A stretch of DNA of 64,000 bases from NCBI GenBank assembly GCA_006384855.1, contig VCJN01002617.1:1-64000 (forward strand). The letters run 5' to 3'. Of the stretch, positions 1-64,000 are shown piece after piece. Made by a program: the position numbers and the translations under genes. The DNA comes from Tetraselmis striata. Taxonomy: Eukaryota > Chlorophyta > Chlorodendrophyceae > Chlorodendrales > Chlorodendraceae. Every line of letters starts with the position of its first letter. Position 1 is the first letter of the stretch. The notes under the pieces were generated by a model, which had not been told where the DNA came from, searched no databases, and saw nothing but the letters and a program-made list of their open reading frames with translations.

Positions 1-468
1 CTGTAATCAGATCATACTTGACCACCACCATAGCGGAATAGCCACCACTATAGCTGCCAAGAGAATAATTCAGAATGTTTGAAACGAGAATAATTCTAGT
101 ATGATTCAGAATGATTCGACGTCCATTCTTTCAACATTCCAGAATCTTTCAGGGGCGCGACGCGCGCTCCCCGCCCCGCAGCCACAGGCGCCGCCCGCAA
201 CATCGCGCCGCATTAGCGGCTGCTGGCATGTCAGCGAACAGCCGATCACACGGCCGCTACACTCGGCAGGCCAGCCGCTGCCTCATAGCTCATGCGGTCG
301 CCTACTCGCGTCACAAGCGCTGCACAAGGGCTTTTGTTTTCCGTGCTACACTGCTAGCTAGTGCGCAGTATGGACGCGCCTATGGGCTCGCTCGCGGAAG
401 ATGCAGGGTCATCTCTTTCCGCCGCGCCAGGTATGCCCTCCTCCCCTTTTACTTTCTCGCTCAGTTTT

Positions 469-504
<36 letters not shown>

Positions 505-600
505 CCTTTCTCTCCCTCTCTCCCTACACCCCCCTTCTCTCTCTCGATATCTCGCTTTATGTTTACATGTTTTTAGTGCTGCCTCTTTAAGTCGTTATGG
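1..600. other. Gene-free flank with AT-rich motifs and a TC microsatellite
   Basis: No coding region is supported here. Bases 60-150 are AT-rich and carry repeated GAATGATTC-type words followed by CTTTCAACATTCC. The same block recurs at 2870-2945, so the two may be ends or subterminal parts of one element. A (TC)n tract lies at about 471-502. The apparent Ser/Leu-rich reading frames over the tract are translations of the microsatellite. Confidence 0.5.
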
Positions 601-621
601 CTGCATACTGCATACGCAAGA

Positions 622-1071
622 ATGCCGACTGTGTGTGGTCCCACATGCGATGCGCCAGGCCAAGCTGAGCCACCGGCACCAGCGGCAGATCCAGAGCGTG
701 TCGCCAATCAGGCCCTCCTGCCGACAAGCATTCCGAATCCAGACACTGTGCGCGTATGCTCCTACGGAGATCACTGCCGGGTGGCCGTTGTTGGTGGCCC
801 GCAGCTCTGTAGCTGTGGAGAGCCAGGATGCATCAACTCGCTGCATCATCTTTGCCAGGGCGAGTACGAGGCCAAGTTCTCGGAACTCTTCGCCAACTGC
901 GACATGCGTAAGCTTTGTTTGCCTTGCCTCAAAAAGCAGGCAAAGGACAATGGACCGCTGCCGCCTCCAGGAGACGGCGCTGGCGGCGCGCCCAGTGACG
1001 CGGACATTGCGGATTCATCCCTTCTCGCCTCTGCCGTCTCACAGAGTATGTTGGTTCCCCTGATTCTTTAA
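622..1071 (+). CDS. Transposon-associated Cys-rich N-terminal exon (relic)
   Basis: An open frame of 149 codons whose middle part has the spacing of a zinc-binding domain: Cys and His residues in CSYGDHC, then CSCGEPGC, then a His-His-Leu-Cys stretch, and a later CLPC pair. It lies directly upstream of a hAT-like transposase C-terminal region in the same orientation. A plausible donor (AGA|GTATGT near 1047) and an acceptor before 1300 suggest it was spliced to it, but the joint frame was not proven. A second degenerate copy of the Cys pattern occurs at 7652-7814. I infer a DNA-binding N-terminus of a transposon protein; no named family is recognised. Confidence 0.45.
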   Translation: MPTVCGPTCDAPGQAEPPAPAADPERVANQALLPTSIPNPDTVRVCSYGDHCRVAVVGGPQLCSCGEPGCINSLHHLCQGEYEAKFSELFANCDMRKLCLPCLKKQAKDNGPLPPPGDGAGGAPSDADIADSSLLASAVSQSMLVPLIL

Positions 1072-1280
1072 CGCCTTTATGCGTCGCCTGTCTCACTGTC
1101 CGTTCTCTTCAAAAATGCTGAGTATATCCACGGTATTACAGGCGCGCCAAGCCCCGCAAGGCCACTACCACAATCAAGGCCACTAGCGCCACCAACGCGA
1201 CCAACACCAGCACCGCTCGCGCCAGCACCCACTGAAGCTACACCTGGTCCAGATAATGGGGAGGGCTCGCGTCAGGGTGC

Positions 1281-2351
1281 TTGTCCATTATTGCCTCAGC
1301 GCCAGCACCATCGTTCGTACAAAACAAGGATGGCAGCGCTGTGGCAAACCGGGAGCTGTTCCTGGATGTCGTCAATACCAGGTCCAAGTGGGAGGACATG
1401 CAGTGCGCTGTGAACCTGTTGCTGCCTGTCAGCGACGCCCTGCAGTTCATCGAGGGCAACACCGCGAGAGTTTCCTTCGTGTACCTCATCATGCTGCACA
1501 TTGGCAACGATGTGGCACAATGGACCTCCGGAGCGCTTGATGGTGTGCTGCTGGATGGGCAAGAGCCTTTGTCTGTGAAAGCTTTCCGTGCCTTCCATGC
1601 TAGATGGGGAGCGACTGGTCGCATTCAAGCTGGGCTTTACGATGATGTTCACATGGTGGCCTATTTCCTGGATCCCTTCCTATTCCGGCTTGTTGAAGAG
1701 CTTCCTTTGAATGCTATTGGCGCATTCCAGAAGATCTTTGGCAAGTTTTGCGATGACGTGGAACTAGCCCAGTGCGTCAACGAGTCCATGAAGTTCCACA
1801 ACGGCGATGGCGGTTATGGCATGATGAAGGACTTTGCTGAGCAGACTCACCAGCGGGAGTTTGCGCGGTTGAAGGAGAAGTACTTGCGGGACCACAACTT
1901 GGGCAAGCTGCCTCACTGTGTGTCTGAGGCTATCAGGTACTGCCAAGCTGCCATGAGCAATGGTAACTGCGCTATTACATGGTGGAAGACAATGGGCAAG
2001 ACTGTGAAGTCTGCAAAGAAGTTGTCTGAGATAGCAGTCAGGGTTTTGTCGCTTGCACCTACCGCAACGCCCGTAGAGCGCATGAACAGCATACACAAAC
2101 TGATTCAAACAAAAGGGCGGGCTGCTCTAAAACATCAGCGCGTAGTAAAGCTGATGTTTTGCTATGTCAACATGCGGCTGCTTTATTCCATAGATGAGGA
2201 GATGGTAGGTATGATAGAGGATATGCTGCTCCAAGAGATGGCTGCGATGGATGCTGCTGCCGCATCTTCGAATGTTACTGGCAACGCAACCAACCGCGAG
2301 GGAGATATTGGTGATGCTGCGCTAGCCAATGTTGATGAGGGCGCGGGTTGA
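1281..2351 (+). mobile_element. hAT-like transposase, C-terminal region
   Basis: A 356-codon open frame. Residues about 20-65 resemble the hAT segment around the conserved Thr-Arg-x-x-Trp (NTRSKW, then a run of hydrophobic helices). Residues about 235-305 match the hAT C-terminal dimerisation region: a WWKTM start, LSLAPTATPVER in the place of the usual Pro-x-Ser-x-x-x-Glu-Arg signature, and an N-x-RLL end. The tail is Ala, Asp and Asn rich. The expected N-terminal half with the first catalytic residues is not seen in one frame, so the copy is either intron-interrupted or truncated. AT-rich words flanking it at 60-150 and 2870-2945 may belong to its ends. hAT assignment rests on the dimerisation motif. 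Confidence 0.6.
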
Positions 2352-3380
2352 TCAAATTTGGTGATTTGGTGTAATACTGTTATTGGCTAGCTACTTGCAG
2401 CAGTAAATGTGAAGTAGGCATGCCGGCCTTCTCATCCTTCTGGCACGCATTGTTATGTGGGACGCCACATGCATGTTTTTACGACTAAAAGCAGTTAGTA
2501 TCAGCATCATCATGATCAGGATTAATATCAACAGCATAACAGGAGCAATACGGGTACTCCTGGCATTAATAATAATCAATCTGACGCTGACTGAACACAT
2601 AATAAACTTCATTTAATTTGCCCTCTCGATCTGCGACGATATAGCGTACGAGTATTAGCGAGCACTGTTCCTCTGTACGTACCTAGGTACATGAACTCGT
2701 GCACGATGAGTAGTCGATGAGGCAGTCGAGGCATGTACGACAGTACCTGTACGAGGCAGTCGCTAGGGGACGCGAGTACAGGGCACCCGTACAAGGTAGA
2801 TGCCCAGATATGCAGACGAAGGACGGGCCGCGCGCGCACTTTTCGCCAGTGTTTAGATGTTTCAAAGATTCTCGGAATGATTCTGAGAATCATTCGAGAT
2901 TTAGAATGATTGCAGAATAATTCAATCCGCTCTTTCAACATTCCGGGATTTTGGCACCTATAGGCCCACCACCAGCGCACATTCCCTCGCACCTTCTGCT
3001 GCTAGCTCATGTAATTATATTTATAGCACTGTTGCAAGGGTACAGCAATTCAATCTTTTATTTTTTGGTTACAGGGTTGCCAGGGTACAGCAATCAGCAG
3101 CAGGTGCCATCAAGGGACGGGGATGCGCGTGCACCTGTACCATTTTACGGCCCGCGAGTACCGAATATCGTATCCGGGCCCCGGCAGGGCGATTCTCCTG
3201 GTATCCCCATACCAGTACGGTGGTATGGTAAATCCACGGCGCACGGGAGACGCAGGCGACGATACCGACAGCATGGCAATATCCTGACAGCGTGGCTGTT
3301 TTTCCGTCCCCAGGCGATTACCGTACCTGTACAGTCAACACAACACTTCCATAGTGAATAAGTACTGTATATTGAAATAA
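2352..3380. other. Intergenic, repeat fragments only
   Basis: No gene is supported. Bases 2640-2790 are unusually rich in GTAC words. Bases 2866-2900 contain a nearly perfect palindrome of the form GAATGATTC...GAATCATTC, and a copy of the CTTTCAACATTCC word ends at 2945. The word CTGCTGCTAGCTCATGTAA near 2996 recurs near 17,030 and, slightly shortened, near 57,250. Confidence 0.4.
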
Positions 3381-3931
3381 TTACAAAAATCCAGAAGTAT
3401 GACGAGGGTGTCCGAAACGCCGCCGGCATGCTTCGCTTTGTTCCTTTCGCCGTTTCCGAGTTTGGCTCGCTGACCCCGCACGCCGAGGCTTTCTTGGTGG
3501 AGCTCGCGAAAGCTAGCCACACACACACTGGCCAAAAAATCGGCCAGCTCTTGTCTGCGTGGCGTCGCCGTTTCTACTTGCTCATCAACATGGCACATGC
3601 ATACAACGTTCTTGGCGGGGTCGCGGCCGCACGTGCGGCACGTGATGGTCCTCCTGCGCCTGCGTCGCGTCGCTCGTCGGCATGTGTTGCTATGACCCGG
3701 GTCATCGGGTGCAAGCGTCCTCGCCGCGGCTGATAGCCTACCCCGGGGCGGGGGTCCCTTTGGTTTCTGGCAGCTAAGTGACTTCGTGGTTCCCTTGGCT
3801 CCTTCTTGGTTCTTGGCTCCCTGTCCTCGTGCTCGACCTTGGTTTCAGGCCTATGTCTTTCTTTTGCTTGCAACCTTTCATAGCTGCTGTTAGTTCTGTT
3901 TGTAGTGCGCTTTTGTGAAAGCCCTTATGTA
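3381..3931 (+). mobile_element. Non-LTR retrotransposon 3' fragment, copy A
   Basis: Starts abruptly at about 3381 and contains the C-terminal part of a reverse-transcriptase polyprotein (frame from 3428, beginning MLRFVPFAVSEFG, with a Phe-Val-Pro-Phe...Glu-Phe-Gly signature that follows the RT domain in many LINE-like elements), a stop at about 3731 and a 3' untranslated stretch rich in CCTTGG and GGTTCC words. It ends with TAGTGCGC...GAAAGCCCTTATGTA. The same 3' region occurs at 6186-7352, 51,117-52,253 and, inverted, at 52,438-52,905. All copies share the 3' end and differ at the 5' end, the pattern of 5' truncation during target-primed reverse transcription. Confidence 0.6.
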
Positions 3932-4006
3932 GTTAATTTATTACATGAGCTAGCTGCAGAAGGCGATATCAGAAAATCACCAGAAAAGGACAATCGGAAA
4001 GGTCCT

Positions 4007-5102
4007 CTACATCAACTGCGAGGTGGAAGCAGTAGCAGGAGAAGATGCAGAATGGGCACGAGCCCACGCATCGGACTTGGCCATCTGCACACCGGCAGAG
4101 AGAATGCCGCCCAGGGTACCATGCACGCAAGCAGAGACCCGCTGCAACAGCCCCCGCCGTGTGCGCGACAGGTGACGGCGGAACTCGGCAGGTTGGCTAG
4201 CGACAAAGTTCCGAAGTGCCTGAACGGACTGACCACGAAGGAAGCATGAGGTCGGGGCGGAAGGACCGCCAGGGAAGTTGCGCACAGCCAGCAACACCGC
4301 GAAGATGTAGACCACCGTCAAAGCGGACTTCCCGAAACGGCCGCGGTCATCATCCACAAAAGGTAGTACCGGTGAACACCCTGCACTGGGGCGGAAGACG
4401 CCCGGTCCGCTGCCAACTTGCCCTGCTCTGCCTCGGTCGCCGCGATCCCCGGGGTGCACCAGCGGGGGTCGGTGCTCCAAGTGGGGGTCGTGGCGGACAC
4501 GCAGGCAAAGTCGATCATGTAATCGCCCCCCGCCCCCCCCCCCCCCCCCCGCCCCCAACCCCGCCACCGTCAAGTCCGACGGCCGCGAGCGGTCCGCTGG
4601 GCGCAGCCCACTCGTCTCAAGGGCCAAGTCGCCGGCTCCCCAGCGGTCCCGGTCAAGCACCGCCCCCGCGTCAATTGCCAGAGATGCCCATAGATTCTTC
4701 AAAGCGGTATGCATGCGGTGCTTGTAATTCGCTACGGGGCAGATGGCGGGTAGGTGATCCACAATGAAATCCGTAGCGCTCCGGGTCGAGCCATCCGTAG
4801 AGCGAAGCCATAAGGGATCAATACCACACGTGGGGCCATGGCAAGTGACAAGCGCGGAACCTCCGCGCGGGCAAAGGCTCATCACCCGCGCACCGGCGGC
4901 CGAATAAGCAGCATGGGGAATCTTGCGGGCTGAGTCGTGATCCGACTGGAAAAGCGATTAGGAGCCCGGCCCGCACGCGCTTGTACATGCGCAGGGTATC
5001 AAGTCGCAAGGCCACGGCACCAGTATGCTGGAAGCTGAGATCGAGGGCCACGAAGTCACGCGGCAAGCGAATCGAAGGGCTGAGGTGGCGTTGGACAACC
5101 AT
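4007..5102 (-). pseudogene. Decayed RT-polyprotein-like relic
   Basis: Two minus-strand frames (5102 to 4818 and 4885 to 4007) together read like one decayed protein: a VALDLSFQHTGAVA-type segment followed by a long stretch with a Phe-Val-Asp-Asp-Asp-Arg-Gly-Arg-Phe-Gly-Lys motif and a 110-residue basic tail. The motif resembles the region after the RT domain of LINE-like proteins, where an aromatic/Val-Pro-Phe segment precedes Gly-Arg-x-Gly. A poly-C tract at about 4527-4550 interrupts it. It is related in style, not in sequence, to the copies at 3381 and 6186. Assignment is tentative. Confidence 0.3.
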
Positions 5103-5109
5103 GGACGTG

Positions 5110-6180
5110 GGTTGATCATCTGATCATCGGAGGCCGCACCCGAACCCGTAGCCGAGGGCGGAGCAGTAGAAACTGGCAGCGATTCTGGGAGGGAAACAAT
5201 TGTTGCTGACGGAGGGTGTACCACTAAATCGCCAGGCGCCGGCATCTTCAGAGCTACAAAAGTGCATGTAATAATGTATTGGCAGTACCCGTACCACCGA
5301 TACGAAGCAATTGCTGGCTGGGCAGTAGAGGCGCGGCCTCACCTGTACCAACTCCAAGAGGAGTGGCCGTAAAAGGAGATGTGGTGACGCAGTCCTCCGC
5401 TAGTGCTCGTACCCGTACGGGACGTAGTACGAGCTGCTGGATCCGATGCAGCGGTGGTCGTAGCATTACAGACCGTGAGTAACTCGAAGATCTCGTGGGC
5501 GTGCCCATACGCCGCGCGTGCGCGCCGCACATCTGTCTACGGTAACGTGATGAGGGCCCGTGCAGTCTCATACGCGAGGTGCGTCTCACGCGCCCATGGC
5601 AAAGCACTCGTAGCCACAGACGACACCTCGGCGCGGACCGCCTCGTACAAGGGGCCACGGGCGGGCCCGTACTCCCGTACCTTTGGCAGGACAACTGATT
5701 TGGCAAGACAACTGCTTTGGCAGGACAACTGATGGCACGGAATAAAACGCCGCAGGGGCCTCTGACTGCAGCAAGGCCAAATTCATACCGCCAAAATCCG
5801 CGGGCATTTTCACATGAACGATCGCAGCCTTCATGCGCGGTGTACACTGGTCGCAAGCGTCCATGCCAAGCAAGCCGCGAAAACGCAGCCGAAATGTTGG
5901 CGTTTGTATATTGATAACACTTCTACTGTGCAATTGGGGGGGGGGGGGGGGGGGGGGGGGGAGGGGGATTGCTCAACGCTGTCACAATACTTCTACTATG
6001 GTGAATTTTTTGCTATAGTAAAAGTCCAGGAAACCCTGAGCCACCGCATCCACACGGTCCGCTTCGCAAAGCTTGTTGCGTATGCCTACAAGCGGCCCTG
6101 ACAGTAACCGCTTCCCGGGCCGCCTGCTTTTACGCGCCGCAACGGCGTCATTCATGGTGACGGATCCTCCAAGTGAGGGT
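5110..6180. other. Intergenic with poly-G tract
   Basis: No supported gene. A poly-G run of about 25 bases occupies 5936-5962. Short open frames on both strands have no recognisable domain. Short direct repeats of the word TTGGCAGGACAACTG are found at about 5690-5733. Confidence 0.4.
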
Positions 6181-6185
6181 CGTCG

Positions 6186-7352
6186 CCTTGGTGAAGTCCG
6201 TGAGCGTTCCCATGAGTACTACGGTTCCATGTTCCGCGTTGCCGCTTGCCGCCCATTTGGCCTTCCGGGGGCTCATGGCCTCTCCCTCGACGGGCCATGC
6301 CCTTGTTCTTTTTGCCCCTTCTCGGTACAAGGCATGCTGGCCCGTTATTTTTGAGGATGTTGGCGGGAATTCACTCCTTCAGCTTGGGCGGTCGTGTACG
6401 TTGATCACGTGGCGCGTTGCTCTGGGGGCGACTCCAATCACGCCGCACACGAGTGGGGCGGCCGCACATGGCCTTTCCGACGTTTGCCACGACGTCAAAT
6501 CCGTCTTGGGCGTGGGGGTCCAGATCCTCACGGATCCGTCGGTGCTTGTTTCTCTTCCGCAAGGCAGCGACGGGCGGCCGGCCGATGTTGGGCTTTTCGG
6601 GTATGGTGGTATCCGCGGGAACACGGTTGCTGTCGATACCACCATTGCCCCTAACCTCGGCGTGTCAAGCTCGGATCCAACGACTGCATTATATTGCGGG
6701 CCGCAAAGCGCTACAAAATCCAGAAGTGTGGCGAGAGTGTCCGAAGCGCCGCCGGCATGCTTCGCTTTGTACCCTTCGCCGTCTCCGAGTTCGGCTCGTT
6801 GGCCCCGCACGCTGAGGCTTCCTTGGCGGAGCTCGCGAAAGCTAGCCACACGCACAGCACTTGCCAGAAAATCGGCAAGCTCTTGTCTGCGTGGCGCCGC
6901 CGTCTTTCGTTGCTCATCAACATGGCGCGAGCAGACAACGTTCTTGCTTGGCGGGGTCACGCGGCGCGCGCGGTACGTGATGGTGCTCCTTCGCCTGCGT
7001 CGCGTCGCTCGTCGGCATGTGTTGCTATGTCCCAGGTCATCGGTTGCAAGCGCACTACTCGCTGCGGTTGATGGCCCACTCCCGGGCAGTGGTCCCCATT
7101 GGTTTCTTGTTTCCCTTTCGGTCGTTTTTGGTCGTTCCTGCTTGGCTTTCGGTGTTTCCTTGGACCCTTTGGTTCCTTGGCGACTTTGTAGCTTCCTGGT
7201 TCCCGAGGCTCTTCCTTGGTTCTTGGCCATCTGGCATGTTGCTTGCTTGACCCTTGGTTTCATGCTTATGTCTCTCTTTTGTTGGCAACCTTCCACAAGA
7301 ATAGCGCTTTTAGTTCTGTTTTTAGTGCGCATATGTTAAAGCACTGATGTAA
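6186..7352 (+). mobile_element. Non-LTR retrotransposon 3' fragment, copy B
   Basis: The longest of the four related copies with 51,117-52,253. One frame around 6490-6700 carries a stretch (VQILTDPSVLVSLPQG, then DGRPADVGL and a Gly-Ile-Arg-Gly-Asn-Thr-Val-Ala-Val-Asp-Thr-Thr block) that matches the Arg-Pro-Ala-Asp...Asp-Val-Thr region found downstream of RT in LINE-like polyproteins. The reading then shifts frame to the MLRFVPFAVSEFG block near 6756, so at least one frameshift has accumulated. It ends with a shared 3' untranslated region and the terminal word AAAGCACTGATGTAA. The RT catalytic domain itself is absent, so this copy is 5'-truncated and dead. Confidence 0.6.
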
Positions 7353-7651
7353 GACTTGAACTTCTACAGTGCAAGGGGGGGGGGGGGGGGGGGAGGTTCC
7401 CGATTTGCGATTCCCCACAAATGTAGTAAATGTTCGGTGCTTTAGTGCCGTGCTGTATGCCAGCGGAGACGCGGCGTGGCCGCGTGGCGACGCGCATGCA
7501 TACTACTGTATGATGTGTGGGTTTAGGGTTCAAAACCCAGTGCGGTATAGTAGCGACTGTCACATGTAATGCACCTCGTCACAAACCCACCGGCCACCGC
7601 CACATCACATGCGCGGCTTCCACTGTTGCGGCAGCGCCACCCACCTTATAA
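7353..7651. other. Short intergenic stretch with poly-G
   Basis: A poly-G run at about 7374-7394 directly follows the non-LTR copy. GGGTTCAAAACCC at about 7521-7534 looks like an RNA polymerase III B box but no A box or cloverleaf is present. The word TAGCGACTGTCA at about 7551 is shared with 24,480. Confidence 0.35.
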
Positions 7652-7814
7652 GATGGCGGACCATATCTACTCATACTTGAACGGGTGGCACTGCAAGCTG
7701 GCATCCAGGCCGGATTGCAACCTTCCGCATCTCAAGGAGTGTGGTGCGTCGTGCGGATGTAAAAACGTCATGCATCTTCTCTGCCAGGCCGACTGCTATG
7801 TCTCTGTGTTTTAG
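7652..7814 (+). pseudogene. Fragment of transposon Cys-rich domain
   Basis: A 53-codon frame starting at ATG 7652 with the order C-x6-C, CGASCGC and NVMHLLCQ. The spacing and the ending His-Leu-Leu-Cys-Gln match the Cys-rich exon at 622-1071 (CSCGEPGC, then LHHLCQ). It stops directly after the domain and nothing resembling the transposase C-terminus follows, so this is probably a fragment of the same family. Confidence 0.35.
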
Positions 7815-7864
7815 TTGCCGACCCTGTGCGAAATCATGTTGTGACCACTGCTATAGTGAACATT

Positions 7865-8223
7865 CTACGTTAACACCCAATTGGTGGTGTTGTTGGTGAA
7901 GCCGTGCAGGCAGTCGGGGACAGCCTTCCAAGGATCGATGAGCAGGTGGGCTGCCTTGCCAGGGCGATGCCCTTTGTGGACAGCCAGGAAGATCTTGTAC
8001 TGGTTGTTGTTCTTGGGTAGGTGCCGCTCGTGCTCTTTAATCCATTCCTGCGGCCTCATTATTAATAAGATCCCAATGCATTGCACATTGCTCATGTGCA
8101 TATGGTGGGGGGGGGGGGGGGGGGGGGGGTTCACCTTGCAGCACGGGCATTGATATTTCTCGGTCAGACCGTACTCCGCGCCCCACATTTGTCTGCACAT
8201 GAAGGTACAGCTGCAGCAAGAAC
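7865..8223 (-). pseudogene. Cys-rich relic frame, unknown family
   Basis: On the minus strand a Cys-rich segment (SCCSCTFMCRQMW followed by QCPCCK) is separated by a poly-C tract from a basic segment with KIFLAVHKGHRPGKA and LLIDPWKAVPDCLHGF. TGCAAG|GTGAAC before the poly-C and CAG before the second segment would make a normal small intron of about 75 bases, like other introns in this window. The composition is protein-like but the family is not recognised. It may be the C-terminal end of the relic at 8261-8997. Confidence 0.3.
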
Positions 8224-8260
8224 CGTCTCGCTAGTAGGGTCCATGGCGCAAACTGCCTAG

Positions 8261-8997
8261 TTAGTCATGACAGCTTCGTCTTCTCGATGTCGCATCAATG
8301 GCAGGGGTGCGTGCCCGCATGACGATCCACCCAGGCCCCCGCACCCAGCACCCTGCCCTCAAAGCGTTCAGCCATGAACTCCTCAAGGTCCGCGGCATAT
8401 TCCGTTCCCAACCTGCGATGCGCGCTGTTGTCGTTGTCGTTCCTGAGTTCTCCTCGCTTGCGCTATCGGGTAAATGGCTCGTCGTCGCCTCCATCCTCGT
8501 CGGAGCTCTGCGCCTCCTCCCACAACATGTTTGAAATTTATGCCTCCAATCTTTTCTGCCTCCGCCTCGCAGCCACAGCATGCAACCTCATGTTGGCCGC
8601 TAGCTCCTCGTTACTTTAACGACACTTTTCGCCCCAGCTCTTGGCTCGCCGCCGCTCAGAAGCAGGGTGCTGCTCCAGCCCCACAGGAAGGGATGTCTAT
8701 CGCTCACCCCTCCAAGTTTCGCGGTGTCGAGTATATATGTATAGCTCCTCGTTTAACGACACTTGCCGTTCCAGCTCTAGCTGCTATATAGCAGCTCGTT
8801 TCTGCCGTCCAACATATGCATGCTGCGTCGAGCTGCTCCTGGAAGTGGGTGACAGTAGACTTGTTTGCAGCCTTGACCGGCGGCTTCTTGCCGATAGCCG
8901 GCAGCGGCTTCGCTACCGACTTGCTCGCCGCGCCGACGACCGCCCCCTTCTTGGTGTGAGGGCTCGACCTCTTGCCGTAGTTCCTCTTGAACACCAT
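8261..8997 (-). pseudogene. Possible decayed gene or transposon ORF
   Basis: An ATG at 8997 opens a Lys-rich frame (MVFKRNYGKRSSPHTKKG) of about 98 codons, and around 8330-8530 a different frame gives an acidic segment (SSDEDGGDDEPF) that is cut by a TAG and then continues as a charged, Arg-rich stretch. No single frame is open throughout. Together with 7865-8223 this could be one broken minus-strand gene of about 1.1 kb. No function is proposed. Confidence 0.25.
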
Positions 8998-9436
8998 GCT
9001 ACCACCTGGTCGCGGCGGCAGTTGTGCACTTCTCGCTGTGCGGCGCATGCGGGGTGAACGGGTGGAGCGGCATGTTTGTATTTGAAAAGCAGCAAAAATG
9101 CCAGCAATTGTTACATGACCAGAATGGCCCGTTGAACACCCCGCCCTGGCCAAAGCCCACCACCCTACCGGCCCGGGGACCTTCCAAGGGGGCTAGGGGT
9201 CGGGTTTGAGGCCATGAACATGCCCTAGCAACAGTGTGGGCCCCTTGGGACCCAAGGTCTTACTGGGGTGTGTAGGGCATTTTAAAAATGCTAAAAAGTT
9301 TAATTGCGTTTGCTGTATAACGTTTCCCTGTAAAAAAGGCGGGACGGGTGAGTGATGCGCGAACGGTTCAGGGTACTGGTGTGAATTACAAAAAGGCACT
9401 GGTAAGGATCCTTACTTACAGGTACCCACCAGTAGC
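8998..9436. other. Intergenic, target region of the copia insertion
   Basis: No gene seen. The word GGATCCTTAC (9406-9415) and the sequence ACCAGTAGCGGAC just before the copia element both recur on the far side of the insertion near 17,056-17,103, so the element landed in or beside an older repeat. Confidence 0.4.
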
Positions 9437-9441
9437 GGACC

Positions 9442-9769
9442 TGACAAAGGGATGGCTCAGGAACTGGAAGCAGAGAAGGAAGGAATGATTACAGTTCCGG
9501 AATTCCGGGCTATATATATGTATGATCGTGCGGGCTGAACGGTCACCTCGGTCAGCCTCGCACGCACTCTTGATGGATACGGGTAGTTAACCGGTATCTC
9601 TAGGGTCTCTAAGTGAAACTACTAGAACTGCTAAGCGTTGCCCTTGTATAAGGGAGGGGAACCGCCGGGTCGCCGAACGGTCACCTGACATGGTGCGTGA
9701 CGATGGTGATTTAACTGTCGGGTGTAGGGTTTGACAAAGCAGGGCTAGCCAGGGTCTGACTAGCCAACA
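9442..9769 (-). repeat. 3' LTR of copia element
   Basis: 328 bases, the partner of 16,684-17,008. Its outer end borders one copy of the GGACC target duplication. Confidence 0.95.
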
Positions 9770-9781
9770 CCCCCCCACAAA
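9770..9781 (-). other. Polypurine tract
   Basis: The minus strand reads TTTGTGGGGGGG immediately before the 3' LTR start TGTTGG, as expected for the plus-strand primer. Confidence 0.75.
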
Positions 9782-9842
9782 CCAAACACCAGTGGAAGGG
9801 GCTTGATGGTGGAGAACACACGGGGTGAAAACGAAATAGCGT

Positions 9843-12624
9843 CTAGGGGAGTTGGGGACGGGCACGGTGGTCACGCATGAAGCGGGCCCGCAACTGGGAG
9901 AATCTTGGGTTTGGAATAGCCTTGGTGAACATATCGGCAAGATTGTCTGCAGACTGGACATACTCCACGTGAATGGCTCCAGACGCGACCAATTCACGAA
10001 CGTAGTGATATCGGATGTCGACATGTCGCAACTTCCGGCCCACAGAAAGTTGACGCAGGTTGCAAAGTGAGCCTTCATTGTCGGACTGGAGAGTGACGGG
10101 ATGGTTCTTCAGGGCAGTCGGTCCAAGAACCTCGCACAAAAACTGGCGAGAGAACATAATGACGCGTCCAGCTTCAGACGCGGAGACATATTCTGCTTCG
10201 CATGAAGAGAGAGCGGTGGTGACTTGCTTGTGGGAGCCCCAACAGAAAGCGGACCCAGAGAGACAACCGACATGGCCGGATGTGGAGCGTCGGTCGTCGG
10301 CATCCCCTGCCCAGTCGGAGTCAACTGCGAACAATGGGACGAAGGACTGGGCTGTGGTCTGGGTATAGTGTAGGCCAAGGGTAGCGGAACCGGCGAGGTA
10401 GCGAAGCACGCCCTTAGCTGCCAGCAAATGCTGGTCTGTGGGTTTGTGAGTGTAAGAACAAAGCTTGGTGACTATCGCAGTGATGTCCGGGCGGGTACAA
10501 ACAGAGAGCCACAGAAGGCTGCCCACCAGTTGCTTGTATAGAGACACTTGATCGGTTGGTAGGAGAGTGCATGCAGTGGCTGGGAGACGGGTGTCCACGC
10601 GACACGGTAGGCTCTGCGGGTTGCAGTCTGTCATGCCGAAGGTGGCAAGGACATCGTGAATGTATTTAGTTTGATGAAGGATAACGGACCCGTCATCGTC
10701 GTCCCAGTCGAGGCCCATCCCCATGAGCCAGGTGCAAAGGCCAGCGTCGGTGCAGTCGAACTCGGCCAGCAAACGAGTCTTGAATGCCGGGTACCACGCG
10801 GGATCCGCGGCCTCGAGGATGATGATGTCATCAACGTAGATTGCAACAGCTGCGAAGTCCCCGTCGGTGCCAACGAGTTGTACATACACACACCCATCCG
10901 ATGTGCACTGTCGAAAGTTATTGCGCTTGAGATAGTTGTCGAGCTCTGTGAACCAAAGGCCGGGTGACTGGCGGAGGCCGTAGAGAGCGCGGAGGAGTCG
11001 ACCCACCATAGGTTCGCCACTCTCAGAAAATTCCTCCATGCCGCGGGGAAGTTTTATGTAAATTTCCTCAGTGACCTTGGCATTGAGAAACGCAGTGGTG
11101 ACGTCCATGTTGTAGATGCGACGACGAAGGTAAACAGCCAGGGCGAGCAGTATGCGGATGGAGACAAAAGAGACCACGGGCGCATACAGCTTGGTGCTGT
11201 CAAAGTCGATGCCGGGGCGTTGGTGGTTGCCCAAAACTACGAAACGACCCTTGCGCTTGTCAACATACCCATTCTTTAAGAATTTAGTCCGAAAGGCATA
11301 CCGGGTGCCGAGCGCCTTATGCCCAGCAGGGAGTGGACACACTTTCCACGTCTGTTTAGCGAGAAGGGCAGTATTTTCTGCCGCAAGGGCAGCCTGCCAC
11401 TCCGCCGCGTAGGGGGAGCGCATGGCTTCGTCATAAGTGAGCGGGTCAGGAGGTAGATCTCCACCAGGGGAATGGCGAGGTGCTGAGGCTGCAAGGCAAA
11501 AGCCGGAGGTAGGAGCTGGAGAAAGGGGGTGAAATTCCCGGCCCGCGGTGTAAGGTCGAGGTATCGCGCACGCCAAGAGGGCGGTTGGCACACCGGCGTC
11601 GCACGGGATGTCGTGCTGAGAGAGGGTGGAGGGAAGCGAAACTGAGTCCACGACTGCAGCCGGGGCAGCCGGGCATGAGGACTTGGTGGTCCCATAGTAG
11701 ACGTAGGAATCATCGGTGGTGCTGGAGCGGATACGAGTGCTGCGACGCAGTGGCGGGGAAGACGGTAGTGGTGGCAGCTGGCGGACGTCCACGGCAGCGT
11801 TGTCGGCGCCGTCGCTAGAGGAAGAATCAGCCACAGCGTGGGGGCTGACGTTGGACGGGGTAGTGGGAGGCAGGGAAGAACCACGTTGCAGGGGCGACGT
11901 GGGGGTCTCCGCAGAGAGGAGAGGTGACGAAGGTGAGGCCAGTGAGGAGGGCAACTGGGGAAGAACCGGCTGCGGTGCGGGGGTATGGTCGTCGTTGTCC
12001 ACGGAGCGGGGAGGCGGAGAGGCAGGCGATAGTGGAGAGTCCACAGATGGGTGTATGATGCCGGTGGAAATGTATGTGGGGGTTTGCGCATGGTCATCGT
12101 CGTCATCAACAGAGAGCGCTGGCGACTGAGGGTATAGCGTCGCCGCCTCACTTGGTGACTCCAACAAGGGCTCGCTGGAAAAGGACTGGGAACCGAATGG
12201 AAAGGTGTGGCCCTGCCTCCAGCTCTCGCAGAACACCGCACTGCGTGTTACCGAGATCGCGCCGGTGGTTGGGTTATACACCTGCCAGCCAGGAGAATTA
12301 GGCGACTGACCGACGTATATGCCCTTCCATGCCGCCACGTCCGCCTTTCGGCGAAGCGTACGGTCGAGGTGCACGTAGGCCGGGCAGCCGAGCGAAGACC
12401 CGCAGGCCGGAGAGGTCTACCTCTTGACCAGCAGCGAGCAACGGAACATCTCCGGGTCCTGCGCTCCACTTGCGATTAATGATGTAGACTGCATGGTACC
12501 AAGAGAGCTCCCAGAAACTAAGGGGTAGGCCGGCATAGAGCAGTTGGCATTTCGCAATGCAGGCCAGGGTTCGCCAAGGGCGCTCCGCACGCGCGTTTTG
12601 ATGAGGGCTATAGCTGTCGCACGT
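9843..12624 (-). pseudogene. Integrase C-terminus, reverse transcriptase and RNase H of copia element
   Basis: The part after the TAG. From 12,624 the same frame continues with the SPHQN and AERPWRTL integrase block and an LRVF motif; near 12,390-12,393 the frame changes and the typical GCPAYVHL block continues in the frame that stays open to 9843. RT signatures are clear: DVTTAFLNA, LYGLRQSPGLW and catalytic YVDD. RNase H shows DSDWAGD, SSCEAEY and RHVDIRYHYVRE, and ADMFTKA closes the protein. The Ser/Pro-rich linker between integrase and RT is about 250 residues. Apart from the stop and the one frame change the whole region reads as intact. Confidence 0.9.
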
Positions 12625-15057
12625 CTACATATCCACATTAGCGTCTTTGCAGATCTTCTCAAGAGAAGAGCACAGGAACACAACAGCGCGGTCAACGCGG
12701 ATCTGGCGGACAGTGAAGCCCTTGCGGCGTGCAAAAGCCAAGAAGCGATCCACGGCACCTGCGGCCTCGGACTGCGTAACAAGACTGCCCGCCAGGTGAA
12801 CATTCGTGCGCCGGCAGTTGGCGCCAATCATCCAGCGGCGACCGTGAAGCGACGGAGCCATGGGTCCCCATATGTCGAGATTGAGTACGGCGAATGGTTC
12901 ATGCTCGAAACGTGAGCCGACGGTGCGAGGAACTGCAGCAACGGTGGACTTGACGAGTGCGCATACCTCGCAGAATGGCGGGGCACCGGTAACATAGGGG
13001 AGACTGGGCACCAGTTTGGCGGTTCGCAAGATGCCGTCATGATGGGTGTGACCCATCCGCGCATGGAGGGGTGCAGCCTGGGCACGAGAGCGAGCAAAAC
13101 CGCCCGAACGGCCGACAACGGCCGCCGCCACCGGCACGGGAGAGGCGAGTGTGCGAGCACTAGCTTGGGGCGCATCGGCAGAAGGGGTCACGACAGCGTG
13201 CAACGCGTAGAGTCCGACATCGTGCATACGTTCCACATTGACGTCCGCGCCGCATGGGAGCGTCATGGTAGAAGTGCTGGGGCCGAAGTAGAAAGTCGCG
13301 CCGGAGGACTGCGCTGCGCTCTGGCTGAAAAGGAACTCCACTGCGTGCGGAAGAGCGGCGGTGAGAAGGCCGGGAGCGTGGAGTACATTCCGCAAAACGG
13401 AGACGACTGGTTGACCGGCGGTAGATGTGTAAGTAACGTGTAAGGTACCCACACCGTAAACTGTTGCGCGTAGGCCGCCAAGGCGAAACTGGTCCGAGGA
13501 TGCCAGTGTCGTGTAAGTATAGAAACGACGACGCCGCCCAGCGACGTGCCACGATGCGCCGCTGTCCAGGAGGAATAGCTGAGGACTGAGAGGTGCGGTG
13601 TTGGGAAGAACAGCACACGCGGGTAGAGCCGCACAGGGTATAGATGTGCAAAGATAGGCCGCCACGGCCCGGAAGAACCAGACCGCGAGGTTGCGGTCGA
13701 CGCAGCCTCCGAGGGCTGCACACAACTCGTTGTTGGGGATAGATGTGCAGAGCACCGCGTTCCTAGGGAAACCCATGAGGAGAGCGCGCACTAGAGCATC
13801 CGGTTCCTCCATCTTTCCAAAATGCATCAGCATGCCAGCTCCAGGAGATCCGTCCGACTGAGGACGAAAGGCAAAACTCCCTGCCGTTGCGACTAGTTTA
13901 GGGAGGTGATGTTGGTCAGGGCGAATGCATGTCCATTCGGGCGACAGGCCGTGCGATGACAGCACCGACGCCAGTGGCGGAGCCGAGTGACGTTGAGCGG
14001 CGTAGTGGTCCATGAGAGAGCTATAAGGAGCGGCGTTGGTCCACAGGAGTGTACGCCGGGCAGCCGACGAACCGCAGTCCAACGCGTTCACGATGAGAGG
14101 CTCGCCAAGAGAGAGGATAAGCTCCGGACACTTCAGCGCTCCCGGCACATTTTCTATTATGTAAGAAACTGAGGCAGGCTGCGCATCCGCCAGATGCCGT
14201 ACAATGCGAATGACGGCTGCCATGACGCCGCTGCGCATATCCTCCCATCCGTGACCGCAGCCAGCACTAGACCAGGGCTCACAGCAGGGCCCCGCAGCGA
14301 ACAGGGTGACTGGAGGCATGGCTGCAAGCACATCCTCAGTGATTAAGGTCACGTCTTGCGGCATAGAGGAGAACGCCTTCTGAAAGGCGTCCTCGTGGAG
14401 CTGGGTCGGGTACTCGGCAGACAGCATCCGAAGGCGGTCCGCAGCCCAACGTCTCCGCACGGGACTAATTTCGCAAAGTGTCACCCTAGTGACCGCGAAG
14501 CCTGCCGTCAGCATGCCGTCGAGCAGAGAGAGCGTCCTGCCGCAGCACAGCCCGAAGAAGTGATTGATGATGAGAGCATGAGGAAGAGGCACCAGGCCCA
14601 CGGTCTGAAGGGACGGAAGCTCCGGGGCGGAGGCGGGGGGTGCAGCAGCAGCTGTGAAAACCAATGCGGATGGCGCGCACATGTCCATGGTTGCGGTGCA
14701 GCCAGTCGGAGTCGCAGGGCCCGTGACTGGTGAGTGATGGTCAATGGCGGGTCGCTCCAACGGCAGTGATACGCTGTCAAGGGCATGCGTGCAAAGTGAG
14801 GAATGGCCACGTGGCCGGAGTGGACCAGCGGCAGATGGGGCATCAGTGTAGAGAGAGTAGTGACGCCCGCAATTTGTGTGGTCGATGAGGGGTGAGGCCG
14901 ATCCACGTAGGGCACATGTGTCGTGCTGACCGCCGCGCCCAGCCAGACCAACGCCGCCACTCCGCGCGGCCGTGGTGTCGTTGAGGAAACCGCAGTCACC
15001 GCAGTCAGTATATATAGGTGGCGCACTCAGCGCCCTCTCCGCCAGCACGCGTTCCAT
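12625..15057 (-). CDS. C5-DNA methyltransferase, protease and integrase polyprotein
   Basis: An 810-codon frame from ATG 15,057. Residues 1-160 are low-complexity linker. Residues about 160-470 form a C5-cytosine methyltransferase that looks DNMT3-like: LSLLDG at 176-181 (motif I), acidic Glu196 (motif II), GPCCEPWSSAG at 256-266 (motif IV with Cys259 at the catalytic position), ENV at 302-304 (motif VI), SSAARRTLLW at 330-339 (motif VIII), and MGF at 428-430 with a VDRNLAVWFFRAV-type motif X near 453-465. Residues 498-502 are the protease DSGAS. H665, H670, C696 and C699 form the pre-integrase zinc site. The integrase starts at LDIWGP (D728) and RVDRA (D789). A TAG then cuts the integrase; it reads on in the same frame afterwards. 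Confidence 0.92.
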   Translation of the reverse strand: MERVLAERALSAPPIYTDCGDCGFLNDTTAARSGGVGLAGRGGQHDTCALRGSASPLIDHTNCGRHYSLYTDAPSAAGPLRPRGHSSLCTHALDSVSLPLERPAIDHHSPVTGPATPTGCTATMDMCAPSALVFTAAAAPPASAPELPSLQTVGLVPLPHALIINHFFGLCCGRTLSLLDGMLTAGFAVTRVTLCEISPVRRRWAADRLRMLSAEYPTQLHEDAFQKAFSSMPQDVTLITEDVLAAMPPVTLFAAGPCCEPWSSAGCGHGWEDMRSGVMAAVIRIVRHLADAQPASVSYIIENVPGALKCPELILSLGEPLIVNALDCGSSAARRTLLWTNAAPYSSLMDHYAAQRHSAPPLASVLSSHGLSPEWTCIRPDQHHLPKLVATAGSFAFRPQSDGSPGAGMLMHFGKMEEPDALVRALLMGFPRNAVLCTSIPNNELCAALGGCVDRNLAVWFFRAVAAYLCTSIPCAALPACAVLPNTAPLSPQLFLLDSGASWHVAGRRRRFYTYTTLASSDQFRLGGLRATVYGVGTLHVTYTSTAGQPVVSVLRNVLHAPGLLTAALPHAVEFLFSQSAAQSSGATFYFGPSTSTMTLPCGADVNVERMHDVGLYALHAVVTPSADAPQASARTLASPVPVAAAVVGRSGGFARSRAQAAPLHARMGHTHHDGILRTAKLVPSLPYVTGAPPFCEVCALVKSTVAAVPRTVGSRFEHEPFAVLNLDIWGPMAPSLHGRRWMIGANCRRTNVHLAGSLVTQSEAAGAVDRFLAFARRKGFTVRQIRVDRAVVFLCSSLEKICKDANVDM
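13648..14580 (-). other. DNA methyltransferase domain inside the copia polyprotein
   Basis: This is the coding extent of residues 160-470 of the polyprotein. All diagnostic blocks are in one uninterrupted frame and in canonical order (I, II, IV, VI, VIII, X). Spacing from motif VIII to motif X is about 90 residues, giving a short target-recognition region. The position usually written Pro-Cys in motif IV is Cys-Cys here. Expected activity is methylation of cytosine in DNA; substrate context cannot be read from the sequence. Confidence 0.88.
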
Positions 15058-16249
15058 CCATCACGTCGAGCAGCTCATCGAATCCATCACAGCCGGCCGA
15101 GACGGAGTAACTGCGCTGTCCTTGCGGGAGCTCAGTAGGTGTAGTCTCGGCGACGGTGGGGGAGGGCACATTGAATCCGTCGCAGATGGGAAGGGAGAGC
15201 GGAAAAGTGGGGGCGTGAGCCATGCACACGAAACCGTCCCCAGGCAACTCCACGGTGGGGGGGGCGCTGGCGATAGCGCCAGTGGGCCGCCCGCCAGGGA
15301 ACACAGGCGGCTGGGACTTGACAGGGTTCGGGCGTGCTCCCGCTGAAGTGCGAAGGCCGCCGCTGGCAAGCCACGCAGGTTTCTCCGCCGGCGGGGAATC
15401 AAGGAGCCTGGAGCCGTTGACGTGCCGTGTTTGCCAGCAATACGGTGCTGTGTGACGGGAACGACCACAGCGACTGCATTCACGGTCTGGGTAGGACTGG
15501 GTAGGGAGCGACGCCGACATTGCCACTGGTGGTGGGGTGACGGGAGCAGGAGCGCGAGTAATAAGGTCAACGTGCGGTGACAACGACGGGCGCCTGGCGG
15601 CCTCACGAAGAGCCTTGATCATGACCTTGCCGCGAAGCGCTGCGTAGTCGCAGTGGATGCCATCTGCCCGTAGCTCCTCCAAGTCGTCCCGCAGTTTCTC
15701 ATAGCGCTCGTGAATACCGGGAACAAAATATAGATCCATGAAGTCGTCGTCCGTAAGCTCCGCCTCCAGGGTTGTACGCAAGGTACGGCGCGCAGTCTCC
15801 ATGCGATAAAGGTAGGCGCCTAAGTCTTCATGTGCGAGTTGACCACGGCGCAGGCCGTCCAGTACCGTTTTTACGTGCCTATGCTTGTGCTGTTGAAACA
15901 TGTTTAACACCGCTCCCCATGCAGCCGCGCCATGATGGTTGTCGATAGCGAGGACATCGTTGTCAAGAGGGGTACAATAATTGACCTCCGCAGTTGCAAG
16001 AGGATTTTGTTGAACGGCTGCCTCCACGCACTCGAAGAGAAGATTCTGACGCAGGTAGCCACTGCCCCCGGCCAGGGCCTCAGCGAGGCCGTTTCTGGCA
16101 GCCCAAGATGTAAAGGACTTGCGCCATGTGATAAAATCTTCAATGCTTGCCCGGTCCGCAAGTTTAGGAGCGCGCTGTGGCTCGACACGTTGCATGGTGC
16201 TCTCCTCAAGAAGGACAGCGGGGGATGCGCCGGAGGTTGCCGAAGTCAT
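15005..16249 (-). CDS. Gag polyprotein of copia element
   Basis: A complete 414-codon frame starting at ATG 16,249, about 420 bases after the primer site. Residues about 20-230 form the helical copia-type Gag region. A CCHC zinc knuckle follows (CSRCGRSRHTAPYC, spacing C-x2-C-x4-H-x4-C, about residues 264-277). The tail is Pro and Ser rich. The frame ends at 15,005 and overlaps the next frame by 53 bases. The next frame is +1 relative to gag, so either +1 frameshifting or internal initiation is needed to make the downstream products. Gag forms the particle in which reverse transcription takes place. Confidence 0.9.
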   Translation of the reverse strand: MTSATSGASPAVLLEESTMQRVEPQRAPKLADRASIEDFITWRKSFTSWAARNGLAEALAGGSGYLRQNLLFECVEAAVQQNPLATAEVNYCTPLDNDVLAIDNHHGAAAWGAVLNMFQQHKHRHVKTVLDGLRRGQLAHEDLGAYLYRMETARRTLRTTLEAELTDDDFMDLYFVPGIHERYEKLRDDLEELRADGIHCDYAALRGKVMIKALREAARRPSLSPHVDLITRAPAPVTPPPVAMSASLPTQSYPDRECSRCGRSRHTAPYCWQTRHVNGSRLLDSPPAEKPAWLASGGLRTSAGARPNPVKSQPPVFPGGRPTGAIASAPPTVELPGDGFVCMAHAPTFPLSLPICDGFNVPSPTVAETTPTELPQGQRSYSVSAGCDGFDELLDVMDGTRAGGEGAECATYIY

Positions 16250-16671
16250 GTTTATGGGGAAAAGAAAGGGTGGAAAGGTTGAAAGTCGTCCTGCCAGTGG
16301 CAGTGAATGTGATAACAGGAAGAGGTTGGTGGTGATGTTGCAGAATTATATGCTTTTCGCCAAGCTGAGATGATGTCGACCGCAAGCTTGTAGAGGATGA
16401 GCAAGGAGAAAGCCAAAGACGTTGAGGCTGAGGCAGACACGAAGTGGCAGAAAGTAGAGACGACGTCTGAAGACGTTGTCGACACGAGGGTGTTGAAGCA
16501 GATGTCCAAAATATAGGAAAGGGGGAAGGAAAGTCGATCAGTTTTCGAGCTGCTTTTCAGGTCGGCGCGCTTGTTGGCAAGCAGCTGGAGCGGCCGAGGC
16601 AGTGCAAAAGGAAAGGCAAAGGAAGTCGGTGGAGTTCACTCGATGCTGTCGAGGAAGTCTACCAAGTGAGA

Positions 16672-16683
16672 GGGCCCATAACC
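16672..16683 (-). other. Primer binding site, half-tRNA type
   Basis: Directly after the 5' LTR the minus strand reads GGTTATGGGCCC, the complement of the anticodon-loop region of initiator tRNA-Met (GGGCCCATAACC). This is the type of site used by Drosophila copia, where a 5' half of initiator tRNA-Met primes minus-strand synthesis, and differs from the 3'-terminal tRNA site common in plant copia elements. Confidence 0.75.
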
Positions 16684-17008
16684 TGACAAAGGGATGGCTC
16701 AGGAACTGGAAGCAGAGAAGGAAGGAATGATTACAGTTTCGGAATTCCGGGCTATATATATGTATGGTCGTGCGGCTGAACGGTCACACCTCGGTCAGCC
16801 TCGCACGCACTCTTGATGGATACGGGTAGTTAACCGGTATCTCTAGGGTCTCTAAGTGAAACTACTAGAACTGCTAAGCGTTGCCCTTGTATAAGGGAGG
16901 GAAACCGCCGGGTCGCCGAACGGTCACCTGACATGGTGACGATGGTGATTTAACTGTCGGGTGTAGGGTTTGACAAAGCAGGGCTAGCCAGGGTCTGACT
17001 AGCCAACA
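16684..17008 (-). repeat. 5' LTR of copia element
   Basis: 325 bases, beginning TG and ending CA on the minus strand. Aligned to the other LTR it shows three base changes and three indels of 1, 2 and 4 bases. It contains a TATATATA stretch at about 16,754-16,761, a candidate TATA box. Confidence 0.95.
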
Positions 17009-17164
17009 GGACCTATTGATATCGCCCTCTGCTGCTAGCTCATGTAAATATACTAGTACCAGTAGCGGACGAATTTAGTAACGGACCAATTTGGGATCCT
17101 TACAGATACGGGTAGCGGTAGTAAGTACTGTGCTGGGTGCCTGCGTACTGACAGTTGTGCCTTG

Positions 17165-17236
17165 TAGGCTTTTTCCTCCCCCAGTACTTTGCGTGCATTC
17201 TCCGGACGCTCTCCCTGTAACCAAAAAGTTCAACAG
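17165..17236 (+). repeat. Dispersed short repeat, copy 1
   Basis: Runs from the word AGGCTTTTTCC to CTCTCCCTGTAACCAAA. Nearly the same block lies at 57,588-57,656 and, inverted, at 50,738-50,812. No coding content. Confidence 0.6.
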
Positions 17237-17558
17237 TTGTGCCAGCCGGAGCACGCAGGATACTAGCCAGGCGGAGCATGCCAGAGGATACCCCGTGTAA
17301 CCAAACCCATCGTAACTGTACTAGGATAGAAGTTGGCCAGCAGAAAGAAAGTGCTTTATCAGTCCCCATCGTCCCGCAGGTCGCCGCATGCAGCAAGAGG
17401 TGCCAGCAGCGACTGTACCTCCTGCTGACTACCTTGCTCGCGAATCATGGGAGGGCCGCTGTGTGTCACGCGGGTATGCCAGACGGCGCCGCGCCCGCGC
17501 TTTACCGTCGCTCCCACGCCAGTGAGGCTCGCCGCCCCTCCACGGTGAGCGCAGCCAC

Positions 17559-19143
17559 GTGTCACGCCAGTCCCCCCCCCCCCCCCCCCCCCCCCACCTC
17601 CCCCCCCAACCCCGCCTTGACACCCGGAGAGTGCTCACTCGAATCTCCGGTCCATTGTGTTGGAACGTGGCACTGGCCTGTAGGGCCTCGCGTTTGAGTG
17701 GCGTGCGGCCGCTGCGGGTGGTGGCGGGGTCGACCGCTAAGCAGGCGCAGTATGGTAACGCGCGCGAGGCGATCGAGAGCTCCACGCCGCTGCTGGAGGC
17801 GGGGCGCGTGGAGGACGCCCTGGCAGGTTACCAGGTGAGGTAGCAGCAGCAGCGCTAGATGCAGCACCTCCGTCAGGACGGTGTGCTAGGTGTGGCCAGT
17901 CGACGGCTGCGCCTCGTCGACCCCCCCCCCCCCCCCCCCCTTCTGCGTTACCAGGTGTCGGCCACGCTTCTGTGCTGACTCCCCGCGCACTGCCTCAGGC
18001 CGCTCTGGAGCTGCGTCCCAACCCAGACGAGGCCCGGGCAGCGCACTACAATAGCGCGTGCTGCCTCACGCGGTTGGGGCGGTTCGAGGAGGCGGCGGAC
18101 TCGGTGATTACCGCCGTGAACGACTACGACCTCAAGTTCATTGTTGCGCTCAAGGTCGGGATGGCTGCCGCATTCCCTCTGCCCCTGCTCTGTTCCCCAA
18201 ACTCACCCATCTCCCCCTGATAGCTTCCTTGCTGGCCTCTTATGTGGGGGTCGCGTGCTATGCGCCCCAGGATGATGACTTGCAGCGGCTGCGGGAGCGG
18301 AAGGAGTTTGAGCGAGTGATCAACAGCGTAGCGGGCCGGGGAGGTATGAACGAGGACCAATACATCAAGATGAGGCAGGAGGCCAAGGTGCGCCGCAGTT
18401 AGGGGGCTGCGCTGATGCTCTACCCGTACAGTGAAACCTCAGCGGCAATACCTCATCGTGTGGCGGCAATTCCTCACCCTCCTCCCCCTCCCAACTATCT
18501 GTAGTCGCCGTTCATGTTTGCGCGCACCATCATCGTCGGAGGCCTCACCGCTGGTGCTGGCCTGGGCTTACTTGTCATTACTGGCCGGCTGGTTGCAGCC
18601 CTGAAAGGTGTGCAGCCCCACATCCGCATTGACTCGATGCCGCCATCGCCTGCATGTTGCGGTCACATGAAAGTCAGAGGGGTGGCGGGGAGCGCCAAGG
18701 AATGTTGAATATGATTGCCGGCGGTGGCAGGTGCACCCGACGCGCCGGACCTGACGGAAACGGTACAAAATTTCGCCATCAATTCCGGTGCACTGGCACT
18801 GCTGGTGTTCCTGCTGCTGCGCGACCGCCAGAAGGCAAACCAGCAGCTCAAGACCATCGAACGAGAGGAGGTGCTCGCCAAGCTAGAGGTATCCCCGACC
18901 CCCTCTCTTGACCCTCACACAACCATTGGTCCCAAACGTTGCCGCTGTGTCCCAAAATCCTTTGCCCAATCGCAAGACATTTCAATCACTTTGCGCTGCT
19001 GACACGGATGTTGTAAGTGCTGTTTATGGGTATACGCCCCGTCAACGATGGATCAGTGCATGGGGTGAGAGAACCAAGGAGCTGCAGCGTACCACATTTT
19101 GATGTTTACTACATAAAAACGCAGTTGTGAATGGGAGGGCGAT

Positions 19144-19185
<42 letters not shown>

Positions 19186-20368
19186 CTGACCTTGTTGGCC
19201 ATCCCCTCCATAGACTGCCCCATCCCCTCCCCCCCCCCCAACACACACACACCCACTCCCCTTGGTTGCCATGTCTACTCTCATTGAGTATAGCCAACAT
19301 TGCGCTGCTCCAGGTCCAGGTCAATGGCAGCCGCACCGTCACCGTGCAGACGCTGCGCGGCATTGCGCGCCCGATCGTGATTGCTGGCACTCGTGGATGG
19401 GTGCAGCGTACACTCAAGTCGGCGGAGCCATACCGCAACGCCATCAAGGACCGCGGCATTGAGCGTGAGCGCGCTCCCTGTCCCCTCCCTCTACAGCACC
19501 CGTTGTCCTCGCTCCTTGTACATCACCCTCCTGACCTCTGTCGGAGCGTCTCTTGGCATGAGTTACCTCAACTCTCCGGACCGTCACTCGATGCTTCACC
19601 TGTAACAGTGACCGACTAGCTGTGCCTGCCATACATGCGCGCTCATGGTCATACTCACATAGCTGAGGTGGTCCGGGTGAGTTGGGTATGCGGCACCGGC
19701 TGGCGCAGCTGACTGCAGCATCTGCCTGCGGCGTGTGCGGCGGCGCAGTCATCCCTGTGGTGCTGAACGGCGGAGAGGACCCAGACGACCGCATCCGGGC
19801 GCTCAAGGCAGAGCTGGCGGCAGAGTCCAAAGAGTGCGTACGCCGGCCAGCAGCTCAGAGCCCCATATCGCTCTTGGCGGAATTGGCGGCACCAGCACCC
19901 CAATTCTGACCCGATCTGAAGGCGGCTGAAGTTGCTGCCTGTCCTGACTCTGAGCAGGGCCAAGGGCTTCAGCAAGGCTGCACGGAACGCCCCCGCAGCT
20001 CCGGATGGTGGTGGCAAATATGAGGTGACTGTGGGCAAGAAGAAGATCGAGGCGGTGAACACGCAGGATTGGGAGGTGAGTGACTGTGTGGGTGGTGAGG
20101 AGTATGTTGCTGCTTCAAGGCCGGGGGGGGGGGGGGGGGGGGGGGGGTGGGTTTGCTCCATTGCGGCACAACTCACTTACGTGCACTGGTGCAGAACTGG
20201 CTGAATGCCATCTGCAAGGAGGCAGGCCTCAGCGCGATGAGCAATGTCTACGTACAGGTGCAGCTGGATGGCAGCGTGCGTGCCAGCGGCGCGGGGTCCC
20301 CGCCCTGGGACAAGCTCATGGCCGACATCCCCACCATGGACAGCATCCGCTCCAAGTTGATGCAGTGA
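17559..20368 (+). CDS. LPA1: LPA1-like photosystem II assembly protein, multi-exon
   Basis: Matches LOW PSII ACCUMULATION 1, a thylakoid TPR protein that helps insert and assemble the D1 subunit of photosystem II. Exons: about 17,670-17,834, 17,999-18,154, 18,271-18,387, 18,505-18,607, 18,731-18,888, 19,314-19,464, 19,749-19,837, about 19,965-20,075 and 20,195-20,368. Exons 1-3 carry the TPR region (PNPDEARAAHYNSACCLTRL, then NDYDLKFIVALK). Exons 4 and 5 each give one membrane segment (GLLVITGRLVAAL; ALALLVFLLL), and exons 6-9 the conserved C-terminal domain ending PTMDSIRSKLMQ. The joins at 17,834/17,999 through 19,464/19,749 keep frame with GT-AG borders. The transit peptide and start codon were not located; 17,559 is only the open limit of the first exon. 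The junction 19,837/19,965 is tentative. Confidence 0.85.
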
Positions 20369-20465
20369 GCTTGCACCCACGCCACCTCCGCGCGCTGTGC
20401 TGCTAGCAGAGCAACCTTCAGCGGCGGAGCTCGCAGCCTGGCACTGTTCCTGCTTACCACGAGGA

Positions 20466-20470
20466 TGTAA
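20466..20470 (+). terminator. TGTAA polyadenylation signal of LPA1
   Basis: TGTAA lies 98 bases after the LPA1 stop, the usual chlorophyte signal and distance. Confidence 0.5.
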
Positions 20471-21807
20471 TTACAGCTCCAGGACAGCTGCGCCGCCTGC
20501 GCAGCCTGGCTCCCATGGCTCGCGCATGTCGGTACCCGGGGCCGGCACACCGCAACACAATAGGCATGTATACTCACTGTGCGCATGCCAAAACGACCCT
20601 ACGTCTACATTGAGCAGATGATTTCACGCCGCAATATCATCGATCATTTAATAGTTTAATGCTGCTCTGCTGTCTTGTTTGCACAGGGGGGGCAGCGCGG
20701 AGAGCCAGAGAGCCAGCATCGTACATATAAGGAATATAACCCATACACATACCGACTACTCATTATCCATTAGGGTTGTGATCCTTACTGGCCTCTTGCT
20801 GTGACAGTACCATCAGTATTTTGAAGTAGCGAAGCGCTAGCAGTAGTAGCGCCAGCAGAATGCGCTGCGACCGGATGTGTGGCGGCGACTGGTAGGGTTG
20901 GATAGGATAGGGTAGGGTACCTGCAGAAATAAACGGACGAAATTACTACGAAAAAATATACTACGAACCCTGGATGGACGACTGACGTCGTACTATTAAC
21001 TCCTGCTCCTACGGTATCTTCTCGTAGCAGCATCGCGACACTGCGCCAGTCCCACCAGAGTGTCCTGCTCGTCATGGCGCGCTGCGGGTCACCGTATCTT
21101 CTCGTACATTCGTGCGCCGCGGCATCGCTACGCGTCGCCAGCTGTACACGATGATTGTTTGTGCAGTTGAAATCTCGATTTCCCAAAGTTTACAACGATA
21201 TCCGCAAAAGGTTATCGGGAAATCCCCCGCGAAAAGGCACTATAGGAAAAAGGAAATTCGATTTAATAAGGGAAACTCGATTTAGCGTATCGAGACATAT
21301 GGAGATTTTATGCATACATGGTAGCATCGGAAGAAAGGGCATGTGATCATTTTTCGCTACCATGTAGTTCAAACACGTAATCCTTACTGGTGCGGTAATA
21401 TTAACACGAAGATGTTAATGTAGATTTCGCACGTGCCGCAAGGCTGGCAAGGTCCTCGTACGACGAGGTAGTCCCTAATGCACGTAAACTACGTAATGCA
21501 CGATCCAATCCCATCTGCTTCGTTGCCCGCGCGCCCACTCCAGGCTTGGTGAAGCTCGATCGGCTTCACCACCCTGCTGCGCGCGGGCTTTGAACTGACA
21601 GACACGTCTTTCAACGCGCGCTCCTTGGTAGCCACCACACACGGCGACTGCCTGCAGACTCAGAAGGTTCCTGTTTACAGAGCATCGGTGCTCGACTCCT
21701 CAGCTTTCTGGAGCTTCCGCTACAGTAGCGAGGCTCCAAGTGCACCGTCAGCGCTGCGCAGCGGTCGGGAAGTAGTATTTACTCGATCACAGCAAAAGGT
21801 CCCAACG
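20471..21807. other. Intergenic
   Basis: No gene supported. Words of the type ATCCTTAC occur at 20,780 and 21,380. Bases 21,140-21,370 are AT-rich with repeated TCGATTT words and a CATGTA...TACATG inverted pair, suggestive of a small decayed element. Confidence 0.35.
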
Positions 21808-22769
21808 ATGGCAGCAACGCTCTCCGCCGGCGCCACGGTGCTGCCCCGCCCGCTCCTGGTGACGGCAAGCTGCTGCCGCAGCGCGACCCGTGCCCTCCAG
21901 ATGGTTTCCGCTGGCCCCAATGACGCCTTTGCGCCACCTCTGCAGGCAAGTCCCCCCCCCCCCCCCCCCCCCCCCCGGGCGCTTCCTCTACACCGCACTC
22001 CCCCGGGGAAGATGCTCGCTCCCTCACAGCCACTCGCCCACCCGCGACAGTTTCAGGCCAGTGAAAGCCCCTGCTCGCTATCCACACCCCTACCCATCCT
22101 CTTACCCCTTTTAAACTCCACTTGGCGACAACAGGATGCCTCGGCATGTTGCCGCCTCCGCCTCCAGCAGTGACGGCCGCGGCGAGGCGGCGACTCAGCG
22201 CGGACGGCCGGCGCTTCCTGGTCGGCCCGCGCCGCTGGCCACTGCCGCGGGCACCTCCGCTGCGTGGCTGCACAGCGCGCTGCCCGCGCTGGCGGAAGAG
22301 GCGGGCGACGGCGGCGACATCATTATCACGGTCGCCTTTTCCGTCGCCATCTTCGCGCTGGCGGTCGTCACGCTAGGGGTGGGCGCCCCTCCCCGACGGG
22401 GCGGATACCTTGATGGCTGTGTGGGGGGGGGGAGCGGTGGACAGCTGCGACCTGTCTGGCGGCACCCCAGGGGGGTTGGCCGCAATGATAGATGCTTTAC
22501 CAATCCATGGCAGGCTGAGCATGGGGGCACGGCTGCTGCAGGTGGGCTACCTGTCCTTCATGCAGTGGAACGACGGGCGGCAGGAGAAGAAGGACTTGGA
22601 GGAGGCGGGGCGCGCCAAGGTGAGCAGCCCATCCAACGCCGCGGCCGCCAAAAAGGCCAAGGCCAAGAAGGAGTCGGACCGCGTGCGCAAGCGCGACAAG
22701 GCGCGCGCCACGAAGGGCAAGGGATTCAGCAAGCGGGTGCGGGCGGAGTTCAGTGACGACGACGAGTAG
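21808..22769 (+). CDS. Small plastid-type single-pass membrane protein
   Basis: Two well-supported exons: about 22,136-22,378 and 22,542-22,769, joined in phase 0. They encode a basic Ser/Ala/Arg-rich leader, one membrane helix (IIITVAFSVAIFALAVVTLG), then YLSFMQWNDGRQEKKDLEEA and a Lys/Ala-rich tail ending FSDDDE. An upstream exon at 21,808-21,945 would add a typical transit peptide (MAATLSAGATVLPRPLL) and end with CAG|GCAAGT, a GC-type donor before a poly-C tract. Its phase does not fit the next exon, however: from 21,808 the join would run into a stop. An in-frame ATG at 21,920 would fit instead. Leader composition suggests plastid targeting. The family is conserved-looking but not one I can name. 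Confidence 0.6.
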
Positions 22770-22823
22770 GCGTGGCGCGGCTGCCTCCGCCCCCTGCATC
22801 ACCCCCCCTTCCACCCTTCGCAA

Positions 22824-22828
22824 TGTAA
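22824..22828 (+). terminator. TGTAA polyadenylation signal
   Basis: TGTAA 55 bases after the stop of the membrane protein gene. Confidence 0.5.
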
Positions 22829-22973
22829 GGGACCATTACACCCAGCACCATTCAACTTCCTTTCCCCCATCACTCCCCGTCCTTTCCGCCTCTCGCCCCG
22901 TCCCTCTCCTCCCCTGAGCGACCTGCACACCATCGCGGGCCCGCCCGCAAGAACCAAAGTAACAGTGGATCTT

Positions 22974-23089
22974 ACCAGGGTTGGGCTGCAGTATCTACTG
23001 CACTGCAGGCTGCAGAAACTGGGGCCTGCAGGTAAGCTACTGCACTGCAGCCTGCAGTACTGGAAAGTGGACAGCAGCCCAACCCTGGT
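22974..23089. mobile_element. 116-bp MITE-like element with 16-bp inverted repeats
   Basis: Terminal inverted repeats ACCAGGGTTGGGCTGC (22,974-22,989) and its exact complement (23,074-23,089) are flanked by TCTT on both sides (22,970-22,973 and 23,090-23,093), consistent with a 4-bp target duplication. The inside holds two direct copies of CTACTGCACTGCAG followed by GCTGCAG or CCTGCAG. It sits between two convergent genes. No coding capacity. Confidence 0.65.
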
Positions 23090-23739
23090 TCTTACGGCGA
23101 CACTTGGCGACATTTCAGCTGCTTCACCGAGGCAGCGCAATCTCTGCCCCCTCCGGGGGGCAGGGGGGCATGGCTGCTGCCTTACTTTGGGCACTAGTGA
23201 TCTCCACCTGGACGACTGGGTGGGTTCCATGGACGGATGCCTGAGCGTGTGTGGGCTACTGCGGTTGCATGTGGTTCATTCACAGGAAGGCAATGCATGC
23301 ATGTGCGGATGCCAGCAGGTGGCTGCCATCACGCAAGATGGCCATCCAAGCGCGGACATGACGTGTCCACTCGTCCACTTTACTCATCAGCTGGTGCATC
23401 TCTTGACAAAGGATGGGTCCTTGGGTTGCGCGCACAGGAAGCGTGCATGCGTGGAGCTGAAGTTGGGAGTCCGCGCCGGGGCCGCGCGCCTAGGTGCCGC
23501 GAAAAGGCGGCTCTACACTGCTCGCGCGTATGGGCGGGGTGAGAGCTGTGGCGCGTCGTGCATCGCCACCTAGCTGCCCCCGCGGCCCCACACATCCACC
23601 CCAGGAATCTCCCCCTTCTGGGGCAGACATATAAACTGTCATGATGCCCCAGTGAGGAGGATTTCCACCCGGGCTATTTCCACCACAGCTGGGCCGCGTC
23701 TCCTCTAGGGGGGGGGGGGGGGAGGGGACCCAGCCGCGC

Positions 23740-24870
23740 TCACTGCGCGCCACCCTCCTCTGGAGCCGCCACCGCCTGCCGCTTACCGCCGCCCTCCTCG
23801 CCGTCGGCACCCTCGCCGGCCCCCACAGCCGGCTGGCCCTCGCCGCCCTCCTCCCGCGGCCGCTTGACCCCCGCGCCGCCCTCTCCGTCGCCTGCGCCGC
23901 CGCCCTCCGCCCCCTCCTTGACGCCTGCCGGCTTGGGCTTGCCGGGCAGCTTGGCGGCCGCCTCCGCCGCCGCCTCGTCCACCACCTCCACCACCCGCCG
24001 CCGCTGCACCTCCGGCAGTGCGCAGCGCTCCGACAGCGTGAAGGCCTTCAGGTTGGCCAGCATCGCCTTGGGCAGCCGCTTGGCCGCCGCCGCCAGCATC
24101 TCCGGCGACAGCTCCGCCAGCAGCGGGAACGAGCCCGGCGCCATCAGCTTGCAGCACATCACGTAGCCCTGCCACTGCTCGCGCGCGCCCCATGCCTGAG
24201 CCGCGGGGGGGCGGGGGGGGGGGGGGGGGGGGGGGGGCAGATCCATCACATCCGCCCTCCTGCGTTGATGCATGCGGCAGAACGCACACCCTAAACTCGC
24301 AACTCCCTACGCCGTTCCCAGAAGGGCGAAAAGCAGTGCTCTCCAACATCACATGCTCTCCACTGTTACACGGTCTCCGACGAACGTCAAGAATCTTATG
24401 GTTTTCTTCTCTTTGTGGAAGACAACAATCGCGGCACATTGTGCTCGACCCCAGAGTGGGGTTACCCACTGGCAGATAATAGCGACTGTCATACGGTACA
24501 TCACGCCATGCTTGCTGTGCGTACGATCAATGAATGCGATGCATCACAGCGCGTGCACGGGGCACTCTGGGCGCGGCGCCCACCTTGGGCACGATCTCGC
24601 GCAGCAGGCCGAGGATGAAGGGGGCGAGGTCGGAGGAGGTGCGCGACATGTAGATGACGGTCCACATGAACAGCTTGGGCAGCGGCGTCATCTGCTTCAT
24701 GTTCTGCAGCGTCAGCGCCAGCGCCTCCTTGGGGAAGAAGCGCTTGCTGCCGAGGCACGTCTGGATGGTGGCCTTCACTTGCTCCAGCGTGGGCGCCTGC
24801 GCCAGCCAGACCGCCCGGAGAGTCAGCCAGCGCCCGGCCAAAGTCACTCGCAGCTCCGTGTTGCATGTTG

Positions 24871-24901
<31 letters not shown>

Positions 24902-24918
24902 GAAGGAAGGGCGGGGCG

Positions 24919-24995
<77 letters not shown>

Positions 24996-27427
24996 CATGC
25001 ATGCATGCATGCATGCATGCATGCATGCTGAAGACATCATGCACAAAGCGTACTGGTGCTAAGCGGTAATAACAACACTGGGAATAATAAGAAGCTGCCT
25101 GCCAGAGGTCAAACAATGACGGAACTGTAGCGGAATTATCGCGAATGTTCTTATGGGTTGCATGCACCCCCGATTTGAGGCTTACAAGACACGTTCTCAT
25201 AGGCGCGGCGGCACCCTTGCATGCAACGATGAACGGATGTCATAATAGTTGCATGACATCCGTGAATCGGGCATCATGCTCTTACCGGATGTCATGCAAT
25301 TACCGGATGTCGTGCCGTTAACGGATGACTGTCATGATGATGTCAATTACCATTATCATTAGAGGTAAAGATATGACAATCTTGACCTCTGAGAGGCAAA
25401 GATGTCATATCAAAGAGGTCATCAAAAGATGTGACATCTTTGCCTCTGCGGCCATGCTTGCTCCCCCTCCCGTGACGAAAACCATTAGAGGGCCATCGAC
25501 GTTATCTGTTCTTTGTTGCAGACGGCGGCGGGGGGAGAGGGGGGGGGGGGGGGGGGGGAGGCTCGACATACTGGCGGCGGCCCAGCACCAATCTCGATGC
25601 TGTGGATGGCCACCAGCAGCTCCGCCGGGGAGAAGAGCGGCTCGCGGCCTGCCCGGCGCTCCGCCAGCCGGCTGAGCGCCGCCAGGAAGGCGCGCGACTC
25701 GAGGGTGCACAGCTGCGGCAGGAACGCGATCGCTTGCTCCTGAGCACACGGGGGGAGGACAGTGGGGAGGGGGTACGTTGAAAGGCGTTTGAAGGACGGT
25801 GGCCGCGCTGAGGCTTGGCGACCAGCGGACAGTCCTGGTCTCAGTGGGCGGAGGTTTCAAGGTTCACGGCGTTTCGAGGAAGCAGGGTCGCAGCCCGCGC
25901 GAACATGTGTAGCAGAACACGTGCGGACGAGCTCAATCAGTCTACAACTGAGGAGGGAATGAACGGGAATGGTGTTGACGGTGGCGATGATGGTAACCTC
26001 GCTGCGTCAAGCCAGCTGTGTCGCATCTGGCCAAACGAAGCGCCTGGTGGTGCTCAGCCCCGGGCTTTGAACCCTAAAGCCCCGGGGGCGGTGGGCATGC
26101 GGCCATGGCGAGAGCTGGGGACTTGGGATGGCGGCGGCGCTCACCCTGCGCAGCCCCCCCAGCGCCGGCGGCAGGAAGCGCACGTCGCGCTTGACGTGGT
26201 AGTACTGCATCACGGCGTCCACCAGCTGCAGCGGCGGCGGCCGCTCCTCCGTCAGCACGTGCAGCATCTTGAGCACCAGCAGCTCGCTGTTCTCCGGGGG
26301 GTCCACCACCACCGCCAGGAACGACGGCGCGGCGCCTCCCACCGTGAGCGCCAGGTCCTTTGCCTGCCGCGGCAGCACAGGCGCGCTGCTCAGTCGCCGC
26401 GCAGATCGGCGCACAGAAAGGCAGGGAGCCACGCACTTGCCATAATCAATTCATTGCACAAACATAAACACTTCGCGAACAAGTAACGTTTTTCAACCCC
26501 CCCCCCCCCCCCCTCGCGTAGAGAACAAAACTTTGAAATGGTAAAAACTATAAACTCAGAATACTTCAAACATGTTCCGACGCGAAGGTGCAAAACAATC
26601 CGCAGTTCTTTGGCCAAATCGTATTTGTTTGTGCAGAACATGGTGTATTTATCATCTTCTGTATTGGAAAAAGAATTAACACAAGAATCGTGACACAGCA
26701 AATCAGAACAAGACTGAGCCATCACCCGGCGAGAGGGCGCATCCCCCCCCCCCCCCCTTGGGAGGACAGCGCGGAGCGGCACACCTGCTTCTGGACCGCC
26801 TGCCGCAGCGACGCCTCCCCGCGCCCAAAGCCCTCCAGCAGCCCGCGCAGCAGGGAGTGCTTCTTGGTGCACAGCGCCATGTAGAGCTCGCAGCGCGCGG
26901 CAGCCCGCTCGGGGTCGGAGGCGGCGCTGGCGGCGCCGGCGCCGGCCTCCGCCTCCCCCTCGGCCTCCACCGCGTCGCCGCCGGCCACGGAGGCAGGGGC
27001 GGGGGCCGCGTGCTCGCCGCGCAGCGCCTCGACGGCGTACTGCTCGACGTCTGCCATGAGGTGGCGCTCCGGGAAGAGGCGGTTGGCCACCAGCCTGACG
27101 GCCTGCATGGCAATGGAAAGGAGACAAGAGAGCACCGGGTCAGTGATGGCCCATCGCAACCTCCCCCCTCTCTCCTGGACACCGTCACATATATATCGGG
27201 CTCGCGGGTCGCAAAGAGTAAGGAGCTGTTTTGCACCGTCTGGTCGGGAACCGGGCGCGATGGCCGTGGCGCAAAGACAGCAATCCCAAAGTGTGGTTAC
27301 GCTATGTGGGAGTGTCTGCGTCGCTCTCCGTATCGGATCCCGATGCTGGATGTGAATGCACGGTCCAGCCGTCACCGCCAAGACCGCACAGAACCCCCCC
27401 CCCCCCCCCTTTACACACACACACACA

Positions 27428-27487
<60 letters not shown>

Positions 27488-30420
27488 CACTTAGGCGCCG
27501 ACGCAGTGATGAGAACACTGCGAATAACAGGCCGCCCATCATGTCAGGACTCACATGTGGACCAAACTATAGCACAACTAAGCTGCATGCAGCCCCATGT
27601 CTTGTATTGCCGGTTGTAAGAGGCAACCGTGCAAATACACATGTACGCAAATGCATGGTGCGTCCCCCCGATACCGCTGCAGCCCCTGGCGGAACCGCTG
27701 TGGGGGAATGACTATTCCAAAGGGGCTGCAAGCTGCGCGGGGATTATGTTGCGGGGCAGGGAGACGAGGGGGGGGGGGGGACCTTTTGGCGGACGTCGGC
27801 CTGCGTGGAGGTGGCGGCGTCCAGGATGACGCGCAGGCAGGCGGGCCGCACGGCGGGCCGCTGCGTGAGCAGCTCCCACGCACCCCGCAGCGCCACGACC
27901 GCCCACTCGGGCCCCGCAGACACGAGGCGGCCCAGGAACGCGGCGGTGGCGGGCCCCGGCAGCGGCGGCGCGTCGGCGAGCAGGCGCAGCAGCGGCGTGT
28001 CGCGCGGCCCCGCCGCGGCCCGCAGCCCCTCCAGCAGCTCCAGCAGCACCGCCTCGTAGCGGCTGCCCTCCAGCTGCACCACCGGGGTCGCCTCCGCCGC
28101 CTCCGCCGCCGCTTTCTCTGCGGCTGCCGCCGCAGCCGCCGCCTCAGCCTCCTCCTCCGCCTCCTCGTCCACCAGCCCGTCGACCGCAAACCCCTCGCTG
28201 TCCTCCTGCGAAGGCGCCTCCGCCGCCTCTGCGACACGCACAAACCCACCCGTACCCAAGCAGCCACGCCACCTGTTAGTCACCAGCCTGGCCAGGCTCT
28301 GCCGTCCTGAAAGGGTCAGGTCGAGCCAAAACAACGTGAACCACAGATCATATCGGGATGCTGGAAACTATCAATGTTGGTGCCTAGCTCGGGTGCCGTG
28401 TCTGCTAGTGAGGCCTGCATTTCACTTAGCGCTAGCAGACAGATGATCGGTATTTCCTCATATGTACATACTCGTACTCCCGGCATGGGGAGACCCAGGT
28501 GAGCTGAGAGCGCAGGCAGGCGCGGCCAAGGGGCTCCGCACCTGGCTCCGCAGCGCCCTGCCCCTGAGTTTCCCCATCTGCCGGCGCCGCATCCTCCGCC
28601 ACCGCCTCGCCCTCCCCGCCCGCCGCTGCGCCCTTCCCGCCGTCCTCCGCCCCCGCTTCCTCTCCCGCAGGCAGCTCCGCCACCGCCATCGACTCGTCCT
28701 CTCCGCCTGCAGCTGCGCCCTTCCGGCCGTCCTCCGCCCCCGCTTCCTCTCCCGCAGGCAGCTCCGCCACCGCCATCGACTCGTCCTCTCCGCCTTCAGC
28801 TGCGCCCTTCCGGCCATCCTCCGCCCCCGCTTCCTCTCCCGCAGGCCGCTCCGCCATCGACTCATCCTCTCCACCTTCAGCTGCGCCCTTTCCGCCGTCC
28901 TCCACCGCCTTTGCCTCCCCGTCTTCGCTTGTCGCACCCGCTTCCGCTCGTTCAGCGGCCGGCTCCGCTTCTGCCATCGCCTCGTCTCCCCCGTCCTCCA
29001 CCTCCACCTCCGCCTCCACCTCCACCTTGCCATTGTCAGCCCCTGCACCCTCTTCCTCAACATCCGCCTCCACGCTCGACATCGCGCCCTCTGCCGTGCC
29101 CAAGCCCTCCTGCTCCTCCTCTCCCTTCTCCGCCTCCTCCTTCTTGTCGGCATCGGTCATCGCAGTGTCCGCCTGCGCGCGGTCGCGCTGCGCCTCCTCC
29201 GCGGCCCTCTTGGCCTCCGCCTCGGTCGCCGCCGCCGCCGCGATGTCCCCAAACAGCGCATACAGCCAGCGCACCGCGAGCTCGTGGCTTCCCGGCGCGC
29301 CCGGCGCCGCCAGGATGTGCTCCTTGAGAAGCTCCTCCAGCTGGGGGTCGCCCAAGGAGGTGGCCAGCTTGGACAGCAGCCCCGCGCGCAAGTTGCCCAG
29401 CCGCTCGCCGCCGGCGCTACCGCCGCCGCCCAGGATGCGCCGCACAGCGCCCAGCTGCAGGCTGCGCTGCGCCGCGGCTGGCAACGGTGCCGGGACCAGC
29501 TTGGGGACGGCAGGGCGCGGGGCGCGGCGGCGCAGGCCTGGAGGTACGAGGCACAGGGTCGCCGCGGGGCGAAGGGCAAGTGTGTATGTGCCGAGGGGGG
29601 GGGGGGGGGGGGGGGGGGGGGGCGCATCACGCTCAGTGGGCGGCTGCAGCATCAGCATCCCGAAGACAATTATACGTAACATTATACCGTAGAAATAGCA
29701 TGCACATGTACATACATGATATAATACTGCAGAATTACTGACATAATACACAATGCATAATAATGACATGACTACATAATAATACTGTACAAATAAAATG
29801 CACCTATACATACACATATATGTATACACGTGATATGGTAAAGACAAAATATCACCTCACCAGTGTAGCGCCCCCCCCCCCCCCCCCCCCCCCGCCCCCT
29901 TCCAAAACACAGACAAGAAAGCGGATGGGATGGGAGGGATGGGATGGGATGGGATGGGATGGGATGGGATGGGAATAGTGGCCGGAGGAGGGCCTCACTT
30001 GGCAGGAGCTGGCGGGGCCTCCCCCTTGGCGCTGTCCTCCGCCTTGACCTCCGCCTTAACGACCGGCTTGGTAGCTTGCGTTGCCGCTGGCGTTGCCGCT
30101 TCTCCAGCCGCCTCCTTGGCATCCTCAGCCGCCTCCGCCGCCGCCGCGCCGTCCAGCTGGCCCAGCAGGCTGGCCAGGCCGGCGCTGCTACCGGCGTTCT
30201 CCCCAGCCGGCAGGTGCTCCATGCTGGCCACCACCACGTCCGCCAGCACGCCCCCCGGCAGCTGGTCCACAAAGCCCCGCAGCGTGGCGGTGTCCCCCTT
30301 GGCCAGTAGCGCCGCCAGCAGGACGCGCACCTGGTGCAGCTCCACCGCCCCTGTCAGGCAGCCAGGCAGCGCTCAGACCCCCTTCATTCCAGCAACTGCA
30401 TGCGAACACACGCGTGCAAA

Positions 30421-30456
<36 letters not shown>

Positions 30457-32474
30457 CGTGCGCGCACACACAAGCGCGGAAAGGATACCGGCAGCATGCC
30501 CACACAGTAGTGATACTTGGAAACGTACAGGGAATAAACTACATACGTAACATATATTATCAATACAGGATTGCCGTTGTCATCCTAAAAGTATTGCATG
30601 TTCCGCATAAACAATACGGTGCCGCTTCCAAGGGAAGCTTTGCCGTTCAGCAGGCGCCCCTTGTCGATGCATTCCTGTTGTACAGCAGTGCCGTGAGCGC
30701 GCAGCGCACCTGTCTCGGCTGCCTCCGGGGGGGCTGCTGCCGCTGGCGCCACAGCAACGGCCGCGTCGGCCTCCGCTCCCATCTCCACGTCCGCCGCCCG
30801 GCTGCGCTGCTCCCGGCGCGCCGACTTCTCCGCCTTGCGCACCGCCTCCGCTGCGTCGTCCGCGGCGCCGATGACGGACATCGCCTCCACGAGCTGGGAG
30901 CGGAACTCCGCCGCCTCCTTGGCTCGAGCGCGGATTAGCTCTACCGGGGCAGGTTTGGGGGGACAGGAGGGAAGGCGGTGAGGCGCCGCGCTGCTGAGCG
31001 AAAGAGCCCTTCACTAGCCCGCAACCTAGGCACTAATCCGCAGCGCTGATCCGCATGCAAAAGCAGAGGCGGAGGAGAGGGGGGCAATGTGGCAAGGCAA
31101 GGATAGTCCGGCGGAGGGCGCTGAGGCGGTAATACACGCGATGGTGGCAGGCACACTGGCACGCGGGAGGGTGGGTGGGCGAGCCCCACCGATGAGGTGC
31201 TTCTTCAGCGCGTGCGCGATGCTCGCCTCCGGGCCCGCGCCGCTGCCGACAAGGTAGGCGCCGCTGGAGCCCAGCTCGTAGAAGGCGCGCGCGACGGTGG
31301 CGTAGTACTGCGGCCGCTGCCGCGACACCTCTACCGCTGTCTGCATCGCGACGAGCAGCACCTGGTTGGGCAGCCCCGTCGCGGGCCGAAGCAGGCCCCA
31401 CGAGCGCGGCCACCTGCCGCAGCCCAGCGCGTCAGCAGCCGCCCAGGGGGCATCCATGAGACAGCGGAACACTGCCACTGCGCATGTGCAACCAGGCCCC
31501 GAGGGCGCGGGCGCACACCTGCTTGTCCGCGTCTGCGCACAGCTGCTCCGCCGTGGGGGACCGGCAGCTCAGGCGCTGGCTGTCCGTGTAGCTCAGCACC
31601 GCGCCCTCCACAAACTTCACGGCCAGCGTGCGCACCGGCCCCGACACCCCCTCCGATGTCAGCAGCCCCGTGATGCGCTCGCGCATGGCCGCCGCCTGCG
31701 CGCCACCAAAACAAGCGCAGCTCAGCCCATTCGCCCCACAGGACCAGCGCAGCCGCCCGACGGCACCTCCCCCGGCCCCCCTCCCCCACTGCTCTGTATG
31801 CCACCATTCACAGGAGCACCGCTGTAGCAGGTATCCATGACCCGAGGCATTGCCCCCAGCCCCACTCCCCGAATCCCGGTACCGTCCGCCCGACTCTGCC
31901 ACTAGTATGTGCTACCCCTCTGGAGGCCGTACCTTCGCCCAGCAGTCCTCCAGGGCCGCCGCCGGCCACCGCCCACGCCGCAGCTGGTCCAGCACCGCGC
32001 GGTGCACCGCAGTGGCGGCGCTGATGCTGCGCTTCACCACCGCCGTCGCATCGTCGCTCAGCAGCGCCAGCAGGCACTGCTCGCACTGCGGCAACAGCGG
32101 GTGGGTTGGGGGGGGGGGGGGGGGGGGGGGGCAGGGTTGATGGGCACGGAGGCGTTGGATGCGGTGGAGCCACTGGCTGGGCAGGGAGGCGGATGGGTGG
32201 GTGGGACCACCTGCAGGAAGTCGGTCGGCAAGTCCGTGGCGCGCGCCACGTCTTCCATGACGCCCGCCACCACGCGGCGCACGGCTGCAGCGGCATCGAT
32301 CTGCAGCTCGCACAGCGAGGGCAGGAACTCGGAGATGAGCGCCGGCTCCTTGCGCACCACGAGCTCGGCCACCTGCTGCAGCGCGGTCCCGCGCTCGGCC
32401 GGCCCGCTGATCTTGGCCTCGTTAAGCAGCTCCACCGCCGCGGCACGCGTGGCAGCCAATCCGCTGCTGGCCAT
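23740..32474 (-). CDS. SYMPK: Symplekin, mRNA 3'-end processing scaffold
   Basis: Symplekin (yeast Pta1, plant ESP4) scaffolds the cleavage and polyadenylation machinery in the nucleus. Exons on the minus strand: 32,211-32,474, 31,933-32,085, 31,519-31,695, 31,190-31,361, 30,710-30,940, 29,999-30,350, 28,542 to about 29,540, 27,783-28,228, 26,785-27,102, 26,145-26,363, 25,572-25,739, 24,584-24,796 and 23,740-24,195. About 1,385 residues, close to the family size. The N-terminal HEAT-like region reads FLPSLCELQIDAAAAVRRVV and QRPQYYATVARAFYEL. The C-terminal symplekin domain reads FPKEALALTLQNM, PLPKLFMWTVI and the WQGYVMCCKL block. An acidic Glu/Ala repeat region fills exon 7. All junctions keep frame with GT-AG borders except exon 6 to 7, where the phases could not be reconciled. 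Start chosen as the first ATG before the conserved N-terminus. Confidence 0.92.
24873..25029. repeat. Compound microsatellite in symplekin intron 11
   Basis: Successive tracts of (GT)n, (CT)n, (CA)n and (TGCA)n. The TGCA part is self-complementary over about 35 bases. Confidence 0.85.
27412..27484. repeat. CA/CT microsatellite in symplekin intron 8
   Basis: A poly-C tract followed by (AC)n and about 28 CT repeats. Confidence 0.8.
28590..28930 (-). repeat. In-frame 87-bp minisatellite in symplekin exon 7
   Basis: About three and a half units encoding a 29-residue acidic repeat with the words GGEDESMAVAEL and PAGEEAGAED. Because each unit is 29 codons, copy changes keep the frame. Confidence 0.75.
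29934..29973. repeat. GGGAT tandem repeat in symplekin intron 6
   Basis: About eight GGGAT/GGGATG units starting just inside the intron. The unit is not a telomere repeat. Confidence 0.8.
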
Positions 32475-32647
32475 GGCTGCAGGTGGAGGTCAGGCGGTGC
32501 CTGCCTACGCACTGGCTGCGCCCGCCGCCTGCCCGGCCCGATGCTGCAAGAGCAGAGGAAGAGGTAGGTCCAGGTGAGGTGCACCACATGTGAGCTTGTC
32601 GCCCTGGACCAGCTATCGCCCTTGAAGAGGAAGGGTCCAAGGAAGGG

Positions 32648-32684
<37 letters not shown>

Positions 32685-35292
32685 CCCGTGCTCCTGCTTG
32701 TGCGCCAAAGGATGGGTGAGCGGTGTGAGACGAAAGCTCGAGGGGTGTGGGGGGGTGGGGGGGGGGGGGGGGGGGGGGGGCAACCCACCAGCTCAGCGCC
32801 TAGCTACTGGCTCGTGCAGGTGAGCACGTGGTGCGTAGACGGTGTGTCGCAGACGATCGCGTGGCCAGCTGTGGCCTCTATCAGGAGAGTGCGGGCTCTG
32901 ACGACGGGCGGAAAACCCCGTGATGGCCACCCGCCCCTCAAGCTTGCCGAAGAAGGCGTACCGCGCCCTATGATGATGCTATGCGCCGCCGGAACCTCCA
33001 GTAGCCGAGCGCAGTATATTGCGCAGAATATCCCCTGTACAGGGTACTTGTATGCGGATGATATTGGCAGGTGGCCGAAAATGATTTATGTACAGGTACC
33101 CCAGGTACATGCCTTGTTTGAAAAAAGGCCGGTCCGATTTAATGTTATGTTTTAGTACTCTACTGCCCGGAGAGACAGAGGTGGGGGGGGGGGGGGGGGG
33201 GGGGTCACTTCGTAAGTGGCCTCATCAACTTTATGTTCACGTACTTCAGCAGTACTCGGCGGCTGGGAGCGGTGCCACTATGTGATGTGAGTCCCAGCCC
33301 CCCTTCACGCTTGCCACACAGCTCCCACTGATGATGCATCGTGTTCATGTATGTCCGACCGCCAGGTGCTGATATAGACGGATAGCTCATAGATGAGGTG
33401 TTACGTACAGATCGTCTACACCACTGTTTTGCCTTTGTGCAAAACCTATAAGTGTGCCGGCTATATGGCGCTCGTGAGGGGCGCCAAGGCCAACTGTGCT
33501 GACTGCTGAGAAGATGCGAGAACTTGATAGGCATGCAAACATTGCGTAGGATGGCAGCAGAGCAGCGCGGTGAGAGCAGCAACACATAGCAATGGCATAC
33601 AACAGCTTAGCAGCGTCATAGCACTAGCTACATGGAGGGGTGGAATAGGGCCACGGACCGTATGCATGGTTGTCTGGGTAGTTGCCATGACGTTGATTGT
33701 AATATATGGTGATGGTTCCAAAAAGTGCCCCACCCCCTCTCCATGGTATGCTTGCATATGGCATGGAACACCCTTCTGCACACAGCCATGCATTGTAACC
33801 AAAACTAAAAACAGCCATGCATGTGGTAGTTATAATGCAACTTTGGCCATGTTATACTACGTAATATCTCACAGTGAATCTCACAGTAATGTGGGATCAA
33901 CATAAATAAATAACGTAGAGGGGGTGGAAACAGAGGGGGGATTCTAAAACATGAAAATTAAAGCGGACCTCCGGAAGTCGCACCTCCCGCGCGTTTCGTG
34001 GCACCCTCTGATCGTAAGGGGTGCGCCGCCAACCAGTAATGTTGTTGGCGCCTCACCCATCACAAGCCCCGCGGACGACCATCCCCCCCCCCCCCCCCCC
34101 CCCCCAACCTCTTGACAGTTGACACCAAATGAGGTGAACTCCGAGAGTCCAAGGTTTCTTGCAGTACTGTAGCACTGCATCGAAACACCGGTTTCGTGAT
34201 GAGAGCCGGCATGGGCCACGCACAGGGCATGAATGCCGGTATTTGTTAGACCTTGAAATTAAGTTGTTTCGTGACACCCCCATATCATCTCCAAATTTGC
34301 TCGACACACCCCCATAGAATACTCTGGCTTTTTAATGTTGGGTCCCCTCCAGCCCTCGCCTGCTGGCGGAGGGAAAATTCGCCCCGATCGTGGAGAATCT
34401 TTAAAATGACTTCAAGTAAACATGTATATAAACACCGGGGGATGTGGCAGAGTTTGGCACTGCGCACAGTGCACCGGCGCGGCCGGGGTCAGCACGGCCT
34501 TAGTCGCGCACTTGAACGCGCATGCCCCCCCCCCCCCCCCCTTCCTCCACGGGCCACAAGCTCCCCTCGCTCTGTACCGACTGTCTCGCTGCCCATCCGT
34601 GCCTCATGACGGCGGTGGGTACCCGCAGCCCAAGTGCCCCACTAACCTTATTGCTTTTATGTTTGTGCCTCTCGTAACTTTCTGCGAATCTGCGCTGCCT
34701 GAGGCTTAGCGATGCAGTTACGAAAGCTGAGCTAACCGATGCGCCCACCTTTCGGCCGGCGTTACACGGGGCTGGCAGCGCCACACCGCGCACTCCGCAC
34801 CATCTCCCGTAGCAGTTGTTGCCCAAGCAGTGTCTTGTTGCTCAGCCTCCCCGCTTGGTGGTAATACTGCGTAGCCGCAGTAGTTGACCGCAACCCATTT
34901 CCCTTATGGCAAGTCGGTTAATCCACCGTCTCACATGCATGTACATGCCACTCAATCGCGCGGTACCCGCCATTGTGCGACGTAGGATGAGTTCAAGGGT
35001 GTGCTCTCCAATAACAAGTTGCCCTCAAGTTTGATGTTGCCGCAGTGTATGCCTCTTTGTTGACTCATCAGCGCAAACACTATCCCGACTGCACCCCTAA
35101 GCTTGTTTCAGAAGGCGGTTGCAAAAAAAGCTCATTGCCGATGATTGGCTGCGCCCGCCGCGAACAGCAAAGGCCATGGATGGCTTCACTGCTCTTAGAT
35201 ACCTGCTGTTCTGGTTAAAGACTTGCTTTGTATTTAATCAGAACAGCATGTAGTTAAGAGCGTTGTCATGAATATGATTGATATCATTTTGA

Positions 35293-35346
<54 letters not shown>

Positions 35347-36000
35347 GGGGGGGGGGGGGGGTCAAACCCCGTCGCGACTAGTCGCTGGGAAATTTTGGAG
35401 GGGAGAAGAGTCGTCGCCTTGTGAGTTCAGCCGCATGGGAAGTTGTGAGGGGGGATGAGAGGGGTGCCCCCTCCCCCCCCCCCCCCGCCCCAACCCCCCA
35501 CGGGCTGGCCCTGAGAGACACAAGGTTAAAAGACAAATTCTATAATGCCGCCTCTTTGCATGGGCCGAAAAAGTGAAAGTGAAATTGATTACAACTGCCA
35601 GTCTGCTACATATCCAATGTTGGCTCAGACTGAGTTGCTCTTAGGGTATGCCATCTCTTATCATACTAGGAAATAGTATGTAGGTGTAATTACAGTTTAC
35701 AATATCGGCCATCCTCATGTGTGCCCCTGCCCCTCCTCCTTCCATCGGGTTGTAGCTAGTACATCAGCGCTACTTGCAGTCCTTACCTAAGTCAGTCCTA
35801 TATCCCATTGAGAGCTCAGTAGGTAGACTTCGGCAGCCAGAGGCGTCCCGCCTACAACTACTAAGGTGAAATGGGGAAGGGAGCTAACCGGAATAGCTAT
35901 CTAGTGCTCAGTATATTTATATCCACCTCTCAGCCGGCTAGTAGGGCTGCGTGGGGGCTGCGATGTCCTCCGTCATGGTCATAGGGTGATGTCATACTCA
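32475..36000. other. Large intergenic stretch, no supported gene
   Basis: Contains poly-G runs (32,650-32,681, about 32,756-32,780, 33,182-33,204), poly-C runs (34,084-34,105, 34,524-34,541), a (GT)n tract at 35,296-35,339 followed by poly-G, and AT-rich unique sequence at 33,560-33,960. Apparent long frames at 32,574-33,155 and on the opposite strand are translations of the G/C runs. Nothing with a recognisable domain was found. Confidence 0.5.
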
Positions 36001-36377
36001 CAGTGAAATCTGCTGCGGTACTTAGCGACCTAACTTCCCGCTTGTCGGGGCGCGAAGTGCGGTCATAATTGCGGGAAATTCAAGTGTATTCGCATTACCG
36101 GCCACCTGTGTTTGCAGTGACCGGGATTCTTGGGCTGGTTGGCTGGGTTGTCGCGTCGGCGGATCGCGAGGCCAATACTGGTGTCGTGAGTTGCCGGATG
36201 GGTGGTCTGTCTCGTCATCCGTCTCCCACTCGCAGCCAGAATCGCGAAGACCAAACATGCGCGGGTCGCTCATGCTGCGGGCGCGGGCGGCGTCGCCGGG
36301 GCGGCCTCGGGGCTTCTTCGGTTTGCGCTTGCGAGGTGCGGCTGCCTCGCCCTGACCTTCCGGGAGGCGCGCGCGCG

Positions 36378-36411
<34 letters not shown>

Positions 36412-38180
36412 GGGGGGGGGGGGGGGGCTGCTCGATCTGGATCGAGTGGCGTTGGGGGTTGCGCGGTGGCACCTACAAGATGGTACGCTATCGTCAAATC
36501 ATAGCGAAACATACTGCCATACTAAACGCGCGCCGCAGTAGATGACTATTATGTATACGGAACTCGGGGGAGATATGTTTGTTCCGCCGGCTAAAAAAGC
36601 TTTTACGTGGGTGCGATCGATCGCGCGAGCCCCGCTCTCCCCGCGCTTTGCTGCACCCCTGCCGCACCACTACCTCGACGAGAGCGCCATGGATGTGGCC
36701 ATGTCGTCGAGTCGAGGGGGCAGCAACGTCAAAAGTCTCCACGATTCACTGTTGTCCTTGGTCTTAGGCTCATGTGGAGCCTTCGACGTCCAGTGCTAAG
36801 GGCACATGTACCGGATGGAGATCCAAGTGGAATCATCAGGTATACCGGGCGCGACCCGCATTATACACAGCGCCCCCAACCCACCCCGGCCGGAAGTATG
36901 GCTTTGCTCGTAACTGGATCCATGGTAGCCCAGGAGAGCCCATATATGGATACCTAATGCCCTTGGCTAGCAGGTCTGGAGGGCCCTTTCTTGGCCGTCT
37001 GTTTTGGGTTCGGCTGCCGGTGGACGCGCCTAGAGACAAGCGCGAATTCCCGCTTTTTCGCACACCCATCTGAATGCCCATCTCCCCTCGACGTTGGAAA
37101 GCCTTAGCTCAAAATTCTTCCTCGACCAAGTTGTAGTCCTGTGAGATATGGCTTCTAGTAATTGACTAGCATGTACTCGACCTCTCGCGCGCGCGCGATT
37201 GAGCCAACGCTTGGCCGCCATCAGTAGTCACGGCTCAATCATGGAGGGGGGCTAAGACATACATAACGGTGGCCGGTCATACATTAGTCTTGGTGTGGTG
37301 TCGACGCACTCCTGTGGGATTTTGCGAGCCATGGTGAGTCGGTGGGGCTTTTTCGCGTTTCCTAACGCTATGTCATCGCCGATGTGTAGCCTCCCGCCAA
37401 GCCGAAACGCCACCATCGGTAGCCTAGCTCCCTTGACACCAGTCCACCCTTAGAGTAGACCGCGAGGTCTAGGATGCGTTTGTGGCGCCCGCTTGGCGCC
37501 ACTACAGAGGCGGCGGTGTGTGGCTTTGATGGGGATGGGGGGCTGCTGGATCTTGAGAAGTTGTACGGGTACGTGACGTCGTATGGATATCGGTAAATGA
37601 CGGATTATTATCCCTGCTGGGGGTGCCGTGGCAGGCAGTGCGACTCCGCCGCGAGCCGGGAGATCTCAACCGCGAGTGCGGGCGTCATGATGGCTGGGGA
37701 GGACAGCTCAAGCAGCTCGGTGGTGTCGGTGGTGAGATGCCGGACTTCGACTAGTCTTTGAGGAGTGCCATCTGGGATGCCTTTCGCGGAATGTGAGCGC
37801 TTGGATAGTGAGCGTTGGGGGGAGTCGAGGGCAACGTCGGCCATACATGGTACCTCCGCCGCCCCGCGGTGGGCGCCGGTGTCGTCGTCCACCTCCATGG
37901 TGCTGTCGTTCTCCTCGTAGTTCAGCTCGAGCTCGTCTTCACCATCGGCATGTATCCCGGCCATGGGGTCGCTCCCGGGGCGGGGGCGGGAGTTGCGGTG
38001 GCTTGGTACACTGCGCCGGGGGATGGCGCCGCTTCGGCTTGGCGCTGCCGGTCGAGGGCGTACTCATGCTCCTCTAGCGCCGCATCAAGGCGGCGGCAAT
38101 CCGTCTTGCACTACCAGCTGACGCCGCCCTCTCGTCCATGGAGTACGCCGAGCAACCAGTTAGCCAATGCTCGGCCGGGA
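36001..38180. other. Repeat-like region upstream of the recombinase relic
   Basis: A poly-G stretch of more than 40 bases (36,380-36,427) interrupts the region. A minus-strand frame at 37,964-37,608 encodes an acidic 118-residue peptide (DGEDELELNYEEN near its start) and a plus-strand frame at 36,542-36,799 encodes an 85-residue peptide; neither is recognised. Both could be parts of the transposon whose recombinase remnant follows. Confidence 0.3.
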
Positions 38181-38183
38181 TTG

Positions 38184-38868
38184 CAAGGTTGACTTTATTT
38201 CGTGCGTATGTTGCGTCGGCGGTTGTCAATTACATGTTTTTCAATCGTGGTCTTACCGCCGGCGTCTCATGTAGAGTACATGACCTGCATGATGTCGACG
38301 GCTACAACATCACCCTGCAGATTTACCGCGAGATGGGCCGGGCGGCGCGTCGTGGCACTGGCGACATGCGTGTCCTACACGTCCCGGTTGTCGAGCACGC
38401 ATATACCCTCGTCTCGCCCGCCGCCTTCTTCGTCACTTGATCCGCTACACGTTGCAATCGGTACTCCACGACCATAATACCTTGGACCGCTCCCATTTCT
38501 GGGCTGTCGCCCCGGCTGAGCAATCGGGTTCATGGACGGGCGCTACGATGTCCGAGTGGCTCTCTACGGCGGTCACCCTAGTTGCTGGCGCCATCAGCCC
38601 CTGCAATGTGACGACTCCACACAATATTTGTGCGCAAGATCCTACCTCCACTGCCAACTTCTTCGGTGGCCCGCTCCTCTCCCACATTTGGCACATTGGA
38701 GGAGGGGTGCGAAACTCCGATGTCGTCCTGGGCTACATCGACCCCAATGTGACACCTTGCTGCTATGCCGCATGGTTTTTCTTTGGGGACATTGCGCCTC
38801 TCCACGACCACTTCCAAGTTCAACAAGACTCCGGAGTAGCAATGGCCTTGCCTGCACCTTCTTCCTAG
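38184..38868 (+). pseudogene. Tyrosine-recombinase relic of a DIRS/Kangaroo-like element
   Basis: Two adjacent frames with a break near 38,430. The first has MFFNRGLTAGVS...ITLQIYREMGRAARR and RVLHVPVV, the pattern of the N-terminal catalytic part of transposon YR proteins (Phe-Phe-Asn-Arg, then a short strand with a basic stretch). The second has a GATMSEWL segment, PHNICAQ in the place of the usual His-Ser-x-Arg-x-Gly, and IWHIGGGVRNSDVVLGYIDP followed by a Trp-Phe-Phe-Phe-Gly motif, as in algal DIRS-type recombinases. The catalytic Arg of the His-x-x-Arg box appears replaced by Cys and the frame is broken, so the protein is inactive. Family call rests on my memory of these motifs. Confidence 0.55.
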
Positions 38869-39620
38869 CTTGCGCTACACCTTCTCCGTCAATCTACCGC
38901 TCTCTCCGTTCGCTTCTACCTGGCAAAGCAACTCCACTCTGAGTTGTTCTGAACTATTAGTTTATGGGTTTATCCCTTTCCCCAACCGCTTCATCTAGCT
39001 CTGCGATACGGGGTGCTATATAGTTCACCCATCGTTGTTGCGCCCCTTCATGTGCTATGCAGCACAAGCAGACATATAGGCCGTCGCAGGAGCAAGCAGA
39101 GCAGAACCATATTTCGCTGTAGTGCTCGCACAGCGCCCCCAGGTACTACGTTTTCCGTGCCGGTCCCTCTTCGCATTCCCTGTACGTACTGCCAATTTCG
39201 GCTTCTGGAGTGTAAATCAGCCTGCTCATTAGTTTTGGCATAACCACTCCACTTTGAAACGGCATCAACTTCCGCGTCGTCAAGGAGACGGCAACGGATT
39301 CTTGCTGCTTCTTCGCCACTGCGCCATCGCACCCACTGCAGGAACGCCGACCGACACCTGCTGCACCGTCCCGCCGCCAGGCTTCCGGACCACAGTGCGC
39401 CAGGAGCTCGCAGCAGCGAATCCGTGCGAGGTGACTGCGGCGGGCCTCCCCCGCAAAGGGTTGAACGCAGCGCGAGGGGTGCGCCGGGGGGCGGCGGAGA
39501 GGGGGAGGGGGAGGAGGCGAGTCGGTCAGCGCCGCTTCCCGCCAGCAGCGACCCGCCCGGGGCGTGCGCACAGGCTGCCCGCGCGCGGTGTTCTCCCGGC
39601 TGCGAGGCCCGGCTCTAGCT
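38869..39620. other. Intergenic, upstream of SPEF1
   Basis: Moves from AT-balanced to very GC-rich toward 39,620, consistent with a promoter and 5' untranslated region. No TATA box is evident. Confidence 0.35.
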
Positions 39621-40676
39621 ATGACAATGGACCTGCCGGAGGAGGAGCTGCAGTCGCTGTACAGCTGGGTGCGCGAAGAATCCCCCCCCCCCCCCCCCCC
39701 CCCCCCCCCGGCTTTTCTAGCAGAGCAACCGGCGCATCCGCAGTCAGTGTTACGCACGCCCTACCAAGCAATCAATCACTCGCGATGGCCAACGTATTTG
39801 AAAATATATATGGGTTCTCAGGAAAACGCTTAGTTGAATATCCGTACTCTCTGATGAGGCTAGGGTACGTAGATACTATGCATTTTCGGTGTTGCGTCCC
39901 TTCTGCTCCAGCTTGTCTTTGAAGGTTTCGGGCGGAAGCGCTTCTCGCCACACTGCGCGCTCTGCCGACGTTGCCTTCCATGTTCCATCGGTGCCGAACC
40001 TCTCGAGCGATGTTTGAAGCGCTCGGTCATAGGCCATCTCGGGGCTGCGTCCGCACCAGCAGAAATGATACCACTGTCTCCGGGCAAGGCTTTGCTTTCA
40101 AAATGCGGAAAGATCGGCACCCACGAGCTAGCCAGCCGCGTGACAGCCTCGCCAGGGATGCTGCCCCAGATGGCTCTCCATGAGCCTCAAGCTGTTACTG
40201 CTGGCCTCCAGGAAGCTGTGCTGGATGGAGCCGGGGGGGGGGCGGGGGGGGGCGACCGGGGGCGCCCAGGCTGTTTCCCCCGCCGCACTGGGCGCCCTTG
40301 AGGCCTCCGCTTGTGGCAAACTAGAGGAAGGGGAGGGGGCTGGGGAGCAGGGACGGTCATGATGGGCTGAGGAGCATGTGACGCTGGCGGGCCAGGTGGA
40401 TGAAATCCCGCTGTCTCGCGCCAAGCGGAACATCTCCCGTGACTTCAGTGATGGAGGTGCCCCCCCCCCCCCCCCCCCCCCCGCGCTCCTTCCCACCGAG
40501 GTGGACGGCCCCCGGGCTGTCTGTCTTCCCCCGGCACGCCCACCCGCAGACCTGCATGCGCCCTCCCGTCTAATTCTCCGCTCACTGCCGCGCATCCGCC
40601 GGACCAGTGCTAATGGCGGAGCTGATGTACCACTACTTCCCAAAGCTGGTGGAACTGCACAACTACAGGTGCGCCC

Positions 40677-40707
<31 letters not shown>

Positions 40708-41943
40708 GCCGCAGCCGGCGCCACCCCCTGCACCGCCCGGGACGCTCGGAGGAAAGGGCGCCGCACTGCAGGCTGACCCCCCGCCCGCCCGGCCGTCGCC
40801 CCCGCCGCACCGCCGCCAGCCCCGCCAACGGCTTTGCGCAGAAGATGTACAACTGGAACACGCTCAACCAGCGTGTCTTCAAGCGGCTCGGCTTCCAGGT
40901 GCCGCGCTCCGACTGCGAGAAGGTGGCAAAGGCGAGCGCAGGGGTCGTCGAGCGCGTGCTCCTGCTGGTGCGCAGCAAGATCGCGGACTACCACGGCAAG
41001 AAGAAACAGAACAGGTGTGCGCCCCCTAAGCCAGGCCAGCCCACGCCGGGGCCAGTGGTGGGCTGGGTCATAGAGGCCGCCCCCATGACAGGGCCAGGAA
41101 ACCCTAGGCAAATCCTCTCCAGGCATGGGGCTGGGACGGCTCACGGGATGGAGGTTGCATGGAGTGCGAAGCTCCACCCCGCTGAGACTTCTGGGTAACC
41201 CCCCCCCCCCCCCCCCCCCCCAACACACACCGGCACCACCAGCGACCTCGGCGACCGTGTGCACCCGCCCGCCAAGCCCTACACCGGCGCGGAGAAGTAC
41301 GGCGCCGTGGCACCGCCGCCGCCGCCGCAGCTGCGGCACGAGGTGCACGCGCCGCCGGGGGGCAGCCCGCCGCACTGGCAGCAGCCTGCGCCTGGCCCGC
41401 CGCTCCATGTGCCCGCGGCCCCCGAGGTGAGAGCCCTGCCCACCCCAGCCTTTCCTCCCCACTACACTTCCCCTTCCCCTCCCTGTACCTGGCGCATCCC
41501 CCCCCCTCCCCCTCTCACCCACCCACACGCACGCACGCTCGCATGCACACACACACATCCTTCATGTGCTCTTGGTTGTGTTGCGGGGGGGGGGGGGGGG
41601 GGCGCAGCCTGCAGCCGTCTCACAGCTGCAAACATGGGTCCACCGTCGCCACCCCAGGATGGCGCCGCCACTCGGAAAGCGCTGGCTGGCAAAGACGCCA
41701 CCATCCTGGAGCTGCGGGAGACAAGCGAGGTGCGCCACAATCTGACTGCGCTCCTGGGCGGAGTGAGCGAGGATATTGGGCAGGCGCCGGGGGGGGGGGG
41801 GGGAGGGGGTTGCGCTGAGCTCTGTGCGCTGGGCGGGGCAGATCCTGGAGACGAAGGTGCGCAAGCTGGAGCAGCTGGTGCGGCTGAAGGACGCCAAGAT
41901 CCAGACGCTGCTGGCCAAGCTGCAGGCAGCGGGCCTGGCGTGA
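39621..41943 (+). CDS. SPEF1: SPEF1/CLAMP, CH-domain microtubule-binding protein
   Basis: Seven exons, all in frame: 39,621-39,668, 40,396-40,456, 40,608-40,668, 40,820-41,014, 41,243-41,426, 41,658-41,729 and 41,842-41,943, giving 240 residues. Exons 1-4 form a calponin-homology domain of the CLAMP type: LQSLYSW, VDEIPLSRAKRNISRDFSDG, YHYFPKLVELHNY, YNWNTLNQRVFKRLGF and VERVLLLVRSKI. Exon 5 is a Pro-rich linker. Exons 6 and 7 form the C-terminal coiled coil (KDATILELRE, then KVRKLEQLVRLKDAKIQTL), which in the family mediates dimerisation. SPEF1 binds and bundles microtubules in cilia, notably the central apparatus, and at cell cortices. ATG 39,621 or the in-frame ATG two codons later could start it. 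Introns hold poly-C or poly-G runs. Confidence 0.93.
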
Positions 41944-43745
41944 TAATGGAGGCTGTGGTGGGCGGCTACCTGCCCCCAATGTATGTATGTATGCATGGAC
42001 GCGGCACCACCGGCACCATGCACACGGCATCAACCCGGGGGCTGCGAGGGGGGGGGGGGAGGGGGACCCCGCCCCGCGCCGAGTATTCCTATTTTTTTAC
42101 TCAAAGTTATGCTTAGTTTGACACACATCTGGACGCGTTCTGATGATACGGAGATCATGTGTGTGGAAGCTCTGGGGCGCATGCAGCTTCGACACGTCTG
42201 TGCGCCACACATCGAGCTTATAGCCGCCGATTCCGCGCGCACTTGTACTGCCCCTGCCGCTCGGGCTGGCAGTGCGTTAAACCACACTGCATGCTGTCCG
42301 TGGCCGCCGCGACGATGCGCAGTGGGGGAGAAGTTTGCATCACAAGGACCTGGGAGCCTCAGAGGGCCGTATTTGTGCGTGTGGAGAGAGGGGGGGTGTC
42401 CTGCTCTATGCCAAAGCGGGGAAGTCCAAGTTCCAAAAGGGGCCTGCCTGTGCAGACCGGGCCCCACTGCTGGACGGCAGCGTGGATGCGGTGTGGTTAT
42501 ACGGCAGCATGGTGGAGGATCAGCCAGGCGAAAGCGCAGCCGACCCCGCGCTGTGGGCAATCCCTAGTGCTATGACACGCAGTCCTGGGTACATACCGGC
42601 GTGGCGAACTACGCTGCCAATGGGGTGGAAATGTTTGGGCTGCATGGCAGCGTGGGGTTCCTGGACACCTGGGGAGGCGCTCTGCCACCCTTCTTGCCCG
42701 ACCCACGCGCCGCGGAGGCATGCACCAAGTCCAGGATGAGCTGGTGTACATAATGCACTGGGAAGGGTCGATGATGATGACAGCGGCTCCATGAGTCCTG
42801 CCCCATTCGCTCTGGGCACTATCAGTTCTGCAGCATCGTTGTGGCCTCCGATGCGATGGCGCTTGCTGTAGCACATGGACGGTAATACTGACATGACATA
42901 TCCAGTGTTCTCTGCGCGATCACGGGATCCCATACTCCGCAGTATACATAGCAACTAGTTGTCCAGGGGGTTCTTTGCATTAATATTTCAAGCAGTACTG
43001 CGCATACTCCGCCAACGGAGAAGAGTAGCGAATGCCTTTTCTCCTGCCAATTCTCCTGCCAGCAATGCACAACATACTTTTCTGCTAAGGATGTTTAGGG
43101 AGTTGAAGTGTTTGACTCCACACTCGCCATTTACCGCCTGTTGAATCATTTACCACCGTAGAATTAATCGTGGAGTGATTGACTGACCGACCGTAGTGTT
43201 TCTACAGCTATTCCAAGCTGCACATAGTCTCAGGATGAGACGATCCCAGTGACTGATCATGTCACATAACCAAGAAAGTCATATGCAACATGAGGTGCAA
43301 CTAAATGCGTGGCTTGTCAAGATGGGATCACCTCTCTACACAAAGATCGGTGTGTTGTTTGCTTCTGTCCTCACAATTGGTAGTAATTGTATGTCAGGAA
43401 TATCTATTGTGATAGGTATGTCAGGTACAACCGTGATGGAACAAGTATCCCTTGATTGTGAATGGGGGTGACAGTATTGGGATCTTGTAATAAGTGAACA
43501 TTACTTACACAGAACAACTCTTACGGTGAGAGAGTATTTCGTTCACATTCTGACGAATGATAGCGTGTTCCATCTCTCTCGCATGACAATACAGTGGAAA
43601 GTGTAGTTGTTACATGCTATTGTTACTTTCTATCTTGCATATGGCATCGTTTATTAAACCGTGCAGGGGCTAGCCTGCACCTTAACTCTATACAGATGTA
43701 TCAAAAAGTGTGAATTTTTCCTCGCCCAGCGTCATCTGGGCCAAT
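41944..43745. other. Intergenic between SPEF1 and the NDH2 gene
   Basis: No gene supported. Bases 42,160-42,770 are GC-rich and have several overlapping open frames without recognised domains. Bases 43,000-43,700 are AT-rich. TTACA at 43,610-43,614, read on the minus strand as TGTAA, is the likely polyadenylation signal of the NDH2 gene 132 bases beyond its stop. Confidence 0.4.
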
Positions 43746-46391
43746 CTACAGGTCGCTCGTGTCGCGGCCCAAGATCTTAGCGCGAAGCCAGTCAGCAGCC
43801 ACCAACACGCGGTTGCGGAGGCTAAATTGACTTGCCGTCTCAAACCCCTGCATTTCAGCAGAACAAGTACCATCAGTCAGGAATGGAAGGCGCATGATCC
43901 AGATGACGAACATGTGGATGACAGAAATGTCGGCGCATATTGGCAACACCCATAACGGCTCTCACCTTCCAGACAGCGCCGATGCCAAGTCCAAACAGCC
44001 CACCAAGGAACGGTGCATCACTGCAAGTACACGCACGCCGTTTCACATCAGCAACACATCAAAACATAATAGGTGGGAAAGGCTTTTAGTCATGGGGATG
44101 GCGGTGCCTAGGCGCGGTTGGGGGAGCTCACATCACTGCTCTGTCATTTCCGACATACGCCAGGCTGCCCTTGTGGATATACTCGAATTTGGGGAGCTCC
44201 TCCACTTGCGTGTTGGCTGACATTTTTGTCATGCCCAGCAGCTTGGCAAAGTACGCACCCTGCTGCCCCGCTACCTGCGCAGTGGCTGGAAGTGCGCGAA
44301 GGGTGGCATCCATCTTGGCCAGCAGCTCATCAAACTCCTCCAGAGACAGCTCGCTGTTTTTGTCCAGCTGGCCCAGTAGTTCGCGTGTCTTGCTCCCCTC
44401 CTTCACGCTTGTCGCCTGAGCCACCAGCGACTCCAGACGCAGGCTGCCTGCCTGGCCATCCAGGTAGTAAGCGTAGTCCTTCAGCTGAGGGTAGGTCTCA
44501 CTGGCCTTGAGCAGGAGGGCACGAAGCTCTGATCGCTGGAGTTTGCCATCACCGTTGGTATCCCCCTCAATGAAGAGTTCTGCTGCATGGGCGTGTGCCT
44601 CCTCTTGGCCAATGGTACCGGCATCCCCCAGGCAGTAGATGGAGCCGTCGCTTCCGTTGACACGCATGTGCGCATCGGTCACCAGGCAGCGTGCATGGCC
44701 TTGCGCATCACTGGGCAACTTGTTCTTCAGCTTCTCCACCAGCGGGTTCATCTTCACGCCAGTCGCCCAAACGCAGAGGCCCTGTGGCAACTGAAAACGT
44801 TTCGTCGGACTGCTTGTTGTACACGTCGACACTCTTCTCACTGACACCTGTTGCTCGGCAGTGGAGATAGGTCTCGATGCCCATCTTTCGAAACTGCTCA
44901 AGTGTAAACTCCGAGATAGTACGGTCGTAGGTGCTGAGCATGTGGTCATCGCTTGCCACCAGCCGGATCTTGGAGAACTTCATGAGATCAGGGTACAACC
45001 GCTTCATGTTGTCATGAATCAGGTCATGCATCTCTGCTGCGACTTCGACGCCAGTGGGACCACCGCCCACCACCACAAACGAGAGAAGTCGGATCTTCTC
45101 CTCCTCCGACATGTTGGGCAGTGCCGCGCGCTCGAAGCAGTCCGTGATCTGCTTCCGTAGCTTCCTGGCATCCTGGATGCTCTTCATGAACACGCAGTTC
45201 TCCTGGACACCAGGAGTGTTGAAGGTATTGGTGACGGATCCAACAGTGACCACCAGAAGGTCGTAGGGCAGCTTAAAGCTCTCACCAGAACCCTGCAAAG
45301 TCATGAAAGGCAAGATGTGTCAGTCACGATAGGAACAACGCTGAAGAAGTGTTAGGTGGTGTCAAAGTGCGAGGATAAAGATTCAGACGGCGTAGAACGC
45401 TGATCCCAGGTAGACAGAATAACTCACGTCAGGAAATCTAGCGACAATATTCTTCTTCTCCACGTCGATGTCATCACACTCCGCCTCGAGAAACTTCGCC
45501 TGTGATAGAGCGGCAAGCCCGCGCGTCAGCAGAGATATATGCAGCGGATTGTCACATTCAGATATACAATTCGAAGCGGCCGGCTCGGATAACGACGTGT
45601 ACCTTGCCAGCCACGAGCTTTCGGACGGGCTCGACAATCGAGCGCTCCTCGCAGGTGCCACTCGAGACGCTGGGGAGCAGCGGGGTATAAACGAAATGGT
45701 TGCGTGGGGAGACAACGACGATTTCGTAGCGGTCACTGCGAGCCCGAACAGAGTGTCAGTCAGCACATTATATAGCATCGAGAATGTGAAGCAGCGTGAC
45801 GTATTTAATCGACAGTTGGCGGGGGGGGGGGGGGGGGGGGGGGGGTGAAAGGGGTCTTACGCGACGCTCTTCTTCAGCGATTTGATGGCGCTCATAGCTC
45901 CCCAGCCCGAGCCCAGGATAACGATACGGGGCTTTCCGCCTGCGGCACCCTCTTGAATAGCTGGAAGAGCGGCCGCATTCTCAAGGACCTGCCATGCAAC
46001 AAAACGGGGGCAAAAGAAATGAATGCGGCGACAGCTACTATTCTTATGGTCAGCTTCTACATCATGGGCTGCAGCACGTATGATTATTCAAAGTGAGAAG
46101 CAGCGAGGTCGACGGTGCGCACGTATCTCGGTCATCTAAAAAGGCAATGCATCTCACCTGCAACTCTGCGGGCGAGGGTGGGGCCTCGACTGCGGCCACG
46201 ACATCGGCCCTGCGCCCGGCAGCTTTGACGGAGCGGGACGCACCGACACTGGCGGGCGGTCGGCGCGAAACTTTGGTGTCCCGCGATGGCGGCTTGGCGA
46301 CAGCGAGAATTCTGTGGGCGCGACGGGCGCGAGTCGAAGACTCGGCCGCACGACAGCTCGTGGAGCCCAGCTGACAGGCCACACTCGCCAT
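43746..46391 (-). CDS. Type II NAD(P)H dehydrogenase with EF-hand, one apparent frameshift
   Basis: A single-subunit flavoprotein that oxidises NAD(P)H and reduces quinone without pumping protons. Exons: 46,158-46,391, 45,861-45,988, 45,603-45,735, 45,428-45,499, 44,132-45,292, 43,966-44,020 and 43,746-43,847; about 627 residues. Exon 1 is a Ser/Arg/Ala-rich targeting peptide (plastid or mitochondrion). GSGWGA in exon 2 binds [19 protein letters not shown] in exon 5 binds NAD(P)H, and GLCVWATGV is a conserved block. A calcium EF-hand loop ([12 protein letters not shown]) lies in the insert found in NDB-type enzymes, followed by a weaker EF-like [12 protein letters not shown]. The last exon ends [15 protein letters not shown]. 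At 44,794-44,797 a run of four A (T on the coding strand) is one base too long; ignoring one base restores frame and fits every exon phase. Sequencing error or recent mutation cannot be separated here. Confidence 0.9.
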
Positions 46392-47452
46392 ATTGCGGTA
46401 GGTGGTATAAGGTTTGAATGCGGGGCTCGGATCCCGCTTGAGGTTGGTAGCTCGGGTCCTTCCGAAATCTTTTACCCAGTTAAAATGGAGAGGAAGCGAT
46501 GGGCAGTGTCGCAACTATGGTATGACTTCTGATAGCTCCAGGGAAGAGACTATTGCTCGAGGTGGTCGACGCTTGAAGTGATATATGATATTGTTGAAGT
46601 GGGAAACTCCGGGTAAATATATATTGTCGCCACCCCAGGTTGCTGTAGTGCCTGCGCCCGCCTGCCGTCGTCCGTCTGGCGTCCCGGCGAAAAAGCGGGA
46701 CAGAGCACGTCTCGTCCGCGGCACGATGATAATATACGCGATGGACGAAAGAGCAAGTAGCCTGTATACAGTAATAATATATCGACAACTAGTCGCTACT
46801 ATGCTGTATAACGTACCAAATGTAAACTTATATCGGACTGCGCCCTGATGTGCAACGATAGCCAGTAGCGACCAATCCTTAATAGAGTACAGAGAATACA
46901 GAGAGTGTGTCAGCCGTACTAGATATATGAGTGTGATGAACACAATACCTGTACCGGTAGGAATAAGGTAGGAATGGTGGTAAGCGCTTGGCACGTAAAG
47001 TACTGATATTCCACAATTAGCTGGGAGAATTACGGTCCCGATTCCACAATGTACCATGCAGTTCCGTCGTTAGATGTGAGGTGACGACTTGTCAATTTGG
47101 CAGGTCAGAAGATGGCGGTTTTTAACCGTAATATGTATTACAGTTTCACAGCATACGGCAATGAAACGCCGATCTGTCCGAACAGCAGCGCGCCACGTTG
47201 CCGGGTGTAAGATCCAGGCTGTGTCTCCTTTTGGAAGCACAGTCTTTTTCGCTGGCCACGACATGCGATTTGGGAATCATTCTGCCCGAATTTCGCCGTA
47301 TCTAGTCGCCGTCAGCGCCGAGGCCGTCATATCTCGCCTATCATCCCGCTGTCCGAGTAGAGGTGCCTACAGGCAGCGACGACTCCCGCCAGTAAGCTGT
47401 ACAGGGCAGTAATATGTCGCGCTCACCCCTTCGCGAGTCAACGAAAGAAGAA
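46392..47452. other. Intergenic
   Basis: No gene supported. The 17-base word CGACAACTAGTCGCTAC near 46,785 is the inverse of one at 57,426, a sign of dispersed repeats. Bases 46,700-47,000 are AT-rich. Confidence 0.35.
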
Positions 47453-50360
47453 TTAGCGATTTCCAGTCGATGGTCGAACGTGGTCATCAGTCGACTGCCG
47501 CAGCACCTCTCGGAACTCGCGCGCCAGCTTGGCGGCCTCCAGGTGCGCCGCGAGCTTCTGCTGGCTCGCGAGCTGCACGCGCGCGTCCGCGACGCGTGAC
47601 AGCTCGCCGAGGTGTATTTCTTCTAACGCCTCCAATTGCGACATGCTTAACTGCACCGACGGCAACTGTCAGTCTGTTGTCACCGGCTAAGCTATATGTA
47701 GATTGCAGCAGCCTGGCTACAGCATATTTCTGGATATAAACGCTCAACACCTGTACTTGTAGCGTGAGCACTGACGTTGCGCGGGTGCGAGCCACGGCCA
47801 CGGGGCCGACTGAAATAGGGCACACGGAACTTGGGCGCGTGACTGCAGCACCGACAGCTCTGGTTCTGAAATGGGTGCTAGAAGGAGCTACGAACGGGTA
47901 GCGACATTATGCGTATTGGCCCATACACTGACACAAACCCATACACCGTAACAAGCCTCGCAGGGAGGGGGTGCAATGGGGCAGCGGGATACCTGTTCGA
48001 TGCCCAGTCCAAGCACGTTCATTGGCTCTATCTCCAATGCCGCCGCCTGTCGTCACGGGGAGCACGACAAGCAAGTTGGCACCACCACGCAAATATGCCA
48101 TACAAGTGCAAAGAAAGTCCGCCCCCCCCTTCATTCCCGTTCCTCAATTTAGCAACATGCTGGCACTGCAACACCCTCAGGAAGACAACTCTTACCTTGG
48201 GGTGCCGTTGCTGTAGCAGCGCCTGCGCACTAGCCAACCTCTCGACACTGGCGGGGGTACATTCTTGGGTGGCTGTGCCTGCATTATATTGCGCGTACAG
48301 CGGATCTGGCAGGGGTGCGCCACTCTTTCTGCTTGAAGATGCAACGGGCTCTGCTTGCAGCACAGCAGGCGCCATCCTCTCCAGTATGCTCTGGCCTGGA
48401 TTCGCCCTCGGTTCCTCAGGGATGGCTGGAGACGCATTCCCAGGCTTGCCGCGGCGCCAACTGGGCTGCACCACCTGCCAGGGTTCCGTGCCCTCGTAGC
48501 TGCTCACCGCATCAGTAGCCTGCTCCTCAGGCACTGGCCCAATCTCCAGCATCCCCTCCGCCTCTCTGCTACTGGCAGGCTGATGATTTTCCTCAACCAC
48601 ATCTTCGCTGGCTGCTGCGGCCCTCTTTTCCCCCAGATTATCATGCGAGGACAATATCGCCTCCGTGGTTCCTAGTGGAGCACCCCTCCGCACTGCTATC
48701 TTTCGCTTCGGCTGTTGAGACGGGTTCTCATCATCCCGAAGAAGTGCGGCTGCAGCCGCCTCCGCTGCTTCCCCGCGCTCTGCCATCGCCTCACGCAAGG
48801 CGACAATAGTGGGATTGCTTGAACGGGCCCGGAGCGGCACTGCCCTCTCTGCCTCCTCAATCGGTAGCCTTCCAGCAGCATTGCGTCGGAATGGGTCCGC
48901 TCCAGCGCGGAGTAGCCTTGCAACGGTATCCCCCTGCCCTGCTGGGTCCGGGGACACGGGCGCCGCTAACACTGAGTCTGCAAGCACCAGGCGGCGAATC
49001 CATGCTGCCGTCTGTTCACTCCCCAGGTTCAAGCCAAGCCTACTTTGCCGAGGATACGAAAGTTAGATCGGTTAACCGCTGTGATTTGAGCCAGCATGGT
49101 GTCAGGAACGCTCCTAGCCCATTCGACATTAGCGCCCCCCCGCCCCCCTCTCTCTCTCTCTCCCGATTGTGGAGCTCAGCTTGAGCCACTGTGGTGAGAG
49201 GATAAGGTACCTGCTGACGCTGCAATGTGGAGCACCTGCTGGCCACTTGGTGCATGCAGCACAGCTTCCCGCTCCTCCCCGCTGCACTGCTCCAAGTGGC
49301 GCAGCAATAGGTCTAGCACTGGGCGGCTGGCGGCACCATCCCCGAGCGCAATCGCCAGTGGACCAAGACCGGCGCTGTTGGTGTGCCCTATGGCTGCCCC
49401 CGCGGCTAGTAGCAAGGAGGCACAGCCGAGGTGCCCGCCCGCACAGGCAAACATGAGCGCGCTGTCGCCATTGGCATTGGGGACGTCTGTGCTTGAGAGG
49501 TGCTGTGAGGCGAGCAGCACCTGGACGAGAAGTTAACATTGTACGAAGTCAGTGCCATCAGTCAGCCTCATCCACCATAGGATGAACACGATGAAGGGTC
49601 TGTGTGCGCAGCTGATCAAGCATCTGCTACTCTCTGCCATGGCCTAGTTGTCTGCGAGGGCAAAGGTGGAGCAGGGGAGAGGGTGGATAGAGGTGGAGCG
49701 GGGGGGGGGGGGGGGGGACCTTGAGCATGCGTGCCTCCCCAGTGTTAGCTGCCACATGTAGCGGTGTGTTGCCCGAGGTACCCAGCCCCGGTTCGGTGGG
49801 CGACGCGCCCCACCCCACCAGCGCATCTGCGAGGCGGAGCCAGCGTCGCTGCACAGCGCAGTGCAGTGCGGTGCGGCCGTCAGGGGTGCGCAGCCGCAGC
49901 GCCTGCTCGCGCAGCGGAGTGGCAGCACCGTCCTGTGGGAAAGCGAAAAGTGCGGGTCATGGCTTCAGCCCCACTGTTGAGACCAATGCGAGCAGGGTCC
50001 ATGATGACAGTACTGCAGGCGGTTCACATGCTGCCTGGGGCGGCGGCGAGGTCATGCCGTAGGCGGTGTGAATGCATGCGCACATGTGTGCTGGCGTGCT
50101 TACGGTGTGTGTGTGTGTGTGTGTGTTCGTGCGTGTGTGTGTGTGTGTGTTCTGCAGGGGGGGGGGGGGGTGGGGGTATGAGGTGCCTCCTCGGGAAAGC
50201 ACCCCACAGCTGGGTACGGCAGCTGCCATCTGCGCACCTTGTCCTCCCCGCCCTCTCGCATGAGCGGGCGCAGCACCTCGTCTTCCGTCGCCGCTGCGTA
50301 GCAGAAAGCCAGCAAGTTGGCGCCCTCTTTGTTGCTGCCGCCACCCTGTCCAGCCGCCAT
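47453..50360 (-). CDS. Ankyrin-repeat protein with C-terminal coiled coil
   Basis: Exons with consistent phases: 50,238-50,360 (ATG start, MAAGQGGGSNKEGANLLAF), 49,720-49,932 and 49,211-49,520. A long exon at about 49,045 to 48,196 and a last exon at about 47,658-47,453 follow; a short exon near 47,811-47,757 may lie between them. Ankyrin repeats are plain: TPDGRTALHCAVQRRW, SGNTPLHVAANTGEARML, NGDSALMFACAGGHLGCASLL, TARLLRAGADPFRRNAAG-like. The long exon then becomes Ala/Glu/Pro-rich and disordered. The last exon encodes a helical Leu/Glu/Arg-rich segment (SQLEALEEIHLGEL), a probable coiled coil. Ankyrin repeats mediate protein binding; no specific role can be given. The junctions 49,211/49,045 and 48,196/47,658 were not reconciled in phase. 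Confidence 0.7.
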
Positions 50361-51116
50361 CGCGGCCGTTCCGTTGGACGCCAAACGCAGGTCCCGCGTC
50401 AAATTGCGTGCGGGGCGAGCCAAGTGCCCGCACTCGTCCTCGAATCACCGATCTTTCAGGGTTATTGCAGATTCATGTGGCTCGGACGATGACATCACTG
50501 GTGGAGGAACGTAGCGACGACTGTACTCGTCTCGCGCACACGAATCGGTCGCTGCCCACAGCGAATCAGCGTCGCGTTGCCAGCCGAATTTCCTCCCATG
50601 TAATACAACCTAGCGACTGCAGCAGCGTACAGTCTGACAGTCTGATAGTGGCTGTAACCTACGGGCACCCGCCTGCTCCGCGGGAGCGGCGGGGCGGTAG
50701 CAACAGTGGGATGATGGGTTTGGTTATTTATCTGTTTGGTTACAGGGAGAGCGTCAAGGGAATGCACAGAAAGTAGTCGCTACTACTGGGGAAGGAAACA
50801 GCCTTCCTGCGTTTGGTTTCCATGGGTTTGGTTCCTGCGCCAGTGGGATACTCCATCATCAGCAGCAGCGCGCAGCGCGAATATACCGGTATAGCGTCGT
50901 GCTAAACAACATTGATTATTATTTACTGTAACAATGGCTACAATAAAAGCAAATGCTGTAAAATGAATTATATCTACAATAAAGAAATCCTCATACATAC
51001 GGTATTACTCGCGTAATGTACATGGATATAATCTATATAATTACATAGCATCTACATACATCTTTCGACATGTGTTTCATTGTTATTATTATATGTATAG
51101 CGGACCATATATATAC
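50361..51116. other. Intergenic with inverted dispersed repeat
   Basis: Holds the third copy of the short dispersed repeat (50,738-50,812, minus orientation) and AT-rich sequence to 51,116. The 50,361-50,450 part is the GC-rich upstream region of the ankyrin gene. Confidence 0.4.
50738..50812 (-). repeat. Dispersed short repeat, copy 2
   Basis: Inverse of the repeat at 17,165-17,236; this copy contains an extra GTAGCGACTA within the block, next to the CCCCAGTA word. Confidence 0.6.
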
Positions 51117-52253
51117 ACCTTGGTGAAGTCCGTGAGCGCTCCCCTGAGTACTACGATTCCATGATGTTCCGCGTTGCCGCTTGCCGCCCATTTGTCCCCG
51201 GCGGCTCCTGTCCCCTCCCTTGGCGAACTCCGCGCTTCATTGCTCCTTCTCGGTACAAACGGCATGCAGACCCGTTATTTTTGAGGATGCTGGCGTGAAA
51301 TTCACTCCTTCAGCTTGGGCGGTCGTGTACGCTGATCACGTGGCACGTAGCTTCTGGGGGCGACTCCAATCACGCCGCACACGAGTGGGGCGGCCGCACA
51401 TGGCCGTTCCGATGTTTGCCACTACTTCAAATCCGCCCTGGGCGTGGGGTCCATATCCTGGCTCACGGATCCGTCGGTGCTTGTTACTCTTCCGCAAGGC
51501 AGCGACGGCCGGGCGGCCGATGTTTGGCTTTTTGGGTATGGTGGTATCCGCGGGAACACGGTTGCTGTCGATACCACCAGTGCCCCTATCCTCGGCGTGT
51601 GAAGCTCGGATCCAACGACTGCATTATATTGCGGGCCGCACAGCGCTACAAAATCCAAAAGTATGACGGGAGAGTGCGAAACGCCGCCGGCATGCTTAGC
51701 TTTGTTCCTTTCGCCGTCTCCGAGTTCGGCCCGCTGGCCCCGCATGCCGAGGCCTTCTTGGTTGAGCTCGCGAAAGCTAGCCACACACACACTCGCCATA
51801 AAATCGGCAAGCTCTTGTCTGCGTGGCGCCGCTGTTTCTCCTTGCTCATCAACATGGCGCATTCAGACGTCGCGGCGGCGCGCGCGGCACGTGATGGTGC
51901 TCTTGCGCCTACCCTGCGTCGCGTCGCTCGTCGGCATGTGTTGCTATAACCCGGGTCATTGGCGGCAAGCGCCCTCGCCGCAGCTGATGGCCTACCCCGG
52001 GGCGGTGGTCCCCATTGGTTTCATGTTTCCCTTTCGGTCTTTCCGGTCGTTCCTTGGCTTCAGTGCTTCCCTTGACCTTTTGGTTCCTGGCAGCTTGGCG
52101 ATTACTTCGTGGTTCCCTTGGCTCTTCCTCGGTTCTTGGCTCCCTGGCCTCTTGCTCGATCTTGGTTTCATGCTTATGTCTCTCTTTTGCTGGCAACCTT
52201 TCATAGTTGCTGTCAATTCTGTTTGTATTGCGCATATCTAAACGCACTGATGT
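51117..52253 (+). mobile_element. Non-LTR retrotransposon 3' fragment, copy C
   Basis: Collinear with 6186-7352 from the word CCTTGGTGAAGTCCGTGAGCG to the 3' end CACTGATGTAATG. It has the same blocks (SVAALP-type segment, MLSFVPFAVSEFG frame) with several frame breaks. The 3' end is followed by a (TATC)n microsatellite. Confidence 0.6.
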
Positions 52254-52282
52254 AATGTCTATATATATCTACCATATATCCC

Positions 52283-52297
52283 TACTATCTATCTATC

Positions 52298-52341
<44 letters not shown>
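52283..52341. repeat. TATC microsatellite
   Basis: About fourteen TATC units just after the 3' end of a non-LTR copy, a common position for simple repeats at LINE tails. Confidence 0.85.
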
Positions 52342-52342
<1 letters not shown>

Positions 52343-52437
52343 CTGACATATAAGCCACCCCCTTCTGTAAACACATACACTATACAATATATACTACTTC
52401 ACATGTGCTACACAATATTATATCGCATAATGAATTT

Positions 52438-52905
52438 TTACATCAGGGCTTTCACAAATAAATGCGCACTAAAAACAGAACTAACAGCAACAATGAAAGG
52501 TTTTGCAGCAAAAGAGAGACATGAGCCTGAAAACAAGGTCGAGCAGGAGGCCAGGGAGCCAAGAACTAAGGAGGAGCCAAGGGAACCACGAAGTCGCTTA
52601 GCTGCGAGGAACCAAAGGGACCACCGCCCCGGGGTAGGCTATCAGCCGCGGCGAGGACGCTTGCAGCCAATGACCCGGGTCATAGCAACACATGCCGACG
52701 AGCGACGCGACGCAGGCGCAGGAGCACCATCACGTGCCGCACGCGCGGCCGCGACCCCGCCAAGAACGTTGTCTGCATGTGCCATGTTGATGAGCAAGGA
52801 GAGCTGGCCGATTTTTTGGCCAGTGTCTGTGTGGCTAGCTTTCGCGAGCTCCACCAAGAAAGCCTCAGCGTGCGGGGCCAGCGAGCCAAACTCGGAAACG
52901 GATTA
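52438..52905 (-). mobile_element. Non-LTR retrotransposon 3' fragment, copy D
   Basis: Inverse orientation to copy C and tail to tail with it. 5'-truncated at the word CCGTTTCCGAG and closely similar to copy A (3381-3931), with an internal deletion of about 24-27 bases relative to A. Confidence 0.6.
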
Positions 52906-53365
52906 TATCGCATAATCCTTACGGGTATAGCAGGGGAATCAAAAGTATTGCTAGCCAGGAGGCGGCGAGGAGCTAACAATAATAATCCTTACATTATCGG
53001 CGTCCGGTACCCGTATACGCCGAAATGAGCGAAAGATAGCATCAGTCAGTATCTGGCCCTAATAATAGCATATAACAATTAAAATAGCAAGAAGCAGCCG
53101 GGCGGCCCACGTAGCGACTGAGTAAGATTCCGCCGGGCCCTCACCTGCGTCGCTTTTAAAAATATTTTGATATGCTGCCGTGCTGCGCCGACGATGCCGC
53201 GCGTCGTCGGCAGATGCGACAATTGCGTGCCATCACAACCTGCCGCCAGCGAAAAATACTTACTTTTAACGTTTGGGTCGAGGTCACGAAAAGGAGTAGG
53301 ATCAAACCGAGACGACGGCACAACCGGCCCCATCACTGGCTGAAGCACAGCGGGAGGTGTCTAAG
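52906..53365. other. Intergenic, upstream of VTE1
   Basis: Two TAATCCTTAC words (52,913 and 52,983) flank a short AT-rich stretch. The final 100 bases are the likely 5' untranslated region of VTE1. Confidence 0.35.
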
Positions 53366-56502
<3,137 letters not shown>

Positions 56503-56635
56503 ATATCCCAAAGGCTGTTGCTTTGGAAAGGCTGCGGGGTTTTATTTGGGATATACTTGGCTGCTTGGAAACAAAGGAACAACACCTCTTCCGGGCTTCT
56601 GTAGACCGGCAAGCAGTTTGGTGATTTTATCGCAG

Positions 56636-56640
56636 TGTAA
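56636..56640 (+). terminator. TGTAA polyadenylation signal of VTE1
   Basis: TGTAA 134 bases after the stop codon. Confidence 0.5.
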
Positions 56641-58281
56641 TTAACGGTGAATGGCTGTATATGATGAAACAGGACAGTATATAGGGAAATAAAGGGAACT
56701 TGGCGAGAGACATGCATGCGGCGTGGGCCTACTCCGCCTTCTACTCACAGCCGAAAAACAAATATACCGTACTACCATTGTCTTTGGTAAATGATAAGTT
56801 TATATAATTTCGCTGCCGCGCTGCCACATGGACTTTTTCTTTCACCCTACCATCAATGCAGTAATCCAACTACACAGTAAACTACCGTTGTTATACCGTA
56901 TGGAAGCTCCGCCTACTAAAATAAACGAATTGCGTCGCGCAGGTGTACTCCATAAGAGTACACCCATGATAGGAAAGATCAAGTCTTCGTTGAGCGTAGC
57001 GCACAGCTCAAAGCTCAGTTTGGTCGGAGGTTGCGCCAGTGAGGTGGCACAAAATCAATTCTATGCGGTGAAGGTCTGGCTTAATTCACCGGGTCAATTA
57101 GGCTACGGGTAATGTAATATTATGACCCGTGGGACAGAATTCAGCGGCGTATTTCTGTCCTGGATGTACTTAAAATGCTAGCGCGAGTTTTGAGATATCC
57201 ACTTTGAGCTGTATGTATAAGTACGATCTCGCCAGCATATCATATATCGCCTTCTGCTAGCTCATGTAATTATTATATCGCCAGCATATACAGAAAATCG
57301 TTAACTATGTGCCCAGGATATGCCCATAATTATCGGGGCTTTTAACGTACGGTCACCGGTATTATTCATTAGTGTTATTAAGGACTTACAAAGGAGGTTA
57401 AGTTTATAAAGATTAGCTACAGGTAGCGACTAGTTGTCGCCAACATTATGCCGGTGGATCCATCGCGATGGATGGATGGATGGTGGATATGTAGCGACGA
57501 AATAGTCGCTATACTCCTCGTCCGCATCCGCATCGAGTGAGAAGTGCTGGACGATTGTGACGTAAATGTAGGGTTCTGCTTTAAAAATGTAGGCTTTTTC
57601 CTTCCCCAGTACTTTCCGTGCATTCTCCTGACGCTCTCCCTGTAACCAAAAAGGACTGAGATTACATGAGCTAGACGCAACATTCAAGAAATCCACACAG
57701 AAATCCAGAAGGAAATCCAGAAGGAAATCCAGCTACGGGCCAACAGAGGCAGGAACCGCCATGGTAGCCTCCGACCAGGCATCGCCACCAGCCAGCCGCC
57801 GCTCCACGCAGTAGGGACGCTCTCCCCAGCACACAATCCCGGGCCACTCCAATAGCGGCACTAGGCCGAATGTAATGTGAAGGCGCCGACAGGAAAGGAG
57901 CTTCGAAGTTGAGGTCTCGCAGCAAGGAGCGGAAGTGGGGGGGTCCAACCAAAAAGGACTGCGATGGTGACGTAGCTACGTAATCCTTACTATGCACTGC
58001 CCGGCGGGACGCCCGGCGGGAGCGCCAGACGCGCGCGTTGGTCGCTCATCCGCCTACCGACAGGCCAGCACTAGCTAGTCGCTACAGTCCGCCAGCCAGC
58101 ACTCGTGCGACGACACGCGCAAGCACCAGTACTTGGCGATACCTGTAGAAGCAGCGCATCGACCCCATCGTTCGCCACTGGAGTGCCGGAGTGGCAGGTT
58201 GCCTACGTCGTTAAGCGCCAGAGCTACCGAAGAACCTCTATCATTCAGCTGCTTTCCCACCTCTCACGCCCGAGAAGACAA
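56641..58281. other. Intergenic, AT-rich with dispersed repeats
   Basis: Holds copy 3 of the short dispersed repeat (57,588-57,656), a CATCGCGATGGATGGATGG block near 57,463, three tandem AAATCCAGAAGG units near 57,700-57,735, and a TAATCCTTAC word at 57,981. A minus-strand frame at 57,997-57,671 has no recognised domain. Confidence 0.4.
57588..57656 (+). repeat. Dispersed short repeat, copy 3
   Basis: Very close to 17,165-17,236 in sequence and orientation, from AGGCTTTTTCC to CTGTAACCAAAAAG. Confidence 0.65.
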
Positions 58282-61200
58282 ATGGCAGCGACAAGTACAT
58301 GGTCGCCGAGCTGCAGCAGCCTCCGGCGGCCCTGTCCGCTGTCGCTTGTTCCGGGACGGCCGGCCCGCAGCTGGCGGGTGGCCGCGTCGTCCACTAGCGC
58401 CTCGCAGCCCTCGCTCGACAAGGAGGCCGACTTCGTCATTGTGGGCGCAGGTAACGATGAACACGCTTGCGCATCAAGCCCCTGAGCTGGCACACTCCTG
58501 TACCCTGATCCCGTCCTCCTTCGCTCTCAAGCGCAGCTGTGCAGGCGGGAGGGGTGCGTAACTGTAAACACGCAGGGATGGCGCTCGGAAATTCTGCGCG
58601 AAAGGCACTCTCAACCTGATGCGCGCACCTCGCCTGGCTGTGTTGTGCGGTGTCTGGCTTCCGAGCGCAGGCATAATGGGCCTGAGCATAGCGCGGGCGT
58701 TGCTGGAAACGGAGCGCAAGCCGCGCGTCGTGGTGCTGGAGCAGCAGCGGCAGCTGTGTTCTGGCGCAACTGGGGCAGGTGCGCCCTCGAACACTACCAG
58801 GGAGTCTTGGCCGGGCGGCCTGTAGGCACCCATGGAACCCCTATGGACCAGAGCAAGTCAGTGGCAGCGGGGGCTGTCGTGTGTGGCGACGTGCCTGAGT
58901 GTGTGCAGCGGGGGAATCTTCCCCGCAGGGCAGGGCTACCTGTGGCTGGCGCATCGAGACCCAGCCTCGCCGATGTGGCAGCTGGCAGCGCGCAGCAAGG
59001 AGCTGTGGCTCGAGCTCCAAGACGGGGAGGGTGCCTGGGAGGAAGCGGAGTGGCAGGTAGCTGCGCAGATGCCATGAGATGTTGCGTGCATGCCCGGCTC
59101 GCACATCGCAATGCCCACAGCTCACCCTTCTTGGCTTCTCCTCATTCAGCCCTTACCCCGCCTGGCGTTCCCACACCTCCAGCGCACCGGGAGTTTGCTG
59201 CTGGCATCCAGCTCGCAGGAGGCTGCGGAGCTGGCGGCGCGCACTGCCTGCTTGGAGGAGGCCGGGGTGAAGGTTGGCAGGCAGCCCACATCAACGTCCG
59301 CCCATCACCGATGCTCTGCACCTGCTGAGGGGTCGCTGCGCTCCGCCGTCGCATTCCCCAGGCGCACATACTGGAGCCCAGTGCGCTGATGGAGCTGGAG
59401 CCCGCGCTGCGCGTGCCTGCCGAGGGGGCAGGAATGTTGGTGGAGACCGATGCCCAGCTGGTACCGCAACCCCACCCTCTTCCTGCATCCCGACCCCGCT
59501 GACTTGCACCAACAGGAAGGACCGCCCCCTTCAGTGCTGTGCTGACCATGGGTGCCGCCCTTCCCACAGAACGGACGCAACGCGGCGTTCATGCTGCTCA
59601 GTCTGTGCCGGTCGCTCGCGAGGAAGTCGGGCGGCGAGTTTGAGTGCAGCTTTGAGGAGGTTCGAGCCGCAGTTCACGCTGCTGTGGGGTGTCGTCTGGG
59701 GCTACACAGTGCCACATCCTACGCCGGCATTCCGCTCGTTTGGAATGCAACGGGGGCCGTGGTGATGTGGCGGTCTCCGTTCGGCCGATCACTCGCTCCT
59801 GCCTCACTTCACAGGGCGTGGCTGCCCTCGAGCGGAGTGAGGACGGCAAGGTATGCGGCGCCCTGACCTCTCGCGGCCGGCGCCTCACTGCGTCCAGGTA
59901 TGCTGCCCCGCTGGGTGTCCAGTACACGGTGCAAACATGAACGGGCGCTAGTCGAGCAGAGGGCGAGCCTGGGCAGTGAACGGGGGGAGGTGAGTGCCCA
60001 TTGCCGTGCTTCACGGCGGCAGGGGGGTGGTCATGGCGGCGGGCGCCTGGGCTGGTGACTTCCTGGCGGAGCAGCTTGAGGACAGCAGGTACGCATCGCC
60101 CCCTTGCCGGCGGATGCTACCGCCTGCCGAGCGGGACGTCCGCCTGGGCTGAGGACTGCTGTTGCGCCACATGAAGGCGGAGGTGCGGCTGGCTCCTGGT
60201 CGGCTGACTTGTGGATGCCGGTTCGCAGGTGGGAGGGCGTGATTGCGCCGCGGGGCGGGCAGCTGCTGATCCTGCCCCCGCCGGAGGGGATGCCGAAGCT
60301 GCAGCGCGGCGTCATGGAGATGTCCTACTCCAAGGTAAGGCACAGGGCCACCGCCTCACAGCCACTCACTGGCGACGTTGTACTTCTACTACATTCCCTC
60401 GCCAACCAGCTCTCATGCACAATAACGTTATACAGTTTACTTCAACCGCGTATTTTCGTACTATTTTAGCCATGGGGAGGGGGGGGGGGTTAGAATCACC
60501 AATTGTTTAGCACCAAGGCGGCATTATTCGATCGTGACGCGGAGTTAAAACTAATTAATAGTGCCAAGCCGATATGGTACTTCCGTAGTTTATTTTGCCA
60601 CGTTCTGTATAGAAAGCAGTATTTAGTTGTTTGGCGGGAGGGCCATTTAAATATTTTCCCACGGGGCGGGGGCCAAAGGGGGAAAGGGTCAAAATCATAA
60701 GTAGTAGCAAAGTAAATGCACTAGAACGGTGAGGGTTTTGTTATGTTAAATGAAGCTGCGTTTACGCAGTCGCTATCCCGAGCAGTGTTTCGTGTGATCA
60801 GCAGCAACAGCTTCCAACGGCACTGAGACTGATCCCCAATGGTGACATTTCCTACATGTAGATAGGCACACGTGTAAGCCAGTGTCAAATTTCGCGTAAA
60901 CAGAAACCGGAATCCAAAACTCGTCGGTACTTATGTCGTCAAGATGTTGCCTGATGTACGTCTTGCAGTTCCAGCACGGAAGTCATAGTTGTCAGTCTAT
61001 TGCTTGGTTCTGCCATGTCATGCCGCAACTGCCGGCAAATACCCGTCTATGTGATGGTGGTACAGAGTCTTCGAGTACACAGATACGGGGAATTGTACGC
61101 CTCCCGCCTAGTGCCTAATGAACTGAATACCTCACCAGGGCGGCATGTTAGCCACAATAAGCGAAAGTGTGTTTAGCACTTGAGACTCCAAGGCATTGGA

Positions 61201-62282
61201 TTATATTCTCAGATTTAGCCTTTCCCCAGCACACATGTCGCGTGTTCCCCGACGAGCCTGCTGCCGGCCTGAGCGGGCATCCATCTGCGGCGCCCGCCCG
61301 ACCCGCAGCACTACAAGCGACTGCAGGAGGGGGCGCAGCAAGGCGACAAGGATGCGCCCAGCCAGCCGGATATCACCTTCACGGCCACTGCGGCCGCGTC
61401 CGGGGAGCTGCTGCTGGGTGCGTGCCCTGAGCTGTGCTGCTCCGAGCCGGCCTGGCTGAGCGCTGCCCACCCCCAATGACCCCCCCCCCCCCCCCCCCCC
61501 GCCCCCTCCCCCCACCAAAACACACACACCACCATCAAAGCCTCCCTCACGATCGTCCCCTGGTCTGTGCGGCGCCCGCAGGCAGCTCCCGCCAGTTCGG
61601 CGGCTTTGATACCTCCCAAGACATGCAGGTCACCACCGCCATCCTGTCGAGGGCCGCCGAGTTTCTGCCCGCCCTGACAGCCACGGCGGCGGCGGCCAAG
61701 GCTCAAGCGCAAGGTACTCAGCTGCCCCCTCCTCTCCCCCCTCTGTGTCCTCCTCTCCCCCCCCTGATCCTCCCGCTCTCATCCCCACACACACGCACAC
61801 ACACACACACCCGCGTGCGTGCGCATATACACTTTGCTTGCCGCCGCTGAGCACGCCCAGCTGCTGCTCCCTGCCCGCATGCAGCGGGTTCCTCCGAGTG
61901 GAGCGGCGGCCTGGTGAGGACGGGGCCGCGGCCCTGGGCGGCGGGAGGGCTGCCCTTCGTGGGCCCCGTCCCTGGCGAGCCGCGGCTCTTCATCGCCGCG
62001 GGTCCGTCCTGCCCCCCCCCCCCCCTGCCCCCCCTGTTGCGGCGACGGTGTGGCATCCGGCTCCCGCTGCGGAGGGGATGGCCCCTCCCTCAGCCCCGGC
62101 CCTGCCCCAGGTGGCGCCCCGCCGCCTGACAACATCGGCGCTCTGCTCGCTGCGCAGGGCACGAGGGATCCGGCCTCACGCTCGCCCCCGTGACAGCGGA
62201 GATCATGGCGGGGTACCTGTACGGCGGCGGCACGGACGTCCCTGGCGCCGAGTGCCTGCTGCCCGAGACGCTGCTGAAGTGA
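58282..62282 (+). CDS. FAD-dependent oxidoreductase of the DAO (D-amino acid/glycine oxidase) family
   Basis: Thirteen exons, all in frame: 58,282-58,450, 58,671-58,778, 58,929-59,056, 59,183-59,272, 59,362-59,460, 59,570-59,659, 59,815-59,897, 60,023-60,088, 60,229-60,334, 61,309-61,417, 61,582-61,713, 61,885-62,001 and 62,158-62,282; 473 residues. The first 45 residues are Ser/Arg-rich, a likely plastid or mitochondrial transit peptide. The FAD-binding fold begins DFVIVGAGIMGLSIARALLE, and VVVLEQ with CSGATGAGQGYLW follows. VVMAAGAWAGDFLA is the second FAD contact, and GHEGSGLTLAPVTAEIMA is the usual C-terminal dinucleotide-site closure. Land plants have plastid-predicted proteins of this type without a firmly assigned substrate, so none is given. 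Intron 9 (60,335-61,308) is unusually long and AT-rich. Confidence 0.88.
60335..61308. other. Long AT-rich intron 9 of the FAD oxidoreductase gene
   Basis: 974 bases in a gene whose other introns are 97-220 bases. It contains a short poly-G run at 60,478-60,489 and no recognisable coding region. A late insertion is possible but no terminal repeats were found. Confidence 0.5.
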
Positions 62283-62399
62283 GTGCTTGCAGACCCCACG
62301 CCGGCGCAGGGAACCTACCGGTCGGGCTCCGCGCTCCATGGCCCCTGCCCTGCCGCAACGCCCCCATCACGGTTCTCGCGCAGCTGGTGAGGCCGGCCG

Positions 62400-62404
62400 T
62401 GTAA
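62400..62404 (+). terminator. TGTAA signal of the FAD oxidoreductase gene
   Basis: TGTAA 118 bases after the stop. Confidence 0.5.
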
Positions 62405-62420
62405 GTCGATGGGCTGTGCA

Positions 62421-62425
62421 TTACA
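62421..62425 (-). terminator. TGTAA signal of UFC1
   Basis: TTACA on the plus strand, 82 bases beyond the UFC1 stop. It lies only 16 bases from the TGTAA of the convergent gene. Confidence 0.5.
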
Positions 62426-62506
62426 CAGCGCCCCATGCCCCCTCTCCCCCCCCCCCCCGGCGCGGATGTTGGGTAAAGGTCGCCGCCGCCCCGCTCAGCA
62501 CCGCCG

Positions 62507-64000
62507 CTACGCCTTGGCCGTCACCTTGCCGCTCTCCACCAAGTGCGGCACCTCCGCCGCCATCCAGGGCGCCAGGCCCAAGCACATCGCGTGCGCGATC
62601 CCAAAGTGCGGCACGTTCTTCGCCCACAGCGGCTTGAAGTGGATGGTCAGGCAGATCTTGCCTCCGCGGTACATCTTGGACGTCCTGCCACCCAGACAGT
62701 CCAAGACGCGCACAAGGGGAAGTGAGGGGACACACTGTCAGGCTGCGGGGGTCTGCTTCACCACGCAAGCGCCGGTAGTGGCGATGCGGTAGGAGGGAAA
62801 CGAGGGGGGCGGAGCAAGCAGGCACTCACTTTCCGTCCAGCTCGGGGATTGCAATCTCGGGTGCGGTCGCCTGCGCAATCCGGACAAGCGGTGGCAAAAG
62901 CAGGCGCTGAAAGGCGAGCAATGGAGGGAGAGAGACCCGCAGGGGGTCGGTGCTTCCGTATGCAAACACACACTTGTACATTATATACATTATATATACT
63001 ATAGATACATATAATAAGTATGTATGTATGCATTTGATGGGGGAAAGGGCGCGTGCCCGGGGAGGGGGGGAGGGGGGGGGTTCTGCTGCCACGCGTGCTG
63101 TTAAGGATGTGGGCCGGCTCACCGGGTACGTCACGGGCACCTCAAACTCAAAGTCGAACTCATACTTGAGCAGGTTATGGATGTACCTGCGCCACAGCAT
63201 GCGCCAGGGGAGGGGGGAGGGGGCCTGAGACTCCCCCAAGACACACACACGCGCGCGCCCCGGCCTCGTTCTGTCGGGGATCGCACAGCCACTCCTGCGG
63301 CAGGGGAGGCGCCAGCGGCGTACCAGCACTTGCCGGACCACTTGGTGCCGGTGGGGTCGCACGTGATGGTGAACCAGTCCTGGTCGTTATCTTTGCTGAT
63401 CTTGATGTACTGGATGAGGGCACCCAGCTCCTGCAGGACAGGAGGCGGGGGGGGGGGGGGGGGAAGGGGGTATCAGGTGCCATAGGAGGAGGCAGTCGAT
63501 GAGGTTTTGGAGGGGGGGATGCAGCAGAGAACTAGGGCGAGCGGCTAGGGTGAGAGTCCCCTCCCCCCCCCCCCCCCCCCTCCTCCCCCTCCTTCGCCAT
63601 GGCACGAATACACAAAGTACTACTTGTTAATGGCTGCTGGCCTATCTGGCGCGCCGCACTGCCAATTGCGGCTGTGTGTGTGGGGGGGGGGGGGGGGGGG
63701 GGGAGGGGGGAGGGTCCCAGGGGTGGGATGTTCACTTAATCCTTAATCACCATCGTGTTTCATCTCTGTAGGGTGTGCCAGGTATCTGTCCAGGATCATA
63801 CGGGCACTGGCAGGGGCAGTGTGTGACCTGTTGCGAGGCAGTGGCTGCACGAACCCGGCATCGCCCCCCCTCCCCTCCCCTCCCCTCCCTCCCCCGCCCA
63901 CCACCTTCCCTGCCGCTGCCGTCCTGGCTCGGCGCCCCCAGTCCAGATGAGAGGGGCTGCAATGCACCTCCTTCACGCGGTTCTTCCAGGTCTCGCCGTC
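62507..64000 (-). CDS. UFC1: UFM1-conjugating enzyme UFC1, 5' end outside window
   Basis: UFC1 is the E2 enzyme that receives the ubiquitin-like modifier UFM1 from UBA5 and passes it to targets, mainly at ribosomes on the endoplasmic reticulum. Exons: 63,968 to beyond 64,000 ([11 protein letters not shown]), 63,324-63,430 ([30 protein letters not shown]), 63,123-63,186 ([21 protein letters not shown]), 62,830-62,870 ([14 protein letters not shown]) and 62,507-62,684 ([19 protein letters not shown] to the stop). All joins keep frame. The active-site Cys in GGKICL is present and the family-specific [18 protein letters not shown] block follows. The first residues lie past the window edge. The gene converges on the FAD oxidoreductase gene with 224 bases between the stops. 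Confidence 0.95.

Follow-up and report, generated by a model that had tools for sequence, protein, structure and literature searches.

The window, a stretch of 64,000 nucleotides from contig VCJN01002617.1 of the marine chlorophyte Tetraselmis striata, carries a 7.6-kb copia element (9442-17008) encoding gag, a C5-methyltransferase (MTase), protease, integrase, and reverse transcriptase (RT)/RNase H (Table 1). As claimed in an earlier, sequence-only reading, which gave no strand, the element is bounded by matched LTRs and a target-site duplication (TSD), GGACC, on both sides; it lies on the minus strand. The LTRs are 97% identical, with three substitutions and seven gap columns in 330. The primer-binding site (PBS), near-identical in copies L124 and L127 and similar in L125, matches the anticodon arm of what we take to be the initiator tRNA-Met sequence. 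Integrase precedes an RVT_2-type RT, and this order, together with the TG...CA LTRs, the 5-bp TSD, the PBS, and the polypurine tract, identifies a member of Ty1/copia (Pseudoviridae).

Table 1. Features of the MTase-bearing copia element, in the order in which the minus strand is read
Feature	Position	Strand	Basis or remark
Target-site duplication GGACC, high side	17009-17013		5 bp, flanks LTR
5' LTR	16684-17008	-	TG...CA ends; 320/330 aligned columns match 3' LTR
Primer-binding site GGTTATGGGCCC	16672-16683	-	Directly inside 5' LTR
gag ORF, 414 aa	15005-16249	-	ORF translation
CCHC knuckle of gag	15437-15478	-	zf-CCHC_5 E 0.029, below cut-off in window copy
Open frame with MTase, then Pol_BBD	12625-15060	-	Pfam profile matches
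MTase domain as defined here, 346 aa	13633-14670	-	PF00145, motifs, genome search; inside frame 12625-15060
Motif I HFFGLCCGRTLSLLDG	14515-14562	-	R in place of the G of other copies
Motif IV AAGPCCEPWSSAG	14260-14298	-	Catalytic Cys codon 14281-14283 by alignment
Motif VI YIIENVPGA	14137-14163	-	Translation
Motif VIII SSAARRTLLWTN	14035-14070	-	Translation
Motif X LGGCVDRNLAVWF	13675-13713	-	Translation
Aspartic protease region (Pol_BBD; LLDSGAS)	13366-13575	-	E 2.3e-8
gag_pre-integrase domain	12946-13089	-	E 0.0042, below cut-off
SH3-like domain, 3' of integrase	12222-12371	-	Profile match
Copia reverse transcriptase RVT_2	10602-11354	-	E 5.3e-51
YVDD of reverse transcriptase	10827-10838	-	Translation
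Polypurine tract GGGGGGG	9770-9776	-	Precedes 3' LTR
3' LTR	9442-9769	-	LTR pair alignment
Target-site duplication GGACC, low side	9437-9441		5 bp, flanks LTR

The window copy is decayed: it has frame changes, one stop, and an altered motif-I glycine, and its integrase is broken between 12625 and 12416. Its gag and pol also lie in different frames. A ribosomal +1 frameshift was considered and rejected; because L124 holds both in a single frame, the difference is attributed to decay rather than to a frameshift signal.

The MTase domain proved not to be unique to the window. In the 224-Mb T. striata genome, at least 18 full-length copies, the window copy among them, are 94% or more identical, and 16 of these have no stop within the domain. 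Distant MTase-bearing families also occur (32-41% identity), several families sharing the domain at 30-50%; only the best candidates were scored, and these counts are lower bounds. Among the 120 matches listed, 25, counted by eye, sit in stop-free frames of 2,000 or more residues. Five such polyproteins (L124-L128; ORFs of 2,130-2,483 aa) all carry gag, MTase, protease, integrase, and RT in one frame, with an identical MTase insertion point; the CCHC pattern of gag is present in each, and rve (four of five) and SH3 (all five) lie ahead of RVT_2. Three LTR pairs were measurable, with identities of 100% (L127), 99.8% (L125), and 98.8% (L124), the LTRs of L126 and L128 lying beyond the sequence examined; the TSDs of L124, L125, and L127, read by eye, are CGGAG, GTTTC, and GACGG. 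The genome also contains a very abundant copia family that lacks the MTase domain. A 2,514-aa relative, P0013, is encoded on a public contig outside the T. striata genome, which suggests a wider lineage.

The proposal that MTase motifs lie in order in one open frame between gag and protease was borne out. Motifs I, II, IV, VI, VIII, and X (numbered by a scheme that we assume to be the standard one; III, V, and VII were not scored) run in order at 14562-13675, and PF00145 matches the domain at 29.9 bits, above its curated cut-off of 22, at residues 224-309 only, placing it inside the C5-methyltransferase family. Single Pfam matches are short, about 70-85 residues each. The same profile matches all six aligned retroelement domains at E <= 0.1 and four of the five polyproteins at 27-45.8 bits; L127 scores 18.5, below the cut-off, or 22.1 with the domain alone. 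A profile of 82 C5-MTases from phages, plasmids, and viral contigs, up to five of which were first found by similarity to the window domain, scores the domain at 32.4 bits; only 39 of 200 shuffles scored at all (best -2.7). Global hhalign comparison gave a probability of 97.5% over 291 columns, extending through the motif IX/X region, with about half confidently placed (sum of probabilities 133.7). The best PDB profile match is the DNA methylase HaeIII (9.8e-9), followed by a DNMT2-type tRNA methyltransferase (1.3e-7). The AlphaFold model has a mean pLDDT of 58.3 and is confident only in its core, with block means of 70-91 across residues 101-220.

Alignment with other families indicates that, in the motif IV of the window copy (GPCCEPWS), the second Cys is catalytic and a Cys replaces the usual Pro; the first Cys was ruled out as the catalytic residue by the same alignment. 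Across six aligned domains representing five families, the catalytic Cys, ENV, and the motif-VIII Arg are invariant. Four of them read PPCQ or PPCA, and both family-A rows have PCC; L106 has GPCS at this position and P0013 has PDC. In motif I, the window copy reads GR, whereas the 17 other copies listed for its family read GG.

The MTase is under purifying selection across the 18 copies, with a pN/pS of 0.348 (leave-one-out 0.334-0.364), as compared with 0.49 for gag, 0.23 for protease-integrase, and 0.94-1.79 for wrong frames; the MTase region read in its other two frames gives 1.06 and 1.47. A clear CpG-deamination footprint was not found among the copies: singleton transitions number 50 at 744 CpG sites and 99 at 1710 other C/G sites, only a slight excess. 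The element is not CpG-depleted, since its observed/expected CpG ratio is 0.97 versus 0.86 in the rest of the window.

The description of the domain as DNMT3-like met with mixed evidence. In a tree of 50 rows, the retroelement domain pairs with DNMT3A (support 100/94), a grouping that carries a long-branch warning; placements with DNMT2, DNMT1, and HhaI are not rejected (p-AU 0.277, 0.090, and 0.097). DNMT3A ranks 6 of 86 in global and 51 of 86 in local profile comparison. Its pairwise score, 38, was equaled or exceeded by 37 of 500 shuffles (31.2+-4.4), whereas the ten best phage and plasmid enzymes score 76-95, each above all 100 shuffles. A DNMT3 affinity is therefore only tentative: the tree favors it, whereas neither pairwise nor local comparison does.

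A close non-retroelement enzyme was not found: word-based protein searches with the window domain returned only proteins labeled Tetstr1 (eight in one, two in the other, of which one was new). Searches of phages gave three records at E 0.008 to 0.6, of which one is annotated as a DNA methyltransferase and two carry no annotation, and of plasmids nine (E 3e-3 to 0.8; all but one annotated as cytosine methyltransferases). A viral-contig scan with the single domain yielded no match, and one with the retroelement alignment yielded short phage enzymes on 20 contigs, almost all of them reading ENVPGAP...RRHRLFE; the five placed in the tree fall far from the retroelement domains. Relatives of P0013 were not found in the scan of genome contigs, nor relatives of the RTs in the viral scan.

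We regard the anatomy of an MTase-bearing copia and the constraint on it as almost certain. The window element is, with good probability, a decayed copy of an autonomous copia lineage that captured an MTase early and retained it as a standard component of a single polyprotein; the domain is likely an active DNA methyltransferase. The MTase, encoded in the order gag-MTase-protease-integrase-RT-RNase H, would be made together with Gag-Pol, enter the virus-like particle, and methylate the double-stranded cDNA before or at integration; LINEs have no cDNA stage ahead of insertion. Because the cDNA would already be methylated, a new copy would be marked on arrival, and so might pass as host-like DNA, escape nucleases or deaminases, or be tolerated by the host. 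The sequence-only reading had also raised hiding as host heterochromatin and steering of integration as possible roles. Methylation of its own cDNA is the likeliest main role, at somewhat less than even chances. That a whole copia lineage has had the MTase as a core gene from before the divergence of its families to about 30% identity, delivering pre-methylated cDNA after an independent acquisition in chlorophytes, is possible, though we lean against it. A precedent is the SymbioDIRS DNMT, which methylates CG de novo (PMC5890265). Counting against the overall reading are GPCC for PPCQ in family A, GPCS in L106, and the altered motif I of the window copy; the lack of a clear deamination footprint or of CpG depletion; and the abundant copia family that manages without the domain.

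Rather than once in an ancient lineage, the MTase might have been captured, or exchanged, several times among copia families, which we think rather unlikely. In the midpoint-rooted RT tree, a 1561-aa family that lacks the MTase is placed between A+B and C/F/G/P0013, and P0013 groups with G (98/95), while in the MTase tree it lies outside G, C, and F (98/68). Loss of the MTase in the 1561-aa family, however, would account for this RT tree as well; all 11 retroelement MTases sampled group as a single clade (99 SH-aLRT; six of them 100/99), the MTase and RT trees agree on the main split (A+B versus C, F, G, and P0013), and the insertion point is shared by the five polyproteins. Self-restraint, in which the element methylates itself, invites host silencing, and so lowers its cost, is among the options raised by de Mendoza et al. 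(2018; PMC5890265). The many near-identical copies, which suggest successful spread, and the 98.8-100% LTR identity in all three complete elements measured make it an unlikely account.

A role in modifying RNA instead of DNA, whether the genomic RNA of the element or the tRNA that primes it, in the way that DNMT2 modifies tRNA-Asp, appears improbable. Copia-type elements package RNA and a tRNA primer, a clade with DNMT2 is not rejected, and a DNMT2-type enzyme is the second PDB match; the best tree nonetheless pairs the domain with DNMT3A, and a DNA methylase heads the PDB list. We give equally little credence to a catalytically dead domain that the particle keeps for nucleic-acid binding or for its structure: the motif-IV changes (GPCC, GPCS, PDC) and the atypical motif I (FGLCCGG) would fit it, but the invariant Cys, ENV, and Arg, the PPC with Q or A in four domains and PCC in the two family-A rows, and the PF00145 matches to all six count against it. 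A chance frame or assembly artefact, to which the shortness of each Pfam match might point, is refuted by the 120 matches listed, the five polyproteins, P0013 outside the genome, and selection in one frame only.

If copia elements carrying an MTase mark their own DNA, as they may, a retroelement would, on inserting, set a heritable epigenetic mark of its own. T. striata offers a rich system: because several MTase-bearing families, near-identical copies, and an MTase-less copia family share one nucleus, the benefit that a DNMT brings to a retroelement can be tested directly by comparing natural insertions that carry the domain with those that lack it.

The retroelement DNMTs of dinoflagellates and charophytes mentioned in the sequence-only reading do exist; the charophyte carrier is an LTR Gypsy element and the dinoflagellate carriers are DIRS and LINE elements, and the 2018 paper describes Symbiodinium copia elements as being without any DNMT domain (PMC5890265). 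KnitGypsy-Dnmt3 of Klebsormidium nitens, as presented there, is likewise an LTR element, whose Pol ORF contains a Dnmt3-type domain that lacks introns and is under purifying selection (Ka/Ks < 0.2, stronger than our pooled pN/pS of 0.35), but it is a charophyte Ty3/Gypsy element with a DIRS-like repeat arrangement, whereas the T. striata element is a chlorophyte Ty1/copia with ordinary LTRs, the domain ahead of protease, and several radiated families. SymbioDIRS-Dnmt3 of Symbiodinium, for which de novo CG activity has been shown, resembles it in its DNMT within Pol, many copies, and congruent RT and DNMT trees, and differs as a dinoflagellate DIRS element; SymbioLINE-Dnmt is also retrotransposon-encoded, but by a LINE (PMC5890265), and is termed an orphan DNMT elsewhere (PMC12344493). 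One 2025 sentence, with reference to the 2018 paper, assigns to streptophytes and dinoflagellates a DNMT3 in "LTR Copia and DIRS families"; as that paper reports Gypsy, the Copia mention may be a slip, and the text beside it describes no chlorophyte family, structure, or selection (PMC12344493). A passage of PMC6338049 notes Gypsy and DIRS elements that encode methylases, adenine- or cytosine-type, in green algae among others; it does not name copia and does not specify the type occurring in green algae. In the literature examined we found no description of a chlorophyte copia radiation with a DNMT, although the 2025 sentence names Copia, nor a detailed account of the acquisition of a cytosine methyltransferase by the copia superfamily. 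With a DNMT in frame with the polyprotein, multiple copies, and purifying selection, the T. striata element belongs with the DNMT-bearing retrotransposons; as the sequence-only reading had ventured, it is a chlorophyte copia with a C5-MTase between gag and protease. Its superfamily differs from those of the published DIRS, LINE, and Gypsy carriers.

In Pfam, the MTase stretch of the window copy matched PF00145 at residues 224-309 of its frame (E 4.8e-7; 29.9 bits, cut-off 22), and motifs I, II, IV, VI, VIII and X ran in order from 14562 to 13675 on the minus strand, in agreement with the C5-methyltransferase (MTase) described in the sequence-only reading. As the Pfam match alone spans only the motif IV-VI block, the remainder of the domain was tested separately against a profile built from 82 C5-MTases of phages, plasmids and viral contigs, up to five of which had first been found by similarity to the window domain. 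The 346-aa domain scored 32.4 bits; of 200 shuffled controls, 39 gave any score (maximum -2.7). A global profile alignment (97.5% probability) covered 291 columns, about half of them confidently placed, and reached through the motif IX/X region. An AlphaFold model built on a 22-row alignment averaged pLDDT 58.3: block means reached 70-91 within residues 101-220, and most other positions scored low.

The element is bounded, as had been claimed, by matched LTRs (330 aligned columns, of which 3 hold substitutions and 7 hold gaps) and a target duplication, GGACC. Its primer-binding site, GGTTATGGGCCC, fits the anticodon arm of initiator tRNA-Met. The protease region is of retroviral type (Pol_BBD, E 2.3e-8), and the gag_pre-integrase match after it is weak; downstream of the frame lie an SH3 domain and a reverse transcriptase of copia type (RVT_2, E 5.3e-51). 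Relative to L124, the representative of its family (family A), the window copy has gag, pol and the 3' end in different frames; its integrase contains a stop, and motif I carries Arg in place of Gly. These changes mark it as decayed within its family. Its best protein matches were eight jgi/Tetstr1 proteins (73-98% identity over the matched parts), a label taken here to stand for the chlorophyte Tetraselmis striata. Long C or G runs in the window at 17570-17609, 19151-19190 and 21933-21986 are possible assembly weak spots.

Features of the window element and of the five single-frame polyproteins
Feature	Position or length	Strand	Remark
LTRs	9442-9769 and 16684-17008	minus	flank whole element
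gag	16249-15005	minus	upstream of MTase frame
Frame with MTase stretch, then protease region, then gag_pre-integrase	12625-15060	minus	contains the MTase of the sequence-only reading
L124	single frame, 2,152 aa		family A
L125	single frame, 2,130 aa
L126	single frame, 2,299 aa
L127	single frame, 2,147 aa
L128	single frame, 2,483 aa

The five polyproteins, one representative from each of five groups drawn by identity, all have the order gag, MTase, protease, integrase, RT. Pfam found DNA_methylase in each (L127 below the cut-off, E 0.0015), as well as gag_pre-integrs (below the cut-off in three), SH3 and RVT_2; Pol_BBD and the integrase core were each found in four of five, being missed in L125 and L124, respectively. 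The CCHC knuckle matched Pfam in three, and its pattern was present in all five. Some elements are thus recent and retain a single open frame: in L124, L125 and L127, the three measured, the LTRs are 98.8%, 99.8% and 100% identical, and each element has a 5-bp target duplication.

Copies that keep the domain in frame are present in the window's own assembly (224,097,584 bases, 2,903 contigs). The domain search gave at least 120 rows, a lower bound from 117 of 510 first-look candidates scored, with some rows being pieces of one copy. Eighteen copies, including the window's, span the whole domain at ≥94% identity (one without its first residue), and 16 of them have no stop in it; two further copies are 83-84% identical to the window domain, and the remaining rows comprise fragments, together with families that share 32-41% identity, the majority of which align along almost its full length. 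Counted from the table, 25 of the 120 rows fall within frames that run for 2,000 aa or more without a stop. Comparison of non-synonymous with synonymous change, which the sequence-only reading had proposed, pointed to purifying selection on the domain: across 18 family-A copies (excluding fragments, the second locus that duplicates L124 and the pair of copies at 83-84%; gag or integrase only partly covered in some), pooled pN/pS was 0.348 for the MTase (leave-one-out 0.334-0.364), 0.489 for gag and 0.233 for protease to integrase, against 0.94-1.79 in the two wrong frames.

Between families, identity is 30-50% in the MTase and 34-72% in RT. The catalytic Cys, ENV and motif-VIII Arg are invariant across six aligned domains from five families. 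In family A motif IV is GPCCEPWS, against PPC in the other four families, and its second Cys aligns with the catalytic one; one copy, L106, has GPCS and, by this alignment, would lack that residue. Loci L086-L091 (also L093, L129, L133 and L134) hold another repeated element that includes a methyltransferase: a separate, multi-copy C5-MTase (open frame of 325 aa; PF00145 E 3e-42 to 6e-40 at six sites), adjoining GC-rich repeats and a 330/377-aa ORF that is itself repeated. At L130 (G000:C2009), a C5-MTase of bacterial appearance lies in an open frame of 630 aa, possibly on a bacterial contig in the assembly.

The description of the domain as DNMT3-like is tentative. The tree joined the MTases of such elements (retro MTases) to DNMT3A (100/94) with a long-branch warning, and p-AU did not reject unions with DNMT2 (0.277), HhaI (0.097) or DNMT1 (0.090), in a thin eukaryotic set of one enzyme per class that leaves out DNMT5 and DNMT6. 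DNMT3A ranked 6th of 86 in global and 51st of 86 in local profile comparison, and its pairwise score with the window domain, 38, was equalled or exceeded by 37 of 500 shuffles; the top ten phage and plasmid enzymes, some first found by similarity to the domain, scored 76-95, above all 100 shuffles each. A PDB profile search was led by HaeIII (9.8e-9), a DNMT2-type tRNA methyltransferase (1.3e-7) and DNMT3A (3.4e-6). Because the tree favours DNMT3A with long branches and the local profile and pairwise comparisons do not, we regard the retro domain as a divergent C5-MTase with a possible DNMT3 affinity. Retro-MTase motifs also recovered short phage enzymes (L148-L167, frames of 188-456 aa) that carry PPCQ-like and ENVPGAP motifs and in most cases RRHRLFE; the five placed in the tree were distant from retro MTases.

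A search with the L127 MTase region returned three additional Tetstr1 proteins and P0013, a 2,514-aa gag-MTase-copia polyprotein (PF00145 and copia domains) on an ENA contig of 74,018 bases, with PDC, not PPC, in motif IV. Across the entire domain its MTase shares no more than 51% identity with any sequence detected in this genome (no more than 54% in partial pieces), and P0013 therefore belongs either to a different organism or to an element that this assembly lacks. Eleven retro MTases formed one clade in a 60-row tree (SH-aLRT 99), as did six of these in a 50-row tree (100/99). The MTase tree separates families A and B from C, F, G and P0013, and the RT tree shows the same split; P0013, however, groups with G on RT sequence (98/95) but branches outside the G, C and F families on MTase sequence (98/68). 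Since the retro MTases form one clade and the main split is common to both trees, these phylogenies favour a single capture. The MTase may also have been lost, or gained a second time, among copia families, because an abundant family with a 1,561-aa frame and no MTase (retro profile -2.3 bits in the one member examined, L135) sits between the A+B and C/F/G/P0013 groups in the RT tree, which is rooted by midpoint only. That member (G000:C2439:79500-86000) has 100% identical LTRs and differs in the sequence that follows its 5' LTR; its family is a natural control for MTase-bearing elements.

As the MTase is part of the Gag-Pol polyprotein and would be present in the particle that hosts cDNA synthesis, its simplest putative role, judged from this anatomy, is methylation of the element's own cDNA: released from the polyprotein, or acting within it, the enzyme would modify cDNA made in the same particle. 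The copies showed no clear CpG mutational footprint (singleton transitions at 50/744 CpG against 99/1710 other C/G sites), and CpG o/e was 0.97 in the element and 0.86 elsewhere in the window; these results are compatible with methylation or its absence.

The 2018 study of retrotransposon DNMTs (PMC5890265) shows de novo CG methylation by such enzymes and proposes the own-cDNA idea. A 2019 opinion (PMC6338049) includes green algae among hosts of Gypsy and DIRS elements encoding adenine- or cytosine-methylase, and a 2025 paper (PMC12344493) names Copia as a DNMT3 carrier, possibly a slip for Gypsy. The sections consulted of PMC9998398, PMC12542154, PMC12477816 and PMC12633428 report no such element, and no chlorophyte DNMT-bearing copia element appears in titles or abstracts among the matches listed, a scope outside which most subscription journals and all supplements fall. 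According to de Mendoza et al. (2018; PMC5890265), Symbiodinium copia elements are without DNMT and the carriers are DIRS, LINE and Gypsy elements, whereas the window element and the five polyproteins are copia.
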